The notes beneath the pieces are model-generated. The model ran no database searches. It was not told the DNA's origin and saw only the letters and a program-made list of their open reading frames with translations. From NCBI RefSeq assembly GCF_035751725.1, contig NZ_CP142104.1, positions 4,402,001 through 4,466,000 on the forward strand: a stretch of 64,000 nt of DNA, given 5' to 3'. Source of the stretch: Pseudomonas frederiksbergensis (GTDB lineage: Bacteria; Pseudomonadota; Gammaproteobacteria; Pseudomonadales; Pseudomonadaceae). The stretch's first letter is position 1; every line of letters begins with the position of its first letter. Shown here one piece after another: positions 1 through 64,000 of this stretch. Both the position numbers and the translations under genes were made by a program.

Positions 1-486
1 GTCACGCATGGTTTCGAACAGGCGCTCACTGTCACCAAAGCTCAGCGCGCTGGCCCCCTGCGGATCGCCTACCGACAGTTCGAGGACCCGCCGCGACACC
101 TGCATCCATTTGCCGAAGCTGTCATTGAACTGACTGACCAATGCCTGCGCCTCGGCACCAGGTTGCATTGCGGCATATTGCTGCACGCGGTCATAGGCCT
201 GCTTCGCATTCTCGCCATGACTGGCGCTCAGCGCTTTCAAATGCTCATCGGCATGACCATCCAGCAGGCTGCGCTCGGCGACGAAAGCCTGATAAAGATC
301 GCGGTCGGCATTGAGCAACAGACTGATCGCCGGCAGATAACGTTTGGTCAATTGCGTGCTGGATTCAGTCACCTGACTGATGCCGCGCATCCCCGCTCCC
401 CCCATCAAGACCAGCAACACAGCCAGGAAGGCTATCGGCAGAGTGATTTTCCAGCGAAAGCCCAAGTCGGCGAAGAACCGCAGCAT
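1..486 (-). CDS. methyl-accepting chemotaxis protein, N-terminal part (cut by window edge)
   Basis: Inner-membrane chemoreceptor fragment; the first 162 codons are present and the reading frame stays open to the window edge. After a short basic N-terminus (MLRFFADLGFRWK) comes a hydrophobic segment at about residues 14-32, then a helical periplasmic region rich in Ala, Gln and Leu that resembles the four-helix-bundle ligand domain of MCPs. The HAMP and signalling domains lie outside the window. The ATG at 486 is preferred because an AAGGA ribosome site lies 8 nt upstream; the ATG at 494 is in another frame. Ligand unknown. The family call rests on topology and sequence character, because the diagnostic C-terminal domain cannot be seen. 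Confidence 0.75.
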   Translation of the reverse strand, partial: MLRFFADLGFRWKITLPIAFLAVLLVLMGGAGMRGISQVTESSTQLTKRYLPAISLLLNADRDLYQAFVAERSLLDGHADEHLKALSASHGENAKQAYDRVQQYAAMQPGAEAQALVSQFNDSFGKWMQVSRRVLELSVGDPQGASALSFGDSERLFETMRD

Positions 487-914
487 GGTGTCATTCCTTA
501 CACGGGGGGATTACCTGCCTATCGGCAGCCTTGTCTTGAGCTATAGACCATTAGTCTGATTGTCACAAAGGTTTTGGTGTGAAGGGCTGGGGTTATTCAG
601 GGTGCGGAGGGAGTTGAGCTGGATAAAACGTATCGGGTTGACGCCGTATCGTCGGGGAATCTTCTGACATTTTTCCGCTGATGCCGATCAGCTAATCGAC
701 GCAAGCCCCTGTGGCGAGGGGAATTTAGCGAAACGTCGCACCGCCCCGCGGGGCTGCGAAGCAGCCCTAAAGCCAGACCCGGGTATGTCTGATTGATTTG
801 GGTTAACGCTGGGATCGCTTCGCAGCACAACGGGGATAGATCCATGGCGCTGGACCCTGGCCTTCCAGTTTGCCCGCACTCTATTAATCACACCTCGGAG
901 ACTCCGATGGCCCC
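487..914. other. gene-poor intergenic region
   Basis: No convincing coding region on either strand. It holds the promoter side of the chemoreceptor gene, a dispersed Pseudomonas extragenic repeat (707-843) and the upstream region of the small ORF at 915, including a CGGAGACTCCG palindrome at 896-906. Open frames here have no ribosome site or protein-like composition. Confidence 0.6.
707..843. repeat. dispersed extragenic repeat (REP/BIME-like)
   Basis: The stretch begins with the CCTGTGGCGAGGGGA motif typical of fluorescent pseudomonads, contains short inverted repeats (GGGCTGC / GCAGCCC around 751-767) and ends in a CGGGGATAGATCC segment. A related element with CCTGTAGCGAG and GGGATAAATCCCCTCGCCAC ends lies at 54331-54459. 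It is non-coding. Confidence 0.55.
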
Positions 915-1052
915 ATGAAAAAAGCCAAAAAGACGCCCAAAAAAAACGCTCCAAATGAGCTGACATTTCTTGATGTTCGGCAAGCCGCACGTGATGGTCA
1001 GAAAGTGTTCGATAAACTTGTAATCACGGGCAAGCTTCCTATCAACTGGTGA
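915..1052 (+). CDS. 45-aa lysine-rich small protein, hypothetical
   Basis: A 45-codon ORF not previously recognisable to me. The N-terminus is strongly basic (MKKAKKTPKKNA), followed by an apparently folded half ending in DKLVITGKLPINW. A GGAG lies 14 nt upstream of the ATG, which is long spacing, so translation is uncertain. It sits between an extragenic repeat and the tRNA-Ser gene, reading toward the tRNA from the opposite strand. It could be a small nucleic-acid-binding protein or a remnant of a longer gene. The codon pattern looks coding, but there is no homology evidence. Confidence 0.4.
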   Translation: MKKAKKTPKKNAPNELTFLDVRQAARDGQKVFDKLVITGKLPINW

Positions 1053-1105
1053 AGATGTCACCTCAGCCAGCCTGCTCGAACCGACCTAAACCAAACGCCA
1101 GAAAC

Positions 1106-1144
1106 GAAAAAGCCCCTGAAATGTTCAACCATTTCAGGGGCTTA
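1106..1144 (-). terminator. rho-independent terminator of tRNA-Ser
   Basis: A perfect 14-bp inverted repeat (AAGCCCCTGAAATG / CATTTCAGGGGCTT) with a 6-nt loop. Read on the minus strand it is followed by a T-rich run and lies 15 nt beyond the tRNA 3' end. Confidence 0.85.
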
Positions 1145-1158
1145 GTCATACACAATAA

Positions 1159-1248
1159 TGGCGGAGAGATAGGGATTTGAACCCTAGGTACTGTTGCCAG
1201 TACAACGGATTTCGAATCCGTCCCGTTCGGCCACTCCGGCATCTCTCC
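1159..1248 (-). tRNA. tRNA-Ser (anticodon CGA)
   Basis: On the minus strand the gene begins GGAGAGATGCCGGAGTGG and ends TCTCTCCG plus an encoded CCA. The 7-bp acceptor stem GGAGAGA/TCTCTCC pairs fully. The anticodon loop TTCGAAA gives anticodon CGA, reading UCG codons. A long variable arm (TACTGGCAACAGTA) marks it as a class II tRNA such as Ser. The T-loop GGTTCAAATCC is intact. Confidence 0.97.
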
Positions 1249-1331
1249 AGTGGCGCGCATCATACCAGCACATTCGCCGGAAGCGAACCCCCGAGCGAAA
1301 TTTTTTCCGTGCTATCAGATGCTTGCGTCGA

Positions 1332-2045
1332 TTACAGCGGTACACCCAGGCGCTGGGCGACTTCTTCGTAGGCTTCGATGACGTCACCGAGGCCTTGGCG
1401 GAATCGGTCCTTGTCCATCTTCTTCTTGGTGTCCTTGTCCCAGAGGCGGCAACCGTCCGGGCTGAATTCGTCGCCCAGGACGATGGAGCCGTCGCTGAAG
1501 ACGCCGAACTCAAGCTTGAAGTCCACCAGCAGCAGGCCGGCGTCATCGAACAGCTTGGTCAGCACGTCGTTGACCTTGAGGGACAACTCCTTCATGCGGG
1601 CCAGTTGCTCGGCGGTGCCCCAACCGAACGCCACGACGTGGGATTCGTTGATGAACGGATCGCCCTTGGCGTCGTCCTTCAGGAACAGTTCGAAGGTATA
1701 CGGGTTGAGCTTCATGCCCTCTTCCACGCCCAGGCGCTTGACCAGGCTGCCGGCGGCGTAGTTACGCACGACGCACTCGACCGGGATCATGTCCAGCTTC
1801 TTGACCAGGCACTCGTTGTCGCCCAGCAGCTTGTCGAACTGGGTCGGCACGCCGGCGGCTTCGAGCTTCTGCATGATGAAGGCGTTGAACTTGTTGTTCA
1901 CCATGCCCTTGCGGTCGAGTTGTTCAATGCGCTTGCCGTCGAACGCCGAGGTGTCGTTGCGAAACAGCAGGATCAAGCGGTCAGCGTCGTCGGTCTTGTA
2001 AACCGATTTGGCTTTGCCGCGGTAGAGTTCTTCACGTTTTTCCAT
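1332..2045 (-). CDS. purC: phosphoribosylaminoimidazole-succinocarboxamide synthase (SAICAR synthetase)
   Basis: Cytosolic purine biosynthesis enzyme that ligates aspartate to CAIR with ATP to give SAICAR. The 237-residue length is that of bacterial PurC. The nucleotide-binding start [10 protein letters not shown] lies at about residues 7-16, and the family signature LVDFKLEFG followed by GDEFSPD lies near residues 175-200. It is the last gene of the leftward dapA-bamC-MBL-purC cluster, 28 bp after the MBL gene, a gene order I recognise from Pseudomonas. No anomaly seen. Confidence 0.97.
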
Positions 2046-2073
2046 GATGGGCTCCGCTTGCTAAGTAGATGGG

Positions 2074-2832
2074 CTAGGCGATATGTCGCCAGTCGAGCCC
2101 TGAATCTTGATCGGCCAATTGCAGCCAGTCCGGGTCGCACCCGAGGGTGTCGACAAAACATTGCCGGGCCAGCTGCGGCAGGTTGTTCTTGCTGCTCAGA
2201 TGGGCCAGGACCAGGTGTTGCAGGCCTTGCCAGCCCAACTCGGCCACCAGGAACGCTGCCTGGTGGTTGTTCAAATGTCCGTGCTCCCCGCCGACCCGCT
2301 GCTTGAGGAAGTACGGGTAGTAACCACGGGCCAGCATGTCACGGCAGTGATTGGACTCGATCATCAACGCATCGAGGTCCCGGTAACTGTCCATCACCCT
2401 GTCGCAGTACGATCCCAGGTCGGTCAACAAGCCAAAGCGCCGCTCGCCGTCGCTGAACACATACTGCGTCGGCTCACGGGCATCGTGGGCCACGCTGACT
2501 ACGCTGATATCCAGGCCACCGATGCGCAGTTGCTCGCCACCTGCCACGAAACCGGCTGGCTCGATGGGCTTGCGCAGGCCTTCAAACGTGCCACGGCTCA
2601 GATACACCGGCAGATTGTAGCGCCGAGACAGCAAACCCACGCCATGCACGTGGTCGGCATGTTCGTGGGTCACCAATATCGCGCTCAGTTGCGCCGGGTG
2701 TACACCCAGGCGCAACAGGCGCTTCTCGGTTTCGCGCAGGGAGAAACCACAATCGACCAGTACGTAGGTTCCACCACTGGCTATCAGCGTGCCGTTCCCT
2801 TGGCTACCGCTGCCGAGAACGGCAAAACGCAT
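2074..2832 (-). CDS. MBL-fold metallohydrolase (WalJ/VicX-like)
   Basis: A 252-residue metallo-beta-lactamase-fold hydrolase, probably cytosolic. The metal-binding motif H56-x-H58-x-D60-H61 (THEHADH) is intact, and further candidate ligands lie in SNHCRDM near residue 160 and NNHQAAF further on. The N-terminal GSGSQGNGTLI strand is typical of the WalJ/VicX (YycJ) branch, which has been linked to 5'-3' exonuclease-like activity, although the substrate in Pseudomonas is not established. It starts 4 bp after the bamC stop, so the two genes are probably translationally coupled. Confidence 0.85.
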   Translation of the reverse strand: MRFAVLGSGSQGNGTLIASGGTYVLVDCGFSLRETEKRLLRLGVHPAQLSAILVTHEHADHVHGVGLLSRRYNLPVYLSRGTFEGLRKPIEPAGFVAGGEQLRIGGLDISVVSVAHDAREPTQYVFSDGERRFGLLTDLGSYCDRVMDSYRDLDALMIESNHCRDMLARGYYPYFLKQRVGGEHGHLNNHQAAFLVAELGWQGLQHLVLAHLSSKNNLPQLARQCFVDTLGCDPDWLQLADQDSGLDWRHIA

Positions 2833-2836
2833 CGGA

Positions 2837-3952
2837 TCAGCCCAGGTTGTCCTGAATCACGCCCAACACCTTGCGAGCCACATCGGCCGGCGCCACGGTG
2901 TTGATGTTTTTCTCGACGGTGACCTGGACGTTGTCGCCGACCTTGCTCAGGCGAACCTGGTAGCGCTCGGCGCGGGCTTCGATTTCTTCCTTGTCCGGCG
3001 CGCTGCCGAACAGGCCACTGAAGAAGCCAGGTTTCTCGTCTTTCTTCTCGGCTTTTTCGGCCAAGTTGATGTAGTACAGGCCCAGGCTGCGGTTGATGTC
3101 TTCAACGCGCCATTCGCCCTGCTCAAGCGCACGCCCCACGCTCGACCAGGCGCGGTCGAGGTCCGAGCCGACGTTGAGCACCGGGTTGCCGCTGCCGTCT
3201 TCGCTCAGGCTGACGCGGCTTGGCGTGTCGTAGTCGCGGGTGGCGAGCATCGACACCGAACCACCCTGTTCGGCGGTACGGCTCATGCTGGCAAGCATGT
3301 CGTCCACCAGCGCAGCGTCGAGACCGGTATTGACCGAACGATTGGTGAAGGCCACGTCGGCAGTGCTGCCGGCGGGACGCTCGGCGGTGACGACGTAGAT
3401 TTCACTGGTGTTGCGCTGCACGCCCGGCTCGATCCGCACGCGCACGCGGGTTTCGCTGTCGGCTGCAACACCGGCGGCGCTCAGGCGCTTGGCCATGGCG
3501 GCGGACAGTTCATCGGAGCGCTGCCAGGTGGTGGTGAACTCGCCGGTTTGCGGGCGCTGTTCGTCCAGGCGGAAACCGTTGTCCTCGAAGAACTGGATCG
3601 CTACAGGCCAGACTTCGGCCGGTGGATGCTGGCCCATGACCCAGCTGGAATCGCCGCTCTTCTGCAGGGTGTAATCACTGGCATCGGCCACGGCCGACAG
3701 CGGCTGCGGACGTGGGACAATGTATTCACCCTTGACGCTGTCGTCGGCGACGTTGCGCGGGATCGGCAACAGCGGATCCAGGCGCTTGGCGACGCTGACG
3801 TCCGGCGGCAATTGCATCGGGGCAGTCTGTTGCGCTTCGAGGTAGTCGCTACCACGGTCGCGGAAGTAACCTTCCGGTCCCCAGATCCATCCGCAGCCAC
3901 TGGTGCTGGAGATAATCAAGGCAAGTGCGGAAAGTCCGGCCATTCGCTTCAT
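2837..3952 (-). CDS. bamC: outer membrane assembly lipoprotein BamC
   Basis: Lipoprotein of the BAM complex that inserts beta-barrel proteins into the outer membrane. The 371-residue protein has a signal peptide with lipobox S-G-C (Cys20), then an unstructured proline-containing N-terminal segment and two helix-grip domains separated near the middle. The ATG at 3952 is chosen because GAGGAAG lies just upstream and it gives a proper lipoprotein signal; the frame is open further upstream but without a signal peptide. It follows dapA by 17 bp, the conserved dapA-bamC (nlpB) pairing. Confidence 0.93.
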   Translation of the reverse strand: MKRMAGLSALALIISSTSGCGWIWGPEGYFRDRGSDYLEAQQTAPMQLPPDVSVAKRLDPLLPIPRNVADDSVKGEYIVPRPQPLSAVADASDYTLQKSGDSSWVMGQHPPAEVWPVAIQFFEDNGFRLDEQRPQTGEFTTTWQRSDELSAAMAKRLSAAGVAADSETRVRVRIEPGVQRNTSEIYVVTAERPAGSTADVAFTNRSVNTGLDAALVDDMLASMSRTAEQGGSVSMLATRDYDTPSRVSLSEDGSGNPVLNVGSDLDRAWSSVGRALEQGEWRVEDINRSLGLYYINLAEKAEKKDEKPGFFSGLFGSAPDKEEIEARAERYQVRLSKVGDNVQVTVEKNINTVAPADVARKVLGVIQDNLG

Positions 3953-3969
3953 GCGTTGTACTTCCTCAA

Positions 3970-4848
3970 TTAAACCAGGACGCCGGACTGGCGCAGGGCC
4001 TGCCGCAGCGGTTCGTGACAGGGGGTGCTCAGCCAGGTCAGTGGCAGGCGAATGCCTTCGTGCATCAGGCCCATTTCGACCAGGGCAAACTTCACCGGGA
4101 TCGGGTTGGCTTCGATGAACAGGTCCTTGTGCAGCGGCATCAATTTTTCGTTGATCGCCCGTGCGGTCTCGGCATCGCCCTTGAGCGCGGCCTCGCACAG
4201 GTCGGCCATTTCGCGCGGCGCGACGTTGGCGGTGACGGAGATGTTGCCCTTGCCGCCCAGCAGGATCAGCTCGACGGCGGTAGGATCATCGCCGGACAGC
4301 ACGATGAAATCCTTGCTCACGCCATCGATAATGGCCTTGGCACGCTTCAGGTCGCCGGTGGCTTCCTTGATGCCGATGATGTTCGGCACGGTGGACAGGC
4401 GGATCACGGTCTCGGCCTGCATGTCGCAGGAGGTGCGGCCGGGAACGTTATAGAGGATCTGCGGGATGTCGACCGCTTCGGCAATGTGCTTGAAGTGCTG
4501 GTACAAGCCTTCCTGGGTCGGCTTGTTGTAGTACGGAACGACCAGCAGGCACGCATCGGCCCCGGCTTCCTTGGCATTGCGGGTCAGCTCGACGGCCTCG
4601 CGGGTCGAGTTCGCGCCGGTACCGGCGATTACGGGGATGCGCCCGTTGACCTGCTTGACTACGGCGCGGATGACTTCGATATGCTCGTTGACATCGAGGG
4701 TTGCCGACTCGCCGGTGGTGCCGACGGCAACGATGGCATGGGTGCCGTTTTCAAGGTGGAAGTCCACGAGTTTGCTGAGGCTGGCCCAGTCAAGACGCCC
4801 TTGTGCATCCATGGGTGTGACCAGTGCCACCATACTGCCCGCAATCAT
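3970..4848 (-). CDS. dapA: 4-hydroxy-tetrahydrodipicolinate synthase
   Basis: Condenses pyruvate with aspartate semialdehyde, the first committed step of the lysine/diaminopimelate pathway. The 292-residue length is normal. The Schiff-base Lys161 (GIKEATGDL), Tyr133 (YNVPGRT) and the Thr44-Thr45 pair (GTTGES) are present. The start at 4848 (MIAGSM) matches family N-termini; the frame is open about 270 nt upstream but that part is not protein-like. First gene of the leftward operon with bamC, the MBL gene and purC. Confidence 0.97.
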
Positions 4849-5163
4849 GAAACCGCTCCTGCCGGAAAAAGAGAGCCGTAATGGTACTGGCGCCAAGATG
4901 CTTGTACAAGCGAACTCCCATTCCCCTTGGCGATGGTTTTCGCTACCCTTCAGGCTTTGATCGGTACCGATAAGCTCATACGCCGGTCCCCAGCCTCCGC
5001 TTTCGTCGCTACAAGCCCCGATCCTGCGTGTGTCCCGGTGTATTCGCGTTGCTTTGCAACGCAGCACATCCACAAGACGAAGGGCTTGAATCGTTCGGTT
5101 TCCCAGGGCTGGCACCGCAACGAGCTGAAACGTACCGACCGCTCATCGCTTTAGGAATGCTGC
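4849..5163. other. dapA-gcvR divergent intergenic region
   Basis: Holds the promoters for the dapA operon (leftward) and gcvR (rightward). A small perfect hairpin, GCGTTGC-ttt-GCAACGC, sits at 5046-5062. The gcvR ribosome site is AGGA at about 5153. No coding sequence or known regulatory motif was recognised. Confidence 0.5.
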
Positions 5164-5724
5164 ATGTCCACCCCCACAGTCCGCGAACAATTCCTTGTTA
5201 TCAGTGCCCTTGGCGCCAACCCCATGGAGCTGACTAACGTCCTGTGCCGCGCCAGCCATGAGAATCGCTGCGCCGTCGTGACGTCACGCCTGACCCGTCA
5301 TGGCGAGTGCAGCGCGCTCGTGCTGGAAATCTCCGGCAGTTGGGACGCCCTGGCCCGCCTCGAGGGCAGCCTGCCCGTGCTGGCCAAGAAACACGCGTTC
5401 ACCGTCAACGTGGTACGCAGCGCCGCCCTGGAGAATCGTCCCCAGGCCCTGCCCTACGTGGCTTATGTGAGTTCGGCCTACCGCCCGGACATCATCAACG
5501 AGTTGTGCCAGTTCTTCATGGACCATCACGTCGAACTGGAAAACCTGACCTGCGATACCTACCAGGCCCCGCAGACCGGCGGCACCATGCTCAACGCCAC
5601 GTTCACCGTGACATTGCCGGCCGGCACCCAGATCAGCTGGCTGCGCGATCAGTTCCTGGATTTCGCCGACGCGATGAACCTGGATGCCTTGATCGAACCG
5701 TGGCGCCCACAAAACCCAATGTAA
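5164..5724 (+). CDS. gcvR: glycine cleavage system transcriptional repressor-like ACT protein
   Basis: A 186-residue protein with two ACT-type regulatory domains (about residues 8-80 and 93-170) and no DNA-binding domain. In E. coli GcvR binds glycine and modulates GcvA at the gcv promoter; in Pseudomonas the role is inferred from homology only. Recognisable segments are the N-terminal QFLVISALGANPMELTN and the second repeat start YVAYVSSAYRPDIINEL. It lies 10 bp before bcp on the same strand, so the two are probably co-transcribed, a linkage also known in E. coli. Confidence 0.85.
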   Translation: MSTPTVREQFLVISALGANPMELTNVLCRASHENRCAVVTSRLTRHGECSALVLEISGSWDALARLEGSLPVLAKKHAFTVNVVRSAALENRPQALPYVAYVSSAYRPDIINELCQFFMDHHVELENLTCDTYQAPQTGGTMLNATFTVTLPAGTQISWLRDQFLDFADAMNLDALIEPWRPQNPM

Positions 5725-5734
5725 GGAAGCGTTC

Positions 5735-6208
5735 ATGACCGTTGCCATCGACCAGCCGGTCACCGATTTCCAGGCGCCCGCCACCAGCGGGCAGACCGTG
5801 AGCCTCGCCGCCCTCAAGGGCAAGCAGGTGGTCATCTACTTCTACCCCAAGGACAGCACCCCTGGCTGCACCACCGAAGGCCAGGGTTTTCGTGATCAGT
5901 ACGCGCAGTTCCAGGCCGCCAACACCGAAGTGTTCGGTGTCTCCCGGGACAGCCTCAAGTCCCACGAGAACTTCAAGTGCAAGCAGGAATTCCCCTTCGA
6001 GCTGATCAGCGACAAGGACGAAGCGGTTTGCCAGTTGTTCGATGTGATCAAGCTGAAGAAGCTTTATGGCAAGGAATACCTGGGCGTTGATCGCAGCACC
6101 TTCCTGATCGACAAGGATGGCGTGCTGCGCCAGGAATGGCGCGGCGTGAAGGTGCCGGGGCATGTGGATGCTGTGTTGACGGCGGCTCAGGCATTGAACA
6201 AGGGCTGA
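5735..6208 (+). CDS. bcp: thiol peroxidase / bacterioferritin comigratory protein (peroxiredoxin Q)
   Basis: A 157-residue AhpC/TSA-fold peroxidase reducing hydroperoxides with thioredoxin-type reductants. The peroxidatic Cys45 sits in STPGCTTEGQGF. The position of the E. coli resolving cysteine (residue 50) is Gln, so the enzyme is either a 1-Cys type or resolves through another Cys; Cys82 (FKCKQE) and Cys99 (EAVCQLF) are candidates. It follows gcvR by 10 bp. Length and remaining motifs (FYPKD, VFGVSRDS, RSTFLIDKDG) are normal. Confidence 0.93.
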   Translation: MTVAIDQPVTDFQAPATSGQTVSLAALKGKQVVIYFYPKDSTPGCTTEGQGFRDQYAQFQAANTEVFGVSRDSLKSHENFKCKQEFPFELISDKDEAVCQLFDVIKLKKLYGKEYLGVDRSTFLIDKDGVLRQEWRGVKVPGHVDAVLTAAQALNKG

Positions 6209-6226
6209 AATTCCCGCTGTCGGTAC

Positions 6227-6260
6227 TGGCCCCTTCGCGAGCTTGCTCGCAAAGGGGCCA
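6227..6260. repeat. REP-type palindrome acting as bidirectional terminator
   Basis: Nearly perfect inverted repeat, TGGCCCCTTcGCGAGC followed by its complement GCTCGCaAAGGGGCCA, around a TT loop. It contains the GCGAGCttGCTCGC core of Pseudomonas REP elements. It lies between the converging bcp and permease genes and probably serves as their shared terminator. Confidence 0.75.
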
Positions 6261-6283
6261 TCAGCATCACCCCATTGCTCAAG

Positions 6284-7354
6284 CTACAACAACGGCGCCA
6301 CCACCGGTTCCTTGCTCGGCCACGCATCCAGCACCGCCTTGAACAGCGTCGCCAGGGGAATCGCGAAGAACACGCCCCAGAAGCCCCACAACCCACCGAA
6401 CAGCAACACCGCACAGATGATGGCCACCGGATGCAGGTTCACCGCCTCGGAGAACAACAGCGGCACCAACACGTTGCCGTCCAGGGTCTGGATGATTCCG
6501 TAGACCGCCATCAGGTAGATGAACTGATCGCTCCAGCCCCACTGGAACAGCGCAATCAGCGCCACCGGCACGGTCACCACCACGGTGCCGACGTAAGGAA
6601 CCACCACTGAAATGCCCACCAACAGCGCCAACAGGGCGGCATAGTTGAGTCCCAGGGCGACAAAGCCGATGTACGTCACGCCGCCACAGATAAATATCTC
6701 GATGACTTTCCCGCGGATGTAATTGGCGATCTGCCGATTCATCTCCTGGGCCACCCGCGTCAGCAACGCCCGTTCGCGGGGCAGGTAACCGCGGACCCAG
6801 CGCCCGATCATTTCCCGGTCCTTGAGAAAGAAAAACACCAGGATCGGTACCAGCACCAGGTAAATCATGATGTTCACCAGCAACGGCAAGCTGGACAGCG
6901 AAAACGTCAGCGCCCACTGGCCGAACTTGCCGATCTCGCCGCGTACCACTTCGATCGTCTGCAATACCTGCTCATCCGAGACCAGGTGCGGATAACGTTC
7001 CGGCAGCAGCAGCAACAGCGATTGCCATTTGACGAGCATCCCCGGCAATTCGTTGAACAACGTCACCAACTGGTGCCAGAGCAAGGGCACGATCACCACC
7101 AGGAACACCAAAAGCAGCCCCATGAACAACGCAAACACCAGCCCTACCGCGACGGAACCGGGCAGTCGCAAGCGCTCCAGGGTGGTGACCAGACCTTGCA
7201 TCAGGTACGCCAACACCATCCCTGCCAATACCGGTGCGAGCATGCCGCCCAGCGTCAGTACCGCCGTGAATGCCAGGAACAGCAGCACCGCCAGCACCAC
7301 GGCTTCTTCATCGGAGAAGTAGCGCTGAATCCAGTCCCGTAACACTTTGAACAT
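6284..7354 (-). CDS. AI-2E family (PerM-like) inner-membrane transporter
   Basis: A 356-residue polytopic membrane protein with about seven to eight hydrophobic segments and a soluble stretch in the middle, typical of the PerM/AI-2E exporter family (TqsA is an E. coli member). Family features include the C-terminal GFWGVFFAIPLATLFKAVLD and a conserved ring of glycines (GNVLVPLLFSEAVNLHP). Substrate unknown; autoinducer-2 export should not be assumed. The start is the ATG at 7354. The TusA-like gene lies 29 bp upstream on the same strand. Confidence 0.85.
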   Translation of the reverse strand: MFKVLRDWIQRYFSDEEAVVLAVLLFLAFTAVLTLGGMLAPVLAGMVLAYLMQGLVTTLERLRLPGSVAVGLVFALFMGLLLVFLVVIVPLLWHQLVTLFNELPGMLVKWQSLLLLLPERYPHLVSDEQVLQTIEVVRGEIGKFGQWALTFSLSSLPLLVNIMIYLVLVPILVFFFLKDREMIGRWVRGYLPRERALLTRVAQEMNRQIANYIRGKVIEIFICGGVTYIGFVALGLNYAALLALLVGISVVVPYVGTVVVTVPVALIALFQWGWSDQFIYLMAVYGIIQTLDGNVLVPLLFSEAVNLHPVAIICAVLLFGGLWGFWGVFFAIPLATLFKAVLDAWPSKEPVVAPLL

Positions 7355-7383
7355 TAAAAATCCTTAAGGGGTGTCGCCTGTTT

Positions 7384-7623
7384 TCAGGCTTTCTTCAACC
7401 AGTAACGGTAGACGCCGTTTTCGTCCTCTTCGCGCAGCAGCGTATGACCGGCCAATCGGGCGAAGGTGCGGAAATCGCGCTGCGAGCCAGCATCCGTGGC
7501 GGTTACCTTGAGCACCGCACCGCTGGCCAGGCGATTGAGTTCCAGCTTGGCCTTGAGCAACGGCAACGGGCAATTCAGGCCGCTGGCGTCCAGCTCGGCA
7601 TCATGGGCTACAGCATCGATCAT
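7384..7623 (-). CDS. TusA/SirA-like sulfur-carrier protein
   Basis: A 79-residue protein of the TusA family, small cytosolic persulfide carriers. The hallmark CPxP motif is seen as NCPLPLLKAK with the active Cys at residue 18, in LDASGLNCPLP. The C-terminal half shows the family beta-alpha pattern (DFRTFARLAGH). The ATG at 7623 is chosen over an in-frame start 54 nt upstream because GGAG lies 8 nt before it and the longer form has a non-homologous extension. It starts 98 bp from the divergent bepA gene. Exact sulfur pathway unknown. Confidence 0.85.
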   Translation of the reverse strand: MIDAVAHDAELDASGLNCPLPLLKAKLELNRLASGAVLKVTATDAGSQRDFRTFARLAGHTLLREEDENGVYRYWLKKA

Positions 7624-7721
7624 TGTTTCACTCCGCAACGGGTCGTCGAGCCGCCTAGAATATCTGGTCCCGGACACGCTGTCCGGCTACAGTAAGGTCT
7701 TTGTCGACTAAGGCTTCGTGC

Positions 7722-9155
7722 ATGACATTTCTGCGCCCCACCCTGCTGACGCTCGCTTGCCTGCTCGCCTCACCGGGCTTCGCCGACGACCTGCCGTCAC
7801 TTGGCGATGCCAGTTCTGCCATCGTCTCGCCAGAGCAGGAGCACCAACTGGGCCGCGCCTGGCTGGCTCTGCTGCGCAGCCAGGTTTCACAGCTCAACGA
7901 CCCGCAGCTCAAGGACTACGTCGAAACCAGCGTCTACAAGCTGGTGGAAACCAGCCAGGTCAATGACCGGCGCCTGGAATTCATCCTGATCAACAGCCCG
8001 CAGCTCAACGCCTTCGCCGCTCCTGGCGGAATCGTCGGGGTCAATGGCGGCCTGTTCCTCAACGCACAGACCGAAGGCGAATACGCGTCGGTCATGGCCC
8101 ACGAACTGGCGCATTTGTCCCAGCGCCACTTTGCCCGTGGCGTCGAAGCACAACAGCGCATGCAGGTGCCGATGATGGCCGCTCTGCTGGCGGGTATCGT
8201 GGTCGCCGCCGCTGGCGGTGGCGACGCCGGGATTGCCGCCATCGCCGGGACCCAGGCCGCCGCCATCCAGGAACAGCGACGCTTCTCGCGCCAGAACGAA
8301 CAGGAAGCGGACCGCATCGGCATCCAGAACCTGGAAAAAGCCGGGTATGACCCACGGTCCATGCCAACCATGTTCGAACGCCTGATGCGCCAATACCGCT
8401 TTGATGCCAGGCCTCCCGAGTTCCTGCTGACTCACCCGGTCACCGAGTCGCGTATCGCCGACACCCGTAACCGCGCCGAACAGGCCAAGCCGGGGGGGAT
8501 CGAGGACAGCATGCGCTATCAGCTGATTCGCGCCCGAGTCCAATTGACGTATGAAGAAACCCCGGGGCTTGCCGCCAAGCGCTTTCGCGCGCTGCTGGAC
8601 GAAAATCCAAAGAACGATGTGGCCCGCTATGGCCTGGCGATCGCACAGATCAAGGGCGGCCAGTTGAATGAAGCGCGGGAGAACCTCAAGCCCTTGCTGG
8701 CTAAATCGCCCAACGAAATCATCTACAACCTGGCCCAGGTCGATCTGGACATCACCAGCAACAAGCTGCCGGACGCTCAATCGCGTGTCGACCGGCTGCT
8801 GACCCAGTACCCGGGCAATTACCCGCTCAACCAAGTTCGTGTCGACCTGCTACTCAAGCAGAATCGTCCCGCTGATGCGGAAAAAGCGCTGGAAACCCTG
8901 CTCAAAAGCCGTCCGGACGATCCGGACGTCTGGTACATGGTCGCCGAGACACGCGGCCTGTCGGGCAACATCATCGGCTTGCACCAGGCCCGCGCCGAGT
9001 ACTTCGCGTTGGTGGGAGACTATCGCCAGGCGATCCAACAACTGGATTTCGCCAAACGTCGCGCAGGAAGCAATTTCCCATTGTCGTCGCGGATCGACGC
9101 ACGGCAGCGAGAGCTCATGGAGCAGGAGCGAATGGTCAAGGACATGATGGGCTGA
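7722..9155 (+). CDS. bepA: periplasmic M48 metalloprotease/chaperone with TPR domain (BepA-like)
   Basis: Periplasmic zinc protease involved in outer-membrane protein quality control. From the ATG at 7722 the protein is 477 residues: a Sec signal (to about residue 21, ending GFADD), the M48 domain with HELAH zinc motif (residues 127-131) and third-ligand region NEQEADRIG, then a C-terminal TPR array. The frame can start at a TTG at 7701, but the ATG begins the signal peptide. It is transcribed toward mucD, and the two share a perfect palindromic terminator. A role beside the AlgU envelope-stress genes is plausible. Confidence 0.9.
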   Translation: MTFLRPTLLTLACLLASPGFADDLPSLGDASSAIVSPEQEHQLGRAWLALLRSQVSQLNDPQLKDYVETSVYKLVETSQVNDRRLEFILINSPQLNAFAAPGGIVGVNGGLFLNAQTEGEYASVMAHELAHLSQRHFARGVEAQQRMQVPMMAALLAGIVVAAAGGGDAGIAAIAGTQAAAIQEQRRFSRQNEQEADRIGIQNLEKAGYDPRSMPTMFERLMRQYRFDARPPEFLLTHPVTESRIADTRNRAEQAKPGGIEDSMRYQLIRARVQLTYEETPGLAAKRFRALLDENPKNDVARYGLAIAQIKGGQLNEARENLKPLLAKSPNEIIYNLAQVDLDITSNKLPDAQSRVDRLLTQYPGNYPLNQVRVDLLLKQNRPADAEKALETLLKSRPDDPDVWYMVAETRGLSGNIIGLHQARAEYFALVGDYRQAIQQLDFAKRRAGSNFPLSSRIDARQRELMEQERMVKDMMG

Positions 9156-9172
9156 ACCTAGCAGCCCGGCAT

Positions 9173-9206
9173 AAAAAAACCGCCTCGATATCGAGGCGGT
9201 TTTTTT
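9173..9206. terminator. bidirectional rho-independent terminator (bepA/mucD)
   Basis: A perfect 34-bp palindrome: a run of seven A, then ACCGCCTCGAT and its complement, then a run of seven T. It terminates both the rightward bepA and the leftward muc operon. Confidence 0.95.
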
Positions 9207-9221
9207 CAGCCGGTAACTGGC

Positions 9222-10649
9222 TTATTCGGCCAGCTTGAACGTGATGAAGCTCGCACGTCCTTGACGCAGGACGCGCATCGATACCGAGCGATTCTTCGGC
9301 AGCGCCTTGGCGATATCGGTGAATTCCTTGGCGGATCCGATGGCCTGGTTATTCAGGTGCGTAATGATGTCGCCTGGTTGCAGGCCGATCAGTGCAGCAG
9401 GACCTTCCTGCACTTCCTTGATCACCACACCACCTTGCAACTCCAGGGTGCGCTTCTGCTCGTCGGTCAGTTCGACCACCGCGACGCCCAGGCGATTGCT
9501 GCTGCGCTCGACGCCGGACTTGGGCAGCGAATCCAGCTCCTTGCCCTCTTCCGGAATAGCGCCGACCGTGAGTTCAACGTTCTTGCGCTTGCCCTCGCGA
9601 ATGACTTCGAGGTTGGCCTTGGCCCCGGCCTTGAGGGCACCTACCAGGTGCGGCAAATCAGCAGACATGACGATCGGCTGGCCATTGAGGCTGAGGATCA
9701 CATCGCCGACCTGCAAGCCGCCCTTGGCTGCCGGACCACCGTCCTGGATTTGCGCCACCAGGGCACCGGCGGGTTTTTCCAGCCCGAACGATTCGGCCAG
9801 GTCCTTGTTCACTTCCTGGATGACCACGCCCAGCCAGCCACGGCTGACTTTGCCTTCGCTTTTCAGCTGGTTGGACACGTCCATGGCAACGTCGATCGGA
9901 ATCGCGAAGGAAACGCCCATGAAGCCACCCGAACGGGTATAGATCTGCGAGTTGATCCCCACCACTTCACCGTCGAGGTTGAACAGCGGGCCGCCGGAGT
10001 TGCCTGGGTTGATCGGCACGTCGGTCTGGATGAACGGCACGTAGTTTTCGTTGGGCAGGCTGCGGCCGATGGCACTGACGATGCCCTGGGTCACGGTGTG
10101 GTCGAAGCCGAACGGCGAACCGATCGCGACGACCCATTGGCCGGCCTTCAGATTCTGGGATTTGCCAAGCTTGAGCACGGGCAAGTCCTTGCCTTCGATC
10201 TTGAGCAACGCCACGTCGGACCGAGGGTCGGTGCCGATCAGCTTGGCCTTGAGCTCACTGCGATCGGCCAGGCGTACCAGGATCTCATCGGCATCGGCGA
10301 TCACGTGGTTGTTGGTCAGGATGTAGCCATCCGGTGAAATGATGAAACCCGAGCCCAGGGACTGCGCTTCCCGCTGGCGGCCACCACCCGGCGACCGTGG
10401 TTGCGGCATCCCGCGCTCGAAGAATTCGCGCAGCATGGGGGGCAGGCCTTCCAGGTCGGGCATCTGCGGGTCCATTACCCGACGTTCCGGCAGCTTCTGC
10501 GTCGTACTGATGTTCACTACGGCGGGCGAAGCCTGCTCGACCAATTGCGTAAAATCGGGCAATTCGACCGCCACGGCAGGAACGGCCTGGCCGAGCACAA
10601 GCACGGTGGCAAAAATGGAGAGATAGGTTTTCAAGCGTAGTATCGACAT
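9222..10649 (-). CDS. mucD: periplasmic serine protease MucD (DegP/HtrA family)
   Basis: A 475-residue periplasmic protease/chaperone that removes misfolded proteins and dampens AlgU-dependent alginate synthesis. It has a signal peptide (about residues 1-27, AVPAVAVE), a trypsin-like domain with triad His115 (TNNHV), Asp145 (RSDVALL) and Ser218 (GNSGGP), then two PDZ domains (about residues 260-360 and 380-470). A flexible LA loop with PQPRSPGGG lies before the protease core. It is the last gene of the algU cluster and is separated from mucB by an unusually long 230-bp spacer. Confidence 0.97.
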   Translation of the reverse strand: MSILRLKTYLSIFATVLVLGQAVPAVAVELPDFTQLVEQASPAVVNISTTQKLPERRVMDPQMPDLEGLPPMLREFFERGMPQPRSPGGGRQREAQSLGSGFIISPDGYILTNNHVIADADEILVRLADRSELKAKLIGTDPRSDVALLKIEGKDLPVLKLGKSQNLKAGQWVVAIGSPFGFDHTVTQGIVSAIGRSLPNENYVPFIQTDVPINPGNSGGPLFNLDGEVVGINSQIYTRSGGFMGVSFAIPIDVAMDVSNQLKSEGKVSRGWLGVVIQEVNKDLAESFGLEKPAGALVAQIQDGGPAAKGGLQVGDVILSLNGQPIVMSADLPHLVGALKAGAKANLEVIREGKRKNVELTVGAIPEEGKELDSLPKSGVERSSNRLGVAVVELTDEQKRTLELQGGVVIKEVQEGPAALIGLQPGDIITHLNNQAIGSAKEFTDIAKALPKNRSVSMRVLRQGRASFITFKLAE

Positions 10650-10879
10650 ACGGCTCCCGTTACGACGAGCATGGTTAAGCGATATGGAGCAGAAACACGG
10701 GAGAACGATACTCCGGTATTTTTGTTCCGCAAACAGACAAGGCCAGAGCCGAGCGGCTCTGACCTAATAGAAAAAAAATCGTTTTTTTGCAAATGAAAAT
10801 GCTGACAGGAAGTTTCCGCATACCGATCAAGCCTTGGCGTTAACGGCCTCCTGCGCAATCGAATCACCTGGGCACTGGG
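10650..10879 (-). other. mucB-mucD spacer with RNA structure; mucC absent
   Basis: In P. aeruginosa mucC lies between mucB and mucD; here no mucC-like ORF is present. The spacer holds an inverted repeat at 10741-10764 whose minus-strand RNA pairs GGUCAGAGCC with GGCUCUGGCC through one U-G wobble, and an A8/T7 tract pair at 10771-10788. This could be an attenuator, an RNA-processing site or part of an internal mucD promoter. Confidence 0.55.
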
Positions 10880-11827
10880 CTATTTGGCTGCCGTGACGTC
10901 GGAGCGCATGGAAAGCGCGATCCGCTCGGCCGTCCCGATAGGAATCTCACCGACCACCGTGACCATCATTTCGCCTTGCGGCGTGGTCAGACGGCGGGAT
11001 ACGGCGGCGGTCGGCCCCAACTGCGTACGGGTATCGGTGGCAGTGGCGCCATTCAACGGCTCCAGGAATACCGAGAACCGAGCCAGGCCGTCGTCGTACA
11101 TGAGGCTGTTGACCGGCACCTTGGTGTCCGGGTCATTTCGCGTAACACTGCTGGTCAATTCAAAGCCCGGCGGAAGCCAGTCCGAACGCCATGCGGTCTT
11201 GACTGCCGTCGCCTTGTCGGGCTCCTTGGCAACAGCCGTGCATTCGGCACTGGCCTGCAGGTCAGCCTCCGAAGGTGCGGCGGTATTCAGGCGGGTATAT
11301 TGAAAGCGTTCGAGCAACTGTCCCTTGTCATTCAACAGCAAGGACTTGAGCGGCAACCCGGTTTCCTTGTCCAGATGCAGCTCGAACCCATAACGATGCT
11401 GGTCCTTCGGAGTCAGCGCCACGATGACCGCCTGACGCCCAGCCACGCGCGACTTGCCGATTACGGCAAGGTCATACCAATTCTTGAGTTTTTGCGGATC
11501 GAGCGTACGTGCAGTGCCATCTGGTGTATTTCCCAGCCCGGCGATCAAGGTGCCACTGACGCATTGAGTATGTCCATCAATGCGCATGACCTCCTGTGCC
11601 GAACCGTCGAGCTGGAGCAACCGCTCGCGGACCTTACCATCCTGAACACGATGCCAGATGTTATGGGTAGAAAAACTACCGTTACGCTCGTAAACGAAAG
11701 TGCCCTGGAAGCTTTGCTGTTGCTCGGCTTGGCTCAGACGATTAAGCCAGTCTTGAGCCTCGCCAGCATGGGCTGGAATCACGCACCAGCCACCAAGCAG
11801 AAGCGAGAAGAGAGGTATGGCGCGCAT
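10880..11827 (-). CDS. mucB: sigma factor AlgU regulatory protein MucB (RseB-like)
   Basis: A 315-residue periplasmic protein that binds the periplasmic part of MucA and protects it from proteolysis, keeping AlgU inactive. Signal peptide about residues 1-21 (CVIPAHA-GEAQ). The N-terminal LolA-like domain begins at AQDWLNRLSQAEQQQSF with the characteristic GTFVYERNG, and a smaller C-terminal domain follows from about residue 210. It starts 8 bp after the mucA stop, so the genes are coupled. Confidence 0.96.
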   Translation of the reverse strand: MRAIPLFSLLLGGWCVIPAHAGEAQDWLNRLSQAEQQQSFQGTFVYERNGSFSTHNIWHRVQDGKVRERLLQLDGSAQEVMRIDGHTQCVSGTLIAGLGNTPDGTARTLDPQKLKNWYDLAVIGKSRVAGRQAVIVALTPKDQHRYGFELHLDKETGLPLKSLLLNDKGQLLERFQYTRLNTAAPSEADLQASAECTAVAKEPDKATAVKTAWRSDWLPPGFELTSSVTRNDPDTKVPVNSLMYDDGLARFSVFLEPLNGATATDTRTQLGPTAAVSRRLTTPQGEMMVTVVGEIPIGTAERIALSMRSDVTAAK

Positions 11828-11835
11828 GGTCCTCC

Positions 11836-12423
11836 TTAACGGTTTTCCAAGCTGGCCGCACGAGCGTAAGGCAGCGCGCTTTCAGTGCCTTTCAACGCAG
11901 CCTGCTGGGCATGCTGGCGCAGGTAGTTCGGCAGGCGCTGATCGTGCCAGCCTGGCTGTCCTTGCAAGACACCGTTGTTCATCGGGCCAGCGGCCTCCGA
12001 ACCTTCGCTGTAGCCGGCCAGTACCGCAGGCCCCTTGACCTGTGGCGTTGCCAGGCTTGGCTGGTTGGATTGCTGCGCCATCTGCACGCCAGCGATCTCG
12101 TCCTGGTTGTACAACCGGACACCGGCCAATACCGCGACGGTGACCGAAGCAGCTACAGCCAAGCGACCCAGGCTACGCCATGGACCACGGGAGGCTTTCG
12201 CCGGTACGGCTTCATCAGCCAATGCAGCAGAAACGGCCGCAGCGATGTCCAGGCGCGGAAGCAGCAGGTCCTTGTGCATGACAGCCCGGGCGATCTGGTA
12301 ACGGGCCCAGGTCTCACGGGTTTCAACATCGTCGAAGGCATTCAATACCCGACGCAATTCCAATTCGTCCGCTTCGTTATCCATCACTGCGGACAGCGAT
12401 TCCTGCAGGGCTTCACGACTCAT
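11836..12423 (-). CDS. mucA: anti-sigma factor MucA
   Basis: Single-pass inner-membrane anti-sigma factor that sequesters AlgU. The 195-residue protein has an N-terminal AlgU-binding domain (MSREALQESLSAVMDNEADE), a transmembrane segment at about residues 86-105 and a periplasmic C-terminus that MucB binds. It is full length, with no mucA22-type frameshift as found in mucoid cystic fibrosis isolates of P. aeruginosa. It is 30 bp downstream of algU and 8 bp upstream of mucB. Confidence 0.97.
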   Translation of the reverse strand: MSREALQESLSAVMDNEADELELRRVLNAFDDVETRETWARYQIARAVMHKDLLLPRLDIAAAVSAALADEAVPAKASRGPWRSLGRLAVAASVTVAVLAGVRLYNQDEIAGVQMAQQSNQPSLATPQVKGPAVLAGYSEGSEAAGPMNNGVLQGQPGWHDQRLPNYLRQHAQQAALKGTESALPYARAASLENR

Positions 12424-12453
12424 GGCGTTCCTCTCTTGGCTGTCGCCGCTGTC

Positions 12454-13035
12454 TCAGTTTTCCTGCAACAACGGTTGCAGGGCTTTATCGATGGCCTCCC
12501 GAGCGCGGAAGATCCGGGAGCGCACGGTACCCACCGGACATTGCATGACGCTCGCAATGTCCTCGTAACTCAGACCGTCGAATTCGCGTAAAGTTAAAGC
12601 CGTACGCAAATCTTCGGGCAGTTGCTGGATGGTTCGATGGACGGTGCCTTCGATCTCATCCCGCAGCAACGCTCGCTCCGGTGATTCGAGGTCCTTGAGG
12701 CCATGATCGCCATCGTAGAACTCCGCATCTTCAGAACTCACATCGCTATCCGGCGGCCGGCGGCCGCGTGAAACCAGATAGTTTTTCGCCGTGTTAATGG
12801 CGATGCGGTAAAGCCACGTGTAAAACGCGCTATCCCCGCGAAAATTTCCAAGTGCGCGGTAGGCCTTGATGAAGGCTTCCTGGGCAACATCCTGGGCTTC
12901 ATGGGTGTCGTGCACAAAACGCACGATCAACCCGAGAATTTTGTGCTGGTATTTCAGCACTAGCAGATCGAAAGCTCGCTTGTCGCCGCGCTGAACGCGT
13001 TCGACCAGCTGCTGATCCTCTTCCTGGGTTAGCAT
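12454..13035 (-). CDS. algU: ECF sigma factor AlgU (AlgT/RpoE)
   Basis: A 193-residue extracytoplasmic-function sigma factor driving envelope-stress and alginate genes. Region 2 contains DVAQEAFIKAYRAL and FYTWLYRIAINTAKNYL; region 4 contains LPEDLRTALTLREFDGLSY with the helix-turn-helix CPVGTVRSRIFRARE near the C-terminus. The ATG at 13035 (MLTQEEDQQLVERVQ) is the family start; an upstream open extension is not protein-like. First gene of the muc cluster, with self-recognisable promoters upstream. Confidence 0.98.
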   Translation of the reverse strand: MLTQEEDQQLVERVQRGDKRAFDLLVLKYQHKILGLIVRFVHDTHEAQDVAQEAFIKAYRALGNFRGDSAFYTWLYRIAINTAKNYLVSRGRRPPDSDVSSEDAEFYDGDHGLKDLESPERALLRDEIEGTVHRTIQQLPEDLRTALTLREFDGLSYEDIASVMQCPVGTVRSRIFRAREAIDKALQPLLQEN

Positions 13036-13094
13036 GAACACTCCTCGATAAGCTCGAAGGAGGCTTGCACTACTAATCGACCGGGCTTGCAAAC

Positions 13095-13121
13095 ATAGAC
13101 TCGGGCTTTTCGCAAAAGTTC
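13095..13121 (-). promoter_or_regulatory. AlgU-dependent promoter of algU
   Basis: On the minus strand GAACTT (13116-13121) is followed after exactly 16 nt by TCTAT (13095-13099). This fits the AlgU/sigma-E consensus GAACTT-N16/17-TCtga and lies about 60 nt before the algU start, as expected for autoregulation. Confidence 0.8.
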
Positions 13122-13288
13122 TCCCCCTTCCAAGCAAGTTTCCGGCGCGCTCTGATCCGGCACGCACGAAAAACGCAGCACGAGATTCCCCGGCTGCGCG
13201 AATAATCTGTCGCCGGGCCTGCCGGGCGAGGATTCGAATCGAAGTCCTGCACCAACCCGACGCTGTTCCCTTTTGCAGACAACCGTCT

Positions 13289-13316
13289 ATTGAACGTAGC
13301 CGCTTGGCAAAAGTTC
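13289..13316 (-). promoter_or_regulatory. possible second AlgU-type promoter
   Basis: On the minus strand GAACTT (13311-13316) is followed after 17 nt by TCAAT (13289-13293). The -35 match is perfect and the -10 match partial. Several algU promoters are known in P. aeruginosa, so a distal one is plausible. Confidence 0.5.
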
Positions 13317-13593
13317 CCGCTATTTTCTGCCCTTCGAAACGAAGATTTGGCAACCGTGACGAGATAAACAACGTTCCGTCCTCGAAAACGTCGCGTTGTC
13401 GCCATTTCAGGAAAACCCTGTTCCGACGAAGCGTGTCGCTTTTCCGTCACGCTGGTTTCACATCGCCATGATTGCCCGGCTATTGTGCCGATCCCCCCCT
13501 CTATATACTAGTGGGCTGCAAGGCTGCCTGACCCGTTGAAGCGGATGTCCGGCGCCAACCCCTCACGGGTCGCTTTGAGCGGAAATCATTCGA

Positions 13594-15210
13594 ATGAGCC
13601 AACAGTTCCAACATGATGTACTGGTAATCGGCAGCGGTGCCGCCGGATTGAGCCTGGCCTTGACCCTGCCCGCGCATCTGCGCATCGCCGTACTGAGCAA
13701 GGGCGACCTCGCCAACGGCTCGACGTTCTGGGCCCAGGGCGGCGTCGCGGCCGTGCTGGATGACGCCGACACGATCCAATCCCACGTCGACGACACGCTC
13801 AACGCCGGAGGCGGGCTGTGCAATCAGGACGCGGTGCGTTTCACCGTCGAGCACAGCAGGGAGGCGATCCAATGGCTGATCGACCAGGGCGTGCCGTTTA
13901 CCCGCGATGAGCAGTCCGGCACTGAAGACGGCGGCTTCGAGTTTCACCTGACCCGCGAGGGCGGTCACAGCCACCGCCGGATCATCCATGCCGCCGACGC
14001 GACGGGCGCGGCAATTTTCAAGACCCTGCTGGCCCAGGCCCGGCAGCGACCGAACATCGAGTTGCTGGAGCAGCGAGTCGCGATCGACCTGATCACCGAG
14101 AAACGCTTGGGCCTGGACGGTGATCGCTGCCTGGGCGCCTACGTGCTCAACCGCGGCACCGGTGAAGTTGACACCTACGGCGCGCGCTTCGTCATCCTGG
14201 CTTCCGGTGGCGCGGCAAAAGTCTATCTCTACACCAGCAACCCCGATGGCGCCTGCGGTGACGGCATCGCCATGGCTTGGCGCTCCGGTTGCCGGGTGGC
14301 GAACCTGGAATTCAATCAGTTCCACCCCACCTGCCTCTACCACCCGCAGGCCAAGAGCTTCCTGGTGACCGAGGCCCTGCGCGGCGAAGGCGCGCACCTG
14401 AAGCTGCCCAACGGGGAACGCTTCATGCAACGCTTCGATCCCCGCGCCGAGCTGGCCCCACGGGACATCGTTGCCCGGGCCATCGACCATGAGATGAAGC
14501 GCCTGGGCATCGACTGCGTCTACCTGGACATCAGCCACAAGCCCGAAGCGTTCATCAAGAGCCATTTCCCGACGGTCTACGAACGCTGCCTGGAATTTTC
14601 CATCGACATCACCAAGCAGCCTATTCCGGTGGTTCCGGCGGCGCATTACACCTGTGGCGGCGTCATGGTCGACCAATTCGGCCGCACCGATGTCCCAGGC
14701 CTGTATGCGATCGGCGAAACCAGCTTTACCGGGCTGCACGGCGCCAATCGCATGGCCAGCAACTCGCTGCTGGAATGTTTCGTCTACGCCCGCTCGGCAG
14801 CGGCCGACATTCTTGAGCAATTGCCGCAGATCGCCATCCCGGCCGCCCTGCCCTCGTGGGACGCCAGCCAGGTCACCGACTCTGACGAAGACGTGATCAT
14901 TGCCCACAACTGGGACGAACTTCGGCGCTTCATGTGGGATTACGTTGGGATCGTGCGCACCAACAAACGCCTGCAACGGGCCCAGCATCGGGTTCGCCTG
15001 CTGCTCGACGAGATCGATGAGTTCTACAGTAACTACAAAGTCAGCCGGGACTTGATCGAACTCCGCAACCTGGCTCAGGTGGCCGAATTGATGATTCGCT
15101 CGGCCATGGAACGCAAGGAAAGCCGAGGACTGCATTACACCCTCGATTACCCGGACCTGTTGCCGGAGGCGCTGGACACTATCCTGGTGCCGCCCACCTA
15201 CGCCGGCTGA
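13594..15210 (+). CDS. nadB: L-aspartate oxidase
   Basis: FAD enzyme oxidising L-aspartate to iminoaspartate, the first step of NAD synthesis. The 538-residue length is normal. Features are the N-terminal dinucleotide-binding [10 protein letters not shown] (about residues 11-20), [10 protein letters not shown], the histidine segment GGHSHRRI, the active-site region [10 protein letters not shown], and the C-terminal FAD-capping [17 protein letters not shown]. It is divergent from algU, as in other pseudomonads. Its last 32 nt overlap the convergent ygfX gene. Confidence 0.97.
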
Positions 15211-15631
15211 ACCTGAGTCGTACCCGCAGGCGCCGATGGACATCCGGCGCCAGCGCATCGCGGGGCACACACAGCGAGCGAACCCGCCGCTCACCCTGGA
15301 GGCGAAAGCGCAGCACGACGATCATCGGCAATGCGAGGCTGTCGGGCCGCAACTGCACCGCCTGCCAGCCGCCCCCGGTGCTCCAGAGCTGCCAGCCATC
15401 GGCATCGCGACGCAAGCCACGAAACGCTCGCCGATGGGTCAATAACAGATGTCGCGGCAGTACCCAGGCGCCATGGCCCAGGCACAGCAGGATACCTACG
15501 ACTGCATACCCGAGGGGGATAGCCAATAGCAACAACGAAACAAGGGCGAGCACCAGCGCCAAAAGGTACGCCGCCAGCAATCGTCTGGAGGCGCGCCAGC
15601 GGCATTCGAAGCGATTACTTGGGCTGGACAC
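15179..15631 (-). CDS. YgfX/CptA-like membrane protein
   Basis: A 150-residue protein with a basic N-terminus, two adjacent transmembrane segments (about residues 18-38 and 40-58) and a basic soluble C-terminal domain. This is the layout of YgfX (also called CptA), which is encoded next to SdhE (YgfY/CptB); in E. coli the pair has been proposed as a toxin-antitoxin-like system acting on FtsZ/MreB, though SdhE's accepted role is flavinylation. It overlaps the sdhE end by 17 nt, so the genes are translationally coupled, and overlaps the nadB 3' end by 32 nt in convergent orientation. Confidence 0.75.
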
Positions 15632-15869
15632 GATCCAGGATCATCCGGACCATGCGTTGCAACTCCGGATCCTCGGACTCACTGCGTTCCATGAACCAGC
15701 CGAACATGTCCTGGTCTTCGCACTCGAGCAGGCGGACGTAGCATGCACGGTCAACCTCATCGAGGTGGGGATAGACCTCTTTCACGAACGGCACCAGCAA
15801 CACGTCAAGCTCAAGCATGCCGCGGCGGCTGTGCCAGTAGAGGCGATTCAGTTCAACATCTTCGACCAT
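15615..15869 (-). CDS. sdhE: FAD assembly factor SdhE
   Basis: An 84-residue helical protein that promotes covalent attachment of FAD to succinate dehydrogenase SdhA. The invariant RGxxE motif is present as [10 protein letters not shown] (about residues 11-20), and the C-terminal half has the FGWFMERSE stretch. The ATG at 15869 has GAGGAGCG just upstream; an in-frame start 96 nt earlier adds non-homologous sequence. Divergent from ygfZ, a gene order seen in many gammaproteobacteria. Confidence 0.93.
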
Positions 15870-16018
15870 GGAGCGCTCCTCAAATAGAGCGCAAGTATAC
15901 AGGCCCGGCCGTGGCGGAACAGACGGCTTTGGTCGGTCATCGCCGAACCTTTGTAAACTACCCATTTCAAGGGCGTCCCCTTATGATGTCTACCAGACTT
16001 TTTACCCTGCGATGACCC

Positions 16019-16960
16019 ATGGCTGATTCCGCTTTTTTCTGCACCCTGTCCCACGAAGGCGTTCTCGCGGTCCGCGGCGTGGATGCCGGCAAATTCCTGC
16101 AAGGCCAATTGACCTGCAACCTCAACTACCTGAGCGACACCCGGGCCAGCCTCGGCGCCCGTTGCACGCAAAAAGGCCGGATGCAATCGAGCTTCCGGAT
16201 CGTGCTCGAAGGCGACGGCGTCCTCATGGCGATGGCCAGCGAGTTACTCGAACCCCAACTGGCGGACCTGAAGAAGTACGCAGTGTTCTCCAAATCCAAA
16301 CTCACCGATGAAAGCCCGGCATGGGTTCGCTTCGGATTGGAAAACGCTGACACCGCACTCAGCGAACTGGGCCTGGAGTTGCCGGCCGACACCGACAGCG
16401 TGGCCCGCCAGGAATCCTTGATCGCCATTCGCGTCTCCCCCGGCCGCGCCGAGCTCTGGGCCCGCGCCGAACAGGCCGAGACGCTACGCACTCGCCTGGG
16501 CGCCGAGCTGGCCGAAGGCGACTTGAACCGCTGGCTGCTGGGCCAGGTCCGTGCGGGCATCGGCCAGGTCATGCCGGCCACGCGCGAATTGTTCATTCCG
16601 CAAATGCTCAACCTGCAAGCCGTCGGCGGCGTGAGTTTCAAGAAAGGCTGCTACACCGGCCAGGAAATCGTCGCTCGCATGCAGTACCTCGGCAAGCTCA
16701 AGCGTCGCCTCTATCGCCTGCAACTGGACGCCAGCGAATTGCCGGAGCCCGGCACCCCGCTGTTTTCCCCCACTCACGGCAGCTCCATCGGTGAGGTCGT
16801 CATTGCCGCCCATGCCGAGCGAAACATTGAACTGCTGGCGGTATTGCAGGCCGAAGCGGCAGGGGATGGCAATTTGCACCTCGGTGCTTTGGAAGGCCCC
16901 GCGCTACAATTGCTGGACTTGCCTTACGAACTGGATCGCGACCGCGAAATCCAGCGTTGA
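16019..16960 (+). CDS. ygfZ: tRNA-modifying/Fe-S maintenance protein YgfZ
   Basis: A 313-residue folate-binding protein of the GcvT-like fold, needed for certain Fe-S enzymes and tRNA thiomethylation. The signature KGCYTGQEIVAR is intact around residue 215, including the conserved Cys. The N-terminal GKFLQGQLTCNL segment is typical. It is divergent from sdhE with 149 bp between them. The next gene (HDOD) begins 35 bp downstream and may be co-transcribed. Confidence 0.93.
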   Translation: MADSAFFCTLSHEGVLAVRGVDAGKFLQGQLTCNLNYLSDTRASLGARCTQKGRMQSSFRIVLEGDGVLMAMASELLEPQLADLKKYAVFSKSKLTDESPAWVRFGLENADTALSELGLELPADTDSVARQESLIAIRVSPGRAELWARAEQAETLRTRLGAELAEGDLNRWLLGQVRAGIGQVMPATRELFIPQMLNLQAVGGVSFKKGCYTGQEIVARMQYLGKLKRRLYRLQLDASELPEPGTPLFSPTHGSSIGEVVIAAHAERNIELLAVLQAEAAGDGNLHLGALEGPALQLLDLPYELDRDREIQR

Positions 16961-16995
16961 TCGCAACATTTTGTCGCAACACCTAGAGAACCGAA

Positions 16996-17817
16996 ATGAG
17001 CGATTTGGCGGATAAGGTCCAGCGGGATTTGGTGGCGGCCATCGATAATGACGATCTGGTCCTGCCCACATTACCGGAAGTGGCCATGCAGATTCGCCGG
17101 GCCGCCGAAGATCCGGAGATCAGCGTCAGCAATCTGAGCAAAGTGATCGGCCGTGACACGGCACTCTCGGCTCGCCTGATAAAAGTGGTCAACAGCCCGC
17201 TGCTGCGCGCCACGCAGGAAGTGACGGACTTGCACACGGCCATCACCCGGCTGGGCGTCAACTACAGCAGCAACCTGGCGATTGGCCTGGTCATGGAGCA
17301 GATATTCCATGCCCGCTCCGATGTCGTCGAACAAAAGATGCGGGAAGTGTGGCGCAAGAGCCTGGAAATCGCCGGGGTCAGTTATGCGCTGTGCCGCAGC
17401 TACACGCACCTCAAGCCTGACCAGGCCGCGCTGGGCGGCTTGGTGCATCAGATCGGCGTGCTGCCGATCCTGACGTATGCCGAAGACAACAACGAACTAC
17501 TGTCGGACCCGGTCAGCCTGAACCATGTCATCGAGACGATCCATCCCGTGTTGGGGGATAAGCTGCTCAGCGTCTGGGAGTTTCCGGAGCGCTTGGTGAA
17601 ATTGCCGGGGTTGTATCTGGATTTCACCCGGGATTCGAAACAACTCGATTATGTCGACCTGGTGCAGGTTGCCGCGCTGTACTGCTACAAGGACTGCGAC
17701 CATCCGCTGAGCAGGATCGACGCGTTTGGAGTCCCCGCGATCAAGAAGCTGGGCATCGACCTGGACAACCAGGACCGCTGCGCGGACCTGGAAGAAGCGC
17801 GGTCAATGTTTTACTGA
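16996..17817 (+). CDS. HDOD domain signalling protein
   Basis: A 273-residue cytosolic protein consisting almost entirely of an HDOD domain (about residues 15-215): LPTLPEVAMQIRRA, the phosphodiesterase-like helices with VVNSPLLR and the His-containing GLVHQIGVLPIL. HDOD proteins are non-catalytic HD relatives acting as signalling scaffolds in motility and stress pathways. The metal-binding HD pair is not intact, as usual for the family. Same strand as ygfZ; target unknown. Confidence 0.85.
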   Translation: MSDLADKVQRDLVAAIDNDDLVLPTLPEVAMQIRRAAEDPEISVSNLSKVIGRDTALSARLIKVVNSPLLRATQEVTDLHTAITRLGVNYSSNLAIGLVMEQIFHARSDVVEQKMREVWRKSLEIAGVSYALCRSYTHLKPDQAALGGLVHQIGVLPILTYAEDNNELLSDPVSLNHVIETIHPVLGDKLLSVWEFPERLVKLPGLYLDFTRDSKQLDYVDLVQVAALYCYKDCDHPLSRIDAFGVPAIKKLGIDLDNQDRCADLEEARSMFY

Positions 17818-17835
17818 CAGAGCCTGTTGCGGCCA

Positions 17836-17849
17836 GGGAGCAAGCTCCC
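17836..17849. repeat. short REP-core palindrome between convergent genes
   Basis: GGGAGC-aa-GCTCCC inverted repeat in the 56-bp space between the HDOD gene and tctE. It matches the GGGAGCaaGCTCCC core of Pseudomonas REP elements and may act as a weak terminator. Confidence 0.5.
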
Positions 17850-17873
17850 CCGCCACAGGGTTACGCGTTGTTG

Positions 17874-19259
17874 TCAACCAGGGATAAAACTCACCCGCAC
17901 CTTCAATCCGCTCTCCTGCCCATCATGCAGGCTGATCTGTGCCAGGTGCGCGCGGCAGATTTCCCCGACGATCGCCAACCCCAAGCCCGAACCGGCCACT
18001 TGCTGGTTGCGTCGATAGAAGCGCTCGAACACCCGCTCCCGCTCGGTTTCAGGAATGCCGGGGCCGTCATCCTCGACCTCCAGCACCGCCGGCGCGGCGA
18101 CCCGCAGGATCACGTTACCACCCGATGGCGTATGGGCCAGCGCGTTGTCCACCAGATTGCTCAACAGCTCGTTCAGCAAAGTCGGTTCGCCCCGCAGCCA
18201 GACGGGCTCATCGGCCTCCAGCGCCAATGCGACACCCCGGGCATGAGCCAATGGCGCCATGGCCATGCCCAGTTCACGGGCGAGCTGGCTCAGGTCAAGC
18301 AATTGCGCGCCACCCTCGGCAATCGCCCGCGCGCCATTTTCCACTCGGGCCAGCGACAGCAGCTGGTTCGCAAGGTGAGTCAAGCGGTCGGTGCCCTGGG
18401 CCGCGGTCTCCAGGGTTTCGCGCCACGTGGCCGGTTCGCTGGCGCGCAAGCCCAACTCCAGGCGCGCCTTGAGGGCGGCCAAGGGCGTTCGCAGCTCATG
18501 AGCGGCATCGGCAATGAATTGCGCCTGGCGTTCAAATTGGCCGCGCAGGCGCTCAGTGAAATGGTTGAGCGCTCGCACCAGCGGCCATAACTCGTGCTGG
18601 ACTTCCACCAGCGGCAGCGGCCGCAAGTCATCCGGTTGGCGCTCTTCCACTGCGGTGCGCAAGCGCTCCAGCGGACGCAGCGCGGCACTCACTGCGAACC
18701 ACACCAACAACAGCGCCCCCACGGCCAGCATGCCCAACCGCAGCAACGTATCGGCCATCAAGCTGCGCGCCATGCTGACCCGCGCTTCTTCGGTTTCCGC
18801 CACGCGAATTTCCGCCATGCCGTTCATCTCAGGCTCGCTCACGGCCTTGAGCAGGCTCACGACCCGCACATTCTGGCCCTGGTAGGTGGCGTTGTAGAAA
18901 CGTGCCAGCGCTGGGTAATCGTCCGTGCGCGGCGTACCCGGCGGCGGACCGGGAAGGTTTTCGTAGCCGGAAATCAACTTCTGGTGGATATCGTTGACCT
19001 GGTAGTAGATACGCCCTGCGCTGTCATAGGCGAAGGTGTCCAGGGCCACGTAAGGCACGTCCGCGCTGAGCGTGCCGTCTCGCTGGGAAAGGCCGGCGGC
19101 GATGGTCCGGGCCGAAGCCAACAGCGTCCGGTCGTAGGCGGTATCGGCCGCTTCGCGACCATTCCAATAGGCGCTGAGGCCGCTGGCGAGCATCAGCACC
19201 ACCAGCAACGACGCAAGATTGCGCAGCAGCCGCCAGCGCAGGCTGTCGGGCTTATGCAT
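17874..19259 (-). CDS. tctE: sensor histidine kinase TctE (tricarboxylate sensing)
   Basis: A 461-residue inner-membrane histidine kinase. It has two transmembrane segments (about residues 12-30 and 172-195) flanking a periplasmic domain with the 2CSK-N pattern (LDTFAYDSAGRIYYQV), then HAMP, the phospho-acceptor motif AHELRTPLAALKAR, an N box (NLVDNALAHTPSGG), G1 (EDDGPGIPETER) and G2 (GSGLGLAIV). It overlaps the end of tctD by 8 nt. With the divergent tctCBA it forms the classical citrate/tricarboxylate response system. Confidence 0.92.
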   Translation of the reverse strand: MHKPDSLRWRLLRNLASLLVVLMLASGLSAYWNGREAADTAYDRTLLASARTIAAGLSQRDGTLSADVPYVALDTFAYDSAGRIYYQVNDIHQKLISGYENLPGPPPGTPRTDDYPALARFYNATYQGQNVRVVSLLKAVSEPEMNGMAEIRVAETEEARVSMARSLMADTLLRLGMLAVGALLLVWFAVSAALRPLERLRTAVEERQPDDLRPLPLVEVQHELWPLVRALNHFTERLRGQFERQAQFIADAAHELRTPLAALKARLELGLRASEPATWRETLETAAQGTDRLTHLANQLLSLARVENGARAIAEGGAQLLDLSQLARELGMAMAPLAHARGVALALEADEPVWLRGEPTLLNELLSNLVDNALAHTPSGGNVILRVAAPAVLEVEDDGPGIPETERERVFERFYRRNQQVAGSGLGLAIVGEICRAHLAQISLHDGQESGLKVRVSFIPG

Positions 19260-19923
19260 CGCGGGTTTCCAATAGATAGCCCAAGCCCCGGAACGTCACG
19301 ATCGCCACCGCATGGCCATCGAGCTTCTTGCGCAGTCGATGAACGTAGATTTCGATGGCGTCAGGGCTGGCTTCTTCGTCCAGGCCAAATACCTGGGATG
19401 CCAGTTGTTCCTTGCTCATCACCCGCCCAGGGCGGGCAATCAGCGCTTCCAGGACCGCCTGCTCGCGGGAGGTCAAGGTCATCAGTTCCTCATCCAGGGT
19501 AAAACGCCGGGTGTCCAGGTCGTAGACCAACCCACCGCAGCGCTGCTGGCGCTCGCCACCGAGCACGCTGCGGCGCAACAACGCCTTGACCCGGGCTTCC
19601 AGCTCGGTCAGTTCAAATGGCTTGGCCAGATAATCATCGGCGCCGAGATTGAGGCCATGGACGCGGTCCTTGACGTCGCTGCGAGCGGTCAACATCAGCA
19701 CCGGCAAGGTCTTGCCCCGCGCCCGCAAGCGCGCCAGCACCTCGAAACCGTCCATGCGTGGCAATCCGACATCGAGAATCGCCACCGCATATTCCTCGCT
19801 ACCCAGGGCCAGGTCGGCGGCTACCCCGTCGTGCAGCACGTCCACTGTCAAACCCGTGCTCTTGAGCGCCTGGGCGACACTTTCGGCCAGCTGCAGATGG
19901 TCTTCGACGAGCAGAACACGCAT
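19252..19923 (-). CDS. tctD: response regulator TctD (OmpR family)
   Basis: A 223-residue regulator with an N-terminal receiver domain (phospho-acceptor Asp in AILDVGLPRMDG near residue 51, Lys in YLAKPFE) and a C-terminal winged helix (IEIYVHRLRKKLDG). It is expected to activate the divergent tricarboxylate uptake genes on citrate sensing by TctE and to be subject to catabolite control. The start at 19923 (MRVLLVEDH) is the usual family start. Confidence 0.94.
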   Translation of the reverse strand: MRVLLVEDHLQLAESVAQALKSTGLTVDVLHDGVAADLALGSEEYAVAILDVGLPRMDGFEVLARLRARGKTLPVLMLTARSDVKDRVHGLNLGADDYLAKPFELTELEARVKALLRRSVLGGERQQRCGGLVYDLDTRRFTLDEELMTLTSREQAVLEALIARPGRVMSKEQLASQVFGLDEEASPDAIEIYVHRLRKKLDGHAVAIVTFRGLGYLLETRDA

Positions 19924-20136
19924 GGGTTTTTCCTCGATTCAGGGATGGCCGGCGCCATTCTTTGGCGCGGAGTTTACAGCCGCATCCGCCACTGTGAAGC
20001 CAAAAATCATCCTGAAAGCTTTTGAAAGGTTAGCGAAAGGTTGGGCCGCTAGAGTCGCTCCACGGACAGTTTCGACTGCCGGTCGCGAGACACCTCGCGA
20101 AACGAAAAACGCCTCGAAGCGTTTTCGCCGAATAAA

Positions 20137-20144
20137 AACAATAA
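20137..20144 (+). promoter_or_regulatory. candidate Crc/Hfq site (CA motif), upstream copy
   Basis: AACAATAA matches the catabolite-activity consensus AAnAAYAA recognised by Hfq/Crc on mRNA. It ends 2 nt before a GGAG ribosome site (20147-20150) that serves the 34-codon ORF. Confidence 0.5.
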
Positions 20145-20158
20145 GCGGAGTATTCATC

Positions 20159-20263
20159 ATGCTGTCCCTACAGCTCATGGCTTCAATGCCCACCCGCCTT
20201 TCCTGCCCCAACCAGACTACCCTTGCCTGTGCCACTGCGCAGACCGCACTGCCGCGTCTTTGA
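20159..20263 (+). CDS. possible 34-aa leader peptide upstream of tctC
   Basis: The ORF begins at an ATG 8 nt after GGAG and encodes MLSLQLMASMPTRL followed by a Thr/Ala-rich, Cys-containing tail ending TALPRL. There is no homology I can recognise. The strong ribosome site and the CA motif just before it suggest it is translated. It could be a regulatory leader, or a remnant of a lost gene (the opdH position). Confidence 0.35.
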   Translation: MLSLQLMASMPTRLSCPNQTTLACATAQTALPRL

Positions 20264-20319
20264 AACGCGTTTGCAAGTCTGCACCGTACATGCGCTGCGA
20301 AGCCTGATTTGAAACACAA

Positions 20320-20327
20320 AACAACAA
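20320..20327 (+). promoter_or_regulatory. candidate Crc/Hfq site (CA motif) at the tctC start
   Basis: AACAACAA fits AAnAAYAA and lies 17 nt before the tctC ATG, right next to its ribosome site (GGAGA at 20335). That is the position at which Hfq/Crc blocks translation during growth on preferred carbon sources. Confidence 0.6.
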
Positions 20328-20344
20328 CTCCTGTGGAGACAACA

Positions 20345-21337
20345 ATGAACCTAGCACTGCGTAAAGTAGCCCTTGCCGTTGGATGCCTGATGCTCGCCGG
20401 GCAAACGCTCGCCGCCGATCCATCCAAAGAGCCAAAGCGCCCCGAATGCATCGCCCCCGCCGCTCCAGGTGGTGGTTTCGACCTGACCTGCAAACTGGCG
20501 CAAAGCGCACTGGTCAATGAAAAGCTGCTGACCAAGCCGATGCGCGTCACCTACATGCCCGGCGGTGTCGGCGCGGTGGCCTACAACGCAGTGGTCGCAC
20601 AACGCCCGGCCGACGCAGGCACGTTGGTGGCCTGGTCCAGCGGTTCGTTGCTGAACCTGGCGCAAGGCAAGTTTGGCCGTTTTGATGAAACCAACGTGCG
20701 CTGGCTCGCTGCCGTCGGCACCAGCTATGGCGCCATCGCCGTGAAAAGCGATTCGCCCTACAAAAATCTTGACGATCTGGTACAGGCCCTGAAGAAAGAT
20801 CCTGGCTCGGTGGTGATCGGCTCCGGCGGCACCGTCGGCAGCCAGGACTGGATGCAGACCGCATTGATTGCCAAGGCCGCCGGTATCGACCCGCGCAAAC
20901 TGCGCTACGTGGCCCTTGAAGGCGGCGGTGAAATCGCCACGGCCCTGCTCGGCGGCCATATCCAGGTGGGCAGTACGGACATCTCCGACTCCATGCCACA
21001 TATCCAGAGCGGCGACATGCGTCTGCTGGCGGTGTTCTCCGATAAGCGCCTGGACGAGCCGGAAATGAAAGACATCCCGACCGCGGTGGAACAAGGCTAC
21101 GACATCCGTTGGCCGGTGGTACGTGGCTTCTACCTGGGCCCGAAGGTCACCGATGCAGAATACGAATGGTGGAAAAATGCCTTCGACAAGCTGCTGGCCT
21201 CCGACGAGTTCGCCAAGCTGCGCGATCAGCGCGAACTGTTCCCCTTTGCCTTGACCGGCCCCGAACTGGATACCTACGTGAAGAAACAAGTGGCCGACTA
21301 CAAGATGCTGGCCAAAGAGTTCGGCCTGATCCAGTAA
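20345..21337 (+). CDS. tctC: tricarboxylate periplasmic binding protein TctC (Bug family)
   Basis: A 330-residue periplasmic receptor that delivers citrate/tricarboxylates to TctAB. It has a signal peptide of about 23 residues (LMLAGQTLAAD) and Bug/TctC hallmarks PAAPGGGFDLTCKL, YMPGGVGAVAYN, the VIGSGGTVGSQD loop and EGGGEIATALLGGH. The ATG at 20345 follows GGAGACAAC; a TTG 36 nt upstream is in frame but would spoil the signal peptide. First gene of tctC-tctB-tctA-AbrB. Confidence 0.95.
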   Translation: MNLALRKVALAVGCLMLAGQTLAADPSKEPKRPECIAPAAPGGGFDLTCKLAQSALVNEKLLTKPMRVTYMPGGVGAVAYNAVVAQRPADAGTLVAWSSGSLLNLAQGKFGRFDETNVRWLAAVGTSYGAIAVKSDSPYKNLDDLVQALKKDPGSVVIGSGGTVGSQDWMQTALIAKAAGIDPRKLRYVALEGGGEIATALLGGHIQVGSTDISDSMPHIQSGDMRLLAVFSDKRLDEPEMKDIPTAVEQGYDIRWPVVRGFYLGPKVTDAEYEWWKNAFDKLLASDEFAKLRDQRELFPFALTGPELDTYVKKQVADYKMLAKEFGLIQ

Positions 21338-21392
21338 TCGCCTCTGTTCTCGCGGCGGCGCTGGTACAACCGGCGCCGCCCAGGAGTTAGTC

Positions 21393-21854
21393 ATGTTCGT
21401 CATCCAACGTATTGTTGCCGCAGTGCTGTTGCTGGCCTGTATCGGCCTGGCGCTGATGGCTTGGCCTTATCAGGCAGCCTTTTCCTATGAACCCGTCGGC
21501 CCGCGTGCCTTTCCCCTGCTGATACTCGGGCTGATGGGGCTGGCGCTGCTGTACATGCTGTTTCGCCCCACGCCGGTCGTACACAGCGAAGACGACCCGC
21601 AACTGGACCGCGAAACCTTGCAGAAAATCGGCATCTGCGTGTTGCTCCTGTTGGTCTTCGCCGGGACCTTCGAACCCCTGGGCTTCATCCTCGCCAGCAT
21701 TGTCACCGGTGTGCCGATGGCGCGCCTGTATGGCGGCCGCTGGGTACCGAGCGTGGTGATCATCAGCCTGATGGCCATTGGTCTTTATCTATTGTTCGAC
21801 AAGCTGATGGACGTGCCGCTGCCCCTGGGCCTGCTCGACGTCCTGGAGAATTGA
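21393..21854 (+). CDS. tctB: tricarboxylate transporter small membrane subunit TctB
   Basis: A 153-residue inner-membrane protein with four predicted transmembrane segments (about residues 8-26, 40-55, 85-105, 125-140). The EPVGPRAFPLLILGLMG motif is characteristic of TctB. It lies between tctC and tctA, with only 1 bp before the tctA start codon, so expression is coupled. Confidence 0.92.
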   Translation: MFVIQRIVAAVLLLACIGLALMAWPYQAAFSYEPVGPRAFPLLILGLMGLALLYMLFRPTPVVHSEDDPQLDRETLQKIGICVLLLLVFAGTFEPLGFILASIVTGVPMARLYGGRWVPSVVIISLMAIGLYLLFDKLMDVPLPLGLLDVLEN

Positions 21855-21855
21855 T

Positions 21856-23370
21856 ATGGATACCCTGAATTATCTCGGCCAGGGTTTTGGCGTTGCACTG
21901 ACCCCGTACAACCTGGTCACCGCGTTGAGCGGCACGTTGATCGGCACCGTCGTTGGCCTGCTGCCGGGCCTGGGCCCGATCAACGGCGTGGCGCTGCTGA
22001 TCCCGATTGCCTTCGCCCTGGGCCTGCCGCCGGAGTCGGCGTTGATCCTGTTGGCGGCCGTTTACCTGGGCTGTGAATACGGCGGGCGTATCAGCTCGAT
22101 CCTGCTCAACATCCCAGGCGAAGCGTCCACTGTAATGACCACGCTGGACGGTTATCCAATGGCTCGCCAAGGCTTGGCCGGGGTCGCCTTGTCGCTGTCG
22201 GCGTGGAGTTCGTTCCTCGGCGCGCTCATCGCCACCTGCGGGATGGTGCTGTTTGCTCCCTTGCTGGCCAAATGGGCCATTGCCTTCGGACCGGCGGAAT
22301 ATTTCGTACTGATGGTGTTCGCCATCGTCTGCCTGGGCGGCATGGCTGGCGATCGCCCGCTGAAGACGTTTATCGCGGCGTTGATCGGCCTGTTCCTGTC
22401 GTGCGTCGGCATCGACGCCAACAGCGGCGTCTACCGCTTCACCGGTGACAACATCCATTTGACCGATGGCATCCAGTTCGTCGTGCTGGTGCTGGGCCTG
22501 TTCTCCATCAGCGAGATCCTGTTGCTGCTGGAAAAAACCCACCGCGGCCAGGAAGCGGTGAAAGCCACCGGACGGATGATGTTCAACGTCAAGGAAGCGG
22601 CCTCGGTGTTCTGGGTGAACATGCGCTGCGGCGTGCTCGGCTTCATCATGGGCGTGTTGCCAGGTGCCGGGGCGACCTTGGCCAGTGCCGTGGCCTACAT
22701 GACTGAAAAACGCATGGCCGGCGCCAGCGGTACGTTCGGCCAGGGCGACAAGCGCGGCCTCGCGGCCCCGGAAACCGCCATCGGCGGCGCAGCCTGCGGC
22801 GCACTCGTACCGATGCTGACCCTCGGCGTTCCCGGTTCGGGCACCACCGCGGTGATGATCGGCGCGTTGTCGCTGTACAACATCACACCCGGCCCGCTGC
22901 TGTTCCAGCAGCAACCGGACATCGTCTGGGGCCTGATCGCCTCGTTGTTCGTCGCCAACGTCATGCTGGTGATTCTCAACATCCCGATGATCCGCGTCTT
23001 CACCCGCATCCTGGCTGTGCCGAACTGGGCACTGGTGCCCGTGATCGCGATCATCACTGGCATCGGTGTCTATGCGGTGCACGCCACCACGTTCGACCTG
23101 TTCCTGATGATCGGCATCGGTATCTTCGGCTACATCCTGCGCAAGTTGGAATTCCCGCTGTCGCCCGTGCTGCTGGGTTTCATCCTCGGCGGCCTGATGG
23201 AGCAGAACCTGCGGCGTGCGTTGTCGATCTCCAACGGTGCGCTGGAAATCCTCTGGTCCAGCCCGATCACCGCCGGTTGCTGGGTCCTGACGGCGATCAT
23301 GTTGTTCCTGCCGCTGCTGCGCATCTGGCGTCGTCGTAGCGCCCAGCGTCGTGCCCTGGCCAATGTCTGA
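21856..23370 (+). CDS. tctA: tricarboxylate transporter large membrane subunit TctA
   Basis: A 504-residue polytopic permease with about eleven to twelve transmembrane segments. Family motifs include GLLPGLGPINGVALLIP near the N-terminus, the internal repeat GVLPGAGATLASAVAY and GVPGSGTTAVMIGALSLYNITPGP. It carries citrate and related tricarboxylates using the proton/sodium gradient together with TctB and TctC. Its last codons overlap the start of the AbrB-like gene. Confidence 0.96.
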   Translation: MDTLNYLGQGFGVALTPYNLVTALSGTLIGTVVGLLPGLGPINGVALLIPIAFALGLPPESALILLAAVYLGCEYGGRISSILLNIPGEASTVMTTLDGYPMARQGLAGVALSLSAWSSFLGALIATCGMVLFAPLLAKWAIAFGPAEYFVLMVFAIVCLGGMAGDRPLKTFIAALIGLFLSCVGIDANSGVYRFTGDNIHLTDGIQFVVLVLGLFSISEILLLLEKTHRGQEAVKATGRMMFNVKEAASVFWVNMRCGVLGFIMGVLPGAGATLASAVAYMTEKRMAGASGTFGQGDKRGLAAPETAIGGAACGALVPMLTLGVPGSGTTAVMIGALSLYNITPGPLLFQQQPDIVWGLIASLFVANVMLVILNIPMIRVFTRILAVPNWALVPVIAIITGIGVYAVHATTFDLFLMIGIGIFGYILRKLEFPLSPVLLGFILGGLMEQNLRRALSISNGALEILWSSPITAGCWVLTAIMLFLPLLRIWRRRSAQRRALANV

Positions 23371-24403
23371 GGCAACAACCTTCAGACAATGGTGGGGAAC
23401 ACCGCTGGTCGGTCTGGCCGGCGGTTATCTGGCCAGCCTGATCGGCTGGCCCTTGCCCTGGATGGTCGGCTCGCTGTTGGCGATCATCCTGGTGCGCTGC
23501 CTGACCCCATGGCAATTGATGGAAATCCCCGGCGGCCGCAAATGCGGCCAATGGGTGGTGGGCATCGGCATCGGTTTGCACTTCACGCCGGTGGTGATGG
23601 AACAAGTCCTGAGCCACTTCGGCCTGATCTTCTTCGGCGCGCTGATCACCAGCGTGTCCAGCGTGGTGAGCGTGTGGCTGATGCGCCGCACCGGCGAAGA
23701 GCGCGCCACCGCTTTCTTTTCCAGCATGCCGGGCGGTTCCGGCGAAATGGTCAACCTCGGCGCCCGCAACGGTGCGGACCTCAGCCGTGTTGCGGCGGGC
23801 CAGAGCCTTCGGGTGCTGGTGGTGGTGCTGTGCGTGCCGGCCGCTTTCAAATATCTGCTGGGCGAAGGCACCCCCGTGCAACATGCCACCACGGTGGACT
23901 GGTTGTGGCTGGCGATCCTGTTCCCGGCCGGCGCCCTGCTCGCCTGGACCTGGGAACGCCTGCGCCAGCCCAACCCATGGTTGTTCGGTCCGCTGCTGGT
24001 CAGCGCGGCGGTGAGCATCGGTTGGGATTTGCACATCGGCCTGCCCGATGGTGGCAGCCAGATCGGCCAATGGCTGATCGGCAGCGGCCTGGGCTGTCAT
24101 TTCAACCGGCAGTTCTTCCGCCGGGCACCGTCGTTCATGGGACGCACGTTGGTTGGCACCGTATTGACGATGCTGATCGCCACGCTTGCGGCCCTTGGCC
24201 TGAGCACCTTGACCCACCTGGACCTGCGTTCGCTGACCCTGGGCATGATGCCCGGAGGGATCGCGGAGATGAGCCTGACGGCAGAAACCCTGCAATTGTC
24301 GGTGCCCTTGGTGACGGCGTTGCAGGTGATGCGGCTGTTGTTCGTGCTGTTCCTGGCAGAGCCGCTGTTCCGGTATTGGATGCGCAGGCCTGGGTCGGCC
24401 TGA
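23363..24403 (+). CDS. AbrB family membrane protein (putative transporter)
   Basis: A 346-residue integral membrane protein with two homologous halves, each containing a GW-PW/glycine motif, as in the AbrB/Gate domain family (often mis-annotated as ammonia monooxygenase). Motifs include LIGWPLPWMVGSLLA, FSSMPGGSGEMVNLG in the first half and MMPGGIAEMSLTAE in the second. The ATG at 23363 overlaps the tctA stop (ATGTCTGA), so it is the fourth gene of the tct operon. Function unknown; transport of a tricarboxylate or its counter-substrate is an inference from position. Confidence 0.8.
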   Translation: MSEATTFRQWWGTPLVGLAGGYLASLIGWPLPWMVGSLLAIILVRCLTPWQLMEIPGGRKCGQWVVGIGIGLHFTPVVMEQVLSHFGLIFFGALITSVSSVVSVWLMRRTGEERATAFFSSMPGGSGEMVNLGARNGADLSRVAAGQSLRVLVVVLCVPAAFKYLLGEGTPVQHATTVDWLWLAILFPAGALLAWTWERLRQPNPWLFGPLLVSAAVSIGWDLHIGLPDGGSQIGQWLIGSGLGCHFNRQFFRRAPSFMGRTLVGTVLTMLIATLAALGLSTLTHLDLRSLTLGMMPGGIAEMSLTAETLQLSVPLVTALQVMRLLFVLFLAEPLFRYWMRRPGSA

Positions 24404-24420
24404 TAGACCGAGTTGCCCTC

Positions 24421-24490
24421 TTCGCGAGCTGGCTCCCACAAAAAAGTGCGACACGCACTGACAGTGTGGGAGCGGCGGGCCCGCTAGCGC
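24421..24490. repeat. REP inverted pair (BIME)
   Basis: GCTCCCACA (24432-24440) and its complement TGTGGGAGC (24465-24473) enclose a second perfect hairpin AGTGCG-aca-CGCACT (24445-24459). It lies between the converging AbrB-like gene and ung, and probably serves as a terminator. Confidence 0.75.
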
Positions 24491-24491
24491 A

Positions 24492-25184
24492 TCAAACCGG
24501 CGGCAACCGCCATTCGATCGGTCTCTCGCCATGCTGATCGAGAAACTTGTTGGTCCGGCTGAAATGCCCGCAGCCGATGAAGCCCCGGTGGGCCGATAGC
24601 GGTGACGGATGGACCGAGGTCAACACCAGGTGTTTGGTCGCATCGATCAGCTTCTGCTTGCTCTGGGCATGTGCGCCCCACAGCAGGAACACCAAGTGCG
24701 GCTGGTGTTCACTGACCACCTCGATGACCCTGTCGGTAAAATGCTGCCAACCTTTCTTCGCATGGGCGTTGGCATTGGCGCGCTCTACGGTCAGGGTGGT
24801 ATTGAGCAGCAACACGCCCTGGTCGGCCCAGCTTTGCAGATAGCCGTGGTTGGGGATATCGATATTCAGGTCGCGCTTCAACTCCTTGTAGATGTTCACC
24901 AGCGAAGGTGGTGTCGGCACGCCCGGCTGCACCGAGAAGCACAGTCCATGGGCCTGGCCCGGGCCGTGATAGGGGTCCTGGCCGAGGATCACGACTTTGA
25001 CCTTGTCCAGCGGAGTGGAATTGAGGGCGTTGAAAATCAGCGGGGCCGGCGGATAGATCTCCTTGCCAGCGGCGTATTCACTGCGCAGGAACTCACGCAA
25101 CTCTGCCATGTAGGGCTGGTCGAACTCGGCACGCAGTGCCTGCTTCCAGCTGGGTTCGAGTTTGATACGGTCGTCAGCGGTCAT
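24492..25184 (-). CDS. ung: uracil-DNA glycosylase
   Basis: A 230-residue base-excision repair enzyme removing uracil from DNA. The catalytic Asp motif [18 protein letters not shown] (about residues 67-84) and the C-terminal leucine-loop motif [11 protein letters not shown] are intact, and [10 protein letters not shown] lies between. The ATG at 25184 ([14 protein letters not shown]) is preferred to a frame extension of 33 codons. Single-gene unit, divergent from the next gene. Confidence 0.97.
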
Positions 25185-25314
25185 GGTTGTACCCGGTAAA
25201 AACAATGGGCGCACCCTAGGAAAGCCCACAAGGCTTGTCAATTGATCTGACGCGGATCCGGCACTTTCCCCCACAGCAGTCATACTGATGGTTCAATTTC
25301 TGATCGAGGTCACG

Positions 25315-26427
25315 ATGAATCTGCACTTCGAAGAACTCACCGGCATCAATGGCGCGCGCCTGGGCGTCGCCACCCTGGACGCCGAAAAATCCCTGAATGC
25401 CTTGTCCCTGCCAATGATCAACGCCCTGCGCGATCGTCTTGACGCTTGGGCCAAAGAACCGCAAATAGTCTGCGTGCTGCTACGTGGCAACGGCGCCAAA
25501 GCGTTTTGTGCCGGCGGCGAGGTCCGCAGCCTGGTGGAAGCCTGCCGCGCCCACCCTGGCGAGGTGCCGCCGCTGGCCGCACAATTTTTCGCCGCCGAAT
25601 ATCGCTTGGACTTCAACCTCCATACTTACCCCAAGCCCCTGCTGTGCTGGGGCCACGGCTACGTGCTCGGGGGCGGCATGGGGTTGCTGCAAGGCGCGAG
25701 CACGCGAATCGTCACGCCGAGCAGTCGCCTGGCGATGCCGGAAATCAGTATCGGCTTGTATCCGGATGTCGGCGCCAGTTGGTTCCTGTCGCGCCTGCCA
25801 GGCAAGCTTGGCCTGTTTCTCGGCCTGACCGGTGCCCACATGAACGCGCGCGACGCCATCGACCTGGGCCTGGCCGATCGGTTTCTACTCGATGAGCAGC
25901 AGGACGACCTGATCGAGGGCTTGTTGCAACTCAACTGGCAGGAACAGACCGAGATGCAACTCAACAGTCTGCTCAAGGCCTTGCAGCAAGAAGCGCTGGC
26001 CCAGTTGCCCGAAGCCCAGTGGTTGCCCCGTCGGCAGAAAATCGACGAATGGCTGGACGTCAGCGACGTCCGTTGCGCTTGGAAGGCCCTCGGTTTGTTG
26101 GTGGACCATCCGGACCCGCTGATCGCCCGGGCAGCCAGGACCATGACCGAGGGCTCGCCGTTGACGGCGCACCTGGTCTGGGAGCAGATCAGCCGGGCGC
26201 GGCATTTGTCGCTGGCCGGCGTGTTCCGCATGGAATACACCCTGAGCCTGAACTGCTGCCGCCATCCGGAATTCAGCGAAGGGGTGCGGGCGCGATTGAT
26301 CGACAAGGATCACAAACCGCGCTGGCACTGGCCGGACATCAACCATGTACCGGAAGCAGCAGTCGAGGCGCACTTTCACAAGGCCTGGGAGGGGCGGCAT
26401 CCGTTGGCGGATTTATCCAACGAGTAA
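25315..26427 (+). CDS. enoyl-CoA hydratase/isomerase family protein (3-hydroxyisobutyryl-CoA hydrolase type)
   Basis: A 370-residue crotonase-fold protein. Its length, the oxyanion-hole segment CAGGEVRSL, GHGYVLGGGMGLLQGAS, and EISIGLYPDVGASWFLSRLPG with a long C-terminal extension place it with ECH_2/HIBCH-like hydrolases rather than short (260-aa) hydratases. HIBCH hydrolyses 3-hydroxyisobutyryl-CoA in valine degradation; the true substrate here is unproven because no valine genes are adjacent. The ATG at 25315 follows GAGGTCACG. Divergent from ung. Confidence 0.8.
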   Translation: MNLHFEELTGINGARLGVATLDAEKSLNALSLPMINALRDRLDAWAKEPQIVCVLLRGNGAKAFCAGGEVRSLVEACRAHPGEVPPLAAQFFAAEYRLDFNLHTYPKPLLCWGHGYVLGGGMGLLQGASTRIVTPSSRLAMPEISIGLYPDVGASWFLSRLPGKLGLFLGLTGAHMNARDAIDLGLADRFLLDEQQDDLIEGLLQLNWQEQTEMQLNSLLKALQQEALAQLPEAQWLPRRQKIDEWLDVSDVRCAWKALGLLVDHPDPLIARAARTMTEGSPLTAHLVWEQISRARHLSLAGVFRMEYTLSLNCCRHPEFSEGVRARLIDKDHKPRWHWPDINHVPEAAVEAHFHKAWEGRHPLADLSNE

Positions 26428-26436
26428 ACCCCTTGG

Positions 26437-26477
26437 GCAATAAAAAAGCGGCGCTTGATGCGCCGCTTTTTTATTGC
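26437..26477. terminator. bidirectional rho-independent terminator
   Basis: Near-perfect inverted repeat: GCAATAAAAAAGCGGCGC, loop TTGAT, then the complement ending in TTTTTTATTGC. It terminates both the CoA hydrolase gene and the lipoprotein gene facing it. Confidence 0.95.
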
Positions 26478-26484
26478 ATGTCCA

Positions 26485-26880
26485 TTATCGATGGTTGCCC
26501 CGTCCATCATGACCACGTCCTCGATGATCATGTCCCCGATCACGCCCGCCCCGGCCACGCCGGTCGTCATTCCAGCCACTCCGATCGCGACCGTCCCAAC
26601 CGCCCCGGTGTGGGTAAGGCCGGTACGCCGCCCTTGGAGGTGAGTAATAGCGCGGGCCGTGCTGGTAATAACGCGGGGCCGAGTAATAACGGGGCGCCGG
26701 TTGGTAGTAGCGCGGCGCGTAATAACCCCGTGGTGCCGAATAATACCCGCCGCTGTAATAGGCCGGCCCGGGTGAGGTGTAGACCTCTGAACGGTAGTAG
26801 CTCGAGCCTCCGTCGTAGTAAGGCACGCATGCCGAAAGAGTCAGGCCAAGAAACGCAATGAGGAGCAGTCGTCGATACAT
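26485..26880 (-). CDS. tyrosine-rich small lipoprotein, hypothetical
   Basis: A 131-residue secreted lipoprotein: basic start MYRRLLLIAF, lipobox L-S-A-C (Cys about residue 17), then a low-complexity Tyr/Pro/Gly region with PRYY/SAPRYY-type repeats (about residues 25-95) and a C-terminal Arg/Gly/His/Asp-rich tail (DRRGRGGRDRGHDHRG). It looks like a disordered outer-membrane or periplasmic lipoprotein; similar proteins in pseudomonads have no assigned role. The ATG at 26880 is chosen to give the lipoprotein signal; GGAGG lies just upstream. Confidence 0.7.
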   Translation of the reverse strand: MYRRLLLIAFLGLTLSACVPYYDGGSSYYRSEVYTSPGPAYYSGGYYSAPRGYYAPRYYQPAPRYYSAPRYYQHGPRYYSPPRAAYRPYPHRGGWDGRDRSGWNDDRRGRGGRDRGHDHRGRGHDGRGNHR

Positions 26881-27189
26881 GGCGGCCTCCTGGACCGCGA
26901 ATGGGCCACAACAGCGACGCTGATGGGCGGCAGTCATCTATTGGGTGACTGACGATTAATCTGACAGTGAATTCGGAATCTGGTGCGACGCGGCAACAAC
27001 TCGAAACATGTCACTCGTCGCCCTCTTCCGGTGCGCCACAGCACCACAAACAGGCATACATCCGCCGTCGATCCTCCCTCTACAACAGCCGCCCTCTCTG
27101 GCACGGGCCTTCGCCCGAATTGGCACGGCTCTCGCTTTACAAACTCCGTGCAGGAGTCATCACAGGTTCGCGGCACCACAATTTGCAAT
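26881..27189. other. intergenic region upstream of the guanidine operon
   Basis: No credible gene is seen. The region holds the promoter of the lipoprotein gene (leftward) and, to the right, the promoter of the riboswitch-led operon. I could not pick out -35/-10 elements with confidence. Confidence 0.5.
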
Positions 27190-27292
27190 GGCTGACTAGG
27201 GTTCCGGCTCGCCTCTGGCGAGTGGCTGGTCCGAGAGTTGGCGACCTCCAGTTGAGGTTACACGGCGGGACAAAAGCCCGGGAGACAAGCCA
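27189..27292 (+). ncRNA. guanidine-I riboswitch (ykkC/yxkD aptamer)
   Basis: The conserved core of the class I guanidine aptamer is read directly: CTAGGGTTCCGGC (27196-27208), GGTCCGAGAG (27228-27237) and ACACGGCGGGACAAAAGCCC followed by GGGAGA (27260-27285). P1 forms from TGGCT (27189-27193) with AGCCA (27288-27292). Downstream, CTCC (27313-27316) with an upstream GTT can pair with the ribosome site GGAGAAC (27336-27342), so translational control is possible; a hairpin CACCG-ttcg-CGGTG (27291-27304) overlaps the P1 3' strand. No terminator T-run is seen. It precedes an ABC importer and guanidine-degradation genes. Confidence 0.95.
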
Positions 27293-27346
27293 CCGTTCGC
27301 GGTGCCGCGTTGCTCCTGTCCGCCCTTGATCAACTGGAGAACCACC

Positions 27347-28414
27347 ATGTTCAAGCTTCGTCTGTCCGCCCTGCTCCTTGCCGCCCTCTCGGCTCTCATG
27401 AGCTTCTCGTCCGCCGCCGCGCAAAAAGACCACTTCAGTGTCTGCTGGACCATCTACGCCGGCTGGATGCCCTGGGAATACGCCGGCAGCCAAGGCATCG
27501 TCGATAAATGGGCGAAAAAATACGGCATCAAGATCGATGTCGTGCAGCTCAACGACTACGTCGAATCCATCAACCAGTACACCGCCGGTCAGTTCGACGG
27601 CTGCACCATGACCAACATGGATGCCCTGACCATTCCCGCCGCCGGTGGCGTGGACAGCACCGCGCTGATCGTCAGCGACTTCTCCAACGGAAACGACGGC
27701 ATCGTCCTCAAGGGCGACGGCAAGACAGTCGCCGATCTCAAGGGCATGGACGTCAATCTGGTGGAGTTGTCGGTGTCTCATTACCTGCTGGCGCGCGCCC
27801 TGGATTCGGTTGGCCTCGCCGAGAAAGACCTGAAAGTCGTCAACACCTCCGACGCCGATATCTCGGCCGCCTTCAACACCGACCAGGTCAAGGCCGTTAC
27901 CACCTGGAACCCGATGCTCTCGGACATCAAGGCCCAGCCGGGCGTGAGCGAGGTGTTCAACTCCGGCCAGATCCCCGGCGAGATCATGGACATGATGGTG
28001 GTCAACACCCAGACCCTGAAGGACAACCCGGCCCTGGGCAAGGCCTTGACCGGCGCCTGGTTCGAAGTGGTGGCGCTGATGAACGCCAAGAACACCGCCG
28101 CCAACGCTGCGCTGGAACACATGGCCAAAGCGTCGGGCACTGATCTCAAGGGTTTCCAGGCGCAACTGGACACCACCAAGCTGTTCGCTACGCCCCAAGA
28201 AGCGCTGGCCTTCGTCACCAGCGAACAACTGCCCGCCACCATGGGCAAGGTCGCCGAGTTTTCGTTCAAGCACGGCTTGTTGGGCGAAGGCGCCAAGGAC
28301 GCAGATGCAGTTGGCATGGCGTTCAACCGCGACGTGACCCTCGGCGACAAGGCCAACCTCAAGCTGCGCTTTGACCCGACCTACGTACAGCTGGCCGCCG
28401 ACGCCAAGCTGTAG
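27347..28414 (+). CDS. ABC transporter substrate-binding protein, probable guanidine receptor
   Basis: A 355-residue periplasmic binding protein of the NrtA/SsuA/TauA class. Signal peptide about residues 1-25 (SFSSAAAQK), then FSVCWTIYAGWMPWEYAG, a Trp-rich ligand-contact segment, and GCTMTNMDALTIPAAGG. The riboswitch directly upstream and the downstream carboxylase, DUF1989 and allophanate hydrolase genes point to guanidine as ligand; homology alone would suggest urea, nitrate or sulfonate. The start is the ATG at 27347 after TGGAGAACC. First gene of the operon. Confidence 0.88.
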   Translation: MFKLRLSALLLAALSALMSFSSAAAQKDHFSVCWTIYAGWMPWEYAGSQGIVDKWAKKYGIKIDVVQLNDYVESINQYTAGQFDGCTMTNMDALTIPAAGGVDSTALIVSDFSNGNDGIVLKGDGKTVADLKGMDVNLVELSVSHYLLARALDSVGLAEKDLKVVNTSDADISAAFNTDQVKAVTTWNPMLSDIKAQPGVSEVFNSGQIPGEIMDMMVVNTQTLKDNPALGKALTGAWFEVVALMNAKNTAANAALEHMAKASGTDLKGFQAQLDTTKLFATPQEALAFVTSEQLPATMGKVAEFSFKHGLLGEGAKDADAVGMAFNRDVTLGDKANLKLRFDPTYVQLAADAKL

Positions 28415-28429
28415 ACCGGAGGACCTGGC

Positions 28430-29245
28430 ATGCGCCTGATCAACCGCTACCCGGATCGTCCCAGCCGTCTGTTGCTGGTGATCCTGCCCTTCGCGCTGGT
28501 GTTGTTCGCCTACTTCATGGGCTCGGCCGAACGGTTGACGGACAACCCCAACGACAAGCTACTGCCCAGCGCCGTACAAATGGCCGATGCGGTCAAACGC
28601 CTGGCCTTCACCGCCGATGCTCGCAGTGGCGACTACCTGCTCTGGCAGGACACCGCGTCGAGCCTGCGCCGGTTGGCGATCGGCCTGGGCATCAGCGCCC
28701 TGGCCGGTCTGTGCCTGGGCATCGCCGCCGGTACGCTCCCGCTGTTTGGCACGCCGCTGTCGCCGTTGCTCACCGTGGTGTCGATGGTGCCGCCACTGGC
28801 GATCCTGCCGATCCTGTTCATCGTCTTCGGCCTGGGAGAGTTGTCCAAGGTGATGCTCATCGTGATCGGCATCACGCCATGCCTGGCGCGGGATCTGGAA
28901 CAACGCGCCCGGGAAATTCCCCGTGAGCTGCTGATCAAGGCCCAGACCCTCGGCGCATCGACCTGGACCCTGATCCTGCGCGTGGTACTGCCGCAACTGC
29001 TGCCACGCTTGCTGATTTCCCTACGGCTGATGCTGGGTTCGGCCTGGCTGTTTCTGATCGCCGCCGAAGCCATCGCCTCCACCGATGGGCTGGGCTATCG
29101 GATTTTCCTCGTGCGCCGTTACCTGGCGATGGACGTGATCCTGCCGTACGTGGTGTGGATCACCCTGCTCGCCTGGCTGATGGATTGGGGCCTCAGGTAC
29201 CTGACCCGCCGAGCGTTCCCTTGGTACGAGGGGGCTAAAGCATGA
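28430..29245 (+). CDS. ABC transporter permease, probable guanidine importer
   Basis: A 271-residue inner-membrane permease of the SsuC/TauC type with about six transmembrane segments. The EAA-type coupling loop appears as IPRELLIKAQTLGASTWTLILRV (about residues 163-185). The substrate is inferred from the operon. It begins 15 bp after the binding protein and overlaps the ATPase gene by 4 nt (ATGA), so the subunits are translationally coupled. Confidence 0.9.
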   Translation: MRLINRYPDRPSRLLLVILPFALVLFAYFMGSAERLTDNPNDKLLPSAVQMADAVKRLAFTADARSGDYLLWQDTASSLRRLAIGLGISALAGLCLGIAAGTLPLFGTPLSPLLTVVSMVPPLAILPILFIVFGLGELSKVMLIVIGITPCLARDLEQRAREIPRELLIKAQTLGASTWTLILRVVLPQLLPRLLISLRLMLGSAWLFLIAAEAIASTDGLGYRIFLVRRYLAMDVILPYVVWITLLAWLMDWGLRYLTRRAFPWYEGAKA

Positions 29246-30030
29246 GCTTCATTACTGTGAACAATGTCTGGCAACAGTATGCCGACCAAGTCGTGCTGGA
29301 ACGCTTGAACCTGAGCGTCGCCGAGGGTGAGTTCTGCACCTTGGTGGGCGCGTCGGGTTGCGGCAAGTCGACCTTCCTGCGCTTGCTGCTGGGCCAGGAA
29401 CGCGCCAGTCGCGGACAGATCCTGCTGGACGGCGAACCCTTGGCGGGCGAGCCGGACGCCAGCCGGGGCGTGGTGTTCCAGCGTTATTCGGTGTTCCCGC
29501 ACCTGACGGTACTGGACAACGTGGCCCTGGGCCTGGAGTTGCCGCGCTCGCCGTTGCTGGGGCGTTTGTTCGGCAGTGCCAAGCGCCAGGCTCGCCAAGA
29601 GGCTGCGCTACTGTTGGACAAGGTCGGCCTCGGCCACGCGCTGGACAAATACCCGGCGCAGCTCTCCGGCGGCATGCAACAGCGACTGGCGATCGCCCAG
29701 GCCCTGATCATGAAGCCCCGAGTCCTACTGCTGGACGAGCCCTTCGGCGCCCTCGACCCGGGCATCCGCAAAGACATGCATGCCTTGCTGCTGGCGCTGT
29801 GGCGCGAGACCCAACTGACGGTGTTCATGGTCACCCACGACCTGTCCGAGGGCTTCAGCCTCGGCACGCGCCTGCTGGTGTTCGACAAGGTCCGCGTCGA
29901 TCCACACGCCCCCGGCGCCTATGGCGCACGCATCACCTACGACATTCCATTGAACAGCGACCGCCGCACCGCCCGTGCCGCCGTCCACGCCCTGCCCGCC
30001 GAACTGGCCGGCACGTTGCGTATCGCTTGA
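29242..30030 (+). CDS. ABC transporter ATPase, probable guanidine importer
   Basis: A 262-residue nucleotide-binding subunit of the NrtD/SsuB type. Walker A GASGCGKST (about residues 38-46), Q-loop VVFQRYSVFP, signature LSGGMQQR, Walker B VLLLDEPFGALD and the switch His (MVTHDLSEG) are all intact. It powers the importer formed with the two preceding genes. The next gene begins 13 bp downstream after an AAGGAG site. Confidence 0.93.
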   Translation: MSFITVNNVWQQYADQVVLERLNLSVAEGEFCTLVGASGCGKSTFLRLLLGQERASRGQILLDGEPLAGEPDASRGVVFQRYSVFPHLTVLDNVALGLELPRSPLLGRLFGSAKRQARQEAALLLDKVGLGHALDKYPAQLSGGMQQRLAIAQALIMKPRVLLLDEPFGALDPGIRKDMHALLLALWRETQLTVFMVTHDLSEGFSLGTRLLVFDKVRVDPHAPGAYGARITYDIPLNSDRRTARAAVHALPAELAGTLRIA

Positions 30031-30043
30031 AAGGAGATTTTCC

Positions 30044-30769
30044 ATGACCGATTCGATCCAGTTGTTTCCCCCCTTCGCCGAAGAACTGCTGCCCGGTGGC
30101 GGCCACCGCTCATTCGTGCTCAAGCGCGGCCAACTGCTGCGCCTGACCGATCTGCGCGGCGGCGCCAACGTGAGCCTGACGCTGCTCAACGCCAACGAAA
30201 AAACCGAACGCCTGAACCTGCCGGACAGCCTCAAGTGCCAACACACCGCCAAGCTCACCGCCGGCCATTGCCTGTACTCGGACATGGGCCGGGTACTCGC
30301 TGCAATCACCGCTGACACCTGTGGTTGGAGCGACAGTTTTGGCGGTGTGCTCTGCGCCGAGGAAGTCGCTGAAAAGTATGGTCAGGGCCGCTATCAGGAA
30401 CTGCGCAACGGTTTCTTCCGCAACGGCACCGACAACCTGCTGGTGGAACTGGGCAAATGGGGGCTGGGCCTGTCCGACCTACTCATGACCCTCAACTTGT
30501 TCAGCCGTGTCGACGTCGACGAAGCCGGCCACTTTAACTTTGTCGAAGGCAATTCCGAGGCCGGCGACTACATCGAGCTGTACGCGCCGATGGATACCTT
30601 GGTGGTGCTGACCGCGCTGCAGCACCCGATGGACCCGAATCCGCAATACGCCCCGCAACCGCTCAAGCTCAGTTGGATGAACGCCAACCCCAGCGTCGCC
30701 GAACATTGCCGCCAATCGCGCCCGGAAAACCAGCGCGGCTTCATCAACACCGACCGCCTGTTCGCCTGA
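30044..30769 (+). CDS. DUF1989 protein (urea carboxylase-associated), probable carboxyguanidine deiminase subunit
   Basis: A 241-residue protein of the DUF1989/UcaP family. Recognisable family features are an N-terminal beta-rich core ([17 protein letters not shown]), the metal-ligand-rich stretch [14 protein letters not shown], and [27 protein letters not shown]. Work on guanidine assimilation showed that two DUF1989 subunits form carboxyguanidine deiminase (CgdAB), converting carboxyguanidine to allophanate and ammonia. The riboswitch context supports that role here. The ATG at 30044 follows AAGGAG by 8 nt. Confidence 0.85.
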
Positions 30770-30780
30770 GGATCGCCGCC

Positions 30781-31422
30781 ATGTCACTTTCCATCGCCAC
30801 CGCACACAAGCAACTCGAGACCGCCGCCTACCGCGCCACGATTCCCGCCGGCGAACCTTGGCTGACCGAGGTCAAGGCCGGCCAGACCTTGCGCATCCTT
30901 GACCTGGAAGGCAACCAGGCGGTCGATACGCTGTTCTACAGCCTGGCCAATCCCAGGGAACGCTACGACGTGCAGCGCACCTTGCGTCGGCAGAACAGCG
31001 TTTACCTGGGCACCGGCAGCGTGCTGTATTCCAACCTCGGCCGACCGATGCTGACCATCGTCGAAGACACCTGCGGGCGCCACGACACCCTCGGCGGCGC
31101 CTGCGCCCAGGAAAGCAACACCGTGCGCTACGCCCTGGAGAAGCGCCACATGCACAGCTGCCGCGACAACTATCTGCGGGCCTGCGCCCACGACGGTCGG
31201 CTGGGCAAGGGCGACATCGGGCCGAACATCAACTTCTTCATGAACGTGCCGGTCACCGCCGATGGCGGCCTGACCTTTGAAGACGGGATCTCGGCGCCGG
31301 GGAAATACGTCGACCTGCGGGCCGAGATGGACGTGATCGTCCTGATCTCCAACTGCCCGCAACTGAACAACCCGTGCAATGCCTACAACCCCACGCCAGC
31401 GGAGCTTTTGATATGGGACTGA
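30781..31422 (+). CDS. DUF1989 protein, second probable carboxyguanidine deiminase subunit
   Basis: A 213-residue paralogue of the preceding protein, starting 11 bp after it. The conserved stretch [18 protein letters not shown] and the Cys/His-bearing [16 protein letters not shown] resemble metal-binding sites, and the C-terminus [19 protein letters not shown] is typical of DUF1989. It probably forms the hetero-oligomeric deiminase with its neighbour. The two have diverged enough to suggest that one subunit is catalytic and one structural; I cannot say which. Confidence 0.85.
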
Positions 31423-31490
31423 AACTCACGCGCCTGCGCCGCTGGCTGTTCGTGTTGTGCCAGAGCCGCTCGGGGCAGTGCCTCAAATAA
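31413..31490 (+). CDS. possible 25-aa basic small protein in the guanidine operon
   Basis: Begins inside the last codons of the DUF1989 gene (ATGGGACTGA overlap) with GGAG 8 nt upstream. It encodes a basic, amphipathic peptide starting [16 protein letters not shown] with a Cys-containing tail. The start/stop overlap and good ribosome site make translation plausible. It ends 65 nt before the guanidine-II riboswitch. I do not recognise it; it may be a translated leader that influences folding or Rho access before the riboswitch. Confidence 0.35.
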
Positions 31491-31552
31491 ATGCATGAAC
31501 GCCACCGGCACAGGCTCTGCCACAGAGGTTGTGTGGTGCTTGGAGGTTTGCC

Positions 31553-31639
31553 GCCGGGGACGACCCCGTTGGCCATCGAAAACTGCGGGACGGCCCGCAT
31601 CCCAGTTCAGGCGGCACGCATGCCTGAGGGGGCAATGCC
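31553..31639 (+). ncRNA. guanidine-II riboswitch (mini-ykkC), internal to the operon
   Basis: Two hairpins with the class-defining ACGR loops: CGGGG-ACGA-CCCCG (31555-31568) and TGCGGG-ACGG-CCCGCA (31584-31599), joined by a 15-nt linker. After them, TCAGGC (31607-31612) can pair with GCCTGA (31622-31627) immediately before the GGGGG ribosome site (31628-31632) of the carboxylase gene, a plausible expression platform. Guanidine-II riboswitches bind two guanidinium ions, one per loop, and usually expose the ribosome site. The position in front of the carboxylase fits exactly. Confidence 0.9.
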
Positions 31640-35212
<3,573 letters not shown>

Positions 35213-35234
35213 ACTCAATCAAAGGATTAACGCG

Positions 35235-37013
35235 ATGAAAATCTCTCTGCGCCTGGACAACCTGCGCGACGCCTACCGCAAAGGCGAAACGACACCGCGC
35301 CGGTTGCTGCTGGCCCTGCGGGAAAAGGCCGCCGCACTCGACCCGGACTATCACCTGTTCATCCATCTGCTGTCCCCCGAGGAACTGGAGCCCTATCTAA
35401 CGGCATTGGAAAGCCGCGACCTGGAGAGCCTGCCGTTGTACGGCGTGCCGTTCGCCATCAAGGACAACATCGACCTGGCCGGCATTCCCACCACCGCCGC
35501 CTGCCCGGCGTTTGCCTACGTGCCGCAATGTTCGGCCACGGTGGTCGAGCAGTTGTTGGCACTGGGCGCCATTCCCTTGGGCAAGACCAACCTCGACCAA
35601 TTCGCCACCGGGCTCAACGGCACCCGTACCCCTTACGGTGCCTGTCGCAACAGCGTGTTGGCGGACTATCCGGCCGGTGGTTCGAGTGCCGGCTCGCCGC
35701 TGGCGGTGGCCCTGGGCGTGGCAAGTTTTGCGCTGGGCACCGACACCGCAGGCTCAGGCCGGGTGCCTGCGGCGCTGAACAACCTGGTCGGCCTGAAGGC
35801 CACCAAAGGCTTGATCTCCACCGCAGGCGTGGTGCCGGCTTGCCGGACGCTGGATTGCGTGACCACATTCACTGCGACGGCGCGCGAAGCCAGCCAACTG
35901 TTGGCATTGACCGCGCGCCTCGACCCGCGCGACGAATACAGCCGCCGCAATCCGCAATGGAACGACAGCTCGGCGTTCGGCGCGCCCCGACGCTTTCGCT
36001 TCGGCGTGCCTCGTCGGCAAGACCTGGAATTTTTCGGTTGCGACGAAGGCCCACGGTTGTTCCGCGACACCATCGAGCGCCTCGAACGCCTGGGCGGCGA
36101 AGCCGTCGAGCTGGATTTGTCGCCCTTCCTCGAAGCCGCGCGCTTGCTCTACGAGGGGCCTTGGGTTGCCGAGCGCTACAGCGTCGCCGGGGAGTTGATC
36201 GAGCGCGACGCCAATGCGGTACTGCCGGTGATCCGCGCCGTATTGGCGAAAGCGTCTACCGTGACCGGCGTGGATACCTTTCGCGCCCAGTACCGTTTGC
36301 AAGCGCTCAAGGCCCAGTGCGACCGAATGATGGAAACACTCGATTGCGTGCTCACCCCGACCATTGGACGCCCGGTGACCCTCGCCGAAATCGCGGCCGA
36401 ACCACTGCTGCGCAATGCGGAACTGGGTTACTACACCAACTTCATGAACCTGCTGGACTACGCCGCCGTCGCCGTGCCCAGCGCCTTCATGGCCAACGGT
36501 TTGCCTTGGGGCGTGACGCTGTTCGGCCGAGCCTTCACCGATCAGTACCTGCTGGGTGTGGCGGACGCCTTGCAGCGCCAACAACTGCCTGACTTACCGA
36601 CACCCGCCCATCCGGCCCGCCATGATCGGGCACGGCTGGTGGTGTGCGGCGCGCACCTGGAGGGGTTGGCATTGAACTGGCAACTCAAGCAACGCGGCGC
36701 CCGGCTGATCGAGGCGACCCATAGCTCGCCGGATTACCGCCTCTATGCCTTGGCCGGCGGCCCACCACTGCGCCCCGGCATGCTGCGCGTTGGCGAGGGG
36801 GGCGTGGCGATCGAAGTTGAAGTCTGGGAACTGCCAAGCAGCGAATTGGGCTCGTTCCTGACCGGTATTCCCGCACCGCTTGGGTTGGGCAAGGTGCAAC
36901 TGGCCGACGGGCGCTGGGAAAGCGGCTTCATCTGCGAGCCGTATGGCCTGGACGGCGCAGAAGACATCAGCCATTTAGGCGGGTGGCGGGCCTACCTGAC
37001 GACCCGTCAGTGA
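35235..37013 (+). CDS. atzF: allophanate hydrolase
   Basis: A 592-residue amidase-signature enzyme hydrolysing allophanate to two ammonia and two CO2. The Ser-cisSer-Lys triad is visible: Lys76 (FAIKDNID), the Ser150/151 region (AGGSSAGS) and nucleophile Ser174 (GTDTAGSG). The C-terminal domain (about residues 450-592, LFGRAFTDQYL to the end) is the AtzF-type extension that completes decarboxylation, so the protein is full length. The ATG at 35235 gives the family start; the frame upstream overlaps the carboxylase end and is not coding. Last gene of the operon. Confidence 0.94.
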   Translation: MKISLRLDNLRDAYRKGETTPRRLLLALREKAAALDPDYHLFIHLLSPEELEPYLTALESRDLESLPLYGVPFAIKDNIDLAGIPTTAACPAFAYVPQCSATVVEQLLALGAIPLGKTNLDQFATGLNGTRTPYGACRNSVLADYPAGGSSAGSPLAVALGVASFALGTDTAGSGRVPAALNNLVGLKATKGLISTAGVVPACRTLDCVTTFTATAREASQLLALTARLDPRDEYSRRNPQWNDSSAFGAPRRFRFGVPRRQDLEFFGCDEGPRLFRDTIERLERLGGEAVELDLSPFLEAARLLYEGPWVAERYSVAGELIERDANAVLPVIRAVLAKASTVTGVDTFRAQYRLQALKAQCDRMMETLDCVLTPTIGRPVTLAEIAAEPLLRNAELGYYTNFMNLLDYAAVAVPSAFMANGLPWGVTLFGRAFTDQYLLGVADALQRQQLPDLPTPAHPARHDRARLVVCGAHLEGLALNWQLKQRGARLIEATHSSPDYRLYALAGGPPLRPGMLRVGEGGVAIEVEVWELPSSELGSFLTGIPAPLGLGKVQLADGRWESGFICEPYGLDGAEDISHLGGWRAYLTTRQ

Positions 37014-37025
37014 ACAGCAATCTGC

Positions 37026-37049
37026 GGCGAGGGGACAATCCCCCTCGCC
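37026..37049. terminator. hairpin after the guanidine operon (REP-core type)
   Basis: GGCGAGGGG-acaatc-CCCCTCGCC inverted repeat 12 bp after the allophanate hydrolase stop. There is no strong T-run; it shares the GGCGAGGGG motif of dispersed pseudomonad repeats, so it may act as an mRNA 3' stabiliser as well as a weak terminator. Confidence 0.6.
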
Positions 37050-37136
37050 TACAATCATGCAAACCTGCAAATCCGAATATCTTTTCCCGCAAGGCCACTA
37101 GACTTGATTCCATCGGGTCACTCCTGGGGAATCGCC

Positions 37137-37883
37137 ATGTCGCTTCGTTCGCCGTTGCATGCCCAGCGCTCACCGGTGCTGATGCTCGCCATTTTGCTGG
37201 GTGCCGCCTTCCTGCTGACTTCGCTGTTGGCTTATTACGCCGCCAACACGTCGCTCAAGGACAACATTGTGAAGGCGTTGTACTTCAACTTGCTGATCGG
37301 CCTGCTCGTCACGGTGGCGGTGCTCGTCGTGCTTTATCGGCTGATCGCCAATTTCCAGCGCCGCATCGACGCCCAAGCCATCCTGGATGGCTTGACCGAA
37401 CTGCCCAACCGCCGGGGCTTCGACCTCCTGGCGGTGCAAGCGCTGCATGAAGCCCAGCGCGAGCCCAAGCCTTTGAGCGCGTTGCTGCTGGAAGTGGACA
37501 ATTTCAAACAACTGGATGCCAGCCACGGCCACGTCGCCAGCGACCAGTTATTGAGTGGTTTCGCTCGCGACCTGACCGACACCTTGCGGCATTCGGACAT
37601 CGTGTGTCGCTGGGGCACTGACGCCTTCGCCCTGCTACTCAAGGACACCGACGGGCAGAACGGCCAGAAGATCGCTGAGAAAATTCGCGAGCACATCGCG
37701 TTGCAGCGCTATTTTTGCAGCGGAAAGCAATTGCAGGTCACCGTCAGCATCGGCCTGACCACCTTGCAGGACGAAGACACCTTGCATAGCCTGTTGTCCC
37801 GGGCCGATCATGCGCTGCGACGTGCCCGACAGACCGGCAGCAACCGAACCTGCGTGGAAATGCCTCACTCCAGTTATGAATAA
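37137..37883 (+). CDS. membrane GGDEF-family protein with degenerate active-site motif
   Basis: A 248-residue protein with two transmembrane segments (about residues 15-33 and 48-68) and a cytoplasmic GGDEF-fold domain beginning at DGLTELPNRRGFD (about residue 85). The signature that should read GGDEF is GTDAF (CRWGTDAFALLL), and no RxxD inhibitory site is visible before it. Both the substrate-binding second Gly and the catalytic Glu are changed, so cyclase activity is unlikely; a c-di-GMP/GTP-binding or purely structural role is possible. The CWC-type gene overlaps its 3' end by 8 nt. Confidence 0.8.
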   Translation: MSLRSPLHAQRSPVLMLAILLGAAFLLTSLLAYYAANTSLKDNIVKALYFNLLIGLLVTVAVLVVLYRLIANFQRRIDAQAILDGLTELPNRRGFDLLAVQALHEAQREPKPLSALLLEVDNFKQLDASHGHVASDQLLSGFARDLTDTLRHSDIVCRWGTDAFALLLKDTDGQNGQKIAEKIREHIALQRYFCSGKQLQVTVSIGLTTLQDEDTLHSLLSRADHALRRARQTGSNRTCVEMPHSSYE

Positions 37884-38094
37884 ACCCGATCATTGCCCGG
37901 CCTGCGGCGGCGCCAACGACTGCACCCTCGCCGATCCGGAGACCGCCGACCGCGCCTGCTGGTGCTACGGCGTCAGCATCGACCCGGCTGTGCTTTTGGC
38001 ATTGCCGACCGAATTGCGCGATAAATCCTGCCTGTGCCCCCGATGTGCACAGGTCGATGACCAATTGCGCGCCAATGCGCAACCGATCGCGTAA
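37876..38094 (+). CDS. cysteine-rich CWC family small protein
   Basis: A 72-residue protein with cysteines in pairs: CPACGGANDC near the N-terminus, a central CWC (ACWCYG) and CLCPRC near the C-terminus, forming one or two zinc-ribbon-like sites. The CWC family is small, conserved in proteobacteria and of unknown function. It starts inside the last codons of the GGDEF-like gene (8-nt overlap) and is followed 35 bp later by rsuA, so all three are probably co-transcribed. The zinc-binding assignment is inference from the Cys pattern. Confidence 0.8.
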   Translation: MNKPDHCPACGGANDCTLADPETADRACWCYGVSIDPAVLLALPTELRDKSCLCPRCAQVDDQLRANAQPIA

Positions 38095-38129
38095 GATTCC
38101 CCCCCCCCGCCTCCTGGCCTGAACTGCCC

Positions 38130-38822
38130 ATGCGTGTCGACCGTTTCCTCAGTAACCTGCCGCGCTTCAATCGCCAGCAGGTCCGCCTGCTGCTGGTGGC
38201 GCGTCGGGTGCAGATCGATGGCCAGACCGTCACTGACCCACAAGCGCAGGTGCGGGAATTCAGCCGCGTCGAAGTGGACGGGGAAATCTTGCAAGCAGGC
38301 CGACCGGCGCGGTATTTCATGTTGCACAAGCCGCCCGGTTGCGTCAGCGCCACACGCGATCCGCAGCACCGAACCGTGCTCGACCTGCTGGACGAACCGG
38401 ACAAGGACGACCTGCACATCGCCGGCCGCCTGGACTTCAATACCACCGGGCTGATGGTGATCACCAACGACGGCAGTTGGTCGCGACGCCTGACCCAGCC
38501 GCAGACCAAGCTGCCGAAGGTCTACTACGTCGAGACCGAGCAGACCATTACTGCCGAGTACGCGCTCACCTTTGCCCGGGGCCTGTATTTCGCTTTCGAG
38601 GACCTGACCACGCAGCCGGCGGAACTGACGCTGCTGGGCCCGAAGTCCGCGCGATTGAGTATCGTTGAAGGTCGGTATCACCAGGTCAAGCGCATGTTCG
38701 GTCACTTCAACAACAAGGTGCTGCGCCTGCATCGCGAACGCATGGGGCCGCTGGTGCTAGACTCCCATCTGGAGCCCGGTGGGTATCGCGCCTTGAGCGC
38801 TGAAGAAATCTGCCTGATTTGA
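38130..38822 (+). CDS. rsuA: RsuA-type 16S rRNA pseudouridine synthase
   Basis: A 230-residue pseudouridine synthase of the RsuA/RluB/E/F family; RsuA makes pseudouridine 516 in 16S rRNA. An N-terminal S4-like RNA-binding domain (about residues 1-55) is followed by KPPGCVSATRDPQHRTV and the catalytic GRLDFNTTGLMVITNDG with the invariant Asp near residue 102, then KVYYVETE and the C-terminal HQVKRMFGHFNNKV. Length fits RsuA; the exact rRNA target (RsuA versus RluE/F) is inferred. It lies 35 bp after the CWC gene. Confidence 0.88.
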   Translation: MRVDRFLSNLPRFNRQQVRLLLVARRVQIDGQTVTDPQAQVREFSRVEVDGEILQAGRPARYFMLHKPPGCVSATRDPQHRTVLDLLDEPDKDDLHIAGRLDFNTTGLMVITNDGSWSRRLTQPQTKLPKVYYVETEQTITAEYALTFARGLYFAFEDLTTQPAELTLLGPKSARLSIVEGRYHQVKRMFGHFNNKVLRLHRERMGPLVLDSHLEPGGYRALSAEEICLI

Positions 38823-39131
38823 AGGAAATGACCGCTGGGCAGAAGTGTCCGACAATTTTCAAAGAGCACTTGCGCAACGCTCGCCCCCCTGCTTGAATCA
38901 AACCGTCGGCCGAAATGTGACCGATGAGTCACCTCATACCTCTAAGAAACTTTTTGCCGGCTGGAACCCCCAGGTTCCGCGTCATCCCCCCGGCAAACTG
39001 CCCGCCATAACAATACCCGTCGACCACTGTCATGGATCGACATGGGCCTTATCTTCCAGGCGTATGCCTACCTGTCACATTGCCCGTGCAATCTCATTGC
39101 GCGCATACCCGCTTGCCAGGAGTCTTATGAC
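38823..39131. other. phaG upstream region with nested inverted repeats
   Basis: Non-coding, 309 bp. It contains GTGAC-cgatga-GTCAC (38917-38932) and a nested structure: an outer pair TTGCCGG (38954-38960) / CCGGCAA (38990-38996) enclosing GGAACC-cccA-GGTTCC (38963-38978). It may combine a 3' structure for rsuA with regulatory sites for phaG. The phaG ribosome site is AGGAG at about 39119. Confidence 0.5.
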
Positions 39132-40016
39132 ATGAGGCCAGAAATCGCTGTGCTGGATATACAGGGTCAGTATCGGGTTTACACGGAGTTCTATCGCGCA
39201 GACGCCGCGCAAAAGACCATCATTTTGGTCAACGGCTCGATGGCCACTACCGCGTCGTTTGCCCAGACCGCCAAGAACCTCTACCCGCAATTCAACGTCG
39301 TGCTGTACGACCAGCCCTACGCGGGCAAGTCCAAGGCCCATAACCGCCACGAGAAAATGCTGACGAAGGAAATCGAAGGGCAGATTCTCCTGGAGCTGAT
39401 CGACCACTTCGCCGCCGAACACGTGTTGTCCTTTTCATGGGGCGGTGCCGCCACGTTGACGGCATTGGCCCAACGCCCGCGGCGCATCGAAAAAGCCGTG
39501 ATCAGCTCGTTCTCACCGGTACTCAACGCACCGATGCGCGACTATCTGGAGCGCGGTGTGGATTACCTGAGCAGCCTGGACGGCGACCTTGTCGGGCACC
39601 TGGTCAACAACACCATCGGCAAGCACCTGCCGCCGCTGTTCAAGCGCTTCAACTATCGCCACGTCAGCAGCCTGGCCGAGCATGAATACGGGCAGATGCA
39701 CTTTCACATCAACGACGTGCTCCACAGCGACCAGCAGTGCTACATCAATGCCGCCAAGAAGGTCGACGTTCCGGTGCTGTTCCTGAACGGCGAATGGGAC
39801 GAGTACACCTCAGCCACTGACGCCAGGCTCTTCGCCAATCACGTCCAGCACAGCACCTTCACCACGCTGCAAGCCACCGGGCATTTCCTGGACATGGAAC
39901 ACAAGGCCGCCTGCCGCGACAGCCGTGACGCGTTGCTGGGTTTCCTCAAGCCAAGTCACCACGCTAGCCGACCGCGTTACAGCTACGTGCAGGATTACCA
40001 TGCAGTGGCGATCTGA
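39132..40016 (+). CDS. phaG: 3-hydroxyacyl-ACP thioesterase/transacylase PhaG
   Basis: A 294-residue alpha/beta hydrolase-fold enzyme linking fatty acid synthesis to medium-chain polyhydroxyalkanoates; it releases (R)-3-hydroxyacyl groups from ACP, long described as a CoA transacylase and more recently as a thioesterase acting with a CoA ligase. The start MRPEIAVLDIQGQYRVYTEF, the nucleophile region FSWGGAATL, the FKRFNYRHVSSL segment and the C-terminal GHFLDME closely match P. putida PhaG as I remember it. The ATG at 39132 gives the expected length. No pha synthase genes are adjacent, as usual for phaG. Confidence 0.92.
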   Translation: MRPEIAVLDIQGQYRVYTEFYRADAAQKTIILVNGSMATTASFAQTAKNLYPQFNVVLYDQPYAGKSKAHNRHEKMLTKEIEGQILLELIDHFAAEHVLSFSWGGAATLTALAQRPRRIEKAVISSFSPVLNAPMRDYLERGVDYLSSLDGDLVGHLVNNTIGKHLPPLFKRFNYRHVSSLAEHEYGQMHFHINDVLHSDQQCYINAAKKVDVPVLFLNGEWDEYTSATDARLFANHVQHSTFTTLQATGHFLDMEHKAACRDSRDALLGFLKPSHHASRPRYSYVQDYHAVAI

Positions 40017-40023
40017 AAAGAAG

Positions 40024-40066
40024 TCATCGCGGACAAGCCTCCGACAAACAGGCTTGCCCGCGAAGA
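40024..40066. repeat. REP-type hairpin downstream of phaG
   Basis: TCGCGGacAAGCCT and AGGCTTgcCCGCGA form an imperfect inverted repeat just after the phaG stop. It resembles the REP elements elsewhere in the window and probably ends the phaG transcript. Confidence 0.55.
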
Positions 40067-40165
40067 CCGCTCTGGTTTGAGGCTCGCGCAGACGGATGAC
40101 CTGACCGACCGGAAAGAAAAACTTCAAATTCCAAGCGACATCTGGTACAAAGTCAGCCGCTCTGA

Positions 40166-40239
40166 GCGGGTGTCGTATAATGGCATTACTCCAGCTTCCC
40201 AAGCTGATAACGAGGGTTCGATTCCCTTCACCCGCTCCA
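40166..40239 (+). tRNA. tRNA-Gly (anticodon CCC)
   Basis: Begins GCGGGTGTCGTATAATGG and ends CACCCGCT plus an encoded CCA. The acceptor stem GCGGGTG/CACCCGC pairs fully. The anticodon stem-loop CCAGC-TTCCCAA-GCTGA gives anticodon CCC, reading GGG. The T arm GAGGGTTCGATTCCCTT is intact. It lies alone, followed by a strong terminator. Confidence 0.97.
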
Positions 40240-40283
40240 ATCGAATTCTGATCCTGCGTCGTAGTGGTTTCGACGGAGGATTG

Positions 40284-40316
40284 AAAAAACCGGCTCTTGG
40301 TGGCCGGTTTTTTTTG
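40284..40316 (+). terminator. rho-independent terminator of tRNA-Gly
   Basis: AAAAAACCGGC-tcttggtg-GCCGGTTTTTTTT: a GC stem with flanking A6/T8 runs, about 45 nt after the tRNA. Confidence 0.92.
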
Positions 40317-40408
40317 GTCTGGGATTTGTGGAGTTTCTGTCGCTGACGGTTACACCAAGTACCTGGAAATCGATGATGGCCAGGTTTTTATCGCAGTGAC
40401 AAAGAGAA

Positions 40409-40594
40409 TCAGACCTGCTTTGCGACAAAAGCGACCACGGTAAACACGATCAGGGCGAAGGCAGCACCGATGCTGAACGGCAGCAACGTAACCCGGATTG
40501 TAGTCGGAGCCGGGCGTCTCATCTCTTCGGCTAACGCTTCCACCTCTTGATGCCGTTGCTCGAAGCTCGCTTGATAATCACGAGGTATGGACAC
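40409..40594 (-). CDS. 61-aa membrane protein, hypothetical
   Basis: A small protein with an N-terminal Gln/Glu-rich helix (DYQASFEQRHQEVEALAEEM, possible coiled coil) and one C-terminal transmembrane helix (about residues 35-57, FSIGAAFALIVFTVVAFVA). The GTG at 40594 is favoured over an ATG ten codons upstream because GGAGGAG lies 8 nt before the GTG, while the ATG has no ribosome site. Tail-anchored, N-in topology is likely. I do not recognise the family. It stands alone, just downstream of the tRNA-Gly terminator on the opposite strand. Confidence 0.6.
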   Translation of the reverse strand: MSIPRDYQASFEQRHQEVEALAEEMRRPAPTTIRVTLLPFSIGAAFALIVFTVVAFVAKQV

Positions 40595-40877
40595 GTCTCT
40601 TTCTCCTCCGAGGCTGCGGCTCATGCTGGGTCTTGAACTTCGAGTTCCAAATTATCGCGGTCGTTCTGGAACATCCATCCTCCTTTTAAGGGTTAAGCCA
40701 CTGCCCTGAGCTTCTTGTTCTGCGATGCCGGGAGAACCAGCCCACTTCAATCGCTCATTGCCAGCCATCTAGCGCGTCTGCGGAGCACTATTTCCTATAG
40801 GCGCGGTTATGGATAGCGGGTGATTCCCGTTTGGCTTGTAGGTAAAAACAGCACGTTGCGTACGATAGAAAACCGCC

Positions 40878-41354
40878 TCACTCCCCCGCCAGATGCCCCA
40901 ACGGCAAGGGCCCCGGCGCCTTCACCGTGTTGATCGCAAAATTGCTGCGAATATCACTTACGCCCGGCAGCTTCAGCAGCTTGCTGGTGACAAAACGGTC
41001 ATAGGCGCGCAAGTCCGGCACCACGACTTGCAGCAGAAAATCCGACTCACCCGACACCAGGAACGCCGAGATCACTTCGGGCAGCGCGGTCACGGCCTGA
41101 CGAAACGCCTCGGCTCGCTCGTCGGTGTGCCGTTCGACCTTGATGCCGACAAAGATCGTCATTCCGAGGCCCACTTCGTCGCGGTCAAGGACGGCCTGGT
41201 AACCTCGGATCACCCCCGCCTCTTCGAGCATCCGCACACGGCGCAGGCACGGTGACGGTGACAAGCCTATTTCTTCGGCCAGTTGCACGTTGCTCAGCCG
41301 CCCGTCCCGTTGCAGTGCCGTCAGGATTTTGCGGTCGAAGGCGTCAAGTTTCAT
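40878..41354 (-). CDS. Lrp/AsnC family transcriptional regulator
   Basis: A 158-residue regulator: N-terminal helix-turn-helix (FDRKILTALQRDGRLSNVQLAEEIGLSPSPCLRRVRMLEEAG, about residues 5-47) and a C-terminal RAM/ACT-like effector domain with GESDFLLQVVVPDLRAYDRF. It is divergent from a LysE exporter gene 145 bp away, the usual arrangement in which an Lrp-type protein senses an amino acid and induces its exporter. The effector amino acid is not evident. Confidence 0.93.
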   Translation of the reverse strand: MKLDAFDRKILTALQRDGRLSNVQLAEEIGLSPSPCLRRVRMLEEAGVIRGYQAVLDRDEVGLGMTIFVGIKVERHTDERAEAFRQAVTALPEVISAFLVSGESDFLLQVVVPDLRAYDRFVTSKLLKLPGVSDIRSNFAINTVKAPGPLPLGHLAGE

Positions 41355-41498
41355 GATTTGGCATTATCCGTTTTATTGACTCGATTACTTGGCAGGTTAT
41401 GCCAATTCCTGAAGCTTTAGAAGCTGACTACGCAAGCACCTGCCCTGCCCTCCGGCCATAAACTGGCACTTCCAATCCACTGAATGCGCAGGCATGCA

Positions 41499-42128
41499 AT
41501 GACAGAGCTCTGGTTGTTTTTCATGGCGTTGACGGTGGCGTACCTGTTGCCTGGGCCGGACATGATCCTGGTGCTGCAAACCGGCGCCCGTCAGGGCAAA
41601 GGCGCGGCACTGGCGACAGCGGTGGGCTTGGGCGTTGCCCGGGCGTGTCACGTCGCGCTGGCAGCGATGGGACTTTCGGTGTTGTTCAAGACGGCGCCCT
41701 GGACCTTCGACGTAGTGCGCCTGGCCGGGGCGGCTTATCTGGCCTGGATCGGGTTTCAATGCTTGCGGACGACCTTGTTGCCCAGCTTCGAAGGAGACGC
41801 CGCTGCGATAGGGAAGCGGCAATGGCATCAGGCGATCCAGCGCGGTCTGCTGACCAATCTGCTCAATCCCAAGGCCTTGCTGTTTTGCTCAGTGTTGCTG
41901 CCGCAGTTCATCGATCCGCAGGACGGACCGGTGTTGGGGCAGTTTGCGATACTCGGCGTGGTGCTGGTCGGCGTCGGCCTGCTGTTCGACAGCGCCTATG
42001 CATTGGTGGGTATGGCACTGGGGCGATGGCTCCAACGCTCGCCTTCGGCCCAGCGCGCGCAACAGTGGTTGTTTGGGAGCCTGCTGATCGGTTTTGCGGT
42101 GCGGCTGACGTTTGTGCAGCAATCGTAG
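41499..42128 (+). CDS. LysE/RhtB family amino-acid exporter
   Basis: A 209-residue inner-membrane exporter with about six transmembrane segments. The family pattern LLPGPDMILVLQTGARQGKGAALATAVGLG is at the N-terminus and GLLTNLLNPKALLFCSVLLPQF is central. The ATG at 41499 is chosen because a GCAGG site lies 6 nt upstream; an ATG at 41484 is also in frame. Probably controlled by the divergent Lrp-type gene. It exports a small amino acid or derivative; identity unknown. Confidence 0.92.
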   Translation: MTELWLFFMALTVAYLLPGPDMILVLQTGARQGKGAALATAVGLGVARACHVALAAMGLSVLFKTAPWTFDVVRLAGAAYLAWIGFQCLRTTLLPSFEGDAAAIGKRQWHQAIQRGLLTNLLNPKALLFCSVLLPQFIDPQDGPVLGQFAILGVVLVGVGLLFDSAYALVGMALGRWLQRSPSAQRAQQWLFGSLLIGFAVRLTFVQQS

Positions 42129-42471
42129 GCTGCGATAGCCGCTGAAGCGATTCATAGAGTCCGCAGCCCCCTTCAATAGCCGGTCCGTAGTGACCGTTTT
42201 TTTTTCTCCCCTGGTTTCCTGAAACCGCTCCAATTTCAGACGTCGCCGGGCAGCCGAACGGGAGCAAGCTGCCTCGCCACGCAACTGTACTGGCGTCCCA
42301 CCTCACATTTCGCAATAAAGCCAACCGCCCTCTCCCGCCCCTTCCATAACGGCGCTTCTAGACTTCAAGCGAGAGATCCACCCGCCCCAACCGTCGCCCA
42401 CGGTGGTTATAGTGTTGATCATTCGCGCGCAGTAGGTATAGTACCCACCAACAACACCACAGGGAGGTGTT
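42129..42471. other. lysE-hicA intergenic region
   Basis: The left part contains the exporter terminator (42181-42205); the right part contains the hicAB promoter and leader hairpin (42415-42473). The middle (42206-42410) shows no gene or motif that I can support. Confidence 0.6.
42181..42205 (+). terminator. rho-independent terminator of the lysE-type gene
   Basis: CGGTC-cgtagt-GACCG followed by nine T, 53 nt after the exporter stop codon. Confidence 0.85.
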
Positions 42472-42473
42472 GT
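42415..42473 (+). promoter_or_regulatory. hicAB promoter, operator and leader hairpin
   Basis: A sigma70-like promoter TTGATC (42415-42420), 16-nt spacer, TATAGT (42437-42442). The -10 lies inside the palindrome GGTA-tag-TACC (42435-42445), a likely HicB operator for autorepression. The leader carries ACAACACC (42451-42458) and its complement GGTGTTGT (42466-42473), a hairpin that covers the GTG start codon and part of the ribosome site of hicA. Confidence 0.65.
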
Positions 42474-42687
42474 GAATAGCCGATTCTTGATAAGCCAAAT
42501 TGTTGCAGATGGGTGGTACCTGGTGCGGATTCGGGGTAGCCACCATCACTTCAAACACCCGACCAAACCGGGGCTGGTTACGGTTCCTCATCCCAAGAAG
42601 GACCTGCTCAAGAAAACGGCCATCAGTATCTTGCAACAGGCCCTTCTCCAGGCGCCCGGTTGCCCCGCTTTTCCGGAGGACGATTGA
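42472..42687 (+). CDS. hicA: HicA toxin (mRNA interferase)
   Basis: A 71-residue double-stranded-RNA-binding-fold RNase toxin that cleaves mRNA. The catalytic His lies in IRGSHHHFKHP (about residues 21-31), with the family PHPKKDLLKKTAISILQQA C-terminal helix. It uses a GTG start preceded by GGGAGG. It is followed directly by hicB with no gap (TGA then ATG). Classical type II toxin-antitoxin order. The C-terminus is extended by about ten residues relative to the shortest HicA proteins. Confidence 0.93.
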   Translation: MNSRFLISQIVADGWYLVRIRGSHHHFKHPTKPGLVTVPHPKKDLLKKTAISILQQALLQAPGCPAFPEDD

Positions 42688-43098
42688 ATGCTCTACCCAA
42701 TTGCGATTTCAATGGGCGATGACCAGCACGCTTGGGGTGTTGAGGTGCCGGATATTCCCGGTTGTTTTTCCGCAGGCGACGACCTGGATGAAGCCATGGC
42801 GATGGCACGGGAGGCGATCGAGGGTCATTTCGAGATCCTGGCTGAGGACGGTTCGCCGATTCCATCGGCCAACACCGTCACCCTGCATGCGGCCAATCCG
42901 CAATACGCCGGTTGCACATGGGCCTTGGTAGACATCGATATTACCAAGTACCTGGGCAAGGCCCAGAAGCTCAACATCACCCTGCCCGGCTACCTGCTGA
43001 ACCGTATCGATGAATATGTGCTGCACCATCCTGAAGAGAAGAGCCGCTCCGGCTTCCTGGCGTCGGCGGCGCTCAAGGTGTTGCAACAAGGGCGATGA
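42688..43098 (+). CDS. hicB: HicB antitoxin
   Basis: A 136-residue antitoxin. The N-terminal degenerate RNase-H-like domain (DDQHAWGVEVPDIPGCFSAGDDLDEAMAMAREAI) binds HicA; the C-terminal part (KLNITLPGYLLNRIDEYVLHH) looks like a ribbon-helix-helix DNA-binding domain, so HicB probably autorepresses the palindromic operator upstream of hicA. Directly adjacent to hicA and translated from its own ATG. Confidence 0.93.
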   Translation: MLYPIAISMGDDQHAWGVEVPDIPGCFSAGDDLDEAMAMAREAIEGHFEILAEDGSPIPSANTVTLHAANPQYAGCTWALVDIDITKYLGKAQKLNITLPGYLLNRIDEYVLHHPEEKSRSGFLASAALKVLQQGR

Positions 43099-43118
43099 GC
43101 GTTCCATGAAGAAACGCG

Positions 43119-43152
43119 AACCTGTGGGAGCAAACTCACTCCCACAGGTTCG
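43119..43152. terminator. perfect hairpin between hicB and the small lipoprotein gene
   Basis: GAACCTGTGGGAG-caaactca-CTCCCACAGGTTC, a 13-bp perfect stem between converging genes. It contains the CTGTGGGAG REP core and probably terminates both transcripts. Confidence 0.75.
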
Positions 43153-43157
43153 ATCAC

Positions 43158-43304
43158 TTACTTGCTCTGCGACTTGGACTCCTGCATCTGCACCGAAGAC
43201 TTGGTGCCGTCGGTGTTGTCCTTGGTCTCGTTATCCGAATTGTCGAAGCAGCCTTGCAGGGCGAACAGGCAGCAGGCGAGGCAAAAGGTGCGGGCAATAT
43301 TCAT
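43158..43304 (-). CDS. 48-aa lipoprotein, hypothetical
   Basis: A short gene: ATG at 43304 with GGAG 7 nt upstream, encoding a signal peptide (MNIARTFCLACCLFALQGC) with lipobox L-Q-G-C (Cys19) and a polar Asp/Asn/Thr/Ser/Lys-rich tail of 29 residues. After lipidation only a small hydrophilic tail would remain. It resembles other tiny pseudomonad lipoproteins of unknown role. It ends just before a perfect terminator hairpin shared with hicB. Confidence 0.65.
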   Translation of the reverse strand: MNIARTFCLACCLFALQGCFDNSDNETKDNTDGTKSSVQMQESKSQSK

Positions 43305-43482
43305 GACGTACTCCGATGCTGAGGGCTTTCAGGAGTGACCCGCGAGAATGACATTGGTTGCGACTGTCGTCGTGCGGGACGATGAACGTCGAGGAGACGC
43401 TTTACGGTTGAAATGTAAGTAGAATTTTCGCCGACGCGTTGCTGTCACACCAGACAGGTGCATCCCAAAAAGGAACACAGCA

Positions 43483-43887
43483 ATGACGTTCGCCAAAATC
43501 GCTCAAAAACTATCCCTCTGGGCGGGGAGCCCCAAGACTTTCCTGGGGGCCATTGTGTTGTTGGCGCTCTGGGCTGCCAGCGGACCTTTATTTGGTTTCA
43601 ATGACACCTGGCAATTGATCATCAACACTTCGACCACCATCATCACCTTCCTGATGGTGTTCTTGATCCAAAATACGCAAAACCGCGATACCGATATCCT
43701 GCATTTGAAAGTGGACGAATTGTTGCGGGCCTCGAAGGACGCTCAGAACGCAATGCTCGGCCTCGAGTCGCTGGACCTCAAGCAACTTGAAGCGCTGCGC
43801 AAGCAGTATCAGGACATGGGCAAGGACGAGGCCAAGAGCCTTGATGGCGTTGAGGCGAAGAACAAGATCGACCTGAACCAGTGCTGA
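43483..43887 (+). CDS. low-affinity iron permease family membrane protein
   Basis: A 134-residue protein with two transmembrane segments (about residues 20-37 and 45-65) followed by a cytoplasmic helical region. The segment NTSTTIITFLMVFLIQNTQNRDTDILHLKVDELLRA is the signature of the Fe_permease family (YuiG/FET4-like). Despite the family name, transport activity of these short bacterial members is unproven. Single gene, ending at a hairpin shared with the converging SDR gene. Confidence 0.88.
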   Translation: MTFAKIAQKLSLWAGSPKTFLGAIVLLALWAASGPLFGFNDTWQLIINTSTTIITFLMVFLIQNTQNRDTDILHLKVDELLRASKDAQNAMLGLESLDLKQLEALRKQYQDMGKDEAKSLDGVEAKNKIDLNQC

Positions 43888-43893
43888 TGCCGA

Positions 43894-43921
43894 TGCGCGA
43901 GCGGTGCATGCCACTCGCGCA
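43894..43921. terminator. hairpin between the iron-permease-like and SDR genes
   Basis: TGCGCGAG-CGG...CCA-CTCGCGCA: an 8-bp outer stem with additional inner pairing between converging genes. A short CTCTTT follows on the plus strand. Confidence 0.6.
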
Positions 43922-43933
43922 CTCTTTCGGTCA

Positions 43934-44842
43934 TCAGGGCAACGGGTTGCCGCCCGTCACACCAAATACTTCCCCAGTGATATAACTCGATTCCTGCGAA
44001 GCGAGCAGCACATAAAGCGGCGCGCATTCGGCGGGCTGTCCCGGACGTTTCATCGGCACCTGGGAACCGAACGTGGGAATTTTTTCCCTGGGTTGTCCGC
44101 CGCTGGGTTGCAGCACGGTCCAGATCGGCCCCGGCGCGACCGCATTGACACGAATCCCCTTGCTGATGACTTGCCCGGCCAACGCCTTGGTAAACGCCAC
44201 GATCGCCGCTTTGGTGGTGGCGTAGTCCAGCAGCGTCGCGGACGGATCGTAGGACTGGATGGACGCGGTATTGATAATGGTCGCTCCCGCCGGCATCAGC
44301 GGCACCGCGGCCTTGCAGATCCAGAACATCGCGTAGATGTTGGTTTTCATGGTGTCGTCGAATTGCGCGGTGGTGATATCGGCAATGTCTTTTTGCGCTT
44401 CCTGCTTACCGGCGACATTCACCAGGATATCCAGGCCATCCAGTTGCTGCTGCGCCATCTTCACCATCTGGACGCAGAACGCCTCATCCTTCAAGTCACC
44501 TGGAATAGCGACGGCCTTGCGGCCCTCGGCCTTGATCAGCTCGATGACTTGCTGTGCATCGCGCTCCTCGCTGGGCAAATAATTGATCGCCACATCCGCG
44601 CCTTCCCGGGCGTAGGCGATGGCAGCGGCGCGACCGATCCCTGAGTCACCGCCGGTAATCAGCGCCTTGCGCCCCTCCAGGCGACCGAAACCCTGGTAGC
44701 TTTTTTCGCCATGATCGGGTTGCGGCACCATGTCCTGGTCAATGCCCGGCGGTGACTGTGGCTGGTCGGGAAATTCCGGACGCGGATACTGGGTCAGCGG
44801 ATTCTGCATCGCGTATTGGTTGGGTTCTCGGCGTGTAGACAT
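43934..44842 (-). CDS. SDR family oxidoreductase (YghA/YhdF-like)
   Basis: A 302-residue short-chain dehydrogenase of the extended-N-terminus stress-associated group. About 50 residues ([25 protein letters not shown]) precede the Rossmann domain, whose NAD(P) motif is [16 protein letters not shown] and the catalytic YATTK follow, with [11 protein letters not shown] typical of SDRs. The N-terminal PEFPDQ/QxPPG motif marks the YghA/YhdF branch; the substrate is not known. Located in a leftward cluster with DUF4142 and a KGG-like protein, all stress-type genes. Confidence 0.88.
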
Positions 44843-44920
44843 CGAGGTTCTCCTTTTCGGCGGGCAAAACGGGCCGGGACGCTGGCGCCCCGGTCCTGAA
44901 CATGAAACGGGTGCGGTGGA

Positions 44921-45424
44921 TCAGCGGCTGGCCTGCAACGCCCTGGCCATCTCGAGATGGGTTTGCAGCTTGGGCAGCGTTTCGTCAGCGAACGCCTTGA
45001 TCTCCGGCACATTGGTGGTCTGGGCCTGTTGCTGGATCTGCTCGATGGCTTCCTCAGTGGCCTTGACCTGGCTGGCGGCATAGGCCGCTTCAAATGACTC
45101 ACCCTCCGCCACCTGTGGCATCAGGGTCTTTGCCTTGTCCGCCACTTCTTCCCGTGGCGCGACAGGCAAATCAAGTTTCTTGGCGATTTTCGCCAGATGC
45201 TGGTTGGCGGTGGTGCGGTCGTTGATCACCATGATGGTGTAGTCCTTGACCTCCCGTGACTCCGCCTTCGAATGCGCCTCGCGGCTGGCTTCGATGTCGG
45301 CCATGCCTTTGGCGGACGCATCGTTGATGAACTCGACAGGTGACTGGGCCCACGCACTGTTGGCACCCAGGCCCATCAGCATGACAACACTGGTGGTGCG
45401 TAAAAAGGTGGCCATCCGGCTCAT
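44921..45424 (-). CDS. DUF4142 family periplasmic protein
   Basis: A 167-residue exported protein: signal peptide about residues 1-26 (SVVMLMGLGANSAWAQ), then a helical, ferritin-like four-helix bundle with FINDASAKGMADIEASREA and AKIAKKLDLP, the DUF4142 pattern. The ATG at 45424 has GAGGAGGG upstream. Members are often stress-induced and of unknown role. It lies between the SDR and KGG-like genes on the same strand. Confidence 0.85.
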   Translation of the reverse strand: MSRMATFLRTTSVVMLMGLGANSAWAQSPVEFINDASAKGMADIEASREAHSKAESREVKDYTIMVINDRTTANQHLAKIAKKLDLPVAPREEVADKAKTLMPQVAEGESFEAAYAASQVKATEEAIEQIQQQAQTTNVPEIKAFADETLPKLQTHLEMARALQASR

Positions 45425-45493
45425 GGTCACGCCCTCCTCTGAAAGAAAATGCGATGGTTTTTCCACCGCGCAAATCAGAACCACCACGGATAT

Positions 45494-45652
45494 TCAGCGA
45501 GATGTGCGACCCGGCTTGCGGCCAATCTCGGCTTTCAGCGGACTTTTATCGACACTCGCGACGGTGGTTCTCCCACTTTTGCGACCCGCTTCGGACACCT
45601 TCGTTCGATCGTGGGCAATGTTTCCCGGATAAATGTTGCTCGAACCGCGCAT
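45494..45652 (-). CDS. small basic KGG/YciG-like stress protein
   Basis: A 52-residue basic hydrophilic protein. NIYPGNIAHDRTKVSEAGRK resembles the GNFA-D-x-x-ASEAGRKGG repeat of KGG-motif (YciG/con-10-like) proteins, with GRKSG in place of GRKGG and GRKPGRTSR at the end as a possible second half-repeat. GGAGGG lies 7 nt before the ATG. The upstream in-frame extension is not coding. Such proteins are induced in stationary phase or by stress. It shares strand and spacing with DUF4142 and SDR, so an operon is possible. Confidence 0.55.
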   Translation of the reverse strand: MRGSSNIYPGNIAHDRTKVSEAGRKSGRTTVASVDKSPLKAEIGRKPGRTSR

Positions 45653-45770
45653 GATCCAGCCCTCCGTATTGCAAGAATGTTGGGCACGCGTACCCCGTAT
45701 TTCATTTGAAATGGCCCGGGATTCAAGGTTTGGAAAAAGCGCTGGCGCCACGACGAACGGTGACGCGGAC

Positions 45771-47120
45771 TCAGATGCCGAAGGCCCGGTGATTGTGGCG
45801 CTTGGCTGCGTACATCGCCTCATCGGCGTGGCGGAACAGGGTCACGTCCTCGGTGCCGTGGTCGGGAAAACAGGCCACGCCGATGCTCGGCTCGATGTTC
45901 AGGCAGTGGCCGTCCAGCCGTAGCGGCTGAGACAATGCCTGGCGGATTTTCTTTTGCACCCTGTCGGCGTCTTCCACACTGTGAATGCTGTGGAGCAACA
46001 CCACGAACTCATCGCCACCGATGCGCGCAACGGTGTCGGTGTCACGTACGCACCCCTTCAATCGACTGGCGACCGCTTGCAGCAGCATGTCGCCGACGCC
46101 GTGACCGTAGGTGTCGTTGACCTGCTTGAAACGGTCCAGGTCGATATACAGCAACGCCATCCGCCCGGATGCAACGCGGGCCGCGGCAAGCGCGGCCTTG
46201 AACCGATCGCGCAACAACTCGCGATTGGGCACTTGGGTCAGTTGGTCGTACTGCGCCATGTGCTGGAGCCGGGCGTGCAGTTGCTGGCGCTCGATGGCCA
46301 GGGTGATCTGGGCGCAGACGTATTGCAGCAGTTCCTTGTCCTGCTCCGTATAGCGCTCGCTGTCCGGGGCGCTCTTGACGATCAACGCGCCGATCGTGCT
46401 GCTCTGGGAATTGAGCGGCACGCCCAGCCAGCAAGGCGCATCGGGTTTCGCCACGAGATCGCAGAACTCCACGGGCGACGCGCTGCAACCGGGCGTGAGC
46501 AGGATCGGCTGTCCACTGCGTATCACTTCGGCACATAAGCGCCCGACCGCCGTGCCCGGTAGCTCTGGCTGTCGCTCCCGATCGTCGACGTGATAGGCAA
46601 AGTTGAGTTGCTCGCACTGCTCGTCATACAGCGCCACCGAGAAATTCAGCGCCGGCAGCCATTCGCCAATAATGAAGTGAATACGCTTGAACAACGCCAG
46701 CAGATCGGCGGCGGCGTGGGCCGCCTCGGAAATGGCATATAACGCAGCCTGCCGGGACTCCGCCTGCTTGCGCTCGGTGATGTCGCGGGCCACGGCGATG
46801 CGCAGTTGGTCAGCCTCGGACCAGCGCGCCGACCACAGGATATGCACCACCCCACCGTCCTTGCGCAGGTAGCGATTCTCAAAATTGAGCTTGGGCTCGC
46901 CCTCCATGACCTCTCGCGCGGCATCCAGGGTTCGCTGACGGTCGGCGGGGTGCACCAGGTCAATCATCGCCCGGCCAATCAGCTCTTGGGGGGTGTAGCC
47001 GAGAATACGCTCGCAGGCGGCGCTGACGAACACGAAGCGCCCCTGGGCATCGACAGCGCATACAGCGTCGAGCAGCAGATCGAGGTAACTGGCCAACGGC
47101 GTGGAATATCGAATGTCCAT
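45771..47120 (-). CDS. PAS-GAF-GGDEF diguanylate cyclase
   Basis: A cytosolic sensor of about 449 residues: PAS domain (about 10-125, with FVFVSAACERILGYTPQELIG and a PAC segment), GAF domain (about 130-275) and a C-terminal GGDEF domain with intact ARIGGDEFVVLLH. The RxxD inhibitory site (RDTD) stands five residues before GGDEF, so product inhibition is expected. No transmembrane segment and no EAL domain. Likely an active c-di-GMP synthase responding to a soluble signal. The start could be the ATG at 47120 (MDIRYSTP) or one ten codons earlier at 47150. Confidence 0.88.
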   Translation of the reverse strand: MDIRYSTPLASYLDLLLDAVCAVDAQGRFVFVSAACERILGYTPQELIGRAMIDLVHPADRQRTLDAAREVMEGEPKLNFENRYLRKDGGVVHILWSARWSEADQLRIAVARDITERKQAESRQAALYAISEAAHAAADLLALFKRIHFIIGEWLPALNFSVALYDEQCEQLNFAYHVDDRERQPELPGTAVGRLCAEVIRSGQPILLTPGCSASPVEFCDLVAKPDAPCWLGVPLNSQSSTIGALIVKSAPDSERYTEQDKELLQYVCAQITLAIERQQLHARLQHMAQYDQLTQVPNRELLRDRFKAALAAARVASGRMALLYIDLDRFKQVNDTYGHGVGDMLLQAVASRLKGCVRDTDTVARIGGDEFVVLLHSIHSVEDADRVQKKIRQALSQPLRLDGHCLNIEPSIGVACFPDHGTEDVTLFRHADEAMYAAKRHNHRAFGI

Positions 47121-47390
47121 GGCGCGCAAGCCGTCCGGATAATGAGGCAATGGGCGAACCGGGTCATCACCCGTTCACGACGCCAATAGGGCATGCGAAG
47201 CCGACGTACACCCCACGGTAGTGATGAGGATAGCGCAGGGTGTCGACAGATGGTTACCCAGACGCCTGAAGATAGCAAACGCCCCAGGCACGGGGATCAG
47301 GGCGCAGCTCCGACATGGCAGACGGATTTCCCGTCCAAGCCCCTGGGCAGGGTCCTACGCAGAAGTCTCCAGTAACACTCAAACACACCG

Positions 47391-47434
47391 GAATCGGCCG
47401 ATTCAAAGCCCCGCCGATCAGACTGTAAAGTCTG
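47391..47434. promoter_or_regulatory. two palindromes upstream of the alpha-oxoamine synthase gene
   Basis: GAATCGG-CCGATTC, a perfect 14-bp palindrome (47391-47404), and CAGACT-gtaa-AGTCTG (47419-47434). Both lie in the otherwise empty 337-bp space between the GGDEF gene and the synthase (47151-47487) and could be operators for a dimeric regulator. The remainder of that space shows nothing that I can support. Confidence 0.45.
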
Positions 47435-47487
47435 GAAACACAAGCCCCCACGGACAGCAACGCTCAACCAAGGAATGTACTCACGCC

Positions 47488-48723
47488 ATGAATCAGATTG
47501 CCCAGCCCACTCAGCACTTCAATAACTATCGCAAAATCATTTCCCTGGCCGACCAGGATTGGCAGAACGCCGAAAGCGGCAGAATTGCTGGATTGAATGT
47601 CGAGGTCCAGTCGCCCAACGTCCTCGTCGACCAATATGGTCGTACCTTGCATCACTTCTGCACCACGTCGTACCTGGGCCTGGATTATCACCCCGCCTTG
47701 CTGGACGGCGCCATGATGACCCTATGGGAAACCGGGACCCTGCGTGTCGCCAACTCGAAGAACCGCAGCCGGCTGGCAATCCTGGACCAATACGAAACCC
47801 AGCTGTCGGAACTGTTCGGTGCCAGTTGCCTCAGTGCGCTGTCATGCAGCGCGGCGAGCGCGGGGATCCTGCCACTGTTGGCCAGTGGCGCGCTAACCGG
47901 CAACCGTCCGCCGCTGATGGTGTTCGACAAGCAGGCCCACTACTCAATGAACCATCTCAAGGCCGCGTGCGCCGATGAAACCGAGGTCATTACCTGCCCG
48001 CATAACGACATGGATTTTCTCGAGGACGCGTGCAAACGCCGGGGTAACGTGGCCTACGTGACTGACGGCGCCTACAGCATGGGTGGCATGGCGGACCTGG
48101 ACAGCCTGCTGTATCTCAAGCAGCGTTATGGCCTGTTTCTTTATCTGGACGATTCCCACGCCCTGTCAACCGTCGGGACTGGCGGCATGGGCCTGGTGCG
48201 CTCGCGGATCCACGCGGTGGATGAGCGAATCCTGATCGTTGCCTCGCTGGCCAAGTCATTCGGGGCCAGCGGTGGGCTGGCCATGTTCGGCAACGAACGG
48301 CACAAGACGCTCGTACAACGCTACGGCGGCCCGACCAATTGGTCGCAGAGCCTCAACTCGGCGGCTATTGGCGCAGGCATGGCCTCGATCCGCTTGCATC
48401 GCAGCCAAGAATTCCATGCCCTGCAAGAGCGCTTGCAGGCTAATATCCGCTTCTTCGACAGCCTCATCCGCACCGAACAGTATGCAAGCCCCATGGCGAT
48501 CCGGCTGGTGCGCTGCGGTGAGGCAGCCCTGGCCACCCGGCTGGCGGTCGAGCTGGCCGACCTGGGGTATTTCACTTCAGCGGTATTTTTCCCGGTGGTC
48601 CCCCAAGACAAGGCCGCGATCCGCATCACCCTGCGGGCCGACATGGAGCCGGAGGTGATTCGTTCCTTCTGCGAACGGCTCACCGATCTTTTGGTAGCCA
48701 ACGGACGTGACATCTGTTCTTGA
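47488..48723 (+). CDS. alpha-oxoamine synthase family PLP enzyme, product unknown
   Basis: A 411-residue fold-type I PLP enzyme of the KBL/BioF/SPT/CqsA class, which condenses an amino acid with an acyl thioester to give an alpha-aminoketone. The PLP Lys256 (VASLAKSFGASGG), cofactor Asp221 and His224 (YLDDSHALSTVGTGGMG) and ring-stacking His151 (KQAHYSMNHL) are present. The usual G-S-R glycine-rich acyl-CoA motif is replaced by VANSKNRSR, so the acyl donor may differ from that of BioF/Kbl. The ATG at 47488 is the first credible start; the upstream frame has no coding character. Followed 12 bp later by an MFS exporter. Confidence 0.82.
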   Translation: MNQIAQPTQHFNNYRKIISLADQDWQNAESGRIAGLNVEVQSPNVLVDQYGRTLHHFCTTSYLGLDYHPALLDGAMMTLWETGTLRVANSKNRSRLAILDQYETQLSELFGASCLSALSCSAASAGILPLLASGALTGNRPPLMVFDKQAHYSMNHLKAACADETEVITCPHNDMDFLEDACKRRGNVAYVTDGAYSMGGMADLDSLLYLKQRYGLFLYLDDSHALSTVGTGGMGLVRSRIHAVDERILIVASLAKSFGASGGLAMFGNERHKTLVQRYGGPTNWSQSLNSAAIGAGMASIRLHRSQEFHALQERLQANIRFFDSLIRTEQYASPMAIRLVRCGEAALATRLAVELADLGYFTSAVFFPVVPQDKAAIRITLRADMEPEVIRSFCERLTDLLVANGRDICS

Positions 48724-48735
48724 AACGAGCCCTTG

Positions 48736-49899
48736 ATGAAAAACCGTACAACGCTGATCGTCACTTGCACCACGGTCTTCCTGGCACAGCTGGGCATGAG
48801 CATTTACCTACCGGCCCTGCCGGACATTGCCCAGGCCCTGGGCGCGGATGCGTCCCGAGTGTCGTGGGGCTTGTCGGTGTACCTGATCGGCATGGCCCTG
48901 CCGATGCTGATGTGGGGCAGCCTGAGCCAGCGCATCGGGCGCAAGCCTGTGCTGTTGGCGGCATTGACGCTGTACGGTTTGGGGAACCTGGCGTTGCCGC
49001 TGGGCACGACGATCGAAACGTTCCTGGCGTTCAGGTTGATCCAGGGCATCGGCGCCAGCGGCATTTCGGTGATGGCACGGGTGTTGATCCGTGACAGCTT
49101 CAGCGGCGACCTGCTGGCCAAGGCCTTGTCCTGGATATCGATTGCCTTTGTGGTTGCCCTCGGCATCGGCCAATACCTCGGCTCGCTGATCCAGGCTGTG
49201 TTTGGGTGGGAAGCGATTTTTCTCGGTTTGGGCGCGGCCAGCCTGGTCATGGCCGCCGCCGTGTCAACGGCAACATTCCCGGTGCTTGCCGAAGGTAGCA
49301 ACGGACAATCAGCGTGGCGGATCTATGGACGGATACTCCAGCATCGCGGTTTTCTGTTACCAGCTTTGGCGGGCGGCTTGGGCTACGGCGTCATCATCGC
49401 CTTCAATACCGCCGCGCCGCTGATTCTGCAGGAGAGCTTCCACTGGTCGCCCATCGAGTACGGGCTGCTGGGCTGGCCGATCAGCGCGGCGTATCTGCTG
49501 GGCGCGCTCGCGGTGAACGCTTTTGTGCTGCGAACGGGCCAGCGGCGGCTGATGGGCTGGGGCATCGCCTTGGTAGTGGGCGGCAGCGCGACCATGCTGG
49601 CAGGAAGCGTTTCACTGAGCAGCGTCGCGCTTGTGTTCTGGTTGCCGTACTGCTTCGCGGTGTTTGGCCAGTCGCTGAACTATCCAATCAGCCTGTCGCT
49701 GGCAAACGAAGGCTCGCCGATCGCCGGCGCTTACGCCATGGCATTGAGCGGGTTCCTGCACCAGCTGATGGCTTCGGTGATCGGTGCCATGGCCAGCCTG
49801 TTGTTGAGTCAACAGGCCTGGCCACTGGCGGTGCTGTGCACGTTGTTAGCGGTGGCGGCGATGCTGTGCGCAAGGTTCACGCCGCCCCGGGTCGCTTAG
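48736..49899 (+). CDS. MFS efflux transporter (Bcr/CflA-like)
   Basis: A 387-residue, 12-TM drug/proton antiporter-type permease. The first half contains [14 protein letters not shown] and the loop [14 protein letters not shown], the MFS signature between TM2 and TM3; [22 protein letters not shown] is the Bcr/CflA-type TM4 motif. It starts 12 bp after the oxoamine synthase and is likely to export that enzyme's product. Its stop overlaps the stop of the convergent alcohol dehydrogenase gene by 4 nt. Confidence 0.88.
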
Positions 49900-51044
49900 A
49901 AAGCGCTGCGGAAAATTTCCTCGATTTGCCGCTGGTCCGCCGCCCGCGGGTTGGTCAGGCCGCATGCGTCCTTCAGGGCATTGGCAGCCAGCACCGGCAC
50001 GTCATTGAGGCGCATGCCCAACTCCCGCAAGCCTGCTGGAATATCCACGTCCACGGCCAGGCTGCGAATCGCCGCGATGGCGGCCTGCGCGCCTTCTTCA
50101 GGGCTGAACCCGCGAATATCGGCGCCCATGGCGTGGGCTACGTCCGTCAGCCGGACGGCACATACCATGGCATTGAAACTCTGCACATGGGGCAGCAATA
50201 CGGCGTTGCATACACCATGGGGCAAGTCATAGAAGCCGCCCAACTGGTGCGCCATCGCATGCACGAAACCCAGCGAAGCATTATTGAATGCCATCCCCGC
50301 GAGAAACTGTGCGTAAGCCATATTCTCCCGCGCCGACAAATCGTTGCCGTCACGCACGGCCAGACGCAGGTTGTTGCTGATCAATGTAATCGCCTTAAGG
50401 GCACAGGCGTCGGTGATGGGCGTGGCGGCCGTGGAGACATAAGCCTCGATCGCGTGAGTCAACGCATCCATGCCGGTGGCGGCGGTCAAGCCCTTGGGCA
50501 TCGCCACCATCAGGGCCGGGTCATTGACCGACATCAGCGGCGTTACGTTACGGTCGACGATGGCCATTTTCACGTGGCGCGTATCGTCGGTGATGATGCA
50601 GAAACGGGTCATTTCACTGGCGGTGCCCGCCGTGGTGTTGATGGCAATCAAGGGCAGCTGCGGCTTGCTGGAACGATCGACGCCTTCGTAGTCGCGGATC
50701 TGTCCACCGTTGGTCGCGCACAGCGCGATGCCCTTGGCGCAGTCATGGGGGGAGCCGCCGCCCAGCGACACGATGAAATCGCATCGGCTTTCTTTCAGCA
50801 AACCGAGCCCGAGTTCGACGTTGGCAATGCTCGGGTTGGGCTTGGCACCGTCGTAGATCACCGCGTCGACGTCCTGGATCGCCAGCAACTCGGCCACTTT
50901 GGTGGCAACACCGGCCTTCGCCAACCCAACGTCGGTGACGATGAGCGCCTTGCGAAAACCGTAGTTGCGGATGGCGGTCATCGCCTCGTCGAGGCAACCC
51001 AGGCCCATGATGTTCACGGCTGGAATGAAAAAAGTGCTGCTCAT
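49896..51044 (-). CDS. iron-containing alcohol dehydrogenase
   Basis: A 382-residue group III alcohol dehydrogenase ([16 protein letters not shown] start). The nucleotide motif [11 protein letters not shown] (about residues 96-106), the metal-binding [12 protein letters not shown] and [20 protein letters not shown] with the Fe-ligand histidines are intact. Close relatives in pseudomonads act in alcohol (ethanol/butanol) catabolism. It converges on the oxoamine synthase/MFS pair, so cooperation with them is only a possibility. The ATG at 51044 is the family start; the longer frame lacks similarity. Confidence 0.93.
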
Positions 51045-51186
51045 GGGGACACGCTCCTGAAAGAGGCCGAATCGGCAGGGGCGTACAGGATTGACCGACT
51101 GGTCACGACGTATCTTGATCTGGCTCAAGACTGGGTCGTGATAAAGTCACGCCCTGCCTTTGCCACGTTTTGAGATGACTTTCGCG

Positions 51187-52206
51187 ATGACCGATTTCCA
51201 GGAATACGACGCCCGGCTCGAAGAGTGGGAGACCTTGCGCGCCGACACCACCTTCAGCGGCCTGTTGGTAGGCAATGGCGCCAGCCGCGCCGTGTGGGAC
51301 GATTTCGGCTACGACTCATTGTTCGAGAACGCCCGTACCGTCGAGGAAAAACCCTTGAGTGCGTCGGAACTGAGCGTGTTCGACGCACTGCAGACGCGAA
51401 GTTTCGAACAGGTGCTGGGGGCATTGAAAACCACCAGCCGGGTCAACAAGGCCCTGGCCGTCAGCTCCGCCGCGCCGCGCAATCGTTATTACGCGATCAA
51501 GGAAGCGCTGATCAACACCGTACACGCCGTGCATATTCCTTGGCGGCTGGTACAACCCTCGACCCTGGCAAGCCTGAACCAAGAATTGGGGCGCTACCGC
51601 ACGGTGTTCACCACCAACTACGATTTGCTGAGCTATTGGGCGCTACAGCACGCGCCCGAGACGTTCACCGATCTGTTCCTGGGCGCCGATCACAGCTTCG
51701 ACTTGAGCCAGACCCACCTCGACAAACCTCGCCTCTTGTACCTGCACGGCGGCCTGCACCTGGTGCGCAACCAGGACGGGACGGCACGCAAGCTCACGTC
51801 CACCGAAGGCACGCTGCTGGGCAGTTTCGCCATCAACAACACCATCAAGACCCTTGACGATGTACCGTTGCTGGTCAGCGAAGGCCCGAGCCAGGACAAG
51901 CTCAAGACCATCCGCAGCAGCGACTATCTGTCGTTCTGCTACGACCAACTGCTGCACCATCACGACAACCTTTGCCTGTTCGGCCACGCCCTCGGCGAGC
52001 AGGACAACCACATCGTCCACGCCTTGCGCCAGGCAGCGCCGAAGACCGTTGCCCTCTCGATCTACCCGCGCAGCCAGGCGTTCATCCAGCACCAGAAACG
52101 GCATTACGCCAAGCTATTCCAAGGGCTGGACACGCAGCTGCGCTTTTTCGATGCCAAGAGTCATCCGCTGGGCGATCCGAAGTTGACGGTGCCGGTGGAG
52201 GTCTAG
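51187..52206 (+). CDS. DUF4917 SIR2-like protein
   Basis: A 339-residue protein. N-terminal FSGLLVGNGASRAVWDDFGYDSLF, central FTTNYDLLSYWAL and LLYLHGGLHL, then LFGHALGEQDNHIVHALRQA resemble the SIR2-like fold used by NAD-cleaving defence proteins, as in the DUF4917 group. NAD binding would use GNGAS and TTNYD. No transmembrane segment or obvious partner is present. An ATG at 51175 is also in frame. The call comes from motif shape only. Divergent from the alcohol dehydrogenase gene. Confidence 0.7.
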   Translation: MTDFQEYDARLEEWETLRADTTFSGLLVGNGASRAVWDDFGYDSLFENARTVEEKPLSASELSVFDALQTRSFEQVLGALKTTSRVNKALAVSSAAPRNRYYAIKEALINTVHAVHIPWRLVQPSTLASLNQELGRYRTVFTTNYDLLSYWALQHAPETFTDLFLGADHSFDLSQTHLDKPRLLYLHGGLHLVRNQDGTARKLTSTEGTLLGSFAINNTIKTLDDVPLLVSEGPSQDKLKTIRSSDYLSFCYDQLLHHHDNLCLFGHALGEQDNHIVHALRQAAPKTVALSIYPRSQAFIQHQKRHYAKLFQGLDTQLRFFDAKSHPLGDPKLTVPVEV

Positions 52207-52220
52207 CCTCTCGATGGCGC

Positions 52221-52802
52221 CTACAAGGTAATCGCCGTACCGAGCAACGTCAGGAACCCCGCCAGCCAATTCGGGTGCGCCGGCCAGGCCGGTGCCGTGG
52301 CCAGGTTGCCCTGGACGTGGCCTTCGGTCACCGGGATGTCGATGAACGTCCCGCCAGCCAAGCGCACTTCCGGGGCACAGGCCGGATAGGCGCTGCACTC
52401 GCGCCCTTCCAGGATGCCCGCCGCCGCCAGCAACTGCGCACCGTGGCACACCGCCGCGATCGGCTTTCCCGCCATGTCGAAATCGCGCACCAGTTGCAGG
52501 ACTTTTTCGTTCAGTCGCAAGTATTCCGGCGCTCGACCGCCTGGCACCAGCAACGCATCGTAGTCGGTCGCCTCGACGCCGGCGAAGTCATGGTTGAGGG
52601 CGAACAGATGTCCTGGTTTTTCGCTGTAGGTCTGGTCGCCCTCGAAGTCATGAATCGCCGTGCGGACAGTCTGCCCAGACGTCTTGTCCGGGCAGACGGC
52701 ATGGACGGTGTGGCCGACCATCTGCAAGGCCTGGAACGGCACCATGACTTCGTAATCTTCGACGTAATCGCCGACCAGCATGAGGATTTTCTTGGCGGCC
52801 AT
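52221..52802 (-). CDS. DJ-1/PfpI family protein
   Basis: A 193-residue cytosolic protein of the DJ-1/PfpI superfamily. The nucleophile elbow Cys is in AVCHGAQLL (about residue 116), with the Glu/Asp of [15 protein letters not shown] near the N-terminus, as in PfpI-type proteases, glyoxalases and chaperones. Enzymatic role (glyoxalase, amidase or chaperone) unproven. It converges on the DUF4917 gene with only 14 bp between them, a tight but unrelated arrangement. Confidence 0.88.
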
Positions 52803-52927
52803 GGAATGGGCTCCTTTGGAATGCGTGGAGGAATGAACGCATTAAAGGTAGTCCGCTGTAACAGAACGGGGGCAAATCCTCGCCGCGAGCTGACGGGCTG
52901 CATCGTAGCGCGCTGACGGTGAACATT

Positions 52928-53015
52928 TGTGGGAGCGAGCCCGCTCGCGAATCAGGCGGCGCGGGTTGTCAGGCGCACCGCGTTTCCGTGCTTCGCGAGC
53001 GGTCTCGCTCCCACA
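52928..53015. repeat. REP inverted pair (BIME)
   Basis: TGTGGGAGCGAGCCCGCTCGCGAA (written as two parts: TGTGGGAGCGAG and CCCGCTCGCGAA) at the left end is matched at the right end by TTCGCGAGCGGTCTCGCTCCCACA in inverse orientation (52992-53015). The pair forms a long stem between the DJ-1 gene and the methyltransferase gene. Confidence 0.85.
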
Positions 53016-53033
53016 GGGTTCCGGTCGGTGTTG

Positions 53034-54251
53034 TCAGGCAAGGTACCCATCTGCCCGCAGCAGCGTTTCGAGGCAGTGCTCGGTGATGTGGTAGAAGGCC
53101 TTGAGTTCTTCGATCTTGGCGAGCAGTTCGGCCGGCTGCACCGGTTCGGCGCGCTTGACGGCCAGGATCATCTTGTTTTTGTTGGTGTGGTCCAGGGAAA
53201 TGAACTCGAACACCTTGGTCTCGTAGCCACACGCTTCGAGAAACAGGGCCCGCAGGCTGTCGGTGACCATTTCCGCCTGTTGGCCCAGATGGAGGCCGTA
53301 TTGCAACATCGGCTTGAGCAGCGCCGGGCTCTGGATTTGCAGGCGGATCTGCTTGTGGCAGCACGGCGAGCACATGATGATCGAGGCGCCCGAGCGGATG
53401 CCCATGTGGATGGCATAGTCGGTAGCAATGTCGCAGGCGTGCAAGGCGATCATCACATCCACCGCGCTCGGCGCCACGCTGCGCACGTCGCCATGCTGGA
53501 AGCTCAGGCCCGGGTGCTCGAGCCGGGCGGCGGCTTCGTTGCACAGCTTGACCATATCCTCGCGCAGCTCGACACCGGTGACCACGCCTTCGGCCTGCAA
53601 GGTGTTGCGCAGGTAATCATGGATGGCGAAGGTCAGGTAGCCCTTGCCCGAGCCGAAATCCGAGACTCGCACCGGTTTGTCCAAGGCCAATGGCGAAGAC
53701 GTGAGGGCGTGGCTGAAGACCTCGATGAACTTGTTGATCTGCTTCCACTTGCGCGACATCGCCGGGATCAGCTCATGTTTGTGGTTGGTCACGCCCAGGT
53801 CGGCCAAAAAGGGCCGGCCCAGGTCGAGGAAGCGGTTCTTCTCACGGTTGTGCCCGGCGGACGGCACCTCCCGCAGTTGCTGGGGCTTGCTCTTGAACAG
53901 CGAGCTCTTGCCCTTCTTGCTGTATTCCAGCTGCGCCTCGTCGGTGACCGCCAGCAAATGCGCGTTCTTGAACGAAGCCGGCAACAGCGCGGCGACGGTC
54001 TCCACGCCTTCGGCCAGCGAAAAATTCTTGGTGATGTCTCGCGTCTTGTAGCGGTAGACGAAGGACAAGCACGGCTGATCCTTGACCGTCAGTTGCTTGA
54101 TGATCAACCGCTGCAGATCAGGTTCGTCACCGGCGTACTTGGCCAGCACCAGCTTGATGAACGCGTTTTGATCGAGGCTGGTTTGCAGCAGTTCGATGAA
54201 CTGAGCGTGGTGATCCGGCGCAGGACGGGCGGGAGTTGCGGTAGCGGACAT
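53034..54251 (-). CDS. class I SAM-dependent methyltransferase (Methyltransf_32-like)
   Basis: A 405-residue cytosolic methyltransferase. The SAM-binding motif I is SDFGSGKGYLTFAIHDYL (about residues 195-212), followed by VTGVELREDMVKLCNEAAA (motif II region), HGDVRSV, and DVMIALHACDIATDYAI with CSPCCHKQI, the hallmark of the family. The N-terminal third is a separate helical domain. Substrate unknown. Single gene flanked by repeats. Confidence 0.85.
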   Translation of the reverse strand: MSATATPARPAPDHHAQFIELLQTSLDQNAFIKLVLAKYAGDEPDLQRLIIKQLTVKDQPCLSFVYRYKTRDITKNFSLAEGVETVAALLPASFKNAHLLAVTDEAQLEYSKKGKSSLFKSKPQQLREVPSAGHNREKNRFLDLGRPFLADLGVTNHKHELIPAMSRKWKQINKFIEVFSHALTSSPLALDKPVRVSDFGSGKGYLTFAIHDYLRNTLQAEGVVTGVELREDMVKLCNEAAARLEHPGLSFQHGDVRSVAPSAVDVMIALHACDIATDYAIHMGIRSGASIIMCSPCCHKQIRLQIQSPALLKPMLQYGLHLGQQAEMVTDSLRALFLEACGYETKVFEFISLDHTNKNKMILAVKRAEPVQPAELLAKIEELKAFYHITEHCLETLLRADGYLA

Positions 54252-54330
54252 GGAAAAGCGGCCTCGGTGCGGGCGGATCGGGAATGGCGGGTATTTTAGG
54301 GGGGATCCGATGCCGGGGCACGGGGAAATT

Positions 54331-54459
54331 TCCTGTAGCGAGCGGATTTATCCCCGTTGGGCTGCGCAACAGACCCGAATCAGACGACAGGTCTCGACCC
54401 ATAACCGCTTATCGACTAAAGGGGCTACGCTGCCAGCGGGGATAAATCCCCTCGCCACG
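54331..54459. repeat. dispersed extragenic repeat, second copy
   Basis: Begins TCCTGTAGCGAGCGGATTTA and ends in GGGGATAAATCCCCTCGCCAC, giving inverted GGATTTATCCCC / GGGGATAAATCC ends. Related to the element at 707-843. It fills most of the 230-bp space between the methyltransferase and TPM genes. Confidence 0.6.
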
Positions 54460-54481
54460 ACGGTGTCCGGCAGAAAATCAC

Positions 54482-55099
54482 TCAGCCCAACACCACCAAC
54501 CGATTCGGCAGTTCATTACGCGCATGGGTCACCGGCACGTGTTCCTTGAGCAGTTCGCCGCAAGCCTCGATGCAGGTCACAAAACCTTGCAACGTCTGCC
54601 CCTGGCGAACCTGCTGGGTAAACGCAGTGACAATCGCATCCCAATGGCTGTTGTCGAGTCGCTTGGAAATGCCTTCGTCCACCAGGATCTCCACATAGCG
54701 CTCGGCCTCGCAGACGAAGATGAGCATGCCGGTGCTGCCGACGGTGTGATGCAGGTTCTGTTCGAGGAATTGCCGGCGCGCCAGGTTGGAAGCCCGCCAG
54801 TGGCGTACGGAACGAGGAATCAAGTGGGTCGTGATGGCAGGAATGCGAAACACCAGGCACAACATGATGAAGCTGGCCCACTGCACCCACAGCAGGCTGT
54901 GCATAGTCAACCAGCCCGTCAGGTAATGCAGGATGCCAGGAGCCACCAGCGCCAGCAGGCTGGCCCACAACAAAGGGATGTAGGCGTAGTCGTCGGCGCG
55001 GGCGGCAAGCACCGTGACCAGCTCGGCGTCGGTGTCGCGCTCGACCCGGGCGATGGCCTCGGCCACTTTGCGCTGTTCGTGTTCAGTCAGTAATGCCAT
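54482..55099 (-). CDS. TPM domain membrane protein
   Basis: A 205-residue protein with a short N-terminal TPM-type segment (EQRKVAEAIARVERDTDAELVTVLAARADDY), two adjacent transmembrane segments (about residues 38-60 and 68-88), and a C-terminal TPM half (HHTVGSTGMLIFVCEAERYVEILVDEGI). No signal peptide, unlike the neighbouring TPM protein. TPM domains occur with LemA in a membrane-stress module of unknown biochemistry. Third gene of the lemA-TPM-TPM operon, 28 bp after its neighbour. Confidence 0.85.
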   Translation of the reverse strand: MALLTEHEQRKVAEAIARVERDTDAELVTVLAARADDYAYIPLLWASLLALVAPGILHYLTGWLTMHSLLWVQWASFIMLCLVFRIPAITTHLIPRSVRHWRASNLARRQFLEQNLHHTVGSTGMLIFVCEAERYVEILVDEGISKRLDNSHWDAIVTAFTQQVRQGQTLQGFVTCIEACGELLKEHVPVTHARNELPNRLVVLG

Positions 55100-55127
55100 G
55101 TGTTAAAAAATCCGCTCATTATTGTTG

Positions 55128-55877
55128 TCACCAGCCGCCCGACGAACCACCGCCACCGAAACTGCCTCCCCCACCACTGAAGCCGCCGCCCCCGCCGCCA
55201 CCGAGGCCACCACCGCCGCCTCCGTAACTGCTACCGCCGGAACCGCCGCCGCTGGGCAGGATACCGAGCATTTGGCAGACAAATATCGTCAGGATGAAAA
55301 GCATCGCCAGGAAGATGAACAACCCTGGGTGGCGCTCGACGAAGTCGCCCTCGTCCTGACCATCCCCGTTGTACGCCGCAGCCGGTTCATCGAGGGGGCT
55401 GCCGCCCAATACCACGAGCATCGCCGCCACGCCGTCACTGATGCCCTTGTTGAAATTGCCCGTCTTGAACGCCGGAGTGATCACCTGGTTGATGATCACT
55501 GAACTCTGGGCGTCCGTTAGGCGGTCTTCCAGGCCGTAGCCTACTTCGATGCGCAGTCTACGGTCATCGCGCGCCACGATCAGCAGCGCGCCGTTGTTCT
55601 TGTCTTTTTGACCGATGCCCCAGTGGCGGCCCAGTTGGTAGCCGAAGTCTTCGATGCTGTCGCCTTGAAGATCGGCCAGCGTGACGACGACCACTTGTTC
55701 CCCGGTTGCCTGTTCATGGGCCTTGAGTTGCGCATCGAGTTGCGAGCGCACCGACGGATCGAGCATCTGGGCGGTGTCCACCACCCGGCCGGTCAGCGCC
55801 GGGAAGCTCAATTGGGCCTGGGCGGTGGCTGCAAATACCCAGAGCAACAGCACCAGGCCAAACTTCAACACTCGCAT
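55128..55877 (-). CDS. exported TPM domain protein with glycine-rich tail
   Basis: A 249-residue protein: signal peptide (MRVLKFGLVLLLWVFAATAQAQ), an extracytoplasmic TPM domain (about 25-150; FPALTGRVVDTAQMLDPSVRSQLDAQL ... NGALLIVARDDRRLRIEVGYGLEDRLTD), a transmembrane helix (about 185-205), and a C-terminal Gly/Ser-rich low-complexity tail of about 38 residues ending SGGW. This is the YgcG-type layout. The tail would lie in the cytoplasm. It starts 41 bp after lemA ends. Confidence 0.92.
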   Translation of the reverse strand: MRVLKFGLVLLLWVFAATAQAQLSFPALTGRVVDTAQMLDPSVRSQLDAQLKAHEQATGEQVVVVTLADLQGDSIEDFGYQLGRHWGIGQKDKNNGALLIVARDDRRLRIEVGYGLEDRLTDAQSSVIINQVITPAFKTGNFNKGISDGVAAMLVVLGGSPLDEPAAAYNGDGQDEGDFVERHPGLFIFLAMLFILTIFVCQMLGILPSGGGSGGSSYGGGGGGLGGGGGGGFSGGGGSFGGGGSSGGW

Positions 55878-55918
55878 CGCAACTCCTGTGTGGGAGTGAG
55901 CCCGCTCCCCCAGTTTTT

Positions 55919-56527
55919 TCAGAACTTCACTTCAGGGGCTTTCTCGGCATTCGGGCTGGTGGCCTCGAACGTCTCGCGAATCGGTAAATCGCTGTACAAC
56001 ACGCTGTGCCAAAGGCGTCCCGGGAAGGTGCGGATCTCGGTGTTGTACTTTTGCACCGCGAGGATGAAGTCGCGACGCGCCACGGCGATGCGGTTCTCGG
56101 TGCCTTCGAGTTGCGATTGCAGCGCCAGGAAGTTCTGGTTGGCCTTCAGGTCCGGGTAGCGCTCGGACACCACCATCAAGCGGCTCAATGCGCCACTCAA
56201 CTGATCCTGGGCTTGCTGGAATTGCTTGAGTTTCTCCGGGTTATCCAGCGTGCTGGCATCGACCTGGATCGAAGTGGCCTTGGCCCGGGCTTCGATCACC
56301 GCCGTCAGGGTTTCCTGCTCATGCTGGGCATAACCCTTTACGGTTTCCACCAGGTTGGGAATCAGGTCGGCACGGCGCTGATATTGATTCTGCACTTGGC
56401 CCCAGGCCGCCTTGGCCTGCTCGTCCAGGGTCGGGATGTTGTTGATACCGCAACCGGCCAATAGCGTGGTGAATAACATCAGCGCCAGCATTTGCAGGCC
56501 GCGAGGGTGGTTCAGTCGTGGATTCAT
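55919..56527 (-). CDS. lemA: LemA family lipoprotein
   Basis: A 202-residue LemA protein. The N-terminus has a lipobox L-A-G-C after LMLFTTLLAG, then the helical LemA domain: YNNIP-type INNIPTLDEQAKAAWGQVQNQYQRRADLIPNLVETVKGYA and FLALQSQLEGTENRIAVARRDF, YNTEIRTFPG. The ATG at 56527 (MNPRLNHPRG) is preferred over one nine codons earlier. First gene of the three-gene lemA-TPM-TPM operon. Confidence 0.93.
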   Translation of the reverse strand: MNPRLNHPRGLQMLALMLFTTLLAGCGINNIPTLDEQAKAAWGQVQNQYQRRADLIPNLVETVKGYAQHEQETLTAVIEARAKATSIQVDASTLDNPEKLKQFQQAQDQLSGALSRLMVVSERYPDLKANQNFLALQSQLEGTENRIAVARRDFILAVQKYNTEIRTFPGRLWHSVLYSDLPIRETFEATSPNAEKAPEVKF

Positions 56528-56787
56528 CAGGTCGAGCTCTCCCTTGCATTGCATAAAAAAAACACCGCCACCTATCTTGCCGGTGTCTGGGGCATAATCG
56601 CCGCCGCACTGGATCGAATCGGGTCTATGGGCTAAAAGATGCGCGGTGCGAAACTAAGTTCATCGGCACAGGTTCGAAAGTGTGCTGCATTGAATTGATC
56701 ACACCTGAACAACAATAGCCGCTCCTCACATTTAGGCTGACCGGCGTGTCCTGATCAACGCCCTTTAGGCTTGCGAGAAAATTATTC

Positions 56788-59079
56788 ATGAAGAAGCTGT
56801 GTTTGCTGGGCCTGTTTGTCACTCTGGCCAGTCAATCCGTATTAGCCGACAACCTGCCAGCCCCCATAGAGAACAAGGACGCCTTCATCAGCAACCTGAT
56901 GAAGCAGATGACCCTCGAAGAAAAGATCGGCCAGCTGCGCCTGATCAGCATCGGCCCGGAGATGCCCCGGGAGATGATCCGCAAGGAGATCGCCGCAGGC
57001 AACATCGGTGGCACATTCAACTCCATCACGCGCGATGAGAACCGTCCGATGCAGGACGCGGCCATGCGCAGCCGGCTGAAGATCCCGATGTTCTTCGCCT
57101 ATGACGTGATCCATGGCCACCGCACGATTTTCCCGATTCCCCTGGCCCTGGCTTCGAGCTGGGACATGGACGCCATCTACCGCTCAGGCCGCGTCGCAGC
57201 CAAGGAAGCGGCGGCCGACAGCCTGGACATCACCTTCGCGCCCATGGTCGACATTTCCCGTGACCCACGCTGGGGCCGGACCTCCGAAGGCTTCGGCGAA
57301 GACACTTACCTGGTGTCGCGCATTGCCGGGGTGATGGTCAAGGCGTTCCAGGGCACCGGTGCCAACGCGGCCGACAGCATCATGGCCAGCGTCAAGCATT
57401 TCGCCCTGTATGGCGCCGTTGAAGGCGGCCGGGACTACAACACCGTGGACATGAGCCCGGTGAAAATGTACCAGGACTACCTGCCGCCCTATCGCGCCGC
57501 CATTGACGCCGGCGCCGGCGGGGTGATGGTCGCGCTCAACTCCATCAACGGCGTACCGGCCACCGCCAACACTTGGCTGATGCACGACCTGTTGCGCAAG
57601 GAATGGGGCTTCAAGGGCCTGGCCGTCAGCGACCATGGCGCGATTTTCGAGTTGATCAAGCACGGCGTCGCCCGGGACGGCCGCGAAGCAGCCAAACTGG
57701 CGATCAAGGCCGGCATCGACATGAGCATGAACGACTCGCTCTACGGCAAGGAACTGCCGGGGCTGCTCAAGGCCGGCGAGATCGAACAGAGCGACATCGA
57801 CAATGCGGTGCGTGAAGTGCTGGCCGCCAAGTACGACATGGGCCTGTTCAAGGATCCGTACCTGCGAATCGGCAAGGCCGAGGATGACCCGGCCGACGTC
57901 TACGCCGACAGTCGCATGCACCGCGCCGATGCTCGCGACGTAGCGCGCCGCAGCCTGGTCCTGCTGGAAAACCGCAACCAGACCCTGCCGTTGAAGAAAA
58001 CCGCGAAGATCGCCCTGGTCGGCCCGCTGGCCAAGGCGCCGATCGATATGATGGGCAGTTGGGCCGCCGCCGGGCGTCCGGCGCTGTCGGTCACCGTGTA
58101 CGACGGCATGGCCCGCGCATTGGGCGACGAGTCGAAGCTGATCTACGCCCGTGGGGCCAATATCACCGGCGACAAGAAGGTCCTCGACTACTTGAACTTC
58201 CTCAACTTCGACGCCCCTGAAGTCGTGGACGACCCGCGTCCGGCCCAGGTATTGATCGATGAAGCAGTGAAAGCCGCCAAGGAAGCGGACGTGGTCGTGG
58301 CCGCCGTGGGCGAGTCCCGTGGCATGTCCCATGAATCGTCAAGCCGCACAGAGCTGAACATCCCCGCCAGCCAGCGCGAGCTGATCAAGGCCCTGAAGGC
58401 CACTGGCAAGCCGTTGGTGCTGGTATTGATGAACGGCCGTCCATTGTCGTTGCTGGAAGAAAAGCAGCAGGCCGATGCGATTCTGGAAACCTGGTTCAGC
58501 GGCACCGAAGGCGGCAACGCCATCGCGGACGTGCTGTTCGGCGACTACAACCCATCGGGCAAGCTGCCGATCACCTTCCCTCGCTCGGTTGGCCAGATTC
58601 CTACCTACTACAATCATCTGAGCATCGGTCGGCCGTTCACGCCGGGCAAACCAGGCAACTACACCTCCCAATACTTCGACGACACCACTGGCCCGCTCTA
58701 CCCGTTCGGCTACGGCCTGAGCTACACGACGTTCAGCCTGTCGGACATGGCCCTGTCGTCCACCACACTGAACAAGACCGGCAAGCTTGATGCCAGCATC
58801 ACCTTGGAAAACACCGGCGAGCGCGACGGCGAAACCGTGGTGCAGCTGTACATCCAGGACGTCACCGGCTCGATCATCCGCCCGGTGAAAGAGCTGAAGA
58901 ACTTCCGCAAGGTGATGCTCAAGGCTGGCGAGAAGAAGGTCATTCACTTCACTATTACCGAAGACGACCTGAAGTTCTTCAACGCCCAGCTCAAGTACGC
59001 CGCGGAACCGGGCAAGTTCAATGTGCAGATCGGCCTGGATTCCCAGGATGTGAAGCAGCAGAGTTTCGAGTTGCTCTGA
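56788..59079 (+). CDS. bglX: periplasmic beta-glucosidase (GH3)
   Basis: A 763-residue GH3 enzyme that hydrolyses beta-linked glucose oligosaccharides. Signal peptide (MKKLCLLGLFVTLASQSVLAD), the N-terminal TIM barrel with KIGQLR, FAYDVIHGHRTIFPIPLALASSWD, VKHFALYGAVEGGRDYNTVD and the nucleophile Asp in GLAVSDHGA, the second domain with ALVGPLAKAP and VLVLMNGRPLSL, and a fibronectin-III-like C-terminal domain (LENTGERDGETVVQLY). Length equals E. coli BglX. Single gene. Confidence 0.96.
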   Translation: MKKLCLLGLFVTLASQSVLADNLPAPIENKDAFISNLMKQMTLEEKIGQLRLISIGPEMPREMIRKEIAAGNIGGTFNSITRDENRPMQDAAMRSRLKIPMFFAYDVIHGHRTIFPIPLALASSWDMDAIYRSGRVAAKEAAADSLDITFAPMVDISRDPRWGRTSEGFGEDTYLVSRIAGVMVKAFQGTGANAADSIMASVKHFALYGAVEGGRDYNTVDMSPVKMYQDYLPPYRAAIDAGAGGVMVALNSINGVPATANTWLMHDLLRKEWGFKGLAVSDHGAIFELIKHGVARDGREAAKLAIKAGIDMSMNDSLYGKELPGLLKAGEIEQSDIDNAVREVLAAKYDMGLFKDPYLRIGKAEDDPADVYADSRMHRADARDVARRSLVLLENRNQTLPLKKTAKIALVGPLAKAPIDMMGSWAAAGRPALSVTVYDGMARALGDESKLIYARGANITGDKKVLDYLNFLNFDAPEVVDDPRPAQVLIDEAVKAAKEADVVVAAVGESRGMSHESSSRTELNIPASQRELIKALKATGKPLVLVLMNGRPLSLLEEKQQADAILETWFSGTEGGNAIADVLFGDYNPSGKLPITFPRSVGQIPTYYNHLSIGRPFTPGKPGNYTSQYFDDTTGPLYPFGYGLSYTTFSLSDMALSSTTLNKTGKLDASITLENTGERDGETVVQLYIQDVTGSIIRPVKELKNFRKVMLKAGEKKVIHFTITEDDLKFFNAQLKYAAEPGKFNVQIGLDSQDVKQQSFELL

Positions 59080-59104
59080 TTCAGCAATACCGCAATACCC
59101 CGTG

Positions 59105-59124
59105 GGAGCGGGCTTGCTCGCTCC
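59105..59124. repeat. single REP-core hairpin
   Basis: GGAGCG-ggcttgct-CGCTCC between the converging bglX and cardiolipin-synthase-like genes. It matches the dispersed GTGGGAGCG / CGCTCC elements in the window. Confidence 0.6.
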
Positions 59125-59148
59125 TCACTTGGGTCTTGCGGTGGACGC

Positions 59149-60306
59149 TCAGCCTCGCCGATCCAACAGGTTCACCACCACCCGATCCACCAGCCCCCAT
59201 AACCGCTGCTTGAACCGCTTCCACAGCGGCCGACGCTGCCAGGTGTCGAGGCTCACTTGCAGGCTCTGCTCAAAATCCCGCTCGAAACTGGCGGCCACTG
59301 CGCTGCTGAGCCTGGAGTCGAGGGCTTCGAGGTTGGCTTCGAGGTTGAACCGCAGGTTCCAGTGATCGAAATTGCACGAGCCGATACTGACCCAATCGTC
59401 CACCAGCACCATTTTCAAGTGCAGGAAGCAAGGCTGGTATTCATAGATTTTGACCCCGGCCTTGAGCAAGCGCGGGTAGTAGCGATGGCCTGCATATCGC
59501 ACCGACGGATGATCGGTGCGCGGACCGGTCAGCAACAGCCGCACATCGATGCCCCGCGCCGCGGCCTTGCGCAGCGAGCGGCGCACGTTCCAGGTCGGCA
59601 GGAAATAGGGCGTGGCCATCCAGATGCGTTTCTGGCCACTGTTCAATGCCCGTGACAGCGATTGCAGGATGTCGCGATGCTGGCGGGCGTCGGCATACGC
59701 CACCCGGCCCATGCCTTCGCCCACCGGCGGAACGCGGGGCAGACGCGGCAAGCCGAAATTGGACGCCGGCTTCCAGGCCCGCCGATGACGGTTGGCAAGC
59801 CACTGGCGATCGAACAGCAACTGCCAGTCGAGCACCAGCGGGCCGACGATTTCCACCATCACTTCATGCCAGTCGCTGCGGTCGTCCAAAGGGTTCCAGA
59901 ACTCGTCGGTGACCCCGGTGCCGCCCACCACCGCCAGGCGTTGATCGACCAGCAGCAGCTTGCGGTGATCGCGGTAGAGATTGCGTACCCAGCGGCGCCA
60001 ACTCAGGCGGTTATAAAAGCGCAGCTCCACGCCCGCCTGGATCAGGCGATTGCGCAGGCACAGGGTAAACGCCAGGCTGCCATAGTCATCGAACAGGCAG
60101 CGCACGCGAACACCGCGCTCGGCGGCCTGGACAAGGGCTTGGACCATCGCCTCGGCGCAGGCACCCGCTTCCACCAGGTACAACTCCAGTTCGACCTGCT
60201 CCTGGGCGCGGGCGATCTCCACCAGCATGCGCGGGAAAAACTGCGGGCCGTCGATCAACAGTTCGAAGCGATTGCCTTCACGCCAGGGAAAGACCGGGCC
60301 GCTCAT
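59149..60306 (-). CDS. clsB: phospholipase D family cardiolipin synthase (ClsB-like)
   Basis: A 385-residue membrane-associated enzyme with two HxKxxxxD motifs: DHRKLLLVDQRLAVVGGTGVTDEF (about residues 113-136) and FLHLKMVLVDDWVSIGSCNFDHWN (about 300-323), the PLD catalytic pair. No N-terminal transmembrane segment, as in ClsB (YbhO) rather than ClsA. It makes cardiolipin or transfers phosphatidyl groups. It ends 1 bp before the YceI gene region in a leftward pair; the precise donor is not known. Confidence 0.85.
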   Translation of the reverse strand: MSGPVFPWREGNRFELLIDGPQFFPRMLVEIARAQEQVELELYLVEAGACAEAMVQALVQAAERGVRVRCLFDDYGSLAFTLCLRNRLIQAGVELRFYNRLSWRRWVRNLYRDHRKLLLVDQRLAVVGGTGVTDEFWNPLDDRSDWHEVMVEIVGPLVLDWQLLFDRQWLANRHRRAWKPASNFGLPRLPRVPPVGEGMGRVAYADARQHRDILQSLSRALNSGQKRIWMATPYFLPTWNVRRSLRKAAARGIDVRLLLTGPRTDHPSVRYAGHRYYPRLLKAGVKIYEYQPCFLHLKMVLVDDWVSIGSCNFDHWNLRFNLEANLEALDSRLSSAVAASFERDFEQSLQVSLDTWQRRPLWKRFKQRLWGLVDRVVVNLLDRRG

Positions 60307-60307
60307 G

Positions 60308-60898
60308 TCAGCGCGCCGTGAAAATCAGCACCGCATTCACCGGCACCGACAGGCTGATGGTCGACAATCCGGCCAGGTTGCGCAGCTTTTCCAGGCCCGG
60401 CGCCAGGTCGAAATCCGCCGCGTTGAGCACCACCGGCTCCAGGGTGACCACTTGGAAACGGCGCTCATCCAGGCGAGTCGCCAGCAGCTGCACATTGTAT
60501 TCGTGCTGCTTGCCGTGCAGGTCCACTGTCACCGGCAGGCGCAACTCCAGTTGCGCGCCGTTGGCCAGGTCCTGGATGGGTATCAAGTCGAGCTGCGCAG
60601 TAATGGTGGCTTCTGCAAACCGCTTGATCTCGAACAGCTCGGCGCGCATGCGCTCGTCCCGCAGGGGAATGCCGCTGTTGATGGATTCGAGTTCGACCTC
60701 CAGCCGTGCCAGGCCCTTGGGCTGGACTTGGCCGTGAAGCACCAGGAACCGCTGGACCTCGGAGACATTGCCGTTTTTGCTGCTGATGAAGGAGAGCCGC
60801 GAGGATTCACCGTCCAGGTACCAGTCGGCCTGGGCCGGCAGCGCGGCGCAGGCCAGGAGCAAGGTGGTGACAACGTGGGAGAAAGACCGCTTGAACAT
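60308..60898 (-). CDS. YceI family periplasmic protein
   Basis: A 196-residue exported lipocalin-like protein. Signal peptide about residues 1-24 (MFKRSFSHVVTTLLLACAALPAQA), then the YceI pattern: DGESSRLSFISSKNGNVSEVQRF, LELESINSGIPLRDERMR and LRLPVTVDLHGKQHEYNVQL. YceI proteins bind isoprenoid or lipid-like ligands. The ATG at 60898 is chosen for the signal peptide; the open frame upstream is longer and non-coding. It lies 1 bp upstream of clsB, so they may be co-transcribed. Confidence 0.88.
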   Translation of the reverse strand: MFKRSFSHVVTTLLLACAALPAQADWYLDGESSRLSFISSKNGNVSEVQRFLVLHGQVQPKGLARLEVELESINSGIPLRDERMRAELFEIKRFAEATITAQLDLIPIQDLANGAQLELRLPVTVDLHGKQHEYNVQLLATRLDERRFQVVTLEPVVLNAADFDLAPGLEKLRNLAGLSTISLSVPVNAVLIFTAR

Positions 60899-60992
60899 AC
60901 AGACTCGGGGGTAGATAAACCTGTGGCGAACCTTAACCGGGCCGAGGGCGCTTGCAAACTGTCTTTGTAACCACAACGGCAGCCGGCAAACC

Positions 60993-61304
60993 TCAGGGTT
61001 CCAACCGACACCCCTGCCGCGCCCCCATCCACCGCGCACTGTGGCTACGCCCCAAGCCGTTGACGGTGATGCGTTTTGCTTCGACGGTCTCGAGCAAATC
61101 GCTGATCGGCACCGACTGCTTCACATAACCGCGGCAATAATCGGCCGGTTGCAGCATGACATAGCGACACGAACAGTATTGCTTAGCGGTATAGGCGCTG
61201 ATGATGTCGGGAAACGCGCGCAACGCCACCCGCTCCAGCCAGACCCAACCGAACAGGCCGATGAGCAACAACGACATCATGGCCAGCAACACTTTGCGCG
61301 TCAT
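60993..61304 (-). CDS. 103-aa Cys-containing membrane-anchored protein, hypothetical
   Basis: A small protein with one N-terminal signal-anchor helix (about residues 5-25, VLLAMMSLLLIGLFGWVW) and a periplasmic domain with four cysteines: CSC (KQYCSCRYV), ADYCRGYVK and a C-terminal RQGCRLEP. It overlaps the end of the beta-lactamase-fold hydrolase by 4 nt (ATGA), so the pair is translationally coupled and probably functionally linked. The conserved Cys pattern suggests disulfides or a metal site. Family not recognised. Confidence 0.7.
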   Translation of the reverse strand: MTRKVLLAMMSLLLIGLFGWVWLERVALRAFPDIISAYTAKQYCSCRYVMLQPADYCRGYVKQSVPISDLLETVEAKRITVNGLGRSHSARWMGARQGCRLEP

Positions 61305-62395
61305 GGCTGCACCGTCCCGGCGAAGGCCGCCATGGCACGCTTGAGCAGTTCGTCGTGGCGGTAGCTGCCGTCGCGGTCATCGCCGTAGCGCACGATCACC
61401 AGCCTCGCGCTGGGGATGACATACAGCGCCTGGCCCCAATGGCCCAGGGCGGCGAACGTATCCGGCGGCGCGTCGGGCCATGGGCGGATCGTCGGATCGG
61501 CGCCGCGATTGAGCCACCAGTGCCCGCCAGGCACGGCTTCGTCCTGGCCGGCCCGGAACCTGGCGAAAGGCTCGCGGTTGAATGTCACCCAATCCTTGGG
61601 AATCAATTGCCGATCGCCCCAACGGCCATCGCGTTGCATCAACAGGCCGACACGTGCCAGGTCCCGCGCGGTGAGGTAGGCGTAAGAAGAACCGACGAAC
61701 GTGCCACTGGCGTCGGTTTCCCAGGTCGCATGATGGATGCCCAGCGGTTCGAAAAGGGCCGTCCAAGGGTAATCGGCATACTGCGCCGGGCCGACGATAT
61801 TCTTCAGCGCTGCCGCCAGCAGATTGGTGTCGCCGCTCGAATAACGGAACACCTGCCCGGGCGGGCTGAAGCTGTCATGCCCGGCGGTGAACGCGGCCAT
61901 GTCGTGGCGTCCGCGGGTGTAGAGCATCGCCACGACCGAGGAATTGAGCGGCGCGTATTCGTAGTCTTCCTGCCAGTCCAGGCCAGACGCCCAATGAAAC
62001 AGATCGGCCAGGGTCATGTCCGGGTGTCGCTTCAACGGCGGGTAGTACTGGGCTGCCGGATCATCCAGGGCAAAGCGTTTTTCACCGTAGGCCACGCCGA
62101 ACACCGTCGCCAGCAGGCTTTTGCTGATGGACCAGGTCAGGTGCGGAGTCTGCGCGTCAGTCGGACCGGCGTAGCGTTCGTAGACCAATCGACCGTCCTG
62201 GATAACGAGCAACGCGTCGGTGCGAATGCCTTGGCGGGTGGCATCATCCCTGGGCGCAAAAGCGTATTGCTCCAAGGCTTCGATGGACGGCCCGCTCGGG
62301 GCCTGGCCGGTCGGCCATTGTTCTCCTGGCCAGTCTTCGGCGCGGGCCGTCAGGGTCAGCAGCAAGAGCGTGAACAACAACCAGCCTTTGGACAT
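61301..62395 (-). CDS. serine hydrolase, beta-lactamase/6-aminohexanoate-dimer hydrolase class C fold
   Basis: A 364-residue secreted serine hydrolase. Signal peptide about residues 1-19 (MSKGWLLFTLLLLTLTARAE). The SxxK motif is in TWSISKSLLATVFG, the second motif is YSSGDTNLLAAAL (Tyr-Ser-x) and GHWGQALYV supplies the third (HWG in place of KTG), the pattern of the EstB/NylB-type class C fold rather than of true beta-lactamases. It is upstream of, and overlaps, the small Cys-rich protein. Substrate unknown. Confidence 0.85.
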   Translation of the reverse strand: MSKGWLLFTLLLLTLTARAEDWPGEQWPTGQAPSGPSIEALEQYAFAPRDDATRQGIRTDALLVIQDGRLVYERYAGPTDAQTPHLTWSISKSLLATVFGVAYGEKRFALDDPAAQYYPPLKRHPDMTLADLFHWASGLDWQEDYEYAPLNSSVVAMLYTRGRHDMAAFTAGHDSFSPPGQVFRYSSGDTNLLAAALKNIVGPAQYADYPWTALFEPLGIHHATWETDASGTFVGSSYAYLTARDLARVGLLMQRDGRWGDRQLIPKDWVTFNREPFARFRAGQDEAVPGGHWWLNRGADPTIRPWPDAPPDTFAALGHWGQALYVIPSARLVIVRYGDDRDGSYRHDELLKRAMAAFAGTVQP

Positions 62396-62492
62396 GCACG
62401 GGGCTCGCAGAGGTGAACCTGCTGAGCCTAGCCAGGGTTGATGACAGTTTGAGGTTCTGGGTGTTGCCCCGGTGGGCGCGACGCTCGACCGG

Positions 62493-63365
62493 CTATCCCA
62501 ACGCCTTGGCCAACCGCTTGGCCCGCGCCCCCGCCGCAATATCCATCACCCCTTTGTCCCGCACCCACATCTCGCGCCACGTTTGCGGCCCGGCGGCCAA
62601 GGCATCATCCAGTTCAGCCTCAAGCCCCTTGAACTGGACGAACAACCCACCCAGCAGCACATGCCCAGCGGCTCTGGATGGATGATGACGGCTCACCTCG
62701 GCGCAGCCCGCCAGCAGCGCCAGCAGACGCAATTGCAAGGCCTGGGGCCAATTGCATTCCTGGCCCACGCCATATAACCAGGCAGTCATGGCGCTGAGTA
62801 CGTAAAGGTCTTCCAGTGTGCGGAACGGCTTGACGTACACATCCCAGCCATCGCCCGGCAGCAATTCGCACAATGCGCCATCCAGCAATACCCGGCCATG
62901 GCTGATGTCCGGCATCAAGGGAATGGCGGGGAGTTTTTCCAACGTCACGCCAGGTTCGCCGGGATAGACCACAGCCATGTTCAGTCGCGGTGCCTCGTCG
63001 GCAGCCTCGCTTCGCGCCGCGATCAACAGCCATTCGGCCGCATCGCCAGCGGTGACGAAATCCTTGCGCCCGCTCACTCGCAAGTCGGTCAGCCGGGTCT
63101 TCATATCGGCCGGGCGCAAGCTGCGCTGTTCGGTGGCACACAACGCACCGAGGCTTTGGGGCGCACTCGGCCAAAGCGCTCGCAACGCCGCTTGATAGCC
63201 CACCAGGAACGCCAGCCCCGGCGTGGCCATCGACCGCGCTCCGAGCACGGCCAACTCGAATGGCGTGACCGACCCCAGGCGCTGCATCAATGTGGCATGA
63301 CCTTCCGCCAGATCCGCACAGGCAGGCAGCCGCTCGCTGCGTTCGATCAGGGTTTGCCAAGGCAT
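62493..63365 (-). CDS. acyl-CoA dehydrogenase-like protein (short)
   Basis: A 290-residue protein resembling the middle and C-terminal parts of acyl-CoA dehydrogenases. GRKDFVTAGDAAEWLLIAAR is the FAD-contact segment and DGWDVYVKPFRTLEDLYVLSAMTAWLYG lies in the C-terminal helical half. It is much shorter than the usual 380 residues and lacks the recognisable N-terminal dehydrogenase helices and catalytic Glu region, so activity is doubtful. Divergent from olsB; similar short proteins sit beside olsBA in other pseudomonads as I remember them. Confidence 0.65.
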   Translation of the reverse strand: MPWQTLIERSERLPACADLAEGHATLMQRLGSVTPFELAVLGARSMATPGLAFLVGYQAALRALWPSAPQSLGALCATEQRSLRPADMKTRLTDLRVSGRKDFVTAGDAAEWLLIAARSEAADEAPRLNMAVVYPGEPGVTLEKLPAIPLMPDISHGRVLLDGALCELLPGDGWDVYVKPFRTLEDLYVLSAMTAWLYGVGQECNWPQALQLRLLALLAGCAEVSRHHPSRAAGHVLLGGLFVQFKGLEAELDDALAAGPQTWREMWVRDKGVMDIAAGARAKRLAKALG

Positions 63366-63383
63366 CGGGGCCTCCTTCGCAGG

Positions 63384-63401
63384 CTGTCATATAAGCATCA
63401 C
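63384..63401. promoter_or_regulatory. possible PhoB box upstream of olsB
   Basis: CTGTCAT (perfect PHO half-site) followed after 4 nt by GCATCAC, a weak second half (4 of 7 matches to CTGTCAC), lying 119 nt before the olsB start. olsB genes are induced by phosphate limitation in pseudomonads. Confidence 0.35.
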
Positions 63402-63519
63402 CAAAGCTTCATGGCGATGACACCGGGGCTACATAGCCTGACTTTGCACAACATGGCTGCATAAAGAAAGTCGATTGGCTCAACCCAAGACGGGAGCACA
63501 TCCCGCACGGAGATTCGCT

Positions 63520-64000
63520 ATGACTCAGATCGCCCGCATCAGCGACACCGGCAATGAACGCCGCCTGCAAGCCGAACGCCTGATCGGCGCCCAGGCCTTG
63601 CAAGAAGCACAGGCCCTGCGCTTCAACGTCTTCAGCGGCGAGTTCAACGCCAAGCTCAAGGGCGCGGAGATGGGTCTGGACATGGATGACTATGATGTTC
63701 ACTGCGCCCACATCGGCGTACGTGACTTGAACACCGGCCGCCTCGTGGCAACCACTCGCCTGCTCGATCACCAGGCCGCCAGCAGCCTGGGCCGGTTCTA
63801 CAGCGAAGAAGAATTCAGCCTCAATGGCCTGGTCCATCTCCAGGGCCCGATCCTGGAAATCGGCCGCACCTGCGTCGACCCGGCCTACCGCAACGGCGGC
63901 ACCATCGCGGTGCTCTGGGGCGAGCTGGCCGAGGTCCTGAACGAAGGCGGCTACAGCTACTTGATGGGTTGCGCGAGCATTCCGATGCAGGACGGCGGCA
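63520..64000 (+). CDS. olsB: ornithine N-acyltransferase OlsB, N-terminal part (cut by window edge)
   Basis: First 160 codons of a GNAT-fold acyltransferase that transfers a 3-hydroxyacyl group from ACP to ornithine, the first step of ornithine-lipid synthesis. Segments seen: [20 protein letters not shown] (the hemolysin-like/OlsB start) and [27 protein letters not shown] with the GNAT acyl-carrier contact. ATG at 63520 preceded by ACGGAGATTCGCT. The C-terminus, and olsA normally following, lie beyond the window. Confidence 0.85.

Follow-up and report, generated by a model that had tools for sequence, protein, structure and literature searches.

The guanidine operon and its two predicted aptamers

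The window analyzed here, a 64,000-nt stretch of the Pseudomonas frederiksbergensis genome (GCF_035751725.1, NZ_CP142104.1), harbors a guanidine carboxylase-type operon, all features of which lie on the + strand. The first gene (27347..28414) encodes an ABC substrate-binding protein matching TIGR03427 with 579.9 bits against a cut-off of 333.9; the family is named putative urea ABC transporter SBP, and the substrate of the present protein is presumably guanidine. It is followed by genes for a TauC-like ABC permease (28430..29245), for which no family exceeded its cut-off, and for an ABC ATP-binding protein (29242..30030), for which none did so among the best 25 of 182 matches. Further downstream we found the cgdA-type (UAAP1; 30044..30769; TIGR03425, 324 bits, cut-off 205.95) and cgdB-type (UAAP2; 30781..31422; TIGR03424, 338.1 bits, cut-off 284.7) carboxyguanidine deiminase subunits, the guanidine carboxylase gene gca (31640..35212; TIGR02712, named urea carboxylase, 1894.7 bits, cut-off 1303.85) and an allophanate hydrolase gene (35235..37013; TIGR02713, 787.1 bits, cut-off 511.05). 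The pathway was recognized with the carboxylase, both UAAP proteins and the allophanate hydrolase all above the curated cut-offs. From the operon start onward, the intergenic gaps measure 15, -4, 13 and 11 nt, followed by 217 nt ahead of the carboxylase. The operon serves guanidine assimilation (import, carboxylation, deimination and allophanate hydrolysis) and is of a type common in Pseudomonas; the literature in combination with the riboswitches suggests guanidine rather than urea as its substrate.

An Rfam covariance search by cmscan over the entire window detected a guanidine-I (ykkC) aptamer at 27185..27286 (RF00442, 95.7 bits, gathering score 63, E 3.9e-16), which spans positions 1-107 of the full model, and a guanidine-II (mini-ykkC) aptamer at 31552..31598 (RF01068, 41.1 bits, gathering score 32, E 9.1e-5), which also matches its full model and exhibits two ACGR hairpins, with ACGA in the P1 loop and ACGG in the P2 loop, as well as covariation in P1. 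Apart from these, the search returned two tRNAs only. Both RNAs are predicted guanidine binders, of classes I and II respectively, and both aptamers, the gene order and the conservation of these can be read from the sequence itself. The preliminary description of this DNA had placed the two classes in one operon, with a complete class I core, two perfect class II loops and the class II element directly before the carboxylase gene, and it had proposed the covariance search as a check; the search supports it throughout, since both models match above their cut-offs, the core strings and both loops are present, and the mini-ykkC match is significant and closely precedes the gene start at 31640. 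The boundaries given there were also nearly right, except that class II was extended to 31639, whereas the aptamer ends at 31598.

The same description regarded two classes within one transcript as uncommon, which the survey contradicts. Among 199 sampled genomes of the genus, 111 have class I, and class II lay downstream on the same strand in 108 of these 111; the remaining three reflect a contig end in one case and operon decay in two. Among 80 named loci, 79 carry both classes, and class II is located directly after cgdB in 79. In eight genomes picked for extra class I copies, every class I element that was mapped leads a transporter unit, and each operon has a single class II, located just before gca. 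The two-sensor layout is thus normal for this operon, not rare, and is also in print. The guanidine carboxylase operon of Vreelandella boliviensis has a Gd-I leader and a Gd-II element before gca, both probed as RNAs (PMC12508155); it shares with the present operon the class pair in the 5' UTR and the cgdB-gca gap as well as the pathway genes, and differs in the addition of mgdH and mgdL. In enterobacteria, guanidine-I is found with the importer and carboxyguanidine deaminase, and guanidine-II with the carboxylase and allophanate hydrolase (PMC12186494), which is the same class-to-gene assignment in a different host group; the accessible text of that source gives no mechanism per operon. Tandem riboswitches likewise combine multiple aptamers of a shared ligand within a single RNA (review PMC9481103), but their aptamers are adjacent in one leader, whereas those described here are 4,265 nt (4.3 kb) apart and stand with separate genes. 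The available part of that review reports no tandems of guanidine-II or of other guanidine classes with other riboswitches.

A pair of sensors for one ligand could set separate guanidine thresholds, one for uptake and one for the ATP-costly carboxylase, a reading that is compatible with the explanation favored below and that we consider unlikely. The two classes have different architectures and published affinities, with apparent KDs of 44 and 93 uM for the two V. boliviensis RNAs (PMC12508155), and a half-response at 2.2 mM was reported from a translation assay of a P. aeruginosa class II element belonging to a transporter gene. However, the V. boliviensis values, the sole same-operon pair of measurements found, are about two-fold apart, and the near-invariant position of class II after cgdB fits a fixed division of labor without showing thresholds. 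A clearer difference between the V. boliviensis classes than KD is methylguanidine binding, which was observed for class II and, in the range tested, not for class I (PMC12508155).

The predicted promoter upstream of class I

A predicted sigma-54 (-24/-12) promoter, TTGGCACGGCTCTCGCTTT, is located at 27120..27138 with a score of 21.5 of 23, 64 nt ahead of class I, and its expected transcription start lies near 27147, which would put the 5' end of the transcript some 38 nt upstream of the aptamer. The element is conserved: all 31 class I loci examined have a match scoring 21.0-21.5 at 63-73 nt before the aptamer, forming a conserved island within diverged upstream DNA. The fixed pattern recurs in 125 of 128 class I loci, a count that omits 6 of 134 loci without an identified start, and beyond the genus sample 19 of 21 wider loci score at least 20. 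It is the GG-N10-GC core at a near-fixed distance that marks these matches as sigma-54 type. The genome has RpoN and NtrC genes, and an NtrC-type repeat pattern was found upstream in 1 of 31 loci. The predicted promoter would presumably be active under nitrogen limitation. A genus-wide pattern joining promoter and core matched 99 of 199 genomes and was set aside as evidence, given that a number of its hits are not near class I and that its reversed version, used as a control, is likewise found in a large fraction of genomes.

If class II instead served a second transcript, started by a promoter within the 217-nt gap, the two sensors would not reside in one RNA. The gap is long, with 129 nt of it before the class II aptamer, and contains a best sigma-54-like score of 19.5 of 23; a score of 21, however, is absent from the 200 nt before the aptamer in all 43 class II loci, which left an internal sigma-54 promoter unsupported, no sigma-70-like site was found in 26400-37600, and the sequence leading up to class II shows no conservation on visual inspection. 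Altogether, we regard an internal start as quite improbable.

Complementarity between class I P2 and the ribosome site

The Shine-Dalgarno (SD) element of the first gene, TCAACTGGAG (27330..27339), is a perfect 10-nt complement of CTCCAGTTGA (27246..27255), a predicted anti-SD strand comprising the 5' arm and loop of the P2 hairpin. In the free ensemble of the window, the CTCCAGTTGA-TCAACTGGAG helix has a pairing probability of 0.71-0.99. Imposing the class I aptamer, which excludes this helix by construction, raises the openness of the SD from 0.01 to 0.50, at a cost of about 16 kcal/mol in the secondary-structure model that counts against strand exchange. The complementarity was followed through 132 leaders, two of 134 being dropped (L113 of G122, with a poor SD, and L130 of G087, with a decayed operon). 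At least nine uninterrupted P2-SD pairs are present in 94 leaders, the shuffle p is at most 0.01 in 83, and in 113 the free ensemble has the SD paired chiefly to the P2 segment. The P2 loop also covaries with its partner: among the 83 rows with a 22-nt P2, CAGTT occurs with AACTG in 61-62, CAGTA with TACTG in 17 and AATT with AATT once.

Other findings count against strand exchange. Generic CTCC:GGAG pairing accounts for much of the P2-SD match; averaged over 45 distinct P2 sequences, runs are 8.6 long with the leader's own SD and 7.3 with the SDs of other lineages, the own SD giving the longer run in 31 of the 45. On shuffling partners among the 10 distinct combinations, 12 of 2000 trials reached at least the observed value. 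Runs fall below nine in 38 of the 132 leaders, including a subclade with a TTCG loop, and outside the genus they reach nine in 2 of 21 and in 2 of 14 evaluable leaders. The free folds of the class I and class II leaders are no stabler than shuffles (z -0.19 and -0.87). As separate observations, the P2 3' arm resembles the ribosome site, and inspection by eye revealed a candidate long-range helix between CGCGGCACC in the 5' leader and a GGTGYCGCG segment after the class I aptamer.

The usual class I mode, a ligand-opened intrinsic terminator that does not define the class (PMC12186494), was not recovered here, as a simple consensus scan of the window revealed nothing resembling a terminator in the interval from the aptamer to the start codon. 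Class I might nevertheless act on transcription, through an intrinsic terminator or a Rho-linked stop, with class II acting on carboxylase translation. Such a mode is presumed for the V. boliviensis Gd-I (PMC12508155), and among other gammaproteobacterial class I leaders a T run follows the aptamer in 7 of 20, in some cases behind CCCGGGC (e.g., L210, L219); moreover, blocked translation can itself cause mRNA loss, which would blur the two modes. In the genus, by comparison, TTTT lies between aptamer and start codon in 19 of the 132 leaders, and it is the SD region that is complementary to P2. We therefore deem transcriptional control possible and rather unlikely, the likeliest reading being that class I controls transporter translation by strand exchange, the first sensor probably hiding and releasing the ribosome landing site. 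Neither the P2-SD complementarity nor a sigma-54-type promoter before class I was found in the literature searched, and the accessible part of the V. boliviensis account (PMC12508155) mentions neither.

The class II element and the organization of the operon

Across 36 distinct pre-carboxylase class II sequences, 95.2% of cells are paired, whereas sliding the partners gives 46.8% at most; two-sided changes occur in 64 cells, a value reached by none of 500 shuffles. Such changes affect 5 of 8 pairs in P1, supporting this stem by covariation, whereas P2, with 5 of its 6 pairs invariant, adds little such evidence. That the element is a functionless mini-ykkC, arisen by chance or decayed, might be imagined from the shortness of the model, the GC-rich sequence, the P1 mismatches in the window and the nearly invariant P2; with the loops and P1 covariation conserved in the 36 sequences and the element in the same place at nearly every named locus, we consider this extremely improbable.

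The carboxylase SD, GAGGGGG (31626..31632), is predicted to pair with the segment just before it: its first six bases have a mean unpaired value of 0.10 and a value of 0.74 for pairing with the P2-to-SD spacer, which lies outside both P1 and P2. Over 43 loci the SD is mostly paired in the predictions and its partner is variable, lying between P2 and the SD in 16, within the SD itself or downstream in 14, upstream in 12 and in the linker in 1. A common OFF fold was not found among these loci, and since the partners differ we put forward no fold for class II switching. One fold paired the P1-P2 linker with codons 2-3, a feature that visual comparison with related sequences showed not to be conserved. 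The guanidine-II of a P. aeruginosa multidrug transporter belongs to the same class and acts translationally via SD release, differing in that it stands alone as the leader of a transporter gene and has a proposed P0 helix (PMC9561414). The P. frederiksbergensis genome also has a class II element before a sugE-type gene. The likeliest reading of the element studied here is that it constitutes the carboxylase's own translational switch, 217 nt beyond the previous gene.

Together, these observations are probably best explained as follows. A sigma-54 promoter would start the operon transcript ahead of the class I aptamer. Without guanidine, the P2 5' arm and loop would pair with the SD region of the substrate-binding-protein gene, and this gene and those closely coupled to it would therefore be poorly translated; guanidine would stabilize the aptamer, P2 would close on itself and the ribosome site would become free. 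With 217 nt between it and the last coupled gene, the carboxylase would need its own switch, which the class II kissing hairpins ahead of its start codon would supply. Class I would thus be the promoter-proximal and class II the internal sensor of the same ligand, acting on two translation units of one transcript.

The dual-sensor layout was already known, and a class I that looks translational here might not extend its control to a gene separated by 217 nt from its coupled neighbors, which may be where the need for a second sensor arises. We are evenly poised on the broader proposal that the Pseudomonas class I aptamer itself serves as the expression platform, with the P2 5' arm and loop swapping between the P2 3' arm and the ribosome site. 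On this view a sigma-54 transcript would carry class I at its 5' end and class II internally, ahead of the carboxylase, and nitrogen state together with two translational guanidine checks would gate the pathway. If the strand-exchange model holds, class I in Pseudomonas would act on translation, in contrast to the terminator mode usually described, and the operon would respond to nitrogen state as well as to guanidine.

Two guanidine aptamers in one operon

The guanidine operon (27347-37013) encodes an importer (ABC substrate-binding protein, permease and ATPase), UAAP1 and UAAP2, known in the literature as the carboxyguanidine deiminase pair, a carboxylase belonging to the urea carboxylase family, and an allophanate hydrolase, separated by intergenic gaps of 15, -4, 13, 11, 217 and 22 nt. 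Rfam detected exactly one guanidine-I (RF00442, 27185-27286, +) and one guanidine-II element (RF01068, 31552-31598, +; E-value 9.1e-5) in the window, both full length and over the cut-off, and the preliminary description of two riboswitch classes in one operon is thus borne out; the observation is correct, and the arrangement is already known. Class II sits in the 217-nt gap. The genome itself comprises one 6.0 Mb contig, and the nearest named relatives of UAAP2 were from Pseudomonas thivervalensis (96%) and P. kilonensis (95%), in a listing that may omit this genome or very near ones. Since a second guanidine-II of the same genome (G000:C1:1609065-1609114; L102:2732-3115) precedes a sugE-type SMR exporter gene, the genome is equipped with guanidine sensors for both efflux and use.

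Own-genome and genus searches provided 61 class II loci, and a carboxylase start was recognised by pattern after 43 of them, including that of the window. Across the 36 distinct sequences among these 43, five of the eight P1 pairs change on both sides and 95.2% of cells are paired, versus at most 46.8% with the partners slid; the class II P2 is nearly invariant, and its stem is neither supported nor contradicted by variation. Adopting the mode described for this class in the accessible text of PMC9300104, PMC5486947 and PMC9561414, class II would act here by release of the Shine-Dalgarno (SD) or ribosome site. The carboxylase SD is mostly paired in the predicted folds of class II loci, and among these folds no OFF structure common to the loci was found. 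In one genome (locus L085), over 100 additional bases separate the class II aptamer from the start of the carboxylase gene gca, which could alter gca control. We also observed a GCTCGCTCCCACA-type sequence, which we take to be REP-like, that often occupies the cgdB-class II interval (in 16/43 loci, no more than 100 nt upstream of class II); it is absent before the class II of the window, which has one copy at 52940 (-), and it may influence RNA stability or coupling.

Distribution of the dual layout

In the genus sample of 199 genomes, class I was present in 111 and class II in 186. Including a renewed class II search in the 40 class-I genomes without a partner among the first 150 matches listed, 108 of the 111 harbor class II within 10 kb downstream of class I on the same strand, at 4.0-4.7 kb from the nearest class I in 103 and at 2.7-3.0 kb in five. 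As for the exceptions, class I of G151 lies ~1.5 kb from a contig end, with class II on a separate 7 kb contig, and the other two genomes, G058 and G087, keep the class I aptamer, but only fragments of the later operon genes were found behind it (loci L206 and L207). At class level, class I occurs in 26 of 321 genomes; among the 25 besides our own, class II follows on the same strand after 3.3-5.1 kb in eight (below the family cut-off in one, G392), lies on another contig in three and on the opposite strand in one, and is absent from 13. The 80 named loci, the best 80 of 587 UAAP2 relatives and hence biased to close kin, include Paraburkholderia, Caballeronia, Trinickia, Brenneria and Pectobacterium. 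All 80 bear the class I core, and a search model derived from Pseudomonas loci placed class II directly after UAAP2 in 79, these counts covering the two aptamers and UAAP2. Rfam, run on seven loci with non-Pseudomonas titles, recovered class I in 7/7 and class II in 6/7.

Given these genus, class and named-locus counts, the dual layout is the rule in this operon, and its earlier portrayal as uncommon does not hold; it is also published. The available text of PMC12186494 describes the same layout in three enterobacteria, and that of PMC12508155 a like operon in V. boliviensis, with in-line probing, KD values of 44 +/- 9 uM for class I and 93 +/- 6 uM for class II, and a class II without discrimination against methylguanidine.

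The class I leader: predicted P2 pairing and a putative promoter

Beyond the known layout, the analysis adds a computational model of class I, in which a P2 strand would be paired with the SD of the first gene and released upon aptamer formation. Within the P2 hairpin of the window (GACCTC-CAGTT-GAGGTT), CTCCAGTTGA is perfectly complementary to TCAACTGGAG, a stretch that includes this SD. The genus sample listed 134 class I leaders, 132 of them evaluable; among these 132, uninterrupted P2-SD matches of at least 9 (G-U allowed) were found in 94, and matches with a shuffle p<=0.01 in 83. The loop bases, unpaired within P2, vary in step with the SD side: in rows with a 22-nt P2, CAGTT/AACTG prevails, CAGTA/TACTG occurs in 17/83 and other pairs are single cases. 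Matches to the leader's own SD were also seen for two quite different P2 hairpins, one of 11 nt in L164 and one of 15 nt in L220, which comes from another genus. Of 21 loci from other genera, 13 have 6 as their longest match. A generic CTCC:GGAG match contributes part of the signal, since swapped SDs gave a mean of 7.3 versus 8.6 for own SDs (own longer in 31/45).

In predicted folds, the SD pairs mainly with P2 in 113/132 leaders. In the window's free ensemble such pairing is near certain, and imposing the aptamer, which excludes P2-SD pairing by construction, raises SD openness there from 0.01 to 0.50; the free folds of both leaders are no more stable than shuffles. Class I probably works by P2 strand exchange with the SD. 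This mechanism did not turn up in the open-access literature searched on class I and SD or translation (including PMC7266159), and it may already be reported elsewhere. Around the aptamer, at 27147-27184 and 27287-27316, two further possible pairings look conserved by eye: that of CGCGGCACC in the 5' leader with GGTGCCGCG downstream of the aptamer, and that of CAGGAG, close to the predicted 5' end, with CTCCTG. Four genomes (L202-L205; G054, G194, G166 and G120) have, elsewhere and ahead of another gene, a different type of class I whose P2 is quite unlike the one above and starts TTTTCCGGCCC.

A second addition is a conserved sigma-54-type promoter, predicted from sequence. Scanning the 200 nt ahead of class I in the window and in the 30 top-scoring of 134 class I loci, we obtained a best match of 21.0-21.5 of 23 in all 31, always 63-73 nt from the aptamer (shuffle p <=0.005), as a conserved island amid diverged sequence. 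A search with a fixed pattern and no chance control matched 125/128 class I loci, and the fixed pattern is present in 10/20 at class level; of 21 loci sampled more widely, by title mainly Burkholderiales and Pectobacteriaceae, 19 scored at least 20. Upstream of class II, a score of 21 was reached in 0/43 loci. Among the open-access papers listed, no title or abstract opening described a link of guanidine riboswitches to RpoN, NtrC or sigma54.

Possibly one sensor per translated unit

Eight genomes chosen for at least two class I copies were mapped in nine of ten stretches retrieved, in which every class I stands at the head of a transporter unit (that of a second substrate-binding protein, a permease or the main substrate-binding protein), and a single class II lies directly before the carboxylase in 8/8. 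Regions such as L095, L096 and L097 (also L093, L094, L098 and L099) hold two or three class I and one class II, and the class I-headed transporter units are in some separated by other DNA. The layout is consistent with a riboswitch for each unit that is translated separately, and the same layout may be compatible with different guanidine thresholds of the two classes, as the preliminary description had proposed.
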